Assembly: GCA_937960645.1 (NCBI GenBank)
Contig: CALGPJ010000004.1
Location: 1 to 47,479 of the forward strand
Length of the DNA: 47,479 nucleotides
Reading direction: 5' to 3'
Source of the DNA: an uncultured Spirochaetia bacterium
Lineage (GTDB): Bacteria; Spirochaetota; Spirochaetia; JABEVK01
Made by a program: the position numbers and the translations under genes. Positions within the stretch are counted from its first letter, which is position 1. Every line of letters starts with the position of its first letter. The notes under the pieces were generated by a model, which was not told the DNA's origin, searched no databases, and worked only from the letters and a program-made list of their open reading frames with translations. Of the stretch, positions 1 to 47,479 are shown piece by piece.

Positions 1-306
1 TGGGCCCAGCGGCCGGATCGGATGATGGAAAGGGTGGCGGTGTACGTGGCGTGGCACAACCTGAACAAGCCCGTTCGGGTGCGGGACAAGAAGTTGAAGC
101 GGGTCACGCACGCCCAGCTGGCGGGGCTGAGTAAGAGCTGGGTAGAAGAGGAGTGGATGCGGCTGGGCAGGGAGCGGGTGTTTCCGAAGCGGGAGCCCTT
201 GAGGGAGTTTCACCGGCGGGTGTGGAACCGCGAGGATGTGCTGTTGCGCCGGGATGGCAGTGATGTGTTTGGCCCCGCCGAACCGCTGTGGCGGATGCGG
301 GCGTAA
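1..306 (+). pseudogene. C-terminal fragment of a zinc-ribbon/DDE transposase, cut by the window edge
   Basis: The frame is open from base 1 and stops at 304-306. The visible ~100 residues align with the last third of the complete transposase at 17962-19164: both share a WHNL(N/Q)KP motif, a THAQLAG / PHARRAG segment and an R(V/I)WNR motif near the end. This is therefore the 3' end of a relative of that transposase. The two are clearly diverged, and this one is GC-rich like the host while the other is AT-richer, so it is not a recent duplicate. No copy of the 22-bp terminal repeat of the 17.8-kb element is visible downstream of the stop. Whether the gene is intact upstream cannot be seen; I call it a fragment only because the window cuts it. 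Confidence 0.6.
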
Positions 307-355
307 AAAAGAGGGGAGAGCCAACCGCGATGGGACACAGGCTTCGAGGGTGCAA

Positions 356-385
356 TTGCCGCGGCACGACAAACGGGGTTACAAT
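356..385 (+). promoter_or_regulatory. Predicted promoter of the FecR-domain gene (leaderless type)
   Basis: TTGCCG at 356-361, an 18-bp spacer and TACAAT at 380-385. Only five bases (AGAGC) separate the -10 box from the ATG at 391, so transcription should begin at or next to the start codon. No Shine-Dalgarno sequence is visible. Confidence 0.5.
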
Positions 386-390
386 AGAGC

Positions 391-1707
391 ATGCAACCCA
401 AATTTTTGCCATTGATCATCGGTATCCTGTGGATGCCTTTTATGTCCTGCGCCCCAGCTGGCACAAACCTGCCAAGATTTCAGGCACCCGGGAGAAATCA
501 TATCGTCGTGTCGAGCATTCGGGGAGAAGCCTTCGTGTTTCGAGAGGACAAATGGGTGGAAATCATTCCCGGAGATCTGCTAGGTCCCCAGGATTTGTTG
601 CGCGTGACCGCCCGCTCCCAATTGCAACTTCAACTCGGCAAGGGCGCCATTCTATCCTTGATGGAAAACACCCTCTTTCGTCTGGATGAAATCGAGTGGT
701 CTGGCGAGCGAAGTCTTTTGAGAGGGAACTTGGAAGTCGGTACGGTGGTTTCCAAGGTGAACAAGCTCGCCAGGGGTTCCGACATCAACCTGAGATCCGC
801 AACCGTCAGCCTCGGAGTCCGAGGAACGGAGTTTCTCCTGCGCCGAACCCAAAACGAAGTGCTTTCGGCAGTCGCCTCCGGCGAAGTCAGCGTGAAAGTC
901 GGCGAACTTGGGCAGGAAGTTCTTTTGGGTTCCGGTAAGGAGGTTGCCGTCAACCTGACTACGCCGTCACTTCCCACACCGGTTCCCCTCTCCGACAGTC
1001 TTCGGGAAACGATCGCCCGTGAAACCCAGTTCGATTTCCTGCCTCTGGACGAGGAAGGTTTGAAACTCGTTCGTTTCCTGGTTCGAACCATTCCCACGGA
1101 TGCAGACATTTTCATGGGCGATCGCGCACTGGGGAGGGGAATCTGGGGCGGAGTGATCAAGGCCGGAAACCAACTCGTCCTTCAAGTTCGCAAAGGAGGG
1201 TATCGGTCCAGGGAAGTGGTTGTCGACGCCCAGGAAGATAGCAACCCGGTGTATCTCGTCGAACTCGATCCCCTTTCTCCGCAAGAGCTTTGGGAAGATT
1301 CAGAATCGCGGGCCCCGACCCCGGAAGAGATTTTGCGACTGCAAGAGGCAAGCCTGGCTGCACTTCGATCGAAAAACCAGGAATTGGAGGCTGGGCTTCG
1401 CCAACAAACCGACCGTGAAAAAGAACTTACACGCCGGCTGGAGAGTTTGGCTGCGGAGGCCGCTGACCTCAACAGTCGCCTCAACAAGGCTCTGCAAGAG
1501 CGAGGTCAGCTTCAAACTCAGGTCCAAACGTTGACACAGGAAAGGGACCAGCGTGTCCGAGAATTGGAAAACACGAGACGAGACCTTGCCACCAGCCGGA
1601 CCCAGCTCAACAACCTCATCGAGGCCCGGGAAAACGAACAGAGGGCGACCAACGAGCTGATTCGCAACCTCCGGGACCAGTTGGAACAGTCACGGAGGAC
1701 GAATTGA
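391..1707 (+). CDS. FecR-domain lipoprotein with PEGA-like and coiled-coil regions
   Basis: 438 residues. The N-terminus is a short hydrophobic signal ending in FMSC (residues ~17-20), consistent with a lipoprotein, so the protein probably sits in the periplasm or on a membrane. Residues ~35-175 look like a FecR domain: an IRGEAFV start, a GD-L-----D-LRV--RS turn, and SATVSLGVRGTEFLL, the typical 'vRGTef' core. Residues ~230-290 resemble a PEGA-like beta module (IPTDADIFMGDRALGRG). From ~315 to the end it is a long charged coiled coil rich in Q, E and R. FecR domains in spirochaetes are usually stand-alone rather than sigma-factor regulators, and no sigma gene is adjacent here. The gene converges on the next one with a 6-bp gap. 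The family call is firm; the role is unknown, with a structural or scaffolding function only a guess. Confidence 0.75.
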   Translation: MQPKFLPLIIGILWMPFMSCAPAGTNLPRFQAPGRNHIVVSSIRGEAFVFREDKWVEIIPGDLLGPQDLLRVTARSQLQLQLGKGAILSLMENTLFRLDEIEWSGERSLLRGNLEVGTVVSKVNKLARGSDINLRSATVSLGVRGTEFLLRRTQNEVLSAVASGEVSVKVGELGQEVLLGSGKEVAVNLTTPSLPTPVPLSDSLRETIARETQFDFLPLDEEGLKLVRFLVRTIPTDADIFMGDRALGRGIWGGVIKAGNQLVLQVRKGGYRSREVVVDAQEDSNPVYLVELDPLSPQELWEDSESRAPTPEEILRLQEASLAALRSKNQELEAGLRQQTDREKELTRRLESLAAEAADLNSRLNKALQERGQLQTQVQTLTQERDQRVRELENTRRDLATSRTQLNNLIEARENEQRATNELIRNLRDQLEQSRRTN

Positions 1708-1713
1708 CACAGT

Positions 1714-3423
1714 TCAATGAGCCTTAGGTTTGCGAACGTTTTGTGCGAACTCCTTCCACGCCTTGTTTTTTTCCTTTTCGGTGTAGTTACGCTGAACGGG
1801 TGGAGGCGGGGTCCGATGGCGTCTGGGGACCTGGGGATGGTCTTCAGTTGTTGCCTTTGGGTGAGGTCCCGACGCGGATTCCCCGCTTAAGGAGGATATT
1901 TTGTTTTCCTCCCGGACCGGCATCCTGGTTCGGGGGGCGATCTCCAACAGCTGATTGAGGTACGAGGACCTTTTGCCGCTCAAGAAAAGGAAGAATTGTG
2001 AGATCCAGGAAAGTTTACCGAAGGCCTGATTGTAAAGGTCCTCCGGATCCAGATCCAGGAGAACGCTCAGGCGTTTGAAAAACATGGTACCTTGCTTGAA
2101 GAATCGTTCGAGGAGGGGTTCGGCTGCCGATACCTCTTTCTTCAGGGCGATCGCAGCCTCGGCCAGGATTCGAGGCCGTTTGAGAATCCATGCAACTTCC
2201 TCGTCCTGTTTTTCGATCATCTCGCGCAGAGCCGACTCGAAGTTTTCCGGCTTGGAAAAAGCGATGTCGTTGGAGTGGCTTCCCTCCTGGATGTAAGTTT
2301 TGAGTCTCTCGACAATCTCCTGTTTGATCCGGGTCCGCAGTTTGTCCCAATGGCGCACAAAGTAGTAATAGAGTTTGTCCCGGTGAAACCAGGAATCGTT
2401 GATGACGATCACAGGTGGTAGTCCGGTACCCGAGGGAGCTTCCGAGGTGGTGAACCGGCGGTAAAACTCCTCCTCAAAGCGTGGATATTGGTCACCGTAC
2501 TTTTCTTTGAGGGGGGTCATCACCGCCTTGATCTCTTCGGGTGCAAAATATCCCTCGGAACTTTGGTAGAGAGCGTGGATGACCGCCTGCATGTCGGTTT
2601 CGCGCTGGCGCTCCTCGTCCTTGGCGCGTTGGGCCTCGTTGAGCTGGGACTCGACCATTCCCCCCAAAAGCTGTGCCGCATAAAATACGGTTTGGTCCCA
2701 CTTTTGCCGTGGTTCCCCCAACAGGTCGTTTTTGTTCTGAAGCAAAACGTTTGTAAGAACCTTCCAGAAACCCGCTTCCTTGTTGCCGAGGTGCCGGGTC
2801 AACTCGTTGAGATTGGTTTTGAGCAAACGGGAAATGGCAATCTGGTTGGGTTGATACTGTAAAACCGCACGAAGGTAAGTAAAACACCCGTTGATCATCA
2901 AGGGGTAGTCTTTGGCGCTGATGATCGCCTCGTCTCCGCTCAGGGGAAAGCGCAGAATGCTTTCGTTTTCCACCCATTCGCTCATGGATTCGCGGGTGAC
3001 AGCCTCGGGGCTAACCTTTACCAGCAGGTTTTCCGGGGGAAGGAGTTTTTTCTCACGGAGAAAACTGGATCGAAGAATAAAGACCTTGTTGGTTTCCAGC
3101 ATCGTCTGATAAAGCTCGCTGATAAAATGAAACCAGAACCGGGGCGACCCTTCGTTGGTCAGGAGCACCTTGTGCCATTTGCGTCCCTCGGGAGTCCTTT
3201 TGGTAAGGATGATACCGACCCTGGCATCTCGAAGTTTCGTCATTAGACCCTCGAGGTCGTTGGGGGGCCAGGGTGCAGGGTCGATGTCGGCCCGACGCTG
3301 TGCGCAGAGTTTGTGAAAAAGCTCCCTTTGGGACGGCGTGGTGACTCCCCACTGCGAGAGAAGGGCTTCACGGCTTTGAGGCGTTAGCAATACGTAATCG
3401 GGAGGTTGCTCCGGGCGGGCCAT
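1714..3423 (-). CDS. Conserved-looking hypothetical protein of unknown function, 569 aa
   Basis: I do not recognise this family. The protein has no signal peptide and no clear membrane segment. It is highly charged, with a helical appearance throughout. Aromatic-rich stretches such as FWFHFISELYQTMLETNK (~95-112) and DKLYYYFVRHWDKLRTR (~350-366) suggest a folded helical core. The last ~70 residues form a proline- and basic-rich tail (HRTPPPPVQRNYTEKEKNKA), probably disordered. The start at 3423 is supported by an extended -10 box (TGCTAAAAT, 3432-3440) eight bases upstream. It is divergent from the pentapeptide-repeat gene and convergent with the FecR gene. Coding character is good over the whole length, so it is a real gene. 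It may be a lineage-specific cytoplasmic protein. Confidence 0.7.
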   Translation of the reverse strand: MARPEQPPDYVLLTPQSREALLSQWGVTTPSQRELFHKLCAQRRADIDPAPWPPNDLEGLMTKLRDARVGIILTKRTPEGRKWHKVLLTNEGSPRFWFHFISELYQTMLETNKVFILRSSFLREKKLLPPENLLVKVSPEAVTRESMSEWVENESILRFPLSGDEAIISAKDYPLMINGCFTYLRAVLQYQPNQIAISRLLKTNLNELTRHLGNKEAGFWKVLTNVLLQNKNDLLGEPRQKWDQTVFYAAQLLGGMVESQLNEAQRAKDEERQRETDMQAVIHALYQSSEGYFAPEEIKAVMTPLKEKYGDQYPRFEEEFYRRFTTSEAPSGTGLPPVIVINDSWFHRDKLYYYFVRHWDKLRTRIKQEIVERLKTYIQEGSHSNDIAFSKPENFESALREMIEKQDEEVAWILKRPRILAEAAIALKKEVSAAEPLLERFFKQGTMFFKRLSVLLDLDPEDLYNQAFGKLSWISQFFLFLSGKRSSYLNQLLEIAPRTRMPVREENKISSLSGESASGPHPKATTEDHPQVPRRHRTPPPPVQRNYTEKEKNKAWKEFAQNVRKPKAH

Positions 3424-3431
3424 CGATTTCT

Positions 3432-3440
3432 ATTTTAGCA
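3432..3440 (-). promoter_or_regulatory. Extended -10 promoter of the 569-aa gene
   Basis: Read on the minus strand this is TGCTAAAAT, an extended -10 element (TG-N-TAAAAT), eight bases before the ATG at 3423. The implied mRNA has almost no 5' leader. No good -35 box is visible. Confidence 0.4.
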
Positions 3441-3479
3441 CTACTTGCCAATTTTGGCCATTATCTCTAAGGTAGAACT

Positions 3480-3878
3480 GTGAGTCCGCGGCAGTTCAAC
3501 ATTTTACTCAAATCGATCCAGCAGGGTTCGAGCGCCCTCTGGAACGAGTTTCGAAAAAAACAACGCCCCGGCTTCGTCCCAAATCTGAACGGTGCCAACC
3601 TGGCTCAGCTGAATCTTCAGGGATTTGACCTCAGTGGGGCCTATTTGGAAAACGCCGATCTCCGCGGTGCCGACCTCTCCGGCGCCGATCTGCGCGGAGC
3701 CCGGCTCAAGGGCGCAAAGCTGGAAGGTGCGCGCCTGGAAGGAACCAACCTCAAGGGTGTCCGTTTTGTGGTGGTATCGGCAAGGCAAAAGAAAGCCGAT
3801 CCGGATACGCCGGTCGATTCGGGCAAAAAACGGACATCAGACTTCGTGAATCTCGACGATGACTTCGACGAGATCTGA
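3480..3878 (+). CDS. Small pentapeptide-repeat protein
   Basis: 132 residues with a GTG start; no earlier ATG keeps the frame. Residues ~38-95 contain about ten consecutive A(D/N/R/K)LxG pentapeptides (for example ADLRGADLSGADLRGARL), which in this family fold into a right-handed quadrilateral beta helix. The flanks are a short basic N-terminus and an acidic tail ending DDDFDEI. There is no signal peptide, so it is cytoplasmic. Pentapeptide proteins have varied roles (for example gyrase protection in the Qnr/MfpA group), and nothing here points to one. The acidic tail might mimic nucleic acid, which is speculation. It is divergent from the 569-aa gene, and its stop codon abuts the end of the convergent galactokinase gene with no gap. 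Confidence 0.8.
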   Translation: MSPRQFNILLKSIQQGSSALWNEFRKKQRPGFVPNLNGANLAQLNLQGFDLSGAYLENADLRGADLSGADLRGARLKGAKLEGARLEGTNLKGVRFVVVSARQKKADPDTPVDSGKKRTSDFVNLDDDFDEI

Positions 3879-4925
3879 TCAGGTCCGCCACACCTCAAAA
3901 GCCTGAAGGGCGCGAACCGCAAGCCACTCCTCGAGATGAAGCTTTTCATCCGTCGGCAGGTACAATTGGATGTACCCCCCAAATCCGCCTCCATGGATTC
4001 TTTCGGCCCCCGGGTAACCTCGGAGGAGGCGCCGGGCACGAAGGAGCGCAAACAGGTCCTCGACCTGGCCGTTACCCGTATGGGGAACCAGGTTTTTCAG
4101 CCATAGGGCGCTGGATTCTCCGCTTTGGTTGACCAGCTCGAGGCACTCGCGCCATCGACCGGATACCCAGGCATCCCGAAAAAGCCCCACCCTTTTTTGT
4201 TCGGTCAGGAAGTGCAGGGCACGCTGCAGTACACGGGACGGGAGGGATGAGCCGGCCGGCCCCAAAAGATCTTCCGGGGATACATCGACGAGGCGCTGAG
4301 CCCCAAAACACTGAGCGGCCTGTTTCATTTCACGGGGAATGGCGGCATAGTCCTCGGTCAGGTCCTCGTGGGAGACGCCTGTCTCCACCAGCAACAAAGA
4401 CCAGCCCGGCTGGAAGGGTGGAGGTCCCAAAGACTCCACAACCGGATCGGCCTTGAAGTCCAGCAACACGGTTCCGCCGGCACTGATCACGAGCTGGTCC
4501 ATCAGCCCGCAGGGTTTTCCGAGAGCCTTGATCTCGATCTCGCGTGCCAGGATGGCCCGCTGGACCGACGTCAGCGAGGGCCCACCCAGGGCTTCCTGGA
4601 CCCGCAGCAAAAGGACGCAGAAAGCGGCGCTCGAGCTCAGTCCGCCCCCGCTGGGAAGTTCGCTCACAAGCTCCCCCTCCCAGCCCCGTCCGCCACAGGC
4701 CAGGCTCTCCCCAAGCATCAGCTCGGAGGGATGCGGCGTTCCCTTCGGGGGCCAAACCAGAGGCCGATCGAACCCCGCAGATTTCAACACGATCGAGGCA
4801 TCGCTGCGGCTGCGAAATTTCAAGCGCATGCCACGATGAAGGGTTGCGGCCACCACCCGACCGCCCTGATGGTCCGTGTGGTTGCCAATGAGTTCGGTTC
4901 TCCCGGGTACGAAGAGCTCTTCCAT
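3879..4925 (-). CDS. galK: Galactokinase, GHMP family
   Basis: Predicted ATP-dependent phosphorylation of galactose to galactose-1-phosphate (Leloir pathway). All three GHMP signatures are present: PGRTELIGNHTDHQGG (galactokinase signature, just after the start), LPSGGGLSSSAA (ATP-binding loop) and HGGGFGGYIQLYL near the C-terminus. The catalytic aspartate is likely in the GLMDQ motif. The usual family length is 380-400 residues; this reading gives 348. The open frame extends upstream to an ATG at 5018, but that would overlap the divergent epimerase start by ~48 bp, so I chose the ATG at 4925, immediately before the conserved ELFVPGR strand. It is divergent from the aldose epimerase, a standard metabolic partner. 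Function is firm and the start moderately so. Confidence 0.85.
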   Translation of the reverse strand: MEELFVPGRTELIGNHTDHQGGRVVAATLHRGMRLKFRSRSDASIVLKSAGFDRPLVWPPKGTPHPSELMLGESLACGGRGWEGELVSELPSGGGLSSSAAFCVLLLRVQEALGGPSLTSVQRAILAREIEIKALGKPCGLMDQLVISAGGTVLLDFKADPVVESLGPPPFQPGWSLLLVETGVSHEDLTEDYAAIPREMKQAAQCFGAQRLVDVSPEDLLGPAGSSLPSRVLQRALHFLTEQKRVGLFRDAWVSGRWRECLELVNQSGESSALWLKNLVPHTGNGQVEDLFALLRARRLLRGYPGAERIHGGGFGGYIQLYLPTDEKLHLEEWLAVRALQAFEVWRT

Positions 4926-4970
4926 ATTCCCAGTGTTGAAAAAAAACTCCGTCAAGTCTAGGGTGGTGGC

Positions 4971-5801
4971 ATGCGCGGCATCACGCTCATCGCAGACGGA
5001 TGGCAGGCGGTACTCCACCCCCAGGGAGCCTCCCTGTTGGAACTGCGAGACCCCTCAGGATTCAACTGGATACCCGATCCTCCCGAAACCGGGCGCCACC
5101 TCTTTGGAGCTGTTGCCGGCCCCTGGGCCAACCGCCTCGATCCTGGCCCCTGGGGACTGACCGCCAACGAGGGGAAGCTGCACCTGCACGGCGGCTTTCA
5201 GGGGACGGACCTCAGGGAATGGGAGGTCCTTTCCCGCTCAGAGAGAAAACTCTCGTTTCTGCTCGATTGGCCCGAAGGGGATGAGGGCTACCCCAACATC
5301 CAAATGCAGGTGACGTACGAGCTGATGCCGGGGGTCGTGGAGTGGGAGCTAAAGGCCGAGTCCAGCCGGCCGATTCCCCTCAATCTCGTCCAGCACGGCT
5401 ATTGGAACCTGGGAGCGCCCTCCATCGACGATCATACCCTCCAGATCAGTGCCTGGGCCATGAGGGCTCCCGGTCCCGATGGAATGACGGCCCCGCCGGA
5501 CCTGGAAAACTTCTTCGCTCGATCGGCCCCATTGCAAGGTACCTGGGATCATACCTTTTTGCTCCACCACGGGGAACAAAACAGGGTGGAAACCTCGGCC
5601 GTGCTGCACTACGGTCCACGAACCATGGAGGTCTTCACCACCAGCCCGAGTCTTCACCTCTACACGGGGCATTTTTTGCCACGTCCCCGCAGCGGTGTCT
5701 GCCTGGAGTGCGGCTTGCCACCTGGCCGCTGGGGGATGGGAGTGCCATCCACAATGTACTTTTCGCGGACCCGTCATGTGTTTTATAGCCATTACAATTA
5801 A
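4971..5801 (+). CDS. Aldose 1-epimerase (GalM-like)
   Basis: 276 residues. It probably interconverts alpha and beta anomers of galactose or a related aldose, feeding the divergent galactokinase. Family features visible in order are GPWANRLDPG (the GRxANRI element), LHLHGG, EGYPN, NLVQHGYWNLG (the catalytic-histidine strand, normally NLTNHxYFNL), WDHTFLL and CLECG with the likely catalytic glutamate. The length is slightly short of classical mutarotases. There is no signal peptide. The start ATG has a weak AGGGTGG motif about six bases upstream. Substrate specificity cannot be read from the sequence; galactose is inferred from the neighbour, and a hexose-6-phosphate epimerase role is a possible alternative. 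Confidence 0.85.
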   Translation: MRGITLIADGWQAVLHPQGASLLELRDPSGFNWIPDPPETGRHLFGAVAGPWANRLDPGPWGLTANEGKLHLHGGFQGTDLREWEVLSRSERKLSFLLDWPEGDEGYPNIQMQVTYELMPGVVEWELKAESSRPIPLNLVQHGYWNLGAPSIDDHTLQISAWAMRAPGPDGMTAPPDLENFFARSAPLQGTWDHTFLLHHGEQNRVETSAVLHYGPRTMEVFTTSPSLHLYTGHFLPRPRSGVCLECGLPPGRWGMGVPSTMYFSRTRHVFYSHYN

Positions 5802-5805
5802 ACTT

Positions 5806-5814
5806 TGTTATAAT
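5806..5814 (+). promoter_or_regulatory. Extended -10 promoter of the clpS-clpA-aat run (leaderless type)
   Basis: TGTTATAAT is a perfect TATAAT (5809-5814) with an upstream TG extension. Five bases (TAAGT) follow, then the ATG of clpS at 5820. A start site six to seven bases after the -10 box would coincide with the start codon. No -35 box of quality is present, as expected for extended -10 promoters. Confidence 0.55.
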
Positions 5815-5819
5815 TAAGT

Positions 5820-6140
5820 ATGGGCCATTTTGACGATGGACTCGATGTTCTAAATCAAAACGAGGAGAAGCTACAAGTACCCAAACGGTACACGGTGATG
5901 TTCCACAACGATTCCTACACCACGATGGAATTCGTGGTTTGGGTCGTCAAAAAGGTATTTTCTGTCGGCGAACAGGAGGCGCATCGTTTCATGCTGCGCG
6001 TTCATCAAACCGGATTGGGAGCCATCGGTGATTATAGCTACGACATCGCCCGAACCAAGGCCAACCAGGTCATGAGCCTTGCCCGAGAGGCTGGATATCC
6101 CTTACTTTGCACTGTGGAGGAGTTACCCCATGAATCTTAG
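5820..6140 (+). CDS. clpS: ClpS, adaptor of the ClpAP protease
   Basis: 106 residues, the normal size. ClpS delivers N-end-rule substrates to ClpA. The core matches the family: a YTVMFHNDSYTTMEFVVWVV strand-helix (the ND-YT-MEFV motif lines the pocket for the N-terminal residue), a long helix with RFMLRVHQTG, and the final YPLLCTVEE strand. It overlaps clpA by 11 bp, and the aat gene two steps downstream encodes the transferase that adds Leu or Phe to proteins. Adaptor, unfoldase and tagging enzyme of the N-degron pathway are therefore in one transcription unit. An extended -10 box five bases upstream suggests a leaderless mRNA. Confidence 0.95.
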   Translation: MGHFDDGLDVLNQNEEKLQVPKRYTVMFHNDSYTTMEFVVWVVKKVFSVGEQEAHRFMLRVHQTGLGAIGDYSYDIARTKANQVMSLAREAGYPLLCTVEELPHES

Positions 6141-8409
6141 CCCTGAATTGCAAATCATTTTCGAAAAGGCCTTCAACGAGGCTCAGCATAAGGGGCACGA
6201 GTATCTGACCCCGGAACACCTGGTTTGGGCTGCCATGGAGCACCCTGCCTCGCTGAACATCCTCCGCCTCTGCGAGGTGGACATCGACAAACTTCGTGCC
6301 AAACTCCAGGAATACTTTGAAAAGGACATGCCCAAGAGATCCTCCAAATCCAAGCAGCGCCCCACCGAAAGCCTGGGATTTCAATCGGTGGTGGAAAGGG
6401 CCATCATGCAGTCCGTGGGAGCGAACAAGCCCGACATCGACCCCGGGGACATCCTCGTGGCGATCTATGACGAAAAGGAAAGTTACGCCAGCTTTGCCCT
6501 GAGGAGCGCCGGCCTGGCCCGACTCACCCTTCTTCAGGTCATCAGCCACGGGATCAATGTTACAGGGCCCAATTACGACGAAAGCGGCAAGCAATCGAAG
6601 AACGATGAGTCTAAACCGAGCAAGGGGCTTTTGGAACAGTTCACCATCGACCTCACGGCCCTGGCCCGAGAGGGTAAACTGGATCCCCTGATCGGGCGCC
6701 AGGACATCCTGGATCGCACCATCCAGGTACTCTGCCGAAGAATCAAAAACAACCCGGTGCACGTGGGCGAACCGGGCGTAGGCAAGACGGCCATCACCGA
6801 GGGTCTGGCCCAGAGGATCGTCAACGGCGAGGTCCCCGACTTATTGAAGGACTATCAGGTCTACAGCCTCGAAATGGGCGGTCTTGTGGCGGGAACCCGT
6901 TACCGCGGCGACTTCGAAGAAAGGCTTCGGAAAATCATTCAGGAACTGACCAAAAAATCCAAGGTCATCCTGTTTATCGACGAAATCCACAACATCGTCG
7001 GGGCCGGTGCGGTCAGCGGCGGCAGCCTGGACGCGTCCAACATCCTCAAACCGGCCCTGGCCGCCGGAAAGCTTCGCTGTATCGGTAGTACCACATACGA
7101 AGAATTCAAGAAATACTTCGAAAAAGACAGGGCCCTGGCTCGCCGCTTTCAAAAAATCGACGTGAACGAACCCAGCGTCGAAGAAGCCATCGACATCCTC
7201 AAGGGGTTGCAGCCTCGCTACGAGGAGTACCACCGTGTCCGCTACACCCCCGAAGCCATACGGCAGGCGGTGCTGCTCTCCAACCAATTCATTACCGATC
7301 GTCACTTGCCCGACAAGGCGATCGATGTGATCGATGAGTCCGGGGCCTGGCTGCGAAACTTCGTCCCCATGCGCGAGAGCGAGTCTCCCGAAGAATATCG
7401 TGTATTGGACGAAACCATCGTGGAGAAAACCCTCGCGAAAATGGCGCGGATTCCCGAACGCACCGTCAGCGTGAGTGAAAAAGATCGATTACGCGACCTG
7501 GAAAACCGCCTCAGGATGGTGATCTACGGACAGGACGAGGCTGTCCATCAGGTCGCTCAGGCGGTCAAGCGCTCGAGGGCGGGATTCCGCAAGCCCAACA
7601 AGACCGTCGCCAACTTTCTCTTCGTCGGGCCGACGGGGGTGGGAAAAACCGAACTGGCCCTGCAGCTGGCCAACGAACTCGGACTGGCCCTCCACCGCTT
7701 CGACATGAGCGAGTACCAGGAAAAGCACACGGTCAGCCGCCTGATCGGAAGCCCCCCCGGTTACGTCGGCTACGAAGAGGGCGGGGTGATGATCGATGCG
7801 ATTCGAAAAAATCCCCACGCCGTTCTCCTGCTGGACGAAATCGAAAAGGCCCACAACGATATTCTGAACATTTTGCTTCAGATCATGGATTATGCCACCC
7901 TCACCGATCAAACCGGACGCAAGGCCGATTTCCGCAACGTGATCCTGATCATGACATCGAATGCCGGGGCCCGTGAACTCGGCAAGAGCCTAATCGGCTT
8001 CGGGGAGAGAGCTCACGGCACCAGTAGTATCCAGCGCGCCGTCGAGCGGGTGTTCAGCCCGGAATTCCGAAACAGGCTGGACAAGGTCGTGATCTTTGAA
8101 CGGCTGAGCAAAGACGTCATCCGCGACATCGTTCGCAAAGAGCTCAAAGAAGTCGATCAAATGCTTTCCGAAAAGAATCTGGCGCTTGCTTACTCCGAGG
8201 AAGTCCTCGACCATCTCGGAAATCTCGGTTACAGCGAGGAATTCGGCGCCCGCAACATCGCTCGGGTTGTGGATGAGCAAGTCAAGGAATGGCTCGTGGA
8301 CAAGGTCCTCTTCGGCGAATTTTCCTCGAAAGGCACCATCCGTTTGAAACTGGTGGATGGAAAAGTGGACTTTGATTGGTTTGAGAACAATGAAGTTCCC
8401 GTTTCTTGA
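6130..8409 (+). CDS. clpA: ClpA, ATP-dependent protease unfoldase subunit
   Basis: 759 residues from the ATG inside the clpS end (11-bp overlap), the usual ClpA size. It has an N-terminal Clp repeat domain (~1-145), AAA module 1 with GEPGVGKT and Walker B ILFIDEIH, and AAA module 2 with GPTGVGKT and Walker B LLLDEIEK. There is no long ClpB-type coiled-coil insertion between the modules. A LIGFGER loop (~620) matches the IGF/IGL tripeptide that docks onto ClpP, so it should work with ClpP encoded elsewhere. The first Walker A is preceded by NNPVHV rather than the common NNPLLV, a minor change. Cytoplasmic hexamer; partner ClpS is directly upstream. Confidence 0.95.
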
Positions 8410-9139
8410 GACGGGAGAACTGGGTCCTGAGGAATTCATTCGTTTTCCGGAGCCGGAAAGCGCCGATATGGGCGGAGGACTCATTGCTCTGGGGGGTAAC
8501 CTCTCCCCCGGAGTGTTGCTTTCCGCTTACAAGCAGGGAGTCTTTCCCTGGTACAGCAGGCCGCCGATCCAATGGTTCAGTCCCGATCCCAGGTTCGTGG
8601 TATTCTTTCATAATGTCCGCCTTTCGGAGAGCATGAGACGACTCCTTAAAAAACAAACCTTTCGGTTCACCTGTGACCATGCCTTCGAGCAGGTCATTAA
8701 ATCCTGCGCTTCCATCCACCTTGAAACGGACGGCGGAACATGGATCACTGGAGAGATGCGTAAGGGTTACGTGGAACTGCACCACCTGGGGTTTGCCCAT
8801 TCCATCGAAGTCTGGAAAGACAACGAACTCGTTGGCGGTCTCTACGGGGTGAGTATCGGCAGGATGTTTTTCGGGGAATCGATGTTTCACACCGTCTCCA
8901 ATGCGAGCAAGGCCGCCTTCTACGCCCTGGTGAATCACCTCAGGGAGCGCGACATTGCGTTCATCGACAGCCAGGTTGCCAATCCGCACATGGAAAGCCT
9001 CGGGGGCACCGATATACCCCGAGCCCAATATCTGAAACGCCTGAAGGCAGCTCTCGCCTTGCCGCCACCGAGCGCGCCCTGGAAGATGGAAATCGACCCC
9101 AGGCTTCCCGCCTTGTTCCGACTTTTGGGTCATGACTGA
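8390..9139 (+). CDS. aat: Leucyl/phenylalanyl-tRNA-protein transferase
   Basis: 249 residues. The enzyme moves Leu or Phe from aminoacyl-tRNA to proteins with N-terminal Arg or Lys, creating N-degrons recognised by ClpS. Family landmarks are an N-terminal FPxPE/GGLIALGGNLSPGVLLSAYKQG block, FPWYSRPPIQWFSPDPR, a WITGEMRKGYVELHHLG helix, and VGGLYGVSIGRMFFGESMF with the FGESMF signature. The chosen ATG at 8390 lies inside the clpA end (20-bp overlap); an earlier ATG at 8357 would add 11 unlikely residues. The order clpS-clpA-aat places all N-degron components together. Its stop overlaps the next gene by 8 bp. Confidence 0.93.
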   Translation: MKFPFLETGELGPEEFIRFPEPESADMGGGLIALGGNLSPGVLLSAYKQGVFPWYSRPPIQWFSPDPRFVVFFHNVRLSESMRRLLKKQTFRFTCDHAFEQVIKSCASIHLETDGGTWITGEMRKGYVELHHLGFAHSIEVWKDNELVGGLYGVSIGRMFFGESMFHTVSNASKAAFYALVNHLRERDIAFIDSQVANPHMESLGGTDIPRAQYLKRLKAALALPPPSAPWKMEIDPRLPALFRLLGHD

Positions 9140-10751
9140 ATCGACCGAATCCCGATTCTTGATCCGAGCGGGCCTCATCCTCCTGGTTCTGGGCGTCATT
9201 TTCCTCATCGCGTCGATTTATATCGCCCCCATCAATCGCCCCTCCCTGGCTCCTCGGGGGGCCTCCACCGACATTCTTGCCGAGTTTCCGCACGATTTCG
9301 AATTCGGTCTGGCCACTGCCCCGGCCCACATCGAAGATCAGCTCGAGGATGGGTGGTTGGAATTCGCACGCCGGGGTGGGGTCCGCGCCTGGAAGAACCA
9401 ACCCTTCCCGGAGGACCGACTGCGGTTCTGGACCGAACCCGAAATCGAAATCGATCTTGCCGCCCAGACGGGTGCCAAAATTTTTCGTATGGGAATCGAT
9501 TGGGAAAGGCTCTGTCCCCAGGATCCAGGCACCCTCGATGCGTCGGGTACCCCGGTACCGAAAGGAGTACAGGATCGCAAGTCCCTCGAGCGGTACGCCG
9601 AGATCATCGAGATGGTCCGAAGCCGTGGAATGAAGCCCATGGTAACGCTCTTCCATCACAGTCTCCCTCGATGGAGCATCAGGAAGGGAGGTTGGACAAA
9701 TCCGCAGACAAAGGAGGCGTTCGTCGCCTTTGCCCGAGATGTGGTTCAACGCCTCGGACCCCTGGTGGATTATTGGATCACCTTCAACGAGCCCAACACT
9801 TTCACGCTTTTGACGTATATCGCCGGTGTCTGGCCCCCCGGTCTGGATCAGACCAATTTCACGGGAATGATCGAGCTGGGCCCCTTCGATGGCTCTTATC
9901 CCAAAAGCCTTCAAAACATGACCGATGCGCACAATACTCTCTACCCCATCATCAAGAACCTCGATCCCGAGTCAAAGGTCGGGATCGCCCACCTGGTGAG
10001 CGAAAACTATGCGCAAACCTTCGCCGAGCTGCCCATGGTTCTGGCCTCGCGCTACATCGTCCTGCTCAACGACTTCCCCGACCGCGTCATCGGTAAACTC
10101 GATTTCCTGGGAATCAATTTCTACGGCGAAGAAGTCGTGAAAGGGGACTCGATCGCCTTCGTGCCAGGCCGGGAATACAGCGACTCCGGCCGTGCCATCT
10201 TTCCGGAGGGCTTGTACCGCGTCCTGATGCACTTCCACCAAAGGTACAATTCGGGACCGAGGTGGCGCAAGCCCCTGCCGTTTTGGATCACCGAGAACGG
10301 GATTGCCGACGAAAACGACGTGCTCCGGCCGGCCTACCTGATCGAACACCTGCTCGCCGTGGACGCCGCCATGAGGCAGGGGGTGCCGGTGATGGGGTAT
10401 ATTTTTTGGACGATCAGCGACAACTGGGAATGGCACGATGGATACGGACCTAAGTTCGGCCTGGTCGCCGTCGACCGGCGCAACAACCTCGCTCGAATGC
10501 CCCGAGCCAGCTACTACCTGTTTCAACGGATCTGCCGAACCAAAACCATCCTCAACCTGGACAGGCGGCAGGCGTGGAACCTGGTCAGTCAGTGGGCGGG
10601 AAAGCCTCGTAAACTCTGGCGGTCTGAAAATGGAAGGCTGGGCCTGGATCAGCCGCGCGAATACACGTACAGTACCGTCGACTGGCGCTTCCCGGACGAG
10701 CCCACCATCATCGACCGGGATTGGCTTCAGCTTCAGCCCCACCGCCCATGA
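9132..10751 (+). CDS. Membrane-anchored GH1 beta-glycosidase
   Basis: 539 residues. An N-terminal hydrophobic helix (~10-34, IRAGLILLVLGVIFLIAS) is followed by a glycoside hydrolase family 1 domain. Both catalytic glutamates are visible: the acid/base in TFNEPNT and the nucleophile in FWITENGIAD. Other GH1 marks are FGLATAPAHIE, FRMGIDWERL and WTISDNWEWHDGY. Most bacterial GH1 enzymes are soluble and cytoplasmic, so the single anchor helix is unusual and would place the catalytic domain outside the inner membrane. The first GH1 strand has AHIEDQ where many members have the QxEG glycone-binding motif, so substrate preference may differ. It overlaps aat upstream by 8 bp and the CPBP gene downstream by 4 bp (ATGA). 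Confidence 0.85.
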   Translation: MTESTESRFLIRAGLILLVLGVIFLIASIYIAPINRPSLAPRGASTDILAEFPHDFEFGLATAPAHIEDQLEDGWLEFARRGGVRAWKNQPFPEDRLRFWTEPEIEIDLAAQTGAKIFRMGIDWERLCPQDPGTLDASGTPVPKGVQDRKSLERYAEIIEMVRSRGMKPMVTLFHHSLPRWSIRKGGWTNPQTKEAFVAFARDVVQRLGPLVDYWITFNEPNTFTLLTYIAGVWPPGLDQTNFTGMIELGPFDGSYPKSLQNMTDAHNTLYPIIKNLDPESKVGIAHLVSENYAQTFAELPMVLASRYIVLLNDFPDRVIGKLDFLGINFYGEEVVKGDSIAFVPGREYSDSGRAIFPEGLYRVLMHFHQRYNSGPRWRKPLPFWITENGIADENDVLRPAYLIEHLLAVDAAMRQGVPVMGYIFWTISDNWEWHDGYGPKFGLVAVDRRNNLARMPRASYYLFQRICRTKTILNLDRRQAWNLVSQWAGKPRKLWRSENGRLGLDQPREYTYSTVDWRFPDEPTIIDRDWLQLQPHRP

Positions 10752-11365
10752 TCGCCATTTTAAAAACACTGGCGGCCGGCATCTACGTCGTGCTGGTGTT
10801 TTTCGCGGTCGATCTCGCCACTCGACTGTTGAGTTTTGGTCAGTCCTCGCTGGAGGTCTCTCTGAAAACTGTCCTGTTTTTTTTGATTTTATTCAGGGTC
10901 GTCGATAAAAGCGATTTTGAAAATTTCGGCAGGCACATCAAAAGCCATGGGCCGTTTTTGACACTTTACGTGCTGGGAACTCAGGTTTTCTGGTACTTGG
11001 TGTTGCCTGCGTTGAGCGCTTTGCCGTGGTGGTTGGAACAATATCAGGAATACGAGAAAAGTCTGGCGGCCTTACCGCTTCTGACCTTTCAGGTGCTGAT
11101 CGCCCCCTTGGGTGAGGAATTGATTTTCCGCTGGCTCTACGTCAAAACAGTCGAAAAAATGAACGCCTTCAACATTGTTATCGTGACCCTTGTTGGAGGT
11201 ATGGCCTTCGCTTCGGTCCATCCGCCGGCGATGTGGCCCTTCGCCCTGATGCATGGCCTGTTTCTGATGTGGTACTTCTCAACATATCGTGACCTGTTGA
11301 TGACGATCGTGCTGCATTTCGCCATCAACCTGGTCAACCTCATCCCACTTGCCCGCGATGTTTAG
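10748..11365 (+). CDS. CPBP-family intramembrane metalloprotease (CAAX protease-like)
   Basis: 205 residues, strongly hydrophobic with about six predicted membrane segments. The three family motifs are present: GEELIFRW (EExxxR), FASVHPP (FxxxH) and HFAIN (HxxxN), which supply the catalytic glutamate and zinc-binding residues. The start is the ATG of an ATGA overlap with the GH1 stop, so translation is probably coupled. Bacterial CPBP proteins often act in regulated proteolysis or bacteriocin self-immunity; no peptide substrate or bacteriocin gene is nearby, so the role is open. It is the last gene of the clpS run; no strong terminator hairpin is visible after it. Confidence 0.85.
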   Translation: MIAILKTLAAGIYVVLVFFAVDLATRLLSFGQSSLEVSLKTVLFFLILFRVVDKSDFENFGRHIKSHGPFLTLYVLGTQVFWYLVLPALSALPWWLEQYQEYEKSLAALPLLTFQVLIAPLGEELIFRWLYVKTVEKMNAFNIVIVTLVGGMAFASVHPPAMWPFALMHGLFLMWYFSTYRDLLMTIVLHFAINLVNLIPLARDV

Positions 11366-11448
11366 ATGACGCTTATCTCAATTTTTAGCAACGGCGGAAC
11401 TGAAATTTGTACCTATCCATGCTAAAATCCATAAAATGGCCGCTGTTG

Positions 11449-11520
11449 AGCCGATGAAGGGAATTGAACCCTTGACCTACGCTTTACGAGAGCGCCGCTC
11501 TACCCCTGAGCTACATCGGC
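11449..11520 (-). tRNA. tRNA-Thr (anticodon CGT)
   Basis: Read on the minus strand it folds as a full cloverleaf. The acceptor stem is GCCGATG/CATCGGC (7 bp), the D arm is GCTC..GAGC, the anticodon stem is GCGCT/AGCGT with loop CTCGTAA (anticodon CGT, reading ACG), and the T arm is AAGGG-TTCAATT-CCCTT. The discriminator base is T. CCA is not encoded. It lies between two plus-strand genes, antisense to the spurious upstream extension of the 7TMR-DISM frame. Confidence 0.95.
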
Positions 11521-11531
11521 GTACCCTTACA

Positions 11532-13775
11532 TTGGGATATTATCGGATTTTCCGTCATCTGGTCAAGTTTATCGGTCCCCTGCTCATCATGCTTTCCTGC
11601 ACCGCCCAGGCTCCGACGAATCCCCGGCCGGGAGTTTTCGAGGTCTCTATCTACGATGAACACGATGTTTTCACCCTGGACGGTCAATGGCTCTTCGAAT
11701 GGGAGGCGGACGGTATAGTCCGCCCGATCAAGGTTCCCGGCTATTGGAACAACCTCCTGGGGCTCTCCCCTTACGGCCGGGCGGTGTACCGTGCCCGAGT
11801 GAACCTTCCGAAACGGGATATGCTCCTGGGTCTGGACATCGGCGAAATCCAGACAGCTTACAGGCTCTATGTCGATGATCAGGAAGTGGGCGGCATGGGA
11901 AATCCGCGACACACGGGGGAATCCGGTGTGGCTTTGGGACATCGGGAATTGTTTTTTCGGGCACGGGGTCCAGTCGACATCAAAATTGTGGTCGCCAACC
12001 ACTTCAATCCGATCGGAGGCATCGGTGATTCACTCTTTATTGGCCTTGCCGGCAGCGTTCATCGCCCCCGGTTCCTGATCAAACTTTTTTACATCGTGAT
12101 CAGTGGAATTCTCGTGTTTCTCTTGGTTTATTTCCTCATTTTTTCCGTATGGGGCTACCGGAAGCCTACCTTTTTATCCTTGTCCGGTTTGATTTTTTTC
12201 TCCTTGATCCGTGACAATCTTTTAAACCAACGTTTGATATCCCTGTACTTTCCGCATTTGAACAGTGTCCTGCTCACCAAATTGGAGTACGTCACCATTC
12301 TCGGTGTCGCCGTGTGCTTTGTTGCCTATCTCTGGCAATTCTTTCAAGACCAACGTTACAGGACCCCCTTCGTCATCCTGAGCGCCTTCAGTGTTCTTTA
12401 TCTTTTGTTGCTGATCTTCGTACCCTTCCACATCTTCGTTACCCTGTTCAAGGGTTACATTATTCTGGCCCTGATGGTTTTGGTGTTCATGCTCATTCGT
12501 GTCTTCATGAAACGTATCCTGCCGAAACGACATCGCATGCTGTTCTTCCTGAGCCTCATCCCCCTGTTCCTTGGGGCTGTCCACGACCTGGTTCAAGGAT
12601 TTTTCATGCTGGGGAACATCTACTTTTTCAATACCGGCATGACCGTGTACCTGCTTTTGCAAGCGGTAATCCTCCATCAAATTCAGAGAGAATCGATCGC
12701 TTCGACCATGAAACTCCAAGAAAAGAACCGGCATTTGCAGCAGTCGCGAAGCGCGCTTTTGGTTGCCTTTCTCCCGAAGTTTCGTTCCAGACTCGTTGAG
12801 ATTTTGCGCCTGAGCGAAAACCTCTCACCGGATTTTCGAAAAGGTCTGATGGATTTTGGTATCAGCCGACTGGAATTCGTCTTTCATGTCTTCAACAAGT
12901 GCTTCCAAAACAACCTGGAAATCGATTGGAACGAGGTCGAGCGTCTGGTCAAAACTTTGCCGGAACCGACGAATCTGCAAGAACCATTTGAAAGCGATAA
13001 GAAACATTCCATCCTTATCGTCGACGACGAAGTCATCAATCGTTTTTTGGTTACCTCACTGTTGAAACAGGAAGGAATTCTGGTATTGGAGGCCGATAGC
13101 GGGCATCGGGCCATCGAGTGCCTAGACGTTTCCCGACCCGATCTCATCCTGATGGATATCATGATGTCCCCTCTCAATGGCTATCAAACGATTCTCGAAC
13201 TCAAAAAACGCCACGGCACCTTGCCGCCTTTTTGTTTTTTGACGGCCAAGTCCGATCATGAGGATATCGTCCATAGCCTGCGATTGGGGGCCTGCGGTTT
13301 TCAAACCAAACCCTTTTCTGTAAAAAGTTTTTTCCCGAAGCTGCAGGATTATCTGTTGCTCCACCACTGCCCTTCGCCTCTTTCCCCTGAGGCCCCCGTC
13401 GAATTGCGTCTGCAAATCAAAAACTTCCAACCAACATTCTCACTTGAAGAAAAAGAGCGGATAGAATCCTGTCTTTTGGGGTCTTTTCCGCATTTTGAAT
13501 TTTCACCAGACAATTCGACCTTGACGGTAAATCTGCCGCCGACGCCGCTTATTCATCAAGTTCTCAGGTTTTTGTTGATTCTGGAAGGTGTCAACGTCCC
13601 CATGACCGCCCGGGATGCTCAACTCCCCCATTATGAGCGCACCTCGCCCGGCCTCATCCTTTCCCGAAAAAGTTTGGGATACCAAATACCCAACCTGGCC
13701 GCCAGTGTCTATTTGGAAGAGCTGGAAAAAGACGTGTTCTTTTTTTCCTGGCATTCCGCTCTGTCCACGGACTAG
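11532..13775 (+). CDS. 7TMR-DISM membrane sensor with a C-terminal response-regulator receiver
   Basis: About 747 residues. The order is a signal/lipoprotein-like N-terminus (IGPLLIMLSC), an extracellular jelly-roll of the 7TMR-DISMED2 type (FTLDGQWLFEWEADG to ~175), seven hydrophobic segments (~185-400), a linker helix, then a receiver domain (~490-610) with LIVDDE, phospho-acceptor D in LILMDIMM, T in FLTAKS and K in QTKPF. About 130 more residues form an unrecognised C-terminal domain. No kinase domain is present, so it likely receives phosphate from another kinase or acts as a scaffold. The start is uncertain: the frame is open upstream through the tRNA antisense strand, which cannot be coding. 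TTG at 11532 is the first plausible start; the ATG at 11589 would leave almost no signal peptide. Confidence 0.75.
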   Translation: MGYYRIFRHLVKFIGPLLIMLSCTAQAPTNPRPGVFEVSIYDEHDVFTLDGQWLFEWEADGIVRPIKVPGYWNNLLGLSPYGRAVYRARVNLPKRDMLLGLDIGEIQTAYRLYVDDQEVGGMGNPRHTGESGVALGHRELFFRARGPVDIKIVVANHFNPIGGIGDSLFIGLAGSVHRPRFLIKLFYIVISGILVFLLVYFLIFSVWGYRKPTFLSLSGLIFFSLIRDNLLNQRLISLYFPHLNSVLLTKLEYVTILGVAVCFVAYLWQFFQDQRYRTPFVILSAFSVLYLLLLIFVPFHIFVTLFKGYIILALMVLVFMLIRVFMKRILPKRHRMLFFLSLIPLFLGAVHDLVQGFFMLGNIYFFNTGMTVYLLLQAVILHQIQRESIASTMKLQEKNRHLQQSRSALLVAFLPKFRSRLVEILRLSENLSPDFRKGLMDFGISRLEFVFHVFNKCFQNNLEIDWNEVERLVKTLPEPTNLQEPFESDKKHSILIVDDEVINRFLVTSLLKQEGILVLEADSGHRAIECLDVSRPDLILMDIMMSPLNGYQTILELKKRHGTLPPFCFLTAKSDHEDIVHSLRLGACGFQTKPFSVKSFFPKLQDYLLLHHCPSPLSPEAPVELRLQIKNFQPTFSLEEKERIESCLLGSFPHFEFSPDNSTLTVNLPPTPLIHQVLRFLLILEGVNVPMTARDAQLPHYERTSPGLILSRKSLGYQIPNLAASVYLEELEKDVFFFSWHSALSTD
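11539..11566 (-). promoter_or_regulatory. Predicted promoter of tRNA-Thr
   Basis: On the minus strand there is TTGACC (11566-11561), a 16-bp spacer and GATAAT (11544-11539), placed 18 bases before the tRNA 5' end. It lies within the 5' part of the divergent 7TMR-DISM gene, so the two transcription units overlap at their starts. Confidence 0.5.
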
Positions 13776-13777
13776 GA

Positions 13778-13806
13778 TTCAAACCCCGCTCCATGCTGCC
13801 GATAAA
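13778..13806 (+). promoter_or_regulatory. Predicted promoter of the flagellar operon (leaderless type)
   Basis: TTCAAA at 13778-13783, a 17-bp spacer and GATAAA at 13801-13806. Five bases (GAAGT) separate it from the ATG of flgF at 13812. The AAAGAAG stretch could alternatively act as a weak Shine-Dalgarno. Confidence 0.4.
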
Positions 13807-13811
13807 GAAGT

Positions 13812-14663
13812 ATGATCCGCGGCCTTTACACCGGAGCTACCGGCATGGTGGCTCAAATGCATCGATTGGACACAGTCTCGAATAACCTCGCTAACGTCGA
13901 CACCACAGGCTACAAGCGGGACCAGGCTGTCCATAAGAGTTTCAGCGAGATGTTGATCCGGCGCTTCAACGACACGGGGGTGTACATCTGGCCTTTCGGA
14001 TCGTCGGAGGTTGCGCCGGTGGTCGGAAAATTGGGGTTGGGTGTGGAGATGAATGAAAGCTACACCATCTTCTCTCAGGGGGCGATGAAAATCACCGACA
14101 ATCCGTTTGACCTGGCCCTCGAAGAGGCCGGCTTTTTTGTCGTCCAAACTCCTGAGGGACTGAGATACACCCGAAACGGATCTTTCCATTTGGGGCCGGA
14201 GGGGCTCCTCGTCACCAAAGAGGGCTACCCTGTCCTCGGTGAAAATGGTCCGATCACGATCAAGGAAAACAATTTTGTGGTGGATGGTTTCGGCCGGGTG
14301 TATCATAACGCTACCTTTGCCAGCGATCCCGAACGCCTGGTCTCCATGCAAGAAAACCAGTGGGAAAACACGGAATATGTGGACAGACTGAGGATCGTCA
14401 ATTTCGAGGAGACGCGCTACCTGAAGAAACAGGGCGACAGTCTTTGGATGGAAACCGATGAGAGCGGAGTGGCCCGAGAATTGGTGGAAGGACAGGACCG
14501 GCCAAAGGTTCGTCAGGGCTTTTTGGAGACTTCGAACGTCAATCCCGTCCGGGAAATGGTGGAAATGATTGAGGTCAACCGCTCCTACGAGGCCAACCAG
14601 AGGGTGATTCAAACCTTGGATTCGATGATGGGCAAGCTCATCAACGAAGCCATGAGACTGTAG
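13812..14663 (+). CDS. flgF: Flagellar rod protein FlgF/FlgG-type (proximal rod)
   Basis: 283 residues. It is a rod subunit secreted by the flagellar export apparatus. The N-terminal hook-rod motif is MIRGLYTGATGMVAQMHRLDTVSNNLANVDTTGYK-like, with the D0 heptad, and the C-terminal D0 helix is VNPVREMVEMIEVNRSYEANQ. The centre (ENPFDLALEEAG-type strand, RYTRNGSF, GYPVLGENGP) is standard. The segment around 14330-14440 (ERLVSMQENQWENTE, then RYLKKQG) closely resembles spirochaetal proteins from memory. It is the first gene of the flg operon; flgG follows after 13 bp. A degenerate copy of the local 22-bp repeat may lie at 14467-14488. Confidence 0.9.
   Translation: MIRGLYTGATGMVAQMHRLDTVSNNLANVDTTGYKRDQAVHKSFSEMLIRRFNDTGVYIWPFGSSEVAPVVGKLGLGVEMNESYTIFSQGAMKITDNPFDLALEEAGFFVVQTPEGLRYTRNGSFHLGPEGLLVTKEGYPVLGENGPITIKENNFVVDGFGRVYHNATFASDPERLVSMQENQWENTEYVDRLRIVNFEETRYLKKQGDSLWMETDESGVARELVEGQDRPKVRQGFLETSNVNPVREMVEMIEVNRSYEANQRVIQTLDSMMGKLINEAMRL
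14467..14488 (+). repeat. Possible degenerate copy of the 22-bp dispersed repeat, inside flgF
   Basis: It matches the GGTGG-type copies (15715, 19077) at 17 of 22 positions by my count, including the first-half block AGTGGCCCGA. It lies in a variable loop of FlgF. Chance similarity is possible. Confidence 0.3.
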
Positions 14664-14676
14664 AGGAGATGACACC

Positions 14677-15471
14677 ATGATGCGATCCCTATGGACAGCG
14701 GCCACCGGCATGACCGGTCAGCAGTTCAATATAGACACCATCGCCAACAACCTATCGAACGTCAACACCACCGGCTTCAAACAGAATCGGGTCGATTTCG
14801 AAGATCTAATTTACCAGACAAATCGATTGGCAGGGACTCCGGCCACCGAACTGACCGTGATCCCTGTGGGCATTCAGGTCGGACATGGTGTGAAAGCCGC
14901 AGCCACCCAAAAGATTTTTTCCCAGGGTGCCCTGCAAGCCACCAACAACGTCTATGACATGGCCATCACCGGTGAAGGCTTTTTTCGCGTTCTGACACTC
15001 GATGGTACCTATGCCTACACCCGGGACGGCAGCTTCAAAATCGATACCAACCGACAAATCGTCACCAGCAATGGGTACCGGCTCATCCCCGAAGTCATCC
15101 TTCCGGAAGGTTTTATCGCCGAATCGCTCAACATCACCCAGGATGGGCGAGTCAGTGTCAAGGTTCCCGGTCAGGACGATCCCATCGATGTGGCCCAGCT
15201 CGAGTTGTACCGCTTTGTGAACCCGGCTGGCCTGCAGGCCATCGGGGAAAACCTGTTCAAGGTGACCAATGGTTCGGGAGAGGCGATCGGGGGACGTCCC
15301 GGCTTCGATGGCATGGGGCAGGTCCGCCAGCGCTTCCTGGAAATGTCCAACGTGAGTGTGGTCCAGGAGATGGTGAATATGATCGTGGCCCAGCGCGCCT
15401 ACGAATTCAATTCCAAGGCCATCCAGACCAGCGATACCATGCTCGGTATCGCAGCGACCCTGAAACGATGA
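14677..15471 (+). CDS. flgG: Flagellar distal rod protein FlgG
   Basis: 264 residues, the standard length. The N-terminal motif is SLWTAATGMTGQQFNIDTIANNLSNVNTTGFKQ, read in two parts, and the C-terminus NVSVVQEMVNMIVAQRAYEFNSKAIQTSD is a clear FlgG D0 helix. FlgG forms the distal rod that crosses the peptidoglycan toward the hook. A GAGGAG-like Shine-Dalgarno lies upstream, with two adjacent ATG codons at 14674 and 14677-level spacing; the second keeps the MRSLW start. Its stop is embedded in the ATGATG start of flgA, implying coupling. Confidence 0.95.
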   Translation: MMRSLWTAATGMTGQQFNIDTIANNLSNVNTTGFKQNRVDFEDLIYQTNRLAGTPATELTVIPVGIQVGHGVKAAATQKIFSQGALQATNNVYDMAITGEGFFRVLTLDGTYAYTRDGSFKIDTNRQIVTSNGYRLIPEVILPEGFIAESLNITQDGRVSVKVPGQDDPIDVAQLELYRFVNPAGLQAIGENLFKVTNGSGEAIGGRPGFDGMGQVRQRFLEMSNVSVVQEMVNMIVAQRAYEFNSKAIQTSDTMLGIAATLKR

Positions 15472-16376
15472 TGCATCGACTGCTCGTTCTGACCCTGGGA
15501 CTTTCGCTTACTCTGCCTCTGGCATCACAGCAAATAACCTTTAAACATTGGGTGGTAAACACGGGAAACCTTCGCCTGGGCGACTTGGTGGAATACCAGG
15601 AGGGACTGGAGAACTACCTCTTTTTGCCGATCCGTCTCAGTGAGGAAAGCATCTGGGTCCTGTGTCCCCGGTGGGTGATGAGCCAGGTGGGGCTGCCGGA
15701 GAGTACAAGTTTTGTAGTGGCCCGAATCTTGGTGGTGCCAGCAAAATGGGACATTCCGAGCGCGCTGATAACCGAGCTGGGGAAATGGATGAACGACCAA
15801 AATAGTGGCCCGAATTTTGTGGTTGAGCTGCGAGACGTGAAGCTACTGGACCCCCTGCCTCTCGGAGTTCAGACCTACCAGCTCAGTCGCATTTCCGGCG
15901 AAAAGACCTTCAACATTCCCAACGGCTACTGGGTTTGGCGCATCAACCCTGCTCAGTCATCCAGCAGAATTCGTGCCCTGGTCCAAGTCCACGTCCCTGT
16001 TTTAAGACTTCAAAAAACCATGGGGCGCGGGGCCTCTCTCACCGCAGAAACTTATCAAATTGAATATTTGCCCCTGAACCAATTTTTTCGTCGGCCAATG
16101 ACCGTGGACGATTTAAGTGCGCGCTGGATTCTGGCTCAACCCGTGCGCTCCGGCGAAATCCTCTATACCTATCAAGTCCAACCCGTCTACGATGTCAACG
16201 CGCAAACGGGAATCAGAGTTGTAGTTCAGCGAGCCGGCATCCGTGTCGAAATCAACGGCGTTTCCCTGGATGGCGGCAATATTGGGGACCGGATCCGAAT
16301 TCGCCTTAATGACTCCGGCCGCAGCCTGCGTGCTCTTGTAACGGCCGAGGGAGAGGTTCATGTTGAAAATCTCTAA
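15468..16376 (+). CDS. flgA: FlgA, flagellar P-ring assembly chaperone
   Basis: 302 residues, longer than the ~220 of enterobacterial FlgA. It has a Sec signal peptide (HRLLVLTLGLSLTLPLASQQ), an N-terminal domain (~25-170), and a C-terminal SAF/beta-clip domain (~190-300; RRPMTVDDLSARWILAQPVRSGEIL and the terminal GDRIRIRLNDSGRSLRALV). FlgA is a periplasmic chaperone for FlgI, which is the next gene, overlapping by 17 bp. Two direct copies of the local 22-bp repeat lie in the N-terminal domain (residues ~83-90 and ~112-119). They are read in different frames, giving ARILVV and SGPNFVV. The frame stays intact across both. Confidence 0.88.
   Translation: MMHRLLVLTLGLSLTLPLASQQITFKHWVVNTGNLRLGDLVEYQEGLENYLFLPIRLSEESIWVLCPRWVMSQVGLPESTSFVVARILVVPAKWDIPSALITELGKWMNDQNSGPNFVVELRDVKLLDPLPLGVQTYQLSRISGEKTFNIPNGYWVWRINPAQSSSRIRALVQVHVPVLRLQKTMGRGASLTAETYQIEYLPLNQFFRRPMTVDDLSARWILAQPVRSGEILYTYQVQPVYDVNAQTGIRVVVQRAGIRVEINGVSLDGGNIGDRIRIRLNDSGRSLRALVTAEGEVHVENL
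15715..15736 (+). repeat. Dispersed 22-bp repeat, copy A, inside flgA
   Basis: It begins TAGTGGCCCGAATCTTGG and ends TGGT. It has the same sequence type and orientation as the left terminal repeat of the element at 17813. In flgA it is translated as V-V-A-R-I-L-V-V. Confidence 0.85.
15803..15824 (+). repeat. Dispersed 22-bp repeat, copy B, inside flgA
   Basis: It begins TAGTGGCCCGAATTTTGTGG and ends TT. It lies 88 bp after copy A in the same orientation but is read one base out of phase, giving S-G-P-N-F-V-V. Confidence 0.85.
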
Positions 16377-17385
16377 AAAGATTGGATTCTTCCTTTTAGC
16401 CGCGGCAAACTTACTCGCTCAGGAAACAGCTACTAACCAATCCCTTTCCCCCATGCCGGCCGCGCCCCAGGTGCGAATCAAGGACCTGGCGCGCATCGAG
16501 GGGCTCCGAGACAACCAACTCACCGGCCTCGGCCTCGTCGTGGGACTCAACGGCCAGGGGGACTCCTCGTCCAACGCCGCCTTGATGGAAATGTTGTCCA
16601 GTTTGATGTCAAACCTGGGGGCCCAGGTCCGTCCCGAGGATTTACGAAGTAAGAATGCCGCGGTCGTGGCCATCACCGCCACGGTTCCCGCGTTCACCCG
16701 ATCCGGCGACGCGTTAGATATCCAGATCGCCAGCCTGGGCGATGCTAAAAGTCTGTCCGGCGGCCTACTGCTCCAGACCCCTCTCAGGGCCGCCGATGGC
16801 CTGGTCTACGCTGCTGCCCAGGGCCGCGTCCTCGCACCCACAGGGAGAGGTGCAGTGAGCACATCCGGTACCATCCCACGGGGCGCCATTCTCGAACGCT
16901 CCATTCCACTACCGGAAATCCAAAGTGAAATCGTTTTCCTTCTACATCGGCCAGACTTCTCTACTGCCCAAAAAATCGTTGAAGCGCTTAGACAATCGTT
17001 TGCCGATGCCACCGTGACAGTTCAGGACGCCGGCAGAGTTGTCTGGCGCCTGGGCGCGGGGGACCGAATCGCCTCGATCGCACAGGCCGAAAACCTGATG
17101 GTCAGTGCCGACAGTGTGGCGCGTGTCGTGGTCAACCGTCAGACGGGGGTGGTCGTCATGGGCCAAAATGTACGCCTGGGTGCAGCGACGGTGAGCGTGC
17201 GCGGTGCCAAAATCAGCATCGGCGACCGCCGCGCCAGCGAGCAGGGCCGCATCCAGTCGACCACCAGCGTCGAAGATCTGGTCAGCCTCCTGCAAAGCCT
17301 GGGGCTTTCCACCGATATCATTATCGACGTCCTGGAGGCGCTCAGTCGTGCGGGTGCGCTCTTTGGGACCCTGGAGGTATTATGA
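16360..17385 (+). CDS. flgI: Flagellar P-ring protein FlgI
   Basis: 341 residues with a signal peptide (KKIGFFLLAAANLLAQ). Family blocks are VRIKDLARIEGLRDNQLTG, GLVVGLNGQGDSS, NAAVVAITATVPAFTRSGD, ALDIQIASLGDAKSLSGG and the C-terminal VEDLVSLLQSLGLS. FlgI forms the periplasmic P ring around the rod. It directly follows flgA with a 17-bp overlap; the L-ring gene flgH, usually between them in Gram-negative operons, is absent. That fits periplasmic flagella, which need no outer-membrane bushing. It overlaps flgJ by 4 bp (ATGA). Confidence 0.95.
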   Translation: MLKISKKIGFFLLAAANLLAQETATNQSLSPMPAAPQVRIKDLARIEGLRDNQLTGLGLVVGLNGQGDSSSNAALMEMLSSLMSNLGAQVRPEDLRSKNAAVVAITATVPAFTRSGDALDIQIASLGDAKSLSGGLLLQTPLRAADGLVYAAAQGRVLAPTGRGAVSTSGTIPRGAILERSIPLPEIQSEIVFLLHRPDFSTAQKIVEALRQSFADATVTVQDAGRVVWRLGAGDRIASIAQAENLMVSADSVARVVVNRQTGVVVMGQNVRLGAATVSVRGAKISIGDRRASEQGRIQSTTSVEDLVSLLQSLGLSTDIIIDVLEALSRAGALFGTLEVL

Positions 17386-17714
17386 ATCCGATCTTCCCTC
17401 CGCGGGAACCGCCGGTTCCCGGCATCTTGCCCAACACGCCCATTGACCGTAACAGCGAGCTCTACAAGGCTGCCCAGGAGTTTGAGGGGCTCTTCATCAA
17501 CATGATGCTCAAAGCCATGCGCAACACCGTAGAGCGGGGCCCCATCAACAATGGTGGTTTCGCCGAGGAGATCTTTGACGATATGCTTTACGAGGAAAGA
17601 GCCAAAACCATTGCCCGCACCGCCGGATTCGGCCTTGCCGATACCATCTACCGTCAACTCAGCTTTGTTCAATCGGTCCCGAGATCGCCGGATTTCACCA
17701 GCTATACGAATTGA
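17382..17714 (+). CDS. flgJ: FlgJ-like rod-binding protein (no muramidase domain)
   Basis: 110 residues. Only the N-terminal rod-binding domain is present (AAQEFEGLFINMMLKAMRNT, then GGFAEEIFDDMLYEERAK and GFGLADTIYRQL). The C-terminal glucosaminidase of proteobacterial FlgJ is missing, as in many other phyla, where a separate enzyme opens the peptidoglycan. The short form acts as a rod cap or assembly scaffold. Start by ATGA overlap with flgI. It is the last gene of the flagellar operon; downstream comes a hairpin with a U-tract in the opposite direction, then the insertion element. Confidence 0.9.
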   Translation: MNPIFPPREPPVPGILPNTPIDRNSELYKAAQEFEGLFINMMLKAMRNTVERGPINNGGFAEEIFDDMLYEERAKTIARTAGFGLADTIYRQLSFVQSVPRSPDFTSYTN

Positions 17715-17725
17715 ATCAACATGGC

Positions 17726-17765
17726 AAAAAAAACGGCATGCCCCTGGACGTTGATGGCATGCCGT
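17726..17765 (-). terminator. Rho-independent terminator for leftward transcription
   Basis: The inverted repeat is ACGGCATGCC / GGCATGCCGT (17733-17742 and 17756-17765). It is preceded on the plus strand by eight A's, which on the minus strand form the U-tract after the hairpin. It therefore ends transcripts coming from the right. The nearest leftward gene is rarA, 1.3 kb away beyond the insertion element, suggesting the element separated rarA from its terminator. The hairpin may also weakly stop flg transcripts. Confidence 0.65.
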
Positions 17766-17812
17766 AAAGCTATATGCTCTAGATAAAGTGTCGGCTGAAA
17801 TTCAAAAAACTT

Positions 17813-17834
17813 TAGTGGCCCGAATCTTGTGGGT
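17813..17834 (+). repeat. Left terminal inverted repeat (copy C of the 22-bp repeat)
   Basis: It begins TAGTGGCCCGAATCTTGTGG and ends GT. It is the only copy of the series that lies outside a coding frame. Confidence 0.85.
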
Positions 17835-17961
17835 GATTGTCCCTGGCCCATCCACCATTAATATTTCTCTTCGAACTACACACACATCTAAAAACTGTAC
17901 GAACTTCAAAAAAAGAAGTACAAAACCCCTTTAATTTGCCTTATTCAGGGTGGAGGAAGTG

Positions 17962-19164
17962 TTGGAAAGATTCGTTCCACCCCATTGCCCCAACCCAAAA
18001 TGCCCAGGCCACCGGGACCCTCAATCGTTGCCAGGCCCTTGGTACATTCATAATGGCTATTACTCTACCAAACAAACCTCCAAAATTGCGCGTTACAAGT
18101 GTACCACTTGCGGAAAGAACTTCTCCGAGAGGACCTTTCAACTCGCTTACTACGATCATAAAAAATTGGCTTATAAAAAGATTTACACTTTGCGCAATTA
18201 CGGAATGAGCCTCAGAGCGATCGCCCTCTTCTGTAAAATGTCCCGCCAACGAGTCTTCCGAGGTCTAGCAAAACTTGCTCGGCAATCGCTTGCCGTTCAT
18301 AGCCGTATGCTCACGCAACTTGCCGACCAGACTATTTGCGAACCTCTAGTTTTTGATGGGATCTTAAACTTCGTTTTCTCTAAGGCACATGCCACCTCGA
18401 TGCAGATCACCGTATTGAAGGAAAGTCAGCTTGTGACCGATTTCGATCAAATTTCCGTAAAACGCCAAGGTAAAATGTCAAAAAGAGAACTGGAAAAGGC
18501 CAGGGAACTTTATCGTCGGCATCCGCCTCCCCGTAGAGCCCTTCGCCTGAGTTGCCAGCGGGTTTTCGGGGGAATCGCCGAACGTTATCCCGACACGGCC
18601 ATCGAATTATATACAGATCGTCATCTAACCTATCCGATCGCCTTAAAATGTCTGGGGCTTCAAAATTGGCGCCATTATCGAATAGATTCCAAGCTAAAAC
18701 GCAACCTGTTTAATCCCTTGTTTTCGGTGAATTACATCGAGCGAGAAATCCGAAAAGACCAGGCCGATTTCGAACGCAAAACAGATAAATTTTCTAAAAG
18801 GCTGGAATACCAAAGTGAGCGCCTCATGAATTACTTTGTTTGGCATAATCTGCAAAAGCCCTATCGGCTTAACGGTGACTTTACAAACTGTCCACATGCC
18901 AGAAGAGCCGGGATCAAAACTTCGTGGATCAAAAATCAACTCAAGACCATGTTTCGATTTCGGGCCTTTGGATCACGTGAAAACCTAAACTTTTGGATGA
19001 CAAGGATCTGGAACAGAAAAGGGGGAAGTCCTGACCTTAAACTGGCAAAAATGGCTCATTACCTAAGCGTCCCAGAACCACCAAAATTCGGGCCACTAGA
19101 TTTGCGGCGCTCTGACCATAACTCGCCCGCGGCCTTTTCCCAGCCATGCGATCCGGGTTCATAA
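17962..19164 (+). CDS. Zinc-ribbon/DDE-type transposase
   Basis: About 400 residues. The zinc ribbon has CPNPKC and YKCTTC (C9, C14, C47, C50), followed by a helix-turn-helix-like stretch (YGMSLRAIALFCKMSRQRVFRGLAKL). Candidate acidic catalytic residues are D132 (LVFDGIL), D219 (LYTDRHL) and E260 or E262 (VNYIERE). The C-terminus has a WHNLQKP motif shared with the fragment at 1-306. Start: GGAGG at 17952-17956 favours TTG at 17962 or GTG at 17959; GTG at 17950 is also open. The frame has no stop inside the element. It runs through the right terminal repeat (PPKFGPL) and ends in flanking DNA antisense to rarA, so its last ~22 residues are host-derived. Whether it is active is unknown. Confidence 0.8.
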   Translation: MERFVPPHCPNPKCPGHRDPQSLPGPWYIHNGYYSTKQTSKIARYKCTTCGKNFSERTFQLAYYDHKKLAYKKIYTLRNYGMSLRAIALFCKMSRQRVFRGLAKLARQSLAVHSRMLTQLADQTICEPLVFDGILNFVFSKAHATSMQITVLKESQLVTDFDQISVKRQGKMSKRELEKARELYRRHPPPRRALRLSCQRVFGGIAERYPDTAIELYTDRHLTYPIALKCLGLQNWRHYRIDSKLKRNLFNPLFSVNYIEREIRKDQADFERKTDKFSKRLEYQSERLMNYFVWHNLQKPYRLNGDFTNCPHARRAGIKTSWIKNQLKTMFRFRAFGSRENLNFWMTRIWNRKGGSPDLKLAKMAHYLSVPEPPKFGPLDLRRSDHNSPAAFSQPCDPGS

Positions 19165-20378
19165 AAACGCACATCCTTTAGATCATCCGGTAGGTATTGC
19201 TGGGCGACCCAATGCCCTTCGAAGTCATGGGGATAAAGGTACCCATGGCCATGTCCCAACCCTTGAGAATCGCGACTCGAGTCCTTGAGGTGGCCGGGCA
19301 CCTCGCCCCCGCCCCTTTGCTTTAAATGATCCAGAACACGAAACAGGGCGACGGTGGAGTTGCTTTTCGGAGCCAGGGACAACCTCAGAGTCGCAAAGCT
19401 TAAAAAGTAACGCCCCTCTGGCATCCCAACGCGATCAAAGGCGGCGGCCGCGGCCTCTACCTGGGGTAGGGCCTGGGGATCCGCCAGACCTACATCCTCG
19501 CACGCGCTGATGAGCAACCTCCTCCAAATGAAAGAGGGATCTTCTCCAGACTCGAGCATGACTCCCAGCCAATACAAGGCAGCATCGGGGTCACTGCCGC
19601 GAATGCTTTTAATAAACGCCGAAGCGATGTCGTAATGGGCATCGGCGGTCTTGTCGTATCGAAGCTGGGGTCTCTGGGCTGCTTCAAGAACGTGGCCCTT
19701 GTCAACCACAAAATTCGGACCACTAACAAAATTTAACATCTCCAACACATTCAACACTTTGCGCGCGTCGCCACCGGCGACATCCACAAGCGCTTCCCGG
19801 GCCCCATCCGTCAGGGTAAGTCCCCGACCCCCCAGACCGCGCTCTCGATCGGCCAGTACCCTCTCTACAAGTTCCATGAGATCCCGCCTTTCTAGGGGCC
19901 GGAGTTCGTAGACTCGACTGCGGCTAAGGAGGGCCGAGTTCAACTCGAAGAAGGGGTTGGCCGTGGTGGCCCCAATCAGTACAACCGTGCCCTCTTCCAC
20001 CCAGGGCAAAAGCGCATCCTGCTGGGCCTTGTTCCACCGGTGGACCTCGTCCACAAACAAAATCGTGCCCTGACCGTGAAATCGCTTTCGCTGCTGGGCA
20101 GACTCCAAAACCTCTTTTAATTCCTTTACCCCGCTCAGCACCGCATTGAGAGTGACAAAACGCCGCTTCGTGGTGTTGGCAATCACCTGTGCTAAGCTCG
20201 TTTTGCCACAACCGGGCGGCCCATAGAGGATAAGACTCGTCAACTGGTCTCGTTCGATCGCCTGGCGCAGCAGACTTCCCTCCCCCAGAATGTGCGCCTG
20301 CCCCAGCACATCACTCAGGACTTTGGGACGAAAGCGAACCGCAAGGGGCTTATCGCCCTGATCCTCAAAAAGTTCCAT
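19059..20378 (-). CDS. rarA: RarA/MgsA, replication-associated recombination AAA+ ATPase
   Basis: 439 residues. RarA acts at stalled replication forks and unwinds DNA ends. Features are an N-terminal DVLGQAHILGEGSLLRQAI block, Walker A GPPGCGKT, Walker B FVDEVHRW, sensor GATTANPFFE, arginine finger LLSRSRV, and a tetramerisation domain with SIRGSDPDAALYWL and YPHDFEGHWVAQQYLPDDL. It carries two copies of the 22-bp repeat. One is in the variable linker after the lid (residues ~218-225, SGPNFVV), the other in the last 14 residues, which come from the insertion element. The natural C-terminus after FYEPGSHGWEKAAGE has thus been replaced, though all conserved domains remain. The start is 12 bp after the lysA stop. 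Confidence 0.92.
   Translation of the reverse strand: MELFEDQGDKPLAVRFRPKVLSDVLGQAHILGEGSLLRQAIERDQLTSLILYGPPGCGKTSLAQVIANTTKRRFVTLNAVLSGVKELKEVLESAQQRKRFHGQGTILFVDEVHRWNKAQQDALLPWVEEGTVVLIGATTANPFFELNSALLSRSRVYELRPLERRDLMELVERVLADRERGLGGRGLTLTDGAREALVDVAGGDARKVLNVLEMLNFVSGPNFVVDKGHVLEAAQRPQLRYDKTADAHYDIASAFIKSIRGSDPDAALYWLGVMLESGEDPSFIWRRLLISACEDVGLADPQALPQVEAAAAAFDRVGMPEGRYFLSFATLRLSLAPKSNSTVALFRVLDHLKQRGGGEVPGHLKDSSRDSQGLGHGHGYLYPHDFEGHWVAQQYLPDDLKDVRFYEPGSHGWEKAAGELWSERRKSSGPNFGGSGTLR
19077..19098 (-). repeat. Right terminal inverted repeat (copy D of the 22-bp repeat), within the rarA 3' end
   Basis: The minus strand begins TAGTGGCCCGAATTTTGG and ends TGGT. It is translated as S-G-P-N-F-G-G near the RarA C-terminus and, on the plus strand, as P-P-K-F-G-P-L in the transposase frame. 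Confidence 0.85.
19704..19725 (-). repeat. Dispersed 22-bp repeat, copy E, inside rarA
   Basis: The minus strand begins TAGTGGTCCGAATTTTGTGG and ends TT. It is in sense orientation and translated S-G-P-N-F-V-V, the same frame as copy B in flgA. It falls in a linker that, from memory, varies between RarA orthologues. Confidence 0.85.
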
Positions 20379-20390
20379 GGGCTCAGAGAT

Positions 20391-21716
20391 TCAGAGAGAA
20401 TTCAGGACCGACGAAAGACCCGGGTGATCCAGGGTCGCAAAAAGATCATGGTAAGACTCAGCCCGCCGAATGACGCGCCACTTTCCCGGCCCTTGATAAA
20501 GGACCTCGGAACTTCGCAACTTGCCGTTGTAATTAAACCCCATGCTGTGGCCGTGGGCCCCTGTGTCATGAATCACCACAAGATCCCCCAAAACAGGGTC
20601 GGGAATTTCGCGGTCGATGGCAAATTTATCGTTATTTTCGCAGAGCGATCCCGTCACGTCGTAGACCTTGGTCGGACCTCCGACACGAGCCGGCACCGAA
20701 ATATGATGATAGGCTCCGTACATACCCGGACGCATCAGGTTGGCCATGCATGCATCGAGACCCAGGTATTGTTTGTAAATGTCTTTTTTATGCAGAGCGC
20801 GCGACACCAACCACCCATAGGGACCGGTGACCATGCGGCCATTTTCCATAACTACGCGAACGCTGCCCAACCCCGCAGGTTCTAAAATTCGGCGATAGGC
20901 CGCCTCGATGCCGGAGCTCAACCGCTCCAAGTCCACCGCTTCCTGTTCGGGACGATACGGAATACCGATGCCTCCCCCCAGGTTAATGAAGCTAACCTCC
21001 ACGCCGGAACGACTTTTGATGTCCACCGCCAGCTCGAAAAGCATCACAGCCGTTTCCACGAAATATTCCGGATTGAGTTCGTTAGAAGCCACCATGGTGT
21101 GCAGGCCAAAGTTTTTGACGCCGCGCTGTTTCACGATCCGATAGGCCTCGAGGATTTGATTCTGCGTCAGACCGTACTTTGCCTCCTCGGGCTTACCGAT
21201 AATCACATTCCCCTGTTTCAGGGGCCCGGGGTTGTACCGGAAGCACAAGGTCTCCGGCAAGCCGCCGAGGGCTTTGTCCAGGTAATCGATGTGGCTGAAG
21301 TCATCGAGGTTGATGATCGCCCCCAGTTCGGCTGCCTTTTGGTATTCCTGGGCGGGTGTATCGTTGCTGGTGAAGATGATCTCCTGACCCAGGATGCCCG
21401 TGGCCTGGCAAAGCAATAGCTCGGCCTTGCTCGAGCAGTCCATCCCCATGCCTTCTTCCTTTAGAATCTCTAAAATGTATGGGTTTGGAAGAGCTTTGAC
21501 GGCGAAATAGTTTTTGAAGCCGCCGGGGACCCAGGCAAAGGCACGTGCGAAACGACGGGCATTCTCTCGAATTAGAGCTTCGTGATAGATGTGAAAAGGT
21601 GTAGGCACCTGCGCAGCAATGCCTTCCAATTCTTCAAGGGTAAAAGGTAAGGTTTTGTTAGCCATGGCTTGAAGGTAATCATCGACCCGCTGGCGGTCAA
21701 CATGGACAGAAGGCAT
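20391..21716 (-). CDS. lysA: Diaminopimelate decarboxylase-type PLP enzyme (fold III)
   Basis: 441 residues. It probably decarboxylates meso-diaminopimelate to lysine. Signatures are PTPFHIYHEALIRENARRF, the PLP lysine in YFAVKALPNP, INLGGGIGIPYRPEQEA (phosphate-binding glycine loop), MENGRMVTGPYGWLV (the EPGR-like element), SLCENNDKFA and HDTGAHGHSMGFNYNGKLR. The sequence differs from the second PLP decarboxylase at 25320-26501, so the two are not duplicates. The ATG overlaps the MATE stop as TGATG, an unusually tight coupling, so the ~40 residues the frame could add upstream were rejected. Other fold-III amino-acid decarboxylases are possible alternatives. Confidence 0.85.
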   Translation of the reverse strand: MPSVHVDRQRVDDYLQAMANKTLPFTLEELEGIAAQVPTPFHIYHEALIRENARRFARAFAWVPGGFKNYFAVKALPNPYILEILKEEGMGMDCSSKAELLLCQATGILGQEIIFTSNDTPAQEYQKAAELGAIINLDDFSHIDYLDKALGGLPETLCFRYNPGPLKQGNVIIGKPEEAKYGLTQNQILEAYRIVKQRGVKNFGLHTMVASNELNPEYFVETAVMLFELAVDIKSRSGVEVSFINLGGGIGIPYRPEQEAVDLERLSSGIEAAYRRILEPAGLGSVRVVMENGRMVTGPYGWLVSRALHKKDIYKQYLGLDACMANLMRPGMYGAYHHISVPARVGGPTKVYDVTGSLCENNDKFAIDREIPDPVLGDLVVIHDTGAHGHSMGFNYNGKLRSSEVLYQGPGKWRVIRRAESYHDLFATLDHPGLSSVLNSL

Positions 21717-23044
21717 CAAACGCGGAGTGCCTTTACCCAACGATCGCCATGAAAACGCCACCCCAAAAGCAGGGCCCGGAGTACAAAGTCCGCCCCCATG
21801 CCTATCCACACGCCGACCAGGCCCCAATCCGCACCCAAACACAAAATTAGGGCCACCGGCAGGCGTACCCCAAACCGTGAAGCAAGCATCGTCCAGAGGG
21901 TGAATCGAGTGTCACCCGCTCCTCGAAGGGCAGGCCCCAGCACCATGGTCCCACCTAGAAAGGCCATGGTTAATGCATAAACGCGGAGAGGCCAAATGCT
22001 CAAAGCGATCACTGCCGGGTCCGTCGTGAAAAATCCCACCAGCTCGCTGGCAAAAAAGGCATACACAAAACTCAGACCTCCCAACACGCCCATGGCATAA
22101 AAAGTCGCACGCCAACCCAGGCGCCGAGCCAGGGCTGGATCCCGAGCTCCCAAGGACTGCCCCACTAATACAATCGCAGCCATCCCGAAACCGAAGGCCG
22201 GGGTAAAACTCAGGCTCGATAGTCTCATGGTGATTTGAAAGCTCGCGGCGGGCAGGGCCCCCAGGGGGTTGACGGCCCAGGCGATCAGGAGATTTTGACT
22301 GACCGCCATCGCCGCCTGCTCTAGGAAGCTTGGTAAACCAATGTCCACGATGGACCCTAGCAGCCGCCGACTTAGCTCGAGGCTCCGCCACGGACTGTAA
22401 GGAGTACGCCCGATCATAATCGCCTGAACCAGCCCGGCAATACAGGTACTCAAGCCTGTTGCGAGGGCGGCCCCCGCAGTCCCCAGGGGAGGAAAATCGA
22501 ACCACCCAAAAATGAGGAGGGGATCGAGAGCCACGTTGAGCACATTGGCCCCCAGGGTAATGAGGGTGGGACCTACGGCCGCTCCGCTGGCCCGATGAGC
22601 CGAGTCTAAGGCATTTCGAAAAAAGGCCGCTGGCAGGAAGATCAAAAAAACATGAAGGTAAGAATCCGCTTGATTCCAGAGTTCCGCGGGAAGCTGGATC
22701 GCCTGAAGTAGACCCGAACGAAACACAATTAAAAAGGGAGTGATAACCAGCCCCAAACCCAGGGTCGCTACCAGTCCCGTCCAGGCCGCCACTCGAGCCC
22801 CATGCCACTCGCGCGCCCCCAATTTTCGGGCCACGACCGCAGTGATACCCGTCCCCAGGCCATCCGCGATCGTCATGACAGCCCAAACCAGGGTGCCGAT
22901 GGTCCCCACAGCGCCGATCGCCTCCGGGCCCAAGCCGCCGACGAAAATCATGTCCACCGTCTGCATGAGTGTTAGGGAAATGTTGTTGACGACAGCGGGT
23001 AAGGCCAGGCGGAGGATGCGCGAACGTTCTGTAGAGGCGGCCAT
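21716..23044 (-). CDS. MATE-family multidrug/cation efflux transporter
   Basis: 442 residues with about twelve membrane segments. The MATE pattern is seen in the N-terminal half (LRLALPAVVNNISLTLMQTVDMIFVGGLGPEAIGAVG, read in parts) and a second half beginning near LPSFLEQAAM. The family couples Na+ or H+ entry to export of drugs or metabolites; substrates cannot be inferred. It is first in the leftward operon MATE-lysA-rarA and divergent from trmB, with only 24 bp between start codons, so the promoters must overlap. A degenerate 22-bp repeat may lie at 21836-21857, in the segment encoding part of a late membrane helix. Confidence 0.9.
   Translation of the reverse strand: MAASTERSRILRLALPAVVNNISLTLMQTVDMIFVGGLGPEAIGAVGTIGTLVWAVMTIADGLGTGITAVVARKLGAREWHGARVAAWTGLVATLGLGLVITPFLIVFRSGLLQAIQLPAELWNQADSYLHVFLIFLPAAFFRNALDSAHRASGAAVGPTLITLGANVLNVALDPLLIFGWFDFPPLGTAGAALATGLSTCIAGLVQAIMIGRTPYSPWRSLELSRRLLGSIVDIGLPSFLEQAAMAVSQNLLIAWAVNPLGALPAASFQITMRLSSLSFTPAFGFGMAAIVLVGQSLGARDPALARRLGWRATFYAMGVLGGLSFVYAFFASELVGFFTTDPAVIALSIWPLRVYALTMAFLGGTMVLGPALRGAGDTRFTLWTMLASRFGVRLPVALILCLGADWGLVGVWIGMGADFVLRALLLGWRFHGDRWVKALRV
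21836..21857 (-). repeat. Possible degenerate copy of the 22-bp dispersed repeat, inside the MATE gene
   Basis: CACAAAATTAGGGCCACC (plus strand, 21840-21857) matches 16 of 18 positions of the repeat, and 17 of 22 over the full unit. The outer bases are lost. It may be an older copy or chance. Confidence 0.4.
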
Positions 23045-23051
23045 CAGCGCA

Positions 23052-23060
23052 TGCTATACT
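23052..23060 (+). promoter_or_regulatory. Extended -10 promoter of trmB-thpR
   Basis: TGCTATACT is an extended -10 element ending eight bases before the ATG at 23069. The predicted leader is zero to three bases. It lies in the 24-bp gap between the divergent MATE and trmB starts. Confidence 0.45.
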
Positions 23061-23068
23061 TTTATCCG

Positions 23069-23716
23069 ATGTTGAGCAATTCTCACGGGCCGCTACCCAC
23101 AAAATTCGGACCACTAGAAAAATTGGAGAGAAGTCTCCACAGACACCAATGCCACCCATGGCGGCGTCCCCCCGCCGCCTTCAGTCTGGAACTTTGGCGC
23201 TGTCTCGAGACCTGGCGCCATCCCACGCGGGCGCTTTTCCTCGACCTGGGCTGCGGGCGCGGTCTGGCCACTCGCCAGCTTGCGGAACGCTTTCCCGAAG
23301 CACAGGTGCTGGGTATCGACAAAAGCGCCCACCGTCTTCGCGATGCGCCCCCACTTTCGCCAGAAATGGCCCTTGTTCGGGGAGAACTCCAGGATTTAGT
23401 CCCCCTCATGGTCCAGGCGGGATGGAAGGCGGAACAGGTTTACGTTCTCTACCCTAATCCCTGGCCCAAGTCCACCCAGGCCAAGCGGCGCTGGCCCCAC
23501 CACCCCCTGTTTCCTCTGATTGTCCGGCTGGGGCCGCTTGAAATGCGAACAAACTGGGAGCTTTACGCGCAAGAATGGGCCCAAGCATGTCGGATTTTAG
23601 GTATTGAGGTAGAGGGTCCCCATCCTCTCGAACAGCCATCCTGGCCCACAACATCCTTCGAGAAAAAATACCGTGCACAGGGGCTTACCCTTTGGAAGGT
23701 CAACTCTCATGGCTGA
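23069..23716 (+). CDS. trmB: tRNA (guanine-N7-)-methyltransferase TrmB
   Basis: 215 residues. It forms m7G46 in tRNAs using S-adenosylmethionine. Family marks are FLDLGCGRGLATRQLAE (SAM-binding loop), LGIDKSAHRL, the catalytic YVLYPNPWPKSTQAKRRW segment (normally FPDPWPKxRHxKRR), RTNWELYAQEW and TTSFEKKYRAQG. Start at 23069 rather than the in-frame ATG at 23051, because that ATG is part of the extended -10 box. Copy F of the 22-bp repeat occupies codons 9-16 (antisense orientation, read P-T-K-F-G-P-L), in the poorly conserved N-terminus. The stop overlaps thpR by 8 bp. Confidence 0.88.
   Translation: MLSNSHGPLPTKFGPLEKLERSLHRHQCHPWRRPPAAFSLELWRCLETWRHPTRALFLDLGCGRGLATRQLAERFPEAQVLGIDKSAHRLRDAPPLSPEMALVRGELQDLVPLMVQAGWKAEQVYVLYPNPWPKSTQAKRRWPHHPLFPLIVRLGPLEMRTNWELYAQEWAQACRILGIEVEGPHPLEQPSWPTTSFEKKYRAQGLTLWKVNSHG
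23095..23116 (-). repeat. Dispersed 22-bp repeat, copy F, inside trmB
   Basis: The minus strand begins TAGTGGTCCGAATTTTGTGG and ends GT. It is antisense to trmB and translated P-T-K-F-G-P-L near the N-terminus. Confidence 0.85.
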
Positions 23717-24314
23717 TACTCTGCGCCTTTTTGTTGCCCTGAAGCCGCCGCCAGACGCAGCCGTCCAGCTGACCCAGCTCCTAAGCCGCCACCCACAAAA
23801 TTCGAGCCACTACCGAAATCTTACCTCCGAATCCCTTCACCTCACCCTGGCCTTCCTCGGTGATACCCCCGCCCCCGCCCTCCCCGAACTCACCGCCGCC
23901 CTCCGCACCCACCTCAATCCCTTACACCCCATTCGCCTCACGCTGGATCGCTGGATCACCCTGCCACCGGGGCCGAAGCCAAATGTTTTGGCCCTCGAGG
24001 CCTCCACCACTCCGCCCAACCTGCTGGCGCTGTACCGGCAAGTACAGGAAGTGGTACGGGACCTCTCTATCCGCTATTCCCTGCCCCAGTTTCGCTACTC
24101 ACCGACCCGCCTCTTGCCCCACGTGACCTTGGCTCGTCGCCGCGGCCAAGGTCCCCTTCCCATCCTGGGCGGGGCATTGGACCACACCCTCCATCCACCG
24201 ATCGAAATACCTTTCCTGGGCGTGGCCGTTTATCAAAGCCTGCTCTTGCCCGAGGGGGCAAAGTATATCGTGAAGGAATTTCTAGGATGGAGCGACTCGG
24301 CGAGAGATGGATAG
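23709..24314 (+). CDS. thpR: RNA 2',3'-cyclic phosphodiesterase (2'-5' RNA ligase family)
   Basis: 201 residues. Members of this two-histidine phosphoesterase family hydrolyse 2',3'-cyclic phosphates of RNA. The paired catalytic motifs are visible as LHLTLAFLGD (~44-53) and HVTLARRRG (~138-146), both HxTx. The N-terminus LRLFVALKPP is typical. Start at 23709 overlaps the trmB stop by 8 bp; together they form a small tRNA/RNA-processing operon. Copy G of the 22-bp repeat supplies residues ~28-35 (H-P-Q-N-S-S-H-Y) in the loop before the first catalytic strand. This is the only copy read in this frame. No key residue is lost. Confidence 0.88.
   Translation: MADTLRLFVALKPPPDAAVQLTQLLSRHPQNSSHYRNLTSESLHLTLAFLGDTPAPALPELTAALRTHLNPLHPIRLTLDRWITLPPGPKPNVLALEASTTPPNLLALYRQVQEVVRDLSIRYSLPQFRYSPTRLLPHVTLARRRGQGPLPILGGALDHTLHPPIEIPFLGVAVYQSLLLPEGAKYIVKEFLGWSDSARDG
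23791..23812 (-). repeat. Dispersed 22-bp repeat, copy G, inside thpR
   Basis: The minus strand begins TAGTGGCTCGAATTTTGTGG and ends GT. It is antisense to thpR and read as P-Q-N-S-S-H-Y. Confidence 0.85.
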
Positions 24315-24445
24315 TTCGAATTTTATAACTGAAAAAATCGTATCATCAGAACACACCCACTCTCAATCCACATCATTCACTCGAAATCATCATAGCATGC
24401 CCCGATAACAGGCCCCATATCGGGATTCACTGGATAATTTTTTAA

Positions 24446-24473
24446 GTCTCCCTCTCCTTTGGGAAAGGGAGAC
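24446..24473. terminator. Hairpin between thpR and the convergent propeller gene, possible terminator
   Basis: GTCTCCCT (24446-24453) pairs with AGGGAGAC (24466-24473) around a 12-base loop. Neither side has a clean U-tract in its own direction, though TTTTTT lies just to the left. It sits between two converging genes in an otherwise featureless 169-bp gap. Confidence 0.4.
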
Positions 24474-24483
24474 CGCGGAACTC

Positions 24484-25263
24484 TCACTCGACCCTGACTC
24501 GGTACACACTCCAATCTTTTTCGACCAAGAAAAGGTTGCCCCCGTGGAATCCAGCCCAAACGGTGTTGCCGAAGGTAGGTTGTCCCAGGGTCTGCTTGTT
24601 TCCGGTCTGGCCGTGAATACGGTACAGGGATCCCGCCTCGTCGATGATGTACAGGTTGTTACCGTTGTTGGTTCCCGCAATGCTGTTGGGTACGGTCGCC
24701 GAGAGAGCTGTCCAGCTGCCGTCGGCTGTGGCGACCTTCCAGATGTAACCGTTGGTATCCACGGTCCAAATCACCCCCTGTGAGGTCAATATGCCCAGGG
24801 TCGCACTGTAGTCACCGGTGTAGGCGCGCCACCTGCCAGTGCCGAGATCAGTTTCATATAGGGTGCCGTCCGCTTCGACAGAATAAAGCTTACCGGCAAA
24901 GGCCGCACCCGTCTGGGTGTTCGCCCACTCGCCCGGATTACCGATACTCCGCCAGTTGCCCGTATTCGGATCGATTTCGTAGAGGCTGCCCTCTTCGATC
25001 GAATAGAGCTTGTTCCCCGAGGATACCAGTACCTCGGTACCGGCGAACTCCGGCTTGCCGATGGTCGTTATCCGACCATTGTTCAGATCCATTCGAATCA
25101 AGGTTCCATCCTGTTTTGCTGCATAGATGTTTCCCTGATACATGGTGATGGCCACGATTCCCGCTAATTCCCCACCTGTACCAATCTTGGTCTTGGTCAG
25201 GTTTTGTCCGTTTACCGCCAGACCGAGCACGACCATGGCAAAGACAATCCATTTTGTACGCAT
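24484..25263 (-). CDS. Secreted protein with propeller-like repeats, function unknown
   Basis: 259 residues with a Sec signal peptide (MRTKWIVFAMVVLGLAVNGQ). The mature part is about six ~40-residue repeats of the form 'G-LY-I--GSLYEID--TG-W--IG' (for example KLYSIEEGSLYEIDPNTGNW, then KLYSVEADGTLYETDLGTG), which suggests a beta-propeller similar to tectonin or Kelch-like folds. No enzyme motif is visible. It is probably periplasmic or secreted and may bind a ligand or protein. A GGGGGA Shine-Dalgarno precedes the ATG but lies in a small inverted repeat (25270-25285). It is the only gene in this unit; the upstream decarboxylase ends 56 bp away. I do not recognise an orthologue. Confidence 0.75.
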   Translation of the reverse strand: MRTKWIVFAMVVLGLAVNGQNLTKTKIGTGGELAGIVAITMYQGNIYAAKQDGTLIRMDLNNGRITTIGKPEFAGTEVLVSSGNKLYSIEEGSLYEIDPNTGNWRSIGNPGEWANTQTGAAFAGKLYSVEADGTLYETDLGTGRWRAYTGDYSATLGILTSQGVIWTVDTNGYIWKVATADGSWTALSATVPNSIAGTNNGNNLYIIDEAGSLYRIHGQTGNKQTLGQPTFGNTVWAGFHGGNLFLVEKDWSVYRVRVE

Positions 25264-25269
25264 AGTTCC

Positions 25270-25285
25270 CCCTTAATAATAAGGG
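25270..25285 (-). promoter_or_regulatory. Small inverted repeat covering the ribosome-binding site of the propeller gene
   Basis: CCCTTA and TAAGGG pair around a four-base loop. On the transcript the 3' arm contains the AAGGG part of the Shine-Dalgarno seven to twelve bases before the ATG, so folding would reduce its access. Stability would be modest (about six pairs). Confidence 0.35.
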
Positions 25286-25319
25286 TAGAGCGATTCTGAA
25301 TATTATCAAGACTAAATTT

Positions 25320-26501
25320 TTAATTAATATAGTATTCCTTCATCGGCGGAAAACCATTGAAGGCCACGCAGGAGTAGGTAGTGGTGTAAGCACCCGCGGA
25401 GAAGAAATACAAGCGGTCGCCGGGATCGAGGTCCAGGGGAAGGGAATATTTGAAGTTTTGATACATCACGTCCATGGAATCACAGGTGGGACCCGCCAGG
25501 ATTACCTCCTCTTCCTGATCGGCGTGCAAGGTTTGCTCCAGGGTCCGATCGGTGTATATCGGATACTTGATTGCCTCCCCCATGGTCTCCATCAGTCCCC
25601 CAAAAAGGCCCGTATCCAGATAGACCCATCGATAAAGGTCATTCTTGTGTTTACGGGCCACGTTCACCACTTCGGCTACCACCACGCCCAAATCGCCCAC
25701 CAGGGACCTGCCGGGTTCCAGGATCAACCGCGGCATGTCGGCCCCAAAGTCCTCTTCCAGAAAGCGATTGATTTCTCGCGCGTAGGTAGCGATAGTGTGC
25801 GCCTTGGACAAATAGTGTGCAGGCAAACCGCCGCCCAGGTTGAGCAGAGAAAGCTTGATCCCCTGCTCTTCCAAAAGTCGATAGTAAATCGTGGAGGCTT
25901 TGGCGATGGCGGCGTCCCAGGCGCCGATGTCACGCTGCTGGCTTCCCACGTGGAAGCTGATGCCCGCTGGCTCCAATCCGCTGTCACGGGCTTGAACCAA
26001 AAGACTGTAGGCAAGCTCGTTATGGCAACCGAATTTGCGGCTCAGGGGCCAGTCGGCAGTCCTGTCCCCCTCGTTGAGGATGCGCACGTACACACGGGAT
26101 CCGGGGGCGTTTCGGGCAATATTTTCCAAATCCCGCTCGCTGTCGGTTGCGTACAGTCGCACCCCGCGCTGGTAAAAATAGGCAACGTCGTCGGCCTTCT
26201 TGATGGTGTTGCCATAGCTCAGCCGCTCGGGCGGGCAGCCTAATTCCAGAACCCTGTCCAGTTCGAACCGGGAGGCCACGTCAAAGCACGACCCCAGCTG
26301 AATCAGCCGTTCGAGGATGGGCGCAGCGGGGTTGGCCTTGATGGCGTAGTAAATATCCGCGCCCGGAAAGTTCTCGGTCATTTCGCGGTATTTGCCGTCG
26401 ATTCCCTGCACATCGAAGATCATCAGCGGAGTCTGGAGTTTGTCGGCATGTGACTTGAGCTTTTCCCAGGAGGCCCGGGGCATGTACTTTTCGAATCCCA
26501 T
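25320..26501 (-). CDS. Fold-III PLP decarboxylase, ornithine/lysine (or diamino acid) type
   Basis: 393 residues. It probably decarboxylates ornithine or lysine for polyamine synthesis. Motifs are the PLP lysine in DIYYAIKANP, FDVASRFELDRVLELG, SYGNTIKK, FHVGSQ, LNLGGGLPAHY, LILEPGRSLVGD (phosphate/PLP binding), CDSMDVMYQN (the catalytic cysteine of the partner subunit) and a C-terminal GAYTTTYSCVAFNGFPP. The CDSMDVM and 'GNTIK' elements are typical of eukaryote-like ornithine decarboxylases, separating it from the LysA homologue at 20391-21716. The start is fixed by a TTGACA-16-CATGCT promoter six bases upstream. Exact substrate is uncertain. Confidence 0.87.
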   Translation of the reverse strand: MGFEKYMPRASWEKLKSHADKLQTPLMIFDVQGIDGKYREMTENFPGADIYYAIKANPAAPILERLIQLGSCFDVASRFELDRVLELGCPPERLSYGNTIKKADDVAYFYQRGVRLYATDSERDLENIARNAPGSRVYVRILNEGDRTADWPLSRKFGCHNELAYSLLVQARDSGLEPAGISFHVGSQQRDIGAWDAAIAKASTIYYRLLEEQGIKLSLLNLGGGLPAHYLSKAHTIATYAREINRFLEEDFGADMPRLILEPGRSLVGDLGVVVAEVVNVARKHKNDLYRWVYLDTGLFGGLMETMGEAIKYPIYTDRTLEQTLHADQEEEVILAGPTCDSMDVMYQNFKYSLPLDLDPGDRLYFFSAGAYTTTYSCVAFNGFPPMKEYYIN

Positions 26502-26507
26502 GGCGCT

Positions 26508-26535
26508 AGCATGGGAAGAATCAAGCCTTTGTCAA
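26508..26535 (-). promoter_or_regulatory. Predicted promoter of the ornithine-type decarboxylase (leaderless type)
   Basis: On the minus strand there is a perfect TTGACA (26535-26530), a 16-bp spacer, CATGCT (26513-26508) and then six bases to the ATG at 26501. The -35 box overlaps the stop codon of the upstream RDD gene. Confidence 0.45.
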
Positions 26536-27386
26536 GCTGTTTGGGAGGTTTCTAACTCTTTTTTAACGACGATCACCGTCCCCGAAAGCCCGTCGTGGAG
26601 GGTCTGAAAGGAATCGTTGAAAATACCGAAATTCCCTAGGGCCAGCACCAGCCCCAGTCCTGCCCCAACGGCGAGTACAATCCAGAGTTCCATCATCATT
26701 CCGAGGATGAATACCCACCAGCCCGCTCCCTTGACCAGCCATCGGAAAAACCCATTCATGAGCCCTGCGGGTTTGATACCTTCCCGCGTTCGTCGCCCTA
26801 CCCGCAGTCCCAATGCCAGCTTTCCCAGGCTCCAGCCGAACAAAAATTCAGGAAAAAACCAGACGAGGGGAACCAAGCAAAACAACAAGATCAGGGGCTG
26901 CACCAGACGCCAGAACAGAGCAAGGATGTCGGACAGTTGCATTTTTTCCAAATATCCCTGCGATTTTTGCAACATCCCGGCGAGCTGGCGGCGAGACTCG
27001 GTACTCAATGACCCCAGCCTCTCGCTGGAAGTCAGCCGCTGAAAGGCAGACTGCAGGATTTTTTGTAGCAGTTCCCCCGGCCCCAGTAGGACGCCGATCT
27101 GATCGAGCACCTGGCCGGGCCACTGGGACTCCAGAGCCGGCAACACTTCATCGGCCAAAGCCTGGTTGACGGCCTGCCATTCATCGGCACTCAACGCCTG
27201 CAGGCTCCGCTCCAGATCCTCGAGCTTGGGTTCAGGAGATGTTTTTTCCAATTCTCGAATCAGGGACGGCAGGCCACATTGGTTGGGTCCGACCACCAAC
27301 ACCAGGCCGACCGTCACCACGGCGATCAGAAGGTTATCCAAAATCCAGGCCAGAAATCTTCGACCCAACGGAAAAGATTGCGCCAT
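26532..27386 (-). CDS. RDD-family membrane protein with a large inserted loop
   Basis: 284 residues. TM1 (~12-32, FLAWILDNLLIAVVTVGLVL) carries the family's R..A...D pattern (RRFLAWILD). A second segment (~170-195), a GWSLGKLALGLRV strand (typical 'tlGkrllglrv'), two more membrane helices and a final LHDGLSGTVIVV (the usual hD..agT.vv end) follow. Between TM1 and TM2 lie about 130 residues of charged, helical sequence, far more than the short loop of usual RDD proteins. The start at 27386 is supported by a leaderless promoter; the frame's earlier ATG at 27548 would overlap the divergent gene. Function of RDD proteins is generally unclear (transport is suggested). Confidence 0.8.
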   Translation of the reverse strand: MAQSFPLGRRFLAWILDNLLIAVVTVGLVLVVGPNQCGLPSLIRELEKTSPEPKLEDLERSLQALSADEWQAVNQALADEVLPALESQWPGQVLDQIGVLLGPGELLQKILQSAFQRLTSSERLGSLSTESRRQLAGMLQKSQGYLEKMQLSDILALFWRLVQPLILLFCLVPLVWFFPEFLFGWSLGKLALGLRVGRRTREGIKPAGLMNGFFRWLVKGAGWWVFILGMMMELWIVLAVGAGLGLVLALGNFGIFNDSFQTLHDGLSGTVIVVKKELETSQTA

Positions 27387-27392
27387 GACTTC

Positions 27393-27422
27393 AATGTAAT
27401 TGAGTCCATGGGCGCTCGTCAA
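27393..27422 (-). promoter_or_regulatory. Predicted promoter of the RDD gene (leaderless type)
   Basis: On the minus strand there is TTGACG (27422-27417), an 18-bp spacer, TACATT (27398-27393) and six bases to the ATG at 27386. It is back-to-back with the divergent methyltransferase promoter. Confidence 0.5.
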
Positions 27423-27441
27423 ATGTCCGCCCCCCCGCCGG

Positions 27442-27470
27442 GTGACCTCGGTACCACCTTGAGTTATACT
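27442..27470 (+). promoter_or_regulatory. Predicted promoter of the methyltransferase-acyltransferase-AIM24 unit (leaderless type)
   Basis: GTGACC at 27442-27447, a 17-bp spacer, TATACT at 27465-27470 and six bases to the ATG at 27477. Confidence 0.5.
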
Positions 27471-27476
27471 TTTTTC

Positions 27477-28310
27477 ATGGAGAATCCAACACCCAGCTTC
27501 GAAGACTACCTCCGTGCCAAAGCCGGCCTGGACACCCGAAGCCTTCATGCAGCTACCTGGCAGGTTTTCGTAAATCGACTGAGATCTTCGGCAAAGCTTC
27601 GTATCCTCGAGGTGGGTGCCGGAATCGGGACCATGATCGAAAGGCTTTTCTGCGCCGGCGCTCTTGGTTCATGCGCGTATTGGGCCCTGGAGCCCCAGGC
27701 GGTCCTGTTGAGCCAGGCGGGACTGCGGGTTCAGAACCTGGTCCGGGATTTTCCCCAAACCGCCAGCGAGGTAGTGTTCTACCCCCTCGCCCGGGATTGG
27801 CAAACCTACGCCCAGCAACCACCCCCCCAACCCTTCGACGCCGTGATCGCTCACGCCTTCGTCGACCTGGTCGATGCGCCGGCCTTTCTGGACTCCCTGG
27901 CCCTTGTGCTTCGGCCCGGCGGTTTGGTTTATCTGAGCCTCATTTTTGACGGTCTGACCCAGTGGTTTCCCTCTCTTCCCGCGGACGATATTCTCATGTC
28001 CCGTTACCACACCGACATGGCCGGTGTGGTGTTTAACGGTCAACGATCGGGACCCCGCTCCGGCCGCCTTTTATGGAACCGGGCCTTGGAGACCGGCTAC
28101 AAGGTTCTATCGATCGGCCCCTCGGACTGGGTGATCACCACCCAGGCCTCGACCTCGGACCGCACCGTCCAGCTCTGGCTGCTGGAAACCATCGCCCAGG
28201 TGCTGGGAAAGGATGCGACGGAATGGATTGACACCCGCCGCCGCCAGGCGCAGGAAGGACAACTGGGCCTGCGGGTCTCCCATCTGGACCTCCTCCTCGA
28301 ATACCCGTGA
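27477..28310 (+). CDS. SAM-dependent methyltransferase, class I, unknown substrate
   Basis: 277 residues. The Rossmann SAM site is LRILEVGAGIGTMIERL (motif I), followed by ALEPQAVLLSQAGL, DAVIAHAFVDLVDAP (motif IV region) and LALVLRPGGLVYLSLIFDG (post-motif 'LkPGG'). No transmembrane segment is seen. The substrate cannot be assigned; the adjoining acyltransferase (GTGA overlap) hints at lipid or envelope metabolism, which is inference. Start at 27477 is set by the promoter six bases upstream; the frame's earlier ATG at 27279 would run antisense through the RDD gene and promoters. Confidence 0.8.
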   Translation: MENPTPSFEDYLRAKAGLDTRSLHAATWQVFVNRLRSSAKLRILEVGAGIGTMIERLFCAGALGSCAYWALEPQAVLLSQAGLRVQNLVRDFPQTASEVVFYPLARDWQTYAQQPPPQPFDAVIAHAFVDLVDAPAFLDSLALVLRPGGLVYLSLIFDGLTQWFPSLPADDILMSRYHTDMAGVVFNGQRSGPRSGRLLWNRALETGYKVLSIGPSDWVITTQASTSDRTVQLWLLETIAQVLGKDATEWIDTRRRQAQEGQLGLRVSHLDLLLEYP

Positions 28311-29176
28311 TTTCGGCACTCCTTTTGTTCTGGGACAACCTCCAGGACCTTACCCGCTCGATGGGATGGGGACGCCACCCCCTGCGGTTTTTGGTATGGG
28401 CGGCGGCGGCCCTGCCCGCGGCGCTTTTTGCTTACCGCCTGAGCCGTTTCAACCGCCAGCTTCGGCTGGGCGGCACCCGGTTTGCCGCTCGGAAACTGCT
28501 GAAAGTGTTCTACCGCGGGCTGGAAGTTCGCACCCCCCTTCCCGATTTTGACCGTGGCGGACTTGTGGTCAGCAACCACCCGGGATTGGGTGACAGCCTC
28601 GCTTTGATGGCGGTGCTCCCCCCCAACCGTTACCGTCTGGTGGCCCACGACCGCCTGTTTTTCCGTGCCCTGCCCGAGGTTTACCGCCACCTGATCCATG
28701 TTCCCGAGAACCCCCGCGAACGCCACAGCGTGGTAGGTCAGATCCTCGAGGCCATCGACAGGGGCCTTCTGGTGGTGCTCTACCCGGCAGGTGCCATCGA
28801 ACCGGATCCCGCATTTTTTCGGTGGGGCTGGACAAGGCCCGGGGAACCGCTTCTGGGCAAGTGGAGCCCCGTCGTGAACCTGATCGCCCGGCGTCTGCGC
28901 CAGACGGGAGGCCGCATCTGGCCCGTCATGGTCAGCGACGTCTTCGCCCGAAAAGCTCTCTTTTCCTGGTGGGCCAACCGGGGCAGGGACCGTGCGGAAA
29001 AGGAGCGGCGTGCCGTAGGGTACCAGCTGTTACGCGGTCTTGGCCGTACGGTCTCGATCCGCCTGGCCCTCGGACAGCCCTGGGCGGCGGATGAGCTTCC
29101 TGGTTCCGGTACATCTGACGACTGCGTGGCACAACTTCAGGAAATTTGCAAAAACCTGGCCCGTGACTTAATCTGA
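28307..29176 (+). CDS. PlsC-like acyltransferase
   Basis: 289 residues. An N-terminal hydrophobic stretch (~20-45) likely anchors it at the inner membrane. The glycerolipid acyltransferase motif I is seen as VSNHPGLGDS (NHx4D), followed by YRLVAHDRLFF, and motif III is represented by VVLYPAGAIEPDP (classical FPEGTRS). The family moves acyl chains onto lysophospholipids or other lipids; here motif III is atypical, lacking the EGT glutamate context, so the substrate may differ from lysophosphatidate. The GTG start overlaps the methyltransferase stop (GTGA). AIM24 follows after 14 bp with a strong Shine-Dalgarno. Confidence 0.75.
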   Translation: MISALLLFWDNLQDLTRSMGWGRHPLRFLVWAAAALPAALFAYRLSRFNRQLRLGGTRFAARKLLKVFYRGLEVRTPLPDFDRGGLVVSNHPGLGDSLALMAVLPPNRYRLVAHDRLFFRALPEVYRHLIHVPENPRERHSVVGQILEAIDRGLLVVLYPAGAIEPDPAFFRWGWTRPGEPLLGKWSPVVNLIARRLRQTGGRIWPVMVSDVFARKALFSWWANRGRDRAEKERRAVGYQLLRGLGRTVSIRLALGQPWAADELPGSGTSDDCVAQLQEICKNLARDLI

Positions 29177-29190
29177 GGGAGGAGGTATCC

Positions 29191-29862
29191 ATGAAACATT
29201 CCATAGAACTCGGGCCGGTCTTCTCCATTCTCAAAATTCAGCTGGAAGCCGGCGAAACCATAAAGGCCGAGTCCGGCGCCATGGTCAGTATGAGCCCGGG
29301 AATCGACATCAAAGCCAAAACTACCGGCAAAGGCTTTTTCGGAGCCATCGGGGCGATGATCGGCGGGGAGAGTCTCTTTGCCTCCGAATTCACCGCCCAT
29401 CAATCGGGTGAGGTCATTCTGGCGCCCTCGGCTCCCGGCGACATCGTTCACATCCCCATGAACGGGGGAACGGTGTATACTCAGGCGGGGGCCTACCTGG
29501 CCGGTTCTCCCAGCCTTACCATTTCCGCTCAGGGCTCGTTCAAGGCAATGTTCAGCGGTGAGGGGCTTTTCCTATCCAAGATCACCGGGAGCGGCGATCT
29601 CTTCGTGGGCAGTTACGGTGCGATCTACATCAAAACCCTTCAACCGAGCGAACACTACACGGTCGATTCCGGCCACATCGTCGCCTTCGACGAGTCGGTC
29701 ACCTACAAGATCAAGATGGCCTCCAAGGGCCTGTTTTCGACGTTGGCAAGCGGCGAGGGTCTGGTCTGTGATTACACCGGTCCGGGCCGGATCTGGATTC
29801 AATCGCGCAACATCCGATCCCTGGCCCAGATGCTCGTTCCTTTCCTGCCCAACCGCTCCTGA
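29191..29862 (+). CDS. AIM24 / TIGR00266-family protein
   Basis: 223 residues. The sequence is glycine-rich beta structure throughout with the family's markers: LEAGETIKAESGAMVSMS near the start, KGFFGAIGAMIGGESLF, GDIVHIPMNGG, GSFKAMFSGEGLFLSKITG and FDESVTYKIKMASKG, plus ASGEGLVCDYTGPG near the end. The fold is a trimeric beta-prism related to mitochondrial AIM24; the biochemical role in bacteria is not established. The ATG is preceded by GGAGGAGGT at good spacing, in contrast with leaderless neighbours, consistent with an internal operon gene behind the acyltransferase. Confidence 0.88.
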   Translation: MKHSIELGPVFSILKIQLEAGETIKAESGAMVSMSPGIDIKAKTTGKGFFGAIGAMIGGESLFASEFTAHQSGEVILAPSAPGDIVHIPMNGGTVYTQAGAYLAGSPSLTISAQGSFKAMFSGEGLFLSKITGSGDLFVGSYGAIYIKTLQPSEHYTVDSGHIVAFDESVTYKIKMASKGLFSTLASGEGLVCDYTGPGRIWIQSRNIRSLAQMLVPFLPNRS

Positions 29863-29867
29863 GATTC

Positions 29868-29896
29868 TTGTCAAAGCCGTGGGGGTAGGGTAGAAC
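29868..29896 (+). promoter_or_regulatory. Predicted promoter of hisA (leaderless type)
   Basis: TTGTCA at 29868-29873 (5 of 6 consensus), a 17-bp spacer, TAGAAC at 29891-29896 and five bases (AACCT) to the ATG at 29902. Confidence 0.5.
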
Positions 29897-29901
29897 AACC
29901 T

Positions 29902-30636
29902 ATGATCCTGCTCCCCGCCATCGATCTTCTGGGCGGCAAAGTCGTCCGTCTTTATCAGGGCCGCTACGACCAGTCCACCGCCTATGCCGAGGATCCCGTT
30001 GCCGTGGCCCGCGCCTTTCAGGAAGCAGGTGCACGCTTCCTTCACGTGGTGGACCTGGACGCCGCCCGCGGCCAGGGAGACAACCGGGGGATCATCCACA
30101 CCATCCGACGCTCGTTCGACGGACAAATCCAGGTGGGGGGCGGCATCCGCTCGGTGGAAGATGCCCAAAAGTTGGCGGACCTCGGGGTTGACCGCTTGGT
30201 CCTGGGAACGATCCTGGTCACCGACCCCGAAACTGCCGCCACGATCGTCTCGAAGTCCGGCTCGGCGGTCCTTGCCGGCATCGACGCCAAAGACGGCCTG
30301 GTTCGCATCAAGGGCTGGGAAGAGGGCGAGGGCGTGTCGGACCTGGAGCTGGCCCGCCGGGTTCGAGAGCTGGGCGTGAGCGGCATCGTGTACACCAACA
30401 TCAGCCGAGACGGCACCCTCAGCGGGGCCGATTGGGAACGGACCCTCCAGGTCCAGGAGGCCAGCGGGCTTTCGGTCATTATGAGCGGCGGCGTGGCCGG
30501 CCTCGAGGACATCCGGCGTGCCGCACAAACAGGCAAGATCGCCGGGGTCATCCTGGGTAGGGCGCTGTACGAGGGCAATCTCGATCTTGCCTTCGCCTGC
30601 CGCCTTTATCTTCAAACCGAGGAGGCATCGCGATGA
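29902..30636 (+). CDS. hisA: HisA, ProFAR isomerase of histidine synthesis
   Basis: 244 residues, the normal length. It converts ProFAR to PRFAR, the fourth step of histidine synthesis. The beta/alpha-barrel landmarks are AIDLLGGKVVRLYQG (first catalytic Asp at residue 8), VVDLDAARGQ, IQVGGGIRSVEDAQ, DRLVLGT, VLAGIDAKDG, YTNISRDGTLSGAD (second catalytic Asp) and MSGGVAGLEDI. Phosphate-binding glycines are intact. It is followed by hisIE with an ATGA overlap and then a sensor kinase with another ATGA. The histidine genes are thus partly scattered; hisS at 42604 is separate. Confidence 0.93.
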   Translation: MILLPAIDLLGGKVVRLYQGRYDQSTAYAEDPVAVARAFQEAGARFLHVVDLDAARGQGDNRGIIHTIRRSFDGQIQVGGGIRSVEDAQKLADLGVDRLVLGTILVTDPETAATIVSKSGSAVLAGIDAKDGLVRIKGWEEGEGVSDLELARRVRELGVSGIVYTNISRDGTLSGADWERTLQVQEASGLSVIMSGGVAGLEDIRRAAQTGKIAGVILGRALYEGNLDLAFACRLYLQTEEASR

Positions 30637-31195
30637 ACATACATCCCCTTCTCCCACTGCTCATCCGCACCCGGGACAGCGGCGTGGCCTACCTTTTGGG
30701 CAATCAGAAAAGCTATGAAAAAAGCTTGGAACAGGGCGAGATCTGGTACGTACACCCGATCACCCTCCGCGTGCTCAGCCTCCCGCACAGCCAGGGGTGC
30801 CCGATCCGATTTCTGGGCACCCACTACGAGGCAGACTGGCTCGATGCCCACCCCCCCATCCTTCCCGATGTCGCGGCTGAATCGACGGATTCGGCGCCGG
30901 ATTCTACCGAAACCGAGCTTCGGGACAAGTTGGCCTTTCTGGAGGAGTTGACCCGCCTGATCCGCCAGCGGCGGCAAAGCCTCCCCGAAGGAAGCTACAC
31001 CACCCACCTGTTTCAAAAGGGTGAGGCCAAGATCCGCAAAAAGACCGGCGAAGAGGCTGTAGAGCTCATCCTGGCTCAAAGCCGGGACGAGCTGGCCTCG
31101 GAGGCCGCGGACCTGATCTATCACCTCATGGTCCTTCTCGAAGTGAACAGCCTCGACCTCGGACACGTGCTCGACGTGCTGGCCAGGAGGCACCG

Positions 31196-31199
<4 letters not shown>
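30633..31199 (+). CDS. hisE: HisIE-type protein: intact HisE, apparently vestigial HisI
   Basis: 188 residues. Residues ~105-188 form a good phosphoribosyl-ATP pyrophosphatase (HisE) domain: LEELTRLIRQRRQSLPEGSY, KIRKKTGEEAVELIL and EAADLIYHLMVLL, with the metal-binding glutamates and Asp. Residues ~1-75 align with phosphoribosyl-AMP cyclohydrolase in its opening (LLPLLIRTRDSGVAYLL to YEKSLEQGEIWY). The conserved DCDxD, CH and C zinc/magnesium ligands of HisI are missing, replaced by GTHYEADWLDAHPP. A Ser/Asp-rich linker joins the halves. I infer HisE activity and no cyclohydrolase activity. Translational coupling on both sides (ATGA). Confidence 0.85.
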
Positions 31200-35088
<3,889 letters not shown>

Positions 35089-35110
<22 letters not shown>

Positions 35111-35592
35111 CGATATTTCCCGTCGGCGGCGGCCCCAAAGATGAAAAGGAACATATCCCCAAGTCGGGATACCAGCCAGGACAACGGGTACAACAGCTTC
35201 ATGAAGGCAAAGATGGGGAGGGCCATGACACTGACCAAAAATTCGTTATGGGAAATCGCGACCTGCTTCGGGATGACTTCCCCAAAAAGAATGATCAGCA
35301 GGGTCAGCACAGCCGTGCCGGCGGTCAGGGCGTTATCGCCGAAATTTTCCAGGATGATCAAGGTCGACAAAACCGTCGCCGAAATGTTGACCAGATTGTT
35401 AGCAATCAAGATGGTCGTGATGAGGACATCCACCTGGCCATGAAGTCGGGCAGCCAATTTTTTGGTCGGATTTTTACTTTGAGAGAGCTTGATGACCTGA
35501 ACGGGAGAGAGCGAGGTAAAGGCGGTCTCGGCAGCCGAAAAAACCCCCGAAAGCACCAACAGGAGGCAAAAAGCCAGATAAATCCAAAACAT
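35089..35592 (-). pseudogene. CNNM membrane-domain half of a split CorC/HlyC-type protein
   Basis: 167 residues from the ATG at 35592 (an in-frame ATG lies nine bases upstream at 35601). It has three to four hydrophobic segments with the CNNM signatures GVFSAAETAFTSLSPVQV, ILIANNLVN and ILFGEVIPKQVAI. The family exports Mg2+ or Co2+ or is otherwise linked to divalent cation homeostasis. The frame terminates at 35089 after RWRVSSS, overlapping the CBS half by 22 bp in another frame. The second ATG is preferred because TTGCCA-18-CATAAT ends seven bases before it. Function of the isolated domain is doubtful unless translation shifts frame. Confidence 0.78.
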
Positions 35593-35599
35593 TTTTCTC

Positions 35600-35629
35600 A
35601 TTATGCAGGAAAACCCCTTGCCCTGGCAA
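35600..35629 (-). promoter_or_regulatory. Predicted promoter of the corC locus (leaderless type)
   Basis: On the minus strand there is TTGCCA (35629-35624), an 18-bp spacer and CATAAT (35605-35600), each 5 of 6 consensus. Seven bases separate it from the ATG at 35592. The ATG at 35601 would fall inside the -10 region. Confidence 0.45.
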
Positions 35630-35662
35630 GTTTCTCCCCTTTTATTAAAATCATTGGGTAAT

Positions 35663-35668
35663 TAGAAT
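35663..35668 (+). promoter_or_regulatory. -10 box of the 7TMR-DISM chemoreceptor gene (leaderless type)
   Basis: TAGAAT with five bases (AGACC) to the ATG at 35674. The -35 region (TTTATT near 35641) is weak. Confidence 0.35.
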
Positions 35669-35673
35669 AGACC

Positions 35674-37857
35674 ATGATGCGATTCCGGCGCCTTTTCCTT
35701 ACCTTCCTCCTTGCGCAGGGTATTTACGGCCAGGAGGCCCTTCCGTCGCTAAAGGTGTGGTCCCTCAGCCGGGAAGACAGGCCGGAATATTCTCGCCTCG
35801 ATGTGGCGGCCGAAGGATGGGAGCGGATCACCCTGCCCGCCTACCTCGACTTCACGCAGACCAGGATTCGATGGCTCATTGCCGATCTCCCCTCGAGCCA
35901 GCTTTCGAGGGATGAAGCGTATTTGCTCCTCGGCAGATTCGATGCCGCTATGCAAGTGTATTTTAACGGGGTGCTTTTAGGGGAATTTGGCCGCTTTCCT
36001 CCCGATTATTCATTCGGCAATGGATCGAGCAATGTTCTCAGAATCCCGCCCCAACTCATCCAGGAAAAGAACAGACTGTCACTGCGAATCTTTCGGGACA
36101 GCGGAACAGTCAACCTGCAACCGATGCGGCTGGGCCAGCACGAGGACGCCACCTTCGAAAAATACTTCGTCAGCTTTCTCAATCAGGAAATCTACGTCAT
36201 TTTCGCCTATCTCAACCTCTTCATTGCGGTCTATTTCGTCATGCTGTGGTTTTTTCAACGGTCCAACCAGGCCAACCTTTGGTACGCACTCACCAACCTC
36301 AGTTTTTTCATTTATTTTCTCCGAATCGGCGACCCTCTCCACTGGCTTCCCTTCCTGCCGACTTTGGGGTTCACCCGGGCCTTTTTGAACGTCGCATTCT
36401 TTTCCCTCTTCATGTTCTACGTGCATCTCTTTGGCATATGGAAAAGCAGGCTCCTGCGTTACATCCTGCTGGCAATCACTGGCGTTTTTGGCTTCATCCA
36501 GATGTTCTTCCATCCCGATTTCACCTTCATCACTACAGTCTTTACTCTGAGCCTCCTGCCCGGTCAGATCATGATCATCATGCTCATCATTATGAGCGTC
36601 ATCTCCTGGCTAAAAGGAAACAAGGATGCAGGAATCATCCTGATCGGTAGCGCCTGGGGTGTGGGGTTCGGCTCTCACGACATCTTTCACATGGTGAACA
36701 ACACCCTGCCCGTTGCCTGGGTTCAGGGCATCGGCATTTTCGGTTTCAACATGGCGGTATTCTTCTATACAGCCCTGATCAGCGGCCGAATCAACCGAGC
36801 CCTGGATCTTTCCCGCGAAGGACTGCAAAAACGCGAACAACAACTGATCCACACCCTGGGCCAAATCGGAACGATTGGAGAAAACCTCGGCAGGACCACC
36901 ATCTCCCTGCAAACGGCCATGCAAGGTACGCAAAATGTCATCAACGTCCTGGGAAACAATACCTCGACCATGGTCCAGCTCATCCAGGATCAGTCCCGCC
37001 ATGTCGCCAACACCCAAACCAACCTCGAGGAACTCCTGGCCAGCATTCAGAAAATCAACCAGGAGATCGGGGAACAAAACGAACAAATCAGCCACAGCGT
37101 CCAATCGATGAACGATATGTTTGAAAGCATCCAGGTCATTTCCACAAACCTGGATCACACCTTCGAATTCATCAAAAATCTGGACGAAAACATCAAGAAA
37201 AGTGTGAGCGCCATGCGGGAGAGTCAACGGAGCATGGACATCATCCGCAAAGGCAGCGAGAAAATCAGCGAGATCGTCGAAACCGTCAATGAGCTCTCGG
37301 AGCGCACCAACCTGCTCTCCATGAATGCCAGCATCGAGGCCGCTCACGCGGGTAATGCGGGAAAAGGATTTGCGGTGGTGGCCCAGGAAATCAAGAAACT
37401 CGCCGACAGCTCCTCAGCCCGAGCCAAAGAAATTGGCCTGCAGGTCAAGGAGATCCTGCAAAGCATCCAGACCGGCGTACGATTCACCTCGGACGTCGAA
37501 AACCTCCTCATTACCGTTCAAAGTCAAAGCGCCTCGAGCGTCACCCAGCTGCAGAAGGTCTACGAGTCCGCCTTCCTGCAGCGCGACGTCGCCAATGCCC
37601 TGAACAAAACCCTCAAACACCTCGATACCGTGGCCCAGGACATCCAGAAGCAAACCGATTCGCAGACTCACTCCAGCACCGCCATCGGTCAGAAGATCGA
37701 TACCCTCGTTCGTTCGTTCAAGGATATCGAGACCCGGACCCAATCGCTCAACCAGGAAAACAATCGCCTGATTAGCTCAGTACTTGCACTGGGCCAGGCC
37801 ACCAGCGAATTGAGCGCGGCGATCAAAAACTTACAGGAGCTCCTCCAACAGCAATGA
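35674..37857 (+). CDS. 7TMR-DISM methyl-accepting chemotaxis-type receptor
   Basis: 727 residues. It has a signal peptide (FRRLFLTFLLAQGIYG), an extracellular DISMED2-like jelly-roll (~25-165), seven membrane segments (~170-365), a helical linker with repeated Q-rich heptads, and an MCP signalling domain (~500-725). The kinase-contact tip is ELSERTNLLSMNASIEAAHAGNAGKGFAVVA, read in two parts, and matches MCPs very well. It should signal through CheA/CheW, so a 7TM sensory module is coupled to motility. Leading the operon, it is translationally coupled (ATGA) to a periplasmic msrA. The ligand is unknown; the jelly-roll suggests a carbohydrate-like ligand. Confidence 0.88.
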   Translation: MMRFRRLFLTFLLAQGIYGQEALPSLKVWSLSREDRPEYSRLDVAAEGWERITLPAYLDFTQTRIRWLIADLPSSQLSRDEAYLLLGRFDAAMQVYFNGVLLGEFGRFPPDYSFGNGSSNVLRIPPQLIQEKNRLSLRIFRDSGTVNLQPMRLGQHEDATFEKYFVSFLNQEIYVIFAYLNLFIAVYFVMLWFFQRSNQANLWYALTNLSFFIYFLRIGDPLHWLPFLPTLGFTRAFLNVAFFSLFMFYVHLFGIWKSRLLRYILLAITGVFGFIQMFFHPDFTFITTVFTLSLLPGQIMIIMLIIMSVISWLKGNKDAGIILIGSAWGVGFGSHDIFHMVNNTLPVAWVQGIGIFGFNMAVFFYTALISGRINRALDLSREGLQKREQQLIHTLGQIGTIGENLGRTTISLQTAMQGTQNVINVLGNNTSTMVQLIQDQSRHVANTQTNLEELLASIQKINQEIGEQNEQISHSVQSMNDMFESIQVISTNLDHTFEFIKNLDENIKKSVSAMRESQRSMDIIRKGSEKISEIVETVNELSERTNLLSMNASIEAAHAGNAGKGFAVVAQEIKKLADSSSARAKEIGLQVKEILQSIQTGVRFTSDVENLLITVQSQSASSVTQLQKVYESAFLQRDVANALNKTLKHLDTVAQDIQKQTDSQTHSSTAIGQKIDTLVRSFKDIETRTQSLNQENNRLISSVLALGQATSELSAAIKNLQELLQQQ

Positions 37858-38423
37858 ACATTTGCCGCCCCCTCGGTCTGATGCTTATCTTTTCCACCAT
37901 GGCACACGCTCAAACCCGACACAATGATCTGATCCTCGGTGGGGGATGTTTCTGGTGCCTCGAAGCGGCCTTCGAGCGCCTGGAGGGTGTCCTGGACGTC
38001 CAGAGCGGCTACGCCGGTGGCTCGGTGCCCAATCCCACCTACGAGCAGGTTTGCAGCGGCCGTACCGGCCACGCCGAGGTGGTCAGGATTGTGTATGATC
38101 CTGCCAAAATCTCGGAAGCCCAGCTCCTGGAATGGTTTTGGAAGATGCACGACCCCACGACCTTGAACCGTCAGGGCGCCGATGTTGGGACCCAGTACCG
38201 CAGCATTATGTTTTTTGAAAACGAGGAACAAAAAAAGCGTTTCGAGGCCAGCAGGAATCAGGCACAGTCCCGGTTATCCAGCCCCATCGTCACCCAAATC
38301 GTCCCGCGTTCGGCATTTTACCCCGCCGAGGATTACCATCAGGATTATTACCGAAAGAATCCCTATGCGGGCTATTGCCAGGTCGTAATCCGACCAAAAC
38401 TTCTCAAGCTGGGTTTGTACTGA
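37854..38423 (+). CDS. msrA: Peptide methionine-S-sulfoxide reductase, probably exported
   Basis: 189 residues. MsrA reduces methionine-S-sulfoxide in proteins. The catalytic GGCFWCLEAAF motif and the GYAGGSVPNPTYEQVCSGRTGHAE block are complete, as are the D-F-P-N-related HDPTTLNRQGADVGTQYRS and AEDYHQDYYRKNP motifs. An N-terminal signal peptide (LGLMLIFSTMAHAQ) precedes the domain, so the enzyme should work in the periplasm. It overlaps the chemoreceptor stop by 4 bp, so receptor and repair enzyme are co-expressed; whether the link is functional is unknown. It converges on the cyclase gene with a 3-bp gap. Confidence 0.92.
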   Translation: MNICRPLGLMLIFSTMAHAQTRHNDLILGGGCFWCLEAAFERLEGVLDVQSGYAGGSVPNPTYEQVCSGRTGHAEVVRIVYDPAKISEAQLLEWFWKMHDPTTLNRQGADVGTQYRSIMFFENEEQKKRFEASRNQAQSRLSSPIVTQIVPRSAFYPAEDYHQDYYRKNPYAGYCQVVIRPKLLKLGLY

Positions 38424-38426
38424 GCC

Positions 38427-40520
38427 TCACAACTGTTCCCAGTAATGCCGCACCACCGAATCCAACGGCGCCTCTTTGTGGAGTTTCTTGAAAAGTTTTT
38501 TCGCATCTTTGGAGTGGCCCTCGAGTACCAGGTTGACCGCAACCTCGAACCTGTCTTGAATGGCGATTTTTTGTTGCTTCATTTCTTCCGGATCGTTCTC
38601 GAAAACCTCGAACACCGGGACGGGATCGGTCTTTCCCTTGATCGAACGGACCCCTAGGAACCTGTAGGCAAGATGGTCAGTGTTCTGCAGGGCCTGGAGT
38701 GTTTCCAGGCTGATGAGCAGATGGGTGCCGAACTCACGGTTCAGACTCTCCAGGCGGCTGGCCAGGTTCACCGCATCCGAAATCACGGTGGAATCCATCC
38801 GGAACTCGTTGCCGATGGTCCCCATCATCAGCGATCCGGTGTGGATGCCGATGCCGATGTCGATGGGATCGTACCCCGAGGACATGCGATGTTGATTGTA
38901 GACATTCAGACTGTCGAGCATTTCCAGGCCTGCGGCCAAAGCGTGGTCGGCCTGTTCCGGAAAGAGGGCCATGATCCCGTCACCGAGGTACTTGTCGATG
39001 AAGCCGCCGTTGCTGCGGATGGGTGGGGTAATGCGCTTAAGGTAGCTGTTGATGAAATTGAAGTTTTCCACGGGCTTCATTTTCTCGGAGAGGCGGGTGA
39101 ACGAGCGAATGTCCGAGAACATGATCGACATGGTGTGTTCCACGTGCTCGCCCAGCTCGATGTCGGTGATGCTTTTCTTCCCCAGATAACTGAGAAATTC
39201 GGTGGGGACAAACCGCTGGAGGGCCTGGTTGGTCAACTCCAAAGATTGCGACAATCGATCTACCTTGAAGAAGGCCTTGCTGAAGTTTTGGGTTACTAGA
39301 AAGCTCTGGGACACCAGGAAGGTCAGAAAACCCAGGGAGCTGATGTTGGCGGTGTTGATGACGTGGGATGTGTGCAGAACATCGTTTACCACCGTCAGAA
39401 CCAGGACACCCAACCCCGCCAAAAACCAGTACCCCTCCAAAAAACCGGTCCGAATGGCCTGGATCAGGAAATAGAGCAAGGGAGCGAAGAGCAACACAAT
39501 CCAGATTTGATAGGGAATCTGCAGCTGGCTAAACCAGAACATGGGAAACACCAGGGTCACGAGGCCGCTGACGGCGGCCACCCCGTTCACTGCCTGAACC
39601 AGCCAGCGGGGAATGCTTCGGTACCCCTGTTTGTGGATCAGTTCGTCGAAAAACAGGAAAAACAACGCCGGTGCCGCATACAGGGTCAGATACCCTAACT
39701 TTTGAAGGATTTGCCAGTTTAGCTCCGGCCAGAAAGACAAAATGAAATACTCTCCATAAACCACGGTGCGAATCGCGAAAAGGAAGCAGGTCAGGGCGAA
39801 CCACAGGGGGCTTTTGTCGCGCCTCAGGAAGAAATACAGCCCCAGGTTGTAAATCCCCATAATGAGGAGGCTGGCAAAGACAAAGAGGTCCATGAATAGG
39901 AGGTTTTGCCGTAGGGCGAGGACCTGATTGAGTTGGCCAAAAAACAGACTGTAGAACAACCCCCCATCGCGATGCTCCCAATTCGACACCAAAAGGCGAA
40001 TTTCCCAGCCTGTATCCGAGTCGGGAAGGGTGACGACCTGGGGCGCATAGGCCGCAACACCCCCCTCCGGCTGAGTGGACAGAGACCCTGCTTTAGCTAA
40101 AAGCTTGCCGTTGGCATAAAATTCGAAGGCGGACCCCAACGAGTTGATCTTGATACCCCAGGGACCGAGGGCTCGCGGCGGTAAGATTCGGATTCGATAG
40201 GTCGCGACCCCGAATGACTCAAAGGGTTTGCCGTCTACCTGATATGAGCTCCATCGGGCAGGGACCTTGACCTTTTGGCTGCTGGCATCATCCCAGATCG
40301 CGGTTGGAGCCGAGAGGCTGTTGGGTAGCCATTCCCAAACACCGTCCAACCTTACCACGGCACTGGAGGGATTGAGATCCTTGAAATCGAAAACCCCGCC
40401 TTGCGGCTGATACCTGCCCCCCTCCACCAGCAACACCTGACAGGATGAAAGAAGCAGGACCAGTATTCCAAGGGAAAAAGCTCTGTTCACAAGGCTATTT
40501 TTAGTACTGTAAAGGCTCAT
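38427..40520 (-). CDS. 7TMR-DISM adenylate/guanylate cyclase (class III)
   Basis: 697 residues. It has a lipoprotein-type signal (LGILVLLLSSC), a DISMED2-like jelly-roll (~30-190, VVRLDGVWEWLPNSL), seven membrane segments (~200-400), and a class III cyclase domain (~465-640): MSIMFSDIRSFTRLSEKM with metal Asp, GGFIDKYLGDGIMALFPE with the second metal Asp, and DIGIGIHTGSLMMGTIG. Substrate-specifying residues suggest adenylate cyclase but I cannot be sure. A C-terminal helical tail follows. The start at 40520 is two bases after the pcnB stop, so it is co-transcribed with mrp-pcnB. This is the third 7TMR-DISM protein in the window with a different output. Confidence 0.88.
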   Translation of the reverse strand: MSLYSTKNSLVNRAFSLGILVLLLSSCQVLLVEGGRYQPQGGVFDFKDLNPSSAVVRLDGVWEWLPNSLSAPTAIWDDASSQKVKVPARWSSYQVDGKPFESFGVATYRIRILPPRALGPWGIKINSLGSAFEFYANGKLLAKAGSLSTQPEGGVAAYAPQVVTLPDSDTGWEIRLLVSNWEHRDGGLFYSLFFGQLNQVLALRQNLLFMDLFVFASLLIMGIYNLGLYFFLRRDKSPLWFALTCFLFAIRTVVYGEYFILSFWPELNWQILQKLGYLTLYAAPALFFLFFDELIHKQGYRSIPRWLVQAVNGVAAVSGLVTLVFPMFWFSQLQIPYQIWIVLLFAPLLYFLIQAIRTGFLEGYWFLAGLGVLVLTVVNDVLHTSHVINTANISSLGFLTFLVSQSFLVTQNFSKAFFKVDRLSQSLELTNQALQRFVPTEFLSYLGKKSITDIELGEHVEHTMSIMFSDIRSFTRLSEKMKPVENFNFINSYLKRITPPIRSNGGFIDKYLGDGIMALFPEQADHALAAGLEMLDSLNVYNQHRMSSGYDPIDIGIGIHTGSLMMGTIGNEFRMDSTVISDAVNLASRLESLNREFGTHLLISLETLQALQNTDHLAYRFLGVRSIKGKTDPVPVFEVFENDPEEMKQQKIAIQDRFEVAVNLVLEGHSKDAKKLFKKLHKEAPLDSVVRHYWEQL

Positions 40521-40522
40521 TG

Positions 40523-41689
40523 TCAATTTTGTGGTAAATTTTCCACGGTCGGGGACTTGCGGCGCCGGCGCCTTCGCCGGCGAACTGGTGGAGGGGCGGC
40601 TGCCTCGTGATCGGTCCGAGAGGCCACGGCCCGGGGCATTCGAGGCCGCGGCGGTCGGACCCCCCAGGATTTGTAGAGGGCCCTCAACGCAAGGTCGCAC
40701 TCCCGGTTGGAGGGCACGATGGGGCGGAAAAAGTCCTTGATCCAATCGATTTGCTCCTCGAATGCCTCCCGGCTGGCCTTTTCTTTTTGCCCCATGCCGA
40801 GAAGCACCGCTTCCAGCAGGAAATAAAAGACCTCGGCCCGATCGGTGGGTCTGTCGGTTTCCTCGCCGGTGATAATGGCATCCAGCAGGGAGAGCGATGT
40901 TTTCAGGGGTCCGCGGATTCGGTTGTAAGATTTGGCAAGGTTAGGCAGGAAATGCCCCAAAATCCCGTACCGATGCAGCTCCTCGAACAGCGGCTGCGAT
41001 CGGCCACAAAACAGGATCTTGTAAAACTCTTCGGTGAGGCGGCTGGGACTGATGCCGGCCAGCAGGGAGGACTGGGCCTTGATCTTCCACCCCAGGTTCC
41101 AGCCAATTTTTATCCCCCCAAGTACCGAGTACTTGACGGCCCGAAGCATACGAACCGGATCTTCGACAAAGAGCTTTTCCAGGGGAATGATGTTTTTCAG
41201 CACGCGGGCCCGTATATCTTTGACCCCCTGCACGTAATCCACCACCGTTTCCTCTTTGGGATCGTAGTACAGAGCGTTACAGCTAAAATCCCGGCGGCGC
41301 ACATCCTCTTCCAGGGTCCCAAAAACGTTGGCATCTTCGGTCTTGTCGGAGCGGAAGGTGGCCACCTCGATGATCTTGTTAGCCGGACAGACAACGTGAA
41401 CCAGGCGAAAGCGCTTGCCGATGATGCGCGAACGCGGCAGGATTCTTTTGACCTGTCGGGGATGGGCCGAGGTGGCCACATCGAAGTCCTTGGGCTTCTT
41501 GCCCAGGAGAAGATCCCTGACCGCGCCGCCGACGATGTAGCTCTCGTACCCGGCGTTGCGCAATTTGCGACACACAAAAAGGGCGTCGGCGTCGATGTCC
41601 TGGATCTCGATGCCGTGCTCGTCTCGGGTGTAGATCACCGCGGCACGCACGGGCTTGCCGTTCCTGTCGAGGGAGTACTTGTACCTCAC
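40523..41689 (-). CDS. pcnB: Poly(A) polymerase I / CCA-adding-family nucleotidyltransferase
   Basis: 388 residues. It adds 3' adenosines to RNA (or CCA to tRNAs). The nucleotidyltransferase motif is GGAVRDLLLGKKPKDFDVAT, with the DxD metal ligands, followed by PRQVKRILPRSRIIGKRF, RRRDFSCNALYYD (RRDFxxNA) and DPVRMLRAVKYS. The N-terminal DADALFVCRKLRNAGYE strand is PcnB-like. The C-terminus is a very basic tail (VRRRRRRRRKS), as in RNA-binding PcnB. The GTG start at 41689 sits next to the mrp stop. Poly(A) polymerase is favoured over CCA transferase because of the basic tail and length; firm on family, moderate on function. Confidence 0.85.
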   Translation of the reverse strand: MRYKYSLDRNGKPVRAAVIYTRDEHGIEIQDIDADALFVCRKLRNAGYESYIVGGAVRDLLLGKKPKDFDVATSAHPRQVKRILPRSRIIGKRFRLVHVVCPANKIIEVATFRSDKTEDANVFGTLEEDVRRRDFSCNALYYDPKEETVVDYVQGVKDIRARVLKNIIPLEKLFVEDPVRMLRAVKYSVLGGIKIGWNLGWKIKAQSSLLAGISPSRLTEEFYKILFCGRSQPLFEELHRYGILGHFLPNLAKSYNRIRGPLKTSLSLLDAIITGEETDRPTDRAEVFYFLLEAVLLGMGQKEKASREAFEEQIDWIKDFFRPIVPSNRECDLALRALYKSWGVRPPRPRMPRAVASRTDHEAAAPPPVRRRRRRRRKSPTVENLPQN

Positions 41690-41690
41690 G

Positions 41691-42539
41691 TCATAGGACC
41701 TTTTTCAGGGAGATGCCGAGGACCGGCGGCTGCTTCAATGCCTGAATGGCCGCATCCACCACCGGCCAAAACCTCTCCCGGAGCAGTCCCGTGCCCTCCA
41801 CGAAGGGGGTCTGGGGGCTCTGCCCCACCGCGGGGTCCAGCGGCAGGCGGGCCAGAACGGTGGTGCCGTAGGCGCGGGCCAGAGTCTCGGCTCCGGGGCC
41901 GCCGAACAGGGGGAGTTCCGTTCCTTCGGGCCCCAGATAGGCCGACATGTTTTCCACCAGCCCCAGCAGGGGAAGTTTGAGGGATTGTACGAAGCTCAGA
42001 CTTCGGGAAGCGTCCTGGAGTGCGACCTCCTGGGGGGTGGTCACCACCAGACCATAGCGGCGGCCGCTGAGCGACTGGGCCAGGGTTAGGGGTTCGTCCC
42101 CCGTGCCCGGCGGCGAGTCGGCGATCAGGAAGTCCAGCGGACCCCATTCCGTGTCAGCAAGAAACTGGCGGATGATGGTGATCTTGAGCGGCCCGCGCCA
42201 GATAAAGGCGGTATCTTCCTTGTTGGTCAGGGCCAGGGAGGCCAGGCGGAGATTCGGCCGGGCCGGATACGGGGCGATTAGCCCCTCCTGGCTGCCCGCC
42301 TCCAATCGTGCGCCCTCCAGGCCCAGCATTCGAGCTGTGTTGGGCCCGTGCAGATCCGCATCCAGAAGCCCCACCCGGTAGTTCAGCTGGGCCAGGGCCG
42401 CCGCCAGGTTGACCGCCACCGTGGACTTGCCCACGCCGCCCTTGCCGCCCAGGACCATGATCTTGACCGCACAGGTCTCGTTGAACCGGTTGAGTCTCTC
42501 ATCCTGATTTTTCTTTTCCTCGCCGATGGGTCCGTGCAT
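41691..42539 (-). CDS. mrp: Mrp/NBP35-like P-loop ATPase (Fe-S carrier or MinD-like)
   Basis: 282 residues. The deviant Walker A is VLGGKGGVGKSTVAVNLAAAL (KGGVGKST), followed by LLDADLHGPNTARMLGL (Walker A' / switch I), LIADSPPGTGDEPLTLAQSL (Walker B region) and LVENMSAYLGPEG. Mrp proteins bind and deliver iron-sulfur clusters; the usual C-terminal CxxC is not present here (the segment after LVENMS lacks it), so a ParA/MinD-type role such as FlhG/YlxH is an alternative. The start at 42539, not 42686, is fixed by a TATACT box six bases upstream. It is divergent from hisS. Confidence 0.8.
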   Translation of the reverse strand: MHGPIGEEKKNQDERLNRFNETCAVKIMVLGGKGGVGKSTVAVNLAAALAQLNYRVGLLDADLHGPNTARMLGLEGARLEAGSQEGLIAPYPARPNLRLASLALTNKEDTAFIWRGPLKITIIRQFLADTEWGPLDFLIADSPPGTGDEPLTLAQSLSGRRYGLVVTTPQEVALQDASRSLSFVQSLKLPLLGLVENMSAYLGPEGTELPLFGGPGAETLARAYGTTVLARLPLDPAVGQSPQTPFVEGTGLLRERFWPVVDAAIQALKQPPVLGISLKKVL

Positions 42540-42545
42540 GAACAC

Positions 42546-42574
42546 AGTATAATAGAGACGCCTTGGCTTGTGAA
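42546..42574 (-). promoter_or_regulatory. Predicted promoter of mrp-pcnB-cyclase (leaderless type)
   Basis: On the minus strand there is TTCACA (42574-42569), a 17-bp spacer, TATACT (42551-42546) and six bases to the ATG at 42539. Its -35 box lies on the same seven base pairs as the opposite-strand hisS -35 box. Confidence 0.55.
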
Positions 42575-42596
42575 CATGGCTCAAAACGGTTAGATT
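42568..42596 (+). promoter_or_regulatory. Predicted promoter of hisS-hrpA (near-leaderless)
   Basis: TTGTGA at 42568-42573, a 17-bp spacer, TAGATT at 42591-42596 and seven bases to the ATG at 42604. The -35 box is shared in mirror image with the divergent mrp promoter. Confidence 0.5.
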
Positions 42597-42603
42597 AGTC
42601 CCC

Positions 42604-43896
42604 ATGAGCAACCTGATCCCACCGCAGACCCTGAAAGGCTTCCGGGATTCCCTCCCGGTGCAGGAGATCAAACGGCGTGACCTCATGGCCCGGCTGGAGG
42701 ACGCCTTTCGATCCTTTGGCTACGAACCCATCGATACCCCAGCCCTGGAATACGAGGAAATCCTTTTGGGCAAGGGCGGCGGGGAGACCGAAAAACAGGT
42801 GTACCGTTTCGAGGACCACGGCGGCCGACGCGTGGCCCTGAGGTACGACCTCACCGTGCCCTTCGCCCGTTTCACCGCCCAACACCGCGAGCAGCTCCCC
42901 CTGCCCTTCAAGCGCTACCACATGGCCAAGGTCTGGCGCGGGGAAAACCCCCAGAAGGGCCGCTACCGGGAGTTTTACCAGTGTGACTTCGACATCGTGG
43001 GGGCCGAAAGCCCTGACTCGGACGCTGAAATTTTGCAGCTCATGGCCCACAGCCTGAAACTCGCGGGAGCCCCGGTGCGCATCCACCTCAGCCACCGAAA
43101 GATCCTGCCCAGCCTGCTGAAAGGCCTCGGCTTCGAGGGCGATCCCGTGGAAGTTCTGCGGCTGGTCGATAAAAAGGACAAAATCGAGCAGACTGAATTC
43201 GAGGCCGGCCTGAGTCGGTTGCTGCCGGTGGCGGGCGTATCGCAGGTCTTGAATTTGCTGGACCCCGCTGCCTCCTGGGACGAGGCCCTGGGACGCCTGG
43301 AGAGCCTGGGAACCGAATCCGCACCCATACGCCAGAGACTCCAGGACATCCTGGCCCGTTTGGATCTGGCCGGGATTTTGGATCAGGTCTACCCCGATTT
43401 TTCGATCACCCGCGGGTTGGACTATTACACCGGCGTGGTGTTTGAATCCTTCCTGCAGGACCTGAGTGGCCTGGGAAGCGTGTGCAGCGGGGGCCGCTAC
43501 GACGACCTGGCCCAGCTCTACACCAAAGAACGGCTCCCCGGAGTGGGCGCCAGTGTTGGCCTGGACCGCCTCCTGGCCGGTCTGGAGGAACTGGGGCAAA
43601 CAAGCGGCAATTCGGCCTGTGCTTCGGTCATGGTCTTCGCCGCTGAGGACGGCCAGTCCCTCGATTCCTGGCGGACCGCACAGGAACTGCGCCGGCGCGG
43701 CCACCGGGTCGATGTGTTCACCGAGGCCAAAAAGCCTGCCGCCCAGTACCAGTACGCCGAGAAAAAGCGCATCCCCTGGGTGGTGATTCCGAAGGCCGAC
43801 GGCAGCTTCCTGGTGAAGCATCTCCCCACCGGCAGGGCTCAGACCCTCGCAAACATCGAGGCGACCTCCGCCCTCCTCGCCGGGATGCCCTCATGA
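42604..43896 (+). CDS. hisS: Histidyl-tRNA synthetase
   Basis: 430 residues, class II synthetase. Features in order are LKGFRDSLPVQEIKRRDL (N-terminal approach to motif 1), ALRYDLTVPFARF, motif 2 with GRYREFYQCDFDIVG, the histidine-binding RGLDYYTGVVFES, motif 3 at GVGASVGLDRLLAGL, and a C-terminal anticodon-binding domain (SVMVFAAEDGQ to the end). RGLDYYTG supports a true synthetase rather than the HisZ regulatory paralogue, which lacks catalytic residues and the anticodon domain. It is first in a two-gene unit with the hrpA-like helicase (ATGA overlap). Confidence 0.94.
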   Translation: MSNLIPPQTLKGFRDSLPVQEIKRRDLMARLEDAFRSFGYEPIDTPALEYEEILLGKGGGETEKQVYRFEDHGGRRVALRYDLTVPFARFTAQHREQLPLPFKRYHMAKVWRGENPQKGRYREFYQCDFDIVGAESPDSDAEILQLMAHSLKLAGAPVRIHLSHRKILPSLLKGLGFEGDPVEVLRLVDKKDKIEQTEFEAGLSRLLPVAGVSQVLNLLDPAASWDEALGRLESLGTESAPIRQRLQDILARLDLAGILDQVYPDFSITRGLDYYTGVVFESFLQDLSGLGSVCSGGRYDDLAQLYTKERLPGVGASVGLDRLLAGLEELGQTSGNSACASVMVFAAEDGQSLDSWRTAQELRRRGHRVDVFTEAKKPAAQYQYAEKKRIPWVVIPKADGSFLVKHLPTGRAQTLANIEATSALLAGMPS

Positions 43897-46367
43897 ATCC
43901 CCGAGACCTGCCCGTATACAAAGAAAAAGAGCGCATCCTCCGGGCCCTGGAACAAAACCAGGTGGTGATCGTGGAAAGCCCCACCGGCAGCGGCAAAACA
44001 ACCCAGCTGCCCATCATCCTCCACGAGGCCGGTTACACCGAGCGCGGCGTGGTGGGCATCACCCAGCCGCGGCGAATCGCCACCCTCAGCATCAGCGACT
44101 ACATAGCGCGGCAGCTGCAGGTCCCCCTGGGCGGCTTCGTGGGCTACAAGATGCGCTTCGACGACGTGACCAGCCCGGCTACCCGGCTCAAGATCGTCAC
44201 CGACGGCACGCTCCTTCAGGAGATCAAGAACGACCCCAAGCTCTACCATTACGGGGTCATCATGGTGGACGAGGCTCACGAGCGCAGCCTCAACATCGAC
44301 TTCATCCTCGGCCTGCTCAAAACCATCATTGCCGAGCGCCCCGATTTTCGCGTGATCATCTCCAGCGCCACCATCAACACCGAGGTGTTCAGCGCCTATT
44401 TTAACGGGGCCCCCATCGTCCGCATCGAGACTTCCACCTTTCCCGTCCAGGTCAAATGGGACCACCCGCGCGACCGCGATTACACCGAAGAGGAAATGAT
44501 CGGCCGAATTGCTGGAATCATCCTCGACGAGGCCAGCGGGACCGAGGGGGACATTCTGGTCTTCCTTTCGGGAGAAAAGCAAATCAAAGACGTTTGGTCC
44601 GAGCTGGTCCGCTCCCGTCGGGATGAGGGGCTGCACATCCTGCCGCTCTATAGCCGCCTGCCCAAGGAGGACCAGCAGAAGGTGTTCGATCCCGCCCCGG
44701 CCGGCAAGACCAAGGTCATCCTGGCCACCAACATCGCGGAAACCAGCGTCACCATCGACGGCGTCACCCTTGTAATCGACAGCGGCCTGGCCAAGATCAA
44801 CTACTACAACCCCAAGACCTACACGAGCAGTCTGGTGGAAGACAAGATTTCCCGTTCCAGCGCCCTTCAGCGGACAGGCCGGGCGGGCCGCACCCGAGCT
44901 GGGGTCTGCTACCGGCTTTATTCCGAAAAGGATTTCAACGAAAGGCCGCTTTTCACACGCGAAGAAATTTACCGAACAGACCTCAGCGAGGTCGTCCTGC
45001 GTATGGCCGAAATCGGGATCCGGGACTTCGAGAGCTTCGACTTTCTTTCGCCTCCGGGGCGCCAGGGCATCCTGGGCGCGGTGGAGATTTTGTTCATGCT
45101 CGATGCCATCACCCCCGAACATTCCCTGTCCGACATTGGCCGAATGATGAGCCAGTTCCCCCTGCTGCCGCGGCACTCCCGGATGATCGTGGAGGCGATC
45201 TACCGTTACCCCGACGTGATCGAAGAGGTCACCATCGCGGCCAGCTTCCTCAGCACCGACAGCCCCTTTCTCCTGCCACAGGGCGAAGAGATGGAAGCCC
45301 GCCGGGCCCACCACACCTTCCGGGATCCTCTGGGAGATTTCATGAGCTACCTCAAGCTTTATTACGCCTTTTTGGCCTCGCCCAACAAGGAGACCTTTTG
45401 CAAAAAGCACTATCTGGAACTTAGAACCATGAACGAAATCGTCAACATTCAGGGCCAATTGCAAGACATTGTGTCCCGGCTGGGCGTCCCGATCAGCCGG
45501 GGAGGTCCGCCGAAACACTACCTCTGCGCGGTGGCCAAGGGGCTGATACAGTTCGTGTGCATGGCCACGGGTAACGGCGTCTACCGCAGCCTCACCGCCG
45601 AGAAGATCATGATCCACCCGGGATCGGTGATGTTTCGCGAGAGCCCCCCGTACATCGTGGCCGGGGAAATCGTTCGGACCAGTCGCATCTATGCCCGAAG
45701 CGTCAGCCCCATCCAACCCGGATGGCTCGAGGACATTGACCGCAAAATCGCCAGGGCACTCAAGGAAAGCCGCAAATCGTTGATCGGCGACGAACTCGAA
45801 CCGGGGGACCAACCCTGGCAGGTGCGTATCGGCCCCGAGGTGTTCAACCTCAAGGGACTCGGCGGCAAGAACGACAAGGTCCTTCTCATGCCCTGGGAAA
45901 AGATCCGAAAGGTGTTGGAGGCCGTGCCTCCCCCCGCCATGCCCGACACCAAAAACCTCAAGGGGAGGGTGGAAGTCGGGTCCCGATTGGTATTGGAGGG
46001 GGTAAAAGTCAGCCGCATCTTCGAAATCGCCCGGATGATCAACCTGGCCGATGTCCTGGAGGACTGGCCGCGCGGCCAAAACTTTGTGGGCCCGAAGCGG
46101 CTGCCACGCCTGGGGGAGTGGCTGGATGTGCTGCTCCAACCCACCGCTCCGCGGCCACGCAGCCGCGAACTGGGCTTTCTGGCTTTACAGTCGGACGGTC
46201 GGGGCCAATACTGGTTCAAAGTTCACAAAACCTTCCCGTCGGCCCTGACCGAGAGCCTCCTTGCCCTGGAGAATCTGGCCGACGACCGAAACGCCGCCGG
46301 CCTGCCGGATAAGGTCTGGAAAAAAATCAATGGGGCTTATCGGCGGTTGAATGCGCTGTTGACGTAG
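43893..46367 (+). CDS. hrpA: DEAH-box RNA helicase, HrpA/HrpB-like
   Basis: 824 residues. Motifs are I SPTGSGKTTQLP, Ia TQPRRIATLS, Ic TDGTLLQEI, II VDEAHERSLN (DEAH), III ISSATIN, IV IHILPLYSRLP-like, V ATNIAETSVTIDGVTLVIDSG and VI QRTGRAGRTRAGVCYRLYS. The winged-helix, ratchet and OB region follows. The length is shorter than E. coli HrpA (~1300), so it is closer to the shorter bacterial DEAH/RHA proteins; hrpA is used as a family symbol only. Probably involved in mRNA or ribosome remodelling. ATGA overlap with hisS implies coupling. Confidence 0.87.
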   Translation: MNPRDLPVYKEKERILRALEQNQVVIVESPTGSGKTTQLPIILHEAGYTERGVVGITQPRRIATLSISDYIARQLQVPLGGFVGYKMRFDDVTSPATRLKIVTDGTLLQEIKNDPKLYHYGVIMVDEAHERSLNIDFILGLLKTIIAERPDFRVIISSATINTEVFSAYFNGAPIVRIETSTFPVQVKWDHPRDRDYTEEEMIGRIAGIILDEASGTEGDILVFLSGEKQIKDVWSELVRSRRDEGLHILPLYSRLPKEDQQKVFDPAPAGKTKVILATNIAETSVTIDGVTLVIDSGLAKINYYNPKTYTSSLVEDKISRSSALQRTGRAGRTRAGVCYRLYSEKDFNERPLFTREEIYRTDLSEVVLRMAEIGIRDFESFDFLSPPGRQGILGAVEILFMLDAITPEHSLSDIGRMMSQFPLLPRHSRMIVEAIYRYPDVIEEVTIAASFLSTDSPFLLPQGEEMEARRAHHTFRDPLGDFMSYLKLYYAFLASPNKETFCKKHYLELRTMNEIVNIQGQLQDIVSRLGVPISRGGPPKHYLCAVAKGLIQFVCMATGNGVYRSLTAEKIMIHPGSVMFRESPPYIVAGEIVRTSRIYARSVSPIQPGWLEDIDRKIARALKESRKSLIGDELEPGDQPWQVRIGPEVFNLKGLGGKNDKVLLMPWEKIRKVLEAVPPPAMPDTKNLKGRVEVGSRLVLEGVKVSRIFEIARMINLADVLEDWPRGQNFVGPKRLPRLGEWLDVLLQPTAPRPRSRELGFLALQSDGRGQYWFKVHKTFPSALTESLLALENLADDRNAAGLPDKVWKKINGAYRRLNALLT

Positions 46368-46487
46368 AACCGTCTCTTGAGGGATGGCGGTTAACTTCCA
46401 CTGGCAACTCCGCCAATAATTTTTCCGAATTTTTCCCGCTCCATCGTTCTTATTCTTCGAGATCACAGAATATAAGGAGGTGCAATT

Positions 46488-47168
46488 ATGTATCCAATCG
46501 AAGAATTGATTCAAAATCGAATGAAGGAGCTCGGGCTTACCCGTTCCGAGGTTGCCCGAAGGGTCGGCTATAAAAATCTTTCTAAAGGCGTTCGCAAACT
46601 CCAGGAGTACATGGTCGACGGGGTGCCTTCCGGTCTCTACGATAATGACTTTTGGCAAGCGATCGAGGTAGACCGGAACCTGTATCAGGACACGCTCCAA
46701 CGAACCTGGGACCTCATGGAGCAGGAGGAGCAGGAACACGCCAGGCGCCTAGAAGAGCTGATGCAGAAGAACTACACGCCCCACCTCTACGTCGTGACCG
46801 AAAGGTGGCGCCCGTCGAACCTGACCATCTGTGCCTTCCTGGGATTGCACCGGTACAAAAAGGAACCCCTTCCCCAAAACTTCAACTCGCTGACGGAGAA
46901 AGGGCGTGGAGAGGCCATCCAGCAAGCCATTCGATCTAGCCTGAGCCACTACCATGGCACCATTCCCCTGTACGGCAACATCCGGGGCTTCCTGTTGCAC
47001 ACCGTCTTCGGGATCCACTACAAAAATTGCCCTGCCCTGGACCTCGAAGGCAGGCCCGTGGACGATCCCAGCCTCTACGACGAACGCTACATCGACGATG
47101 GTACCGGAAAACCCGTCATCACGTACATGAAAATTCGCAACCGACTTGCGGTGGCCGACCTTGTGTGA
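46488..47168 (+). CDS. Cytoplasmic protein with N-terminal helix-turn-helix, function unknown
   Basis: 226 residues. Residues ~1-45 resemble an XRE-type helix-turn-helix (IQNRMKELGLTRSEVARRVGY). Residues 60-100 form a charged helix. The remainder (~100-226) has aromatic and basic residues (YVVTERWRPSNLTICAFLG) and an acidic YIDDGTGKPVITYMKIRNR end, which I do not recognise. There is no signal peptide. It has the strongest Shine-Dalgarno in the window (AAGGAGGTG, eight bases before ATG), unlike the leaderless genes, so it may have its own regulated leader. The 120-bp gap to the upstream helicase holds no clear terminator. It could be a DNA-binding regulator; the target is unknown. Confidence 0.75.
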   Translation: MYPIEELIQNRMKELGLTRSEVARRVGYKNLSKGVRKLQEYMVDGVPSGLYDNDFWQAIEVDRNLYQDTLQRTWDLMEQEEQEHARRLEELMQKNYTPHLYVVTERWRPSNLTICAFLGLHRYKKEPLPQNFNSLTEKGRGEAIQQAIRSSLSHYHGTIPLYGNIRGFLLHTVFGIHYKNCPALDLEGRPVDDPSLYDERYIDDGTGKPVITYMKIRNRLAVADLV

Positions 47169-47177
47169 TCCCAAGCC

Positions 47178-47479
47178 CCGATGTCATTCCGAGCGCGCGT
47201 TGTCATTCCGAGCGAAGCGAGGAATCGTTTTTTGGAGTGTCCTTGCCCCCGAGCGAAGCGAGAAGATCTCTCACCTGCTGCGCAGGTTCGAGAGAACTCT
47301 CACCTGCGGATGTGGGGTATAAAGATTCCTCACCTGGGATTGCTGGTTAAAAGGATTCCTCACCCGCTGCGCAGGTTCGGAATGACATATCGGGCGCTGC
47401 GCAGGTTCGGAATGACATATCGGGCGCTGCGCAGGTTCGGAATGACGTATTGGGTGCTGCGCAGGTTCGGAATGACATA
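47178..47479. repeat. Array of short GC-rich palindromic interspersed repeats
   Basis: The last ~300 bp carry no gene. They contain copies of GTCATTCCGAGCGAAGCGAG followed by GAATC, inverted relatives (GATTCCTCACCCGCTGCGCAG then GTTCGGAATGAC), and CTGCGCAG palindromic cores. From ~47365 the sequence becomes a perfect 30-bp tandem repeat (GCAGGTTCGGAATGACATAT is part of each unit; unit starts at 47371, 47401, 47431 and 47461), running off the window edge. The GTCATTCCGAGCGAAGCGAG-type element is, from memory, found in intergenic regions of many bacterial phyla. There are no CRISPR-like unique spacers between units. Confidence 0.85.

Follow-up and report, generated by a model that had tools for sequence, protein, structure and literature searches.

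The insertion sequence and its setting

The window analyzed here, a stretch of 47,479 nucleotides from an uncultured Spirochaetia bacterium, belongs to an assembly of 2.23 Mb in 75 contigs that is 99% complete. An IS1-like insertion sequence (IS) is located on the forward strand at about 17813-19098, and its right end lies inside the 3' end of rarA, as an earlier note on this sequence had observed. The inverted repeats at 17808-17834 and 19077-19103 are complementary at 81% of positions. The element ends were placed by comparison with relatives whose ends begin TAGTG or TACTG; this sets them at 17813 and 19098, perhaps 2 bp further out. Both the left end (17813-17835, forward strand) and the right end (19076-19098, reverse strand), which also encodes the tails of RarA and of the transposase, form inverted repeats and resemble the ends of relatives. 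No other full copy of this kind of element is present in the genome; the next full-length relative there shows 31% identity and has different ends.

To the left of the IS follow, in order, 47 bp, a leftward hairpin with a U-run (17726-17765, reverse strand) and a rod-binding flgJ-like gene. The fold of the hairpin (-19.1 kcal/mol, z -2.97, with none of 200 shuffles as good) bears out the leftward terminator previously proposed on the far side of the element. It is absent from the list produced by a simple consensus terminator scan, probably because its loop exceeds the maximum of 8 allowed in that scan. It is plausible that the insertion parted rarA from this terminator.

No target-site duplication was found, in line with the earlier note: the 9-mers lying 2 bp outside the ends agree at only 1 of 9 positions. 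That this should be unusual did not hold up, since 11 of 15 related elements also have no duplication. The 9-bp duplications of the other four, two perfect and two matching at 8 of 9 positions, all come from a single genome (G011). The missing duplication was for this reason dropped as a sign of deletion.

Other repeats can be observed at the edges of the window. Positions 1-369 hold a fragment of the genome's other IS in the same superfamily, with the C-terminus of its transposase at about 7-234 and its end, TCGTGCCGCGGCAATTGCAC, at 350-369 on the reverse strand; such fragments occupy many contig ends of the assembly. Around the full copy of that other IS (in L081), a search for solo ends of its family returned just its own two ends. 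The right end of the window (47299-47479) carries 30-bp tandem repeats.

The transposase

The transposase frame of 404 amino acids (17950-19164, forward strand) begins with GTG at 17950 and its stop ends at 19164, so that 383 residues lie inside the element and 21 outside. It extends 66 bp beyond the right end, running antisense into rarA without a stop of its own, exactly as described before. To judge from its relatives, a frame with no stop inside the element is unusual. The earlier note had allowed for a different natural stop in this transposase family. Of 14 related elements, 12 have their stop within the element, 25-130 bp short of the right end, and in the other two (L090 6133-7296 and L091 9443-10624, reverse orientation) it is formed by the last bases of the end together with one borrowed flanking base.

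The window protein has no Pfam match, and its match to the IS1 transposase model is weak (34.4 bits, the cut-off being 100). All 11 aligned family members match the IS1 model at E values up to 0.01, and 5 of the 11 match the IS1/IS1595 zinc-binding domain. In the alignment, D136 and D223 are invariant; at the third acidic position, which is almost always D, the window has E264. These three positions may form the acidic triad of a DDE-type catalytic site. The window protein also differs from its ten aligned relatives at the conserved stretches DGFESF and SQYFPNNINI, and its frame is open. A single-protein search of the genome contigs returned no close relatives, and an alignment scan returned distant ones, 80 of 153 being listed; among the matches listed, the named records encoding this IS family are mostly spirochaetes.

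The rarA junction

The rarA gene (19059-20378, reverse strand) encodes 439 amino acids and lacks the long C-terminal extension of its relatives. The first 426 residues are encoded wholly outside the element, and residues 427-439 (SSGPNFGGSGTLR) are element-derived. The IS end therefore supplies the new C-terminus of RarA, as had been proposed, with 13 residues instead of the approximately 14 first counted. The 3' ends of rarA and the transposase gene overlap on opposite strands by the reported 106 bp (19059-19164).

Comparison with relatives, which the earlier note had suggested as a way to recover the original C-terminus, was made with stop-to-stop frames at 24 loci, those returned for the 60 genomes searched. 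The RarA frames have 676-815 amino acids in 22 of the 24 and 460 and 464 in the other two; the frame from the same genus has 722, and those of four other family members 711-754. The window protein follows its relatives up to SERRK and then continues into element sequence. Judged by these frames, RarA has lost about 290 residues. Its MgsA_C domain is complete (165 of 167 positions), and the shortened protein, with its canonical domains complete, may work as an ordinary RarA.

The stretch just left of the IS encodes nothing like the relatives' C-termini. In the whole genome the lost part was likewise not found by a weak search, which detected the tails of two long-frame relatives (G002 and G003, E about 0.001) and missed that of a third (G004, 718-aa frame). 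Because the tail is lost and is absent beyond the IS, the flanking DNA must have been deleted or moved. The comparison thus points to an insertion with loss of flanking DNA and not to the exchange of gene ends that was originally described. This argument rests on RarA and not on the target duplication, because most related elements have no duplication either. By itself, the rarA junction would be ordinary.

Solo IS ends in the flanking genes

The IS end, TAGTGGYCCGAATYTTGTGG, of about 21-23 bp, recurs without any IS interior at five further places in the window: 15715 and 15803 on the forward strand and 19706, 23097 and 23793 on the reverse strand. The two forward copies lie in flgA, at residues 83-90 (15715-15737) and 112-120 (15803-15825). 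The third (19703-19725) lies in the rarA linker, at residues 218-226; the fourth (23094-23116) is antisense near the start of a trmB-like gene, and the fifth (23790-23812) is antisense in a thpR-like gene at residues 40-47. All five are within 5 kb of the element and point outward from it. The earlier reading, made from the sequence alone, had overlooked them.

A matrix built from both IS ends and the five solo copies scores the solo ends at 37-40 bits; the next site scores 20.0 bits, and six first-order Markov shuffles reach no more than 10.9. A 19-base pattern, allowed up to 2 mismatches, gave six matches in the whole genome, namely the two IS ends plus four of the solo copies, every one within 15804-23811; the reversed control gave 0 and the expectation is 0.04. 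No end copy at this threshold was found outside these 8 kb in the 2.23-Mb genome. The fifth copy, at 15715, has three mismatches to the pattern and one to an IS end. A chance origin is rejected by the scores, the reversed control and the expectation. Relative to the genes, the copies occupy two sense frames and two antisense frames; the repetition is therefore at the DNA level, and a protein-level repeat is rejected on the same grounds. None of the five has an opposite partner within 400 bp, which sets them apart from MITEs, and A+T-rich sequence lies just outside several of them.

Two weaker, outward resemblances to the IS end were observed in a MATE-type gene, at 21839-21857 (20.0 bits) and 22817-22835 (19.2 bits); these may represent still unconverted native sites, or chance similarity in coding sequence. 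Weak sites of this kind, with 4-5 mismatches (21839 and 22817 in the window, L242 7232 and 12488, and L243 4619 in other loci), were left out, because picking by similarity biases a comparison with relatives.

The genes that hold the copies were compared with their homologues. FlgA aligns without gaps over both copies to the homologue of G001 (30% identity), the only one found among 6 family genomes, and deleting the copy-encoded residues lowers the alignment score from 391 to 379 and 378. ThpR shows no insertion at its copy relative to the homologue of G004 (28% identity). The case for in-place change in the window consists of these two homologues, one FlgA and one ThpR. The rarA linker that holds a solo end is shorter than in relatives.

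End copies in other genomes

Among the 394 genomes of the class, 5 have any end match, the window genome included, and no copy with up to 2 mismatches was found in G001-G006. The exact IS end has no occurrence in viral contigs. Similar solo ends do occur in other genomes that carry this IS family. G044 has a related transposase, paired 105-bp MITEs with a similar end (L199 3970-4074, 5153-5257 and 19526-19630; L201 3067-3171) and one unpaired copy (L199 11567).

Rectinema subterraneum (G394, the genome of L183) has 80 end matches at up to 2 mismatches and 0 in the reversed control. The end copies go together with the IS: G414, a genome 79-80% identical to that of Rectinema along long stretches, gave no match to the IS part (both rows for G414 being listed) and carries no end copy with 3 or fewer mismatches in the 425 kb covered of its about 3.0 Mb. 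Two further genomes, both with IS-like matches, were examined over 19 kb each: G417 has one end copy and G410 has none.

In Rectinema, 47 distinct copies were examined, 16 of them IS ends and the other 31 classed as solo; about 29 remained solo after inspection, L224 2802 and L234 103 being removed as they look like ends of an IS variant. When 26 copies, including three weak ones with 4 mismatches, were placed against predicted frames, 15 fell inside a frame and 11 between frames. Some solo ends form same-strand clusters of two or three, 31-63 bp apart (L239 4828-4941, L241 2147-2260, L244 5422-5504 and L245 4197-4273). At L239 4828 and L248 3455 the TAG of the solo end is the stop codon of the preceding gene.

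Five strong Rectinema copies were compared with relatives at about 70-80% nucleotide identity, and three of them proved decidable, a set that does not include the intergenic copies L242 3913 and L243 5041. The valS copy (L243 10544) shows no indel against any of 6 relatives; it matches the end at 20 of 21 positions, compared with 10, 11 and 13 in the three relatives counted, and its single mismatch is a base also found in the relative L271. The POR-alpha copy (L242 5735) shows no indel against any of 17 relatives and matches at 17 of 21 positions, all consecutive, compared with 8-12 in the five relatives counted. The POR-gamma copy (L242 4208) coincides with a 30-bp in-frame insertion against all 12 relatives in a multiple alignment; pairwise alignments put the gap at varying places. 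By these alignments, the valS and POR-alpha copies are shown to be in-place substitutions of native DNA that was already partly similar. As these two arose in place and the POR-gamma copy was inserted, there must have been at least two kinds of event.

Where Rectinema has a block of a solo end, an MFS gene and an IS, five relatives have about 80-140 bp instead. The block may be native, since MFS-like sequence follows thiolase in G416.

Orientation of the copies

The flanks of 53 elements, window included, were surveyed (about 896 kb, some contigs being counted twice) for copies with up to 3 mismatches that lack both an IS interior and a MITE partner. Of such copies, 17 pointed outward and 2 inward. 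The test was run after L237 15570 had been dropped as the same site as L133 13247, L237 2509 and 5735 because they lie between two IS copies, and L160 7433 because of a possible partner at 7282. This left 14 outward and 1 inward (p 0.001), the single inward copy, in L148 and 37 bp from a contig end, being retained. With the window excluded, the numbers are 9 outward and 1 inward (p 0.02). Just four genomes supply the 14 outward copies (window 5, Rectinema 7, UBA6076 1, Marispirochaeta 1), which are not independent. The weak site L242 7232, with 4 mismatches, would be inward.

Discussion

The observations at this locus can be arranged into a sequence of four steps. An IS1-like element would have become joined to rarA after codon 426; the junction itself is observed, and we infer its cause. 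On the other side, the DNA that encoded the RarA extension is missing, which is what an IS-adjacent deletion would leave, and by this step RarA would have gained 13 element-derived residues and the transposase frame 21 codons read antisense into rarA. Five further IS-end copies, all outward, then stand within 5 kb of the element. Some copies would have replaced, in place, native sequence with a partial prior likeness to the end, which is observed at two Rectinema sites and has protein-level support at three window sites. In the last step, the transposase would bring together the distal true end and a flanking pseudo-end that points outward, treating the two as the limits of one larger transposon. 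The paired ends would form an imperfect inverted repeat, template switching or repair would perfect the pseudo-end, and the edited flank would stay in, or recombine back into, the chromosome. Perfect outward ends could let the IS move along with neighbouring genes.

This explanation as a whole, an IS-adjacent deletion at rarA followed by conversion of outward pseudo-ends in place through the transposase, is proposed tentatively, as a reading that may well prove wrong. An outward rule is expected from it because only an outward flank end makes a proper transposon, and such pairing with template switching would jointly account for the in-place change, the exact length, the native similarity, the locality and the direction. 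In-place perfection is seen by sequence comparison for valS and most of POR-alpha. The further prediction that a copy resembles the distal end gave a mixed outcome (L133 for, L179 against, the window mixed). The broader idea, that the IS seeds its own ends, with the transposase having outward end-like sequences rewritten in intact genes so that the neighbours become potential cargo, we consider rather doubtful. Against the proposed explanation as a whole count the POR-gamma insertion, by which not every copy arose in place, the shorter rarA linker at the window copy, at least 41 of the 53 surveyed elements, which have no extra end copy, the many Rectinema copies that do not adjoin an IS in the loci examined, and the fact that no excised or circular form was seen.

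The solo ends could also be footprints of whole IS or MITE copies that hopped in locally and were later deleted to one end, their reading frames being kept by selection. Paired-end MITEs do exist in this IS family (L085, L127 and L148, besides those of G044), the A+T-rich sequence outside several window copies would suit such an origin, and the POR-gamma insertion, about one end plus 9 bp, is better explained in this way. Footprints may explain further copies, that in the rarA linker included. Yet valS and POR-alpha have no indel against any relative, the window copies have no opposite partner, and the copies end at the inner edge of the IS end and not at random IS positions; as a general account, footprints seem to us unlikely, if still worth serious thought. 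Should they be the right account, the locus would still be an unusual record of repeated local IS visits. Another route would need no transposase: fragments of the IS end, in single-stranded form, might anneal during replication or repair at chromosomal sites of partial similarity and overwrite them. Short-patch replacement of this type is known and would give in-place change at just such sites, but from free pieces neither the outward excess nor the confinement of the copies to the 8 kb that surround the single full IS would be expected, which makes this untargeted copying improbable.

Derivation of the IS ends from a selected host binding motif would fit the presence of Rectinema copies both between and within genes and the use of a copy's TAG as a stop codon in L239 and L248. 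The motif, however, varies between genomes in step with the IS end and was not found, at up to 2 mismatches, in the rest of the window genome or in G001-G006, nor, at up to 3, in the 425 kb of G414; this origin is accordingly disfavoured and looks very improbable. The simplest account, that an insertion merely swapped two gene ends as the earlier note supposed, agrees with the junction anatomy but does not place the approximately 290 lost RarA residues on the other side of the IS and leaves the five extra end copies unexplained; we give it hardly any credence.

Among known systems, the closest relatives are the IS1 family and the IS1/IS1595-type zinc-binding transposases (NCBIfam NF033558, NF050000). 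The present element resembles IS1 in its size of about 1.25 kb, its short inverted ends and the 9-bp duplications of its relatives in one genome, and differs in the score of its protein, below the curated cut-off and with no Pfam match, in its single long frame and in the extra outward ends in its flanks. The target duplication in the IS1 family is about 8-9 bp. ISEcp1 can transpose with alternative ends, and here too outward end-like sequences beyond the element (all five in the window) could bound a larger mobile unit; the known ISEcp1 cases use such sequences unaltered, whereas here flank sequences become nearly perfect ends, two of them in place. MITEs share the ends and the small size, as in the 105-bp examples of G044, but the window copies are single. 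REP sequences are short dispersed repeats tied to a RAYT transposase gene, and the solo ends are likewise short dispersed repeats linked to a transposase gene; unlike REP sequences, the window copies form no palindromic hairpins, are identical to the IS's own end and accompany another kind of transposase.

The proposed conversion most resembles template-switch mutation at quasipalindromes, in which imperfect inverted repeats are reported to be perfected in place, also in coding sequence (PMC8604942, PMC7202029). The repeats involved are reported to have short spacers (PMC8604942). The partner here is an IS end kilobases away, and something must therefore bring the repeats together. A literature search with narrow terms does not establish that solo IS ends or in-place conversion are unreported.

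If the proposed explanation is true, it would describe how a lone IS could become a transposon that carries genes, with no need of a second IS copy, and would help to explain how single IS copies capture their neighbours. The IS would alter the core genes around it without inserting into them, preparing its own flanks for mobilisation. The explanation would be directly testable, as the same product of about 21 bp can be sought wherever this IS family occurs. Multi-base mutations templated by the IS would also arise in core genes, valS and flgA among them, and would form an overlooked class of clustered mutations in conserved proteins.
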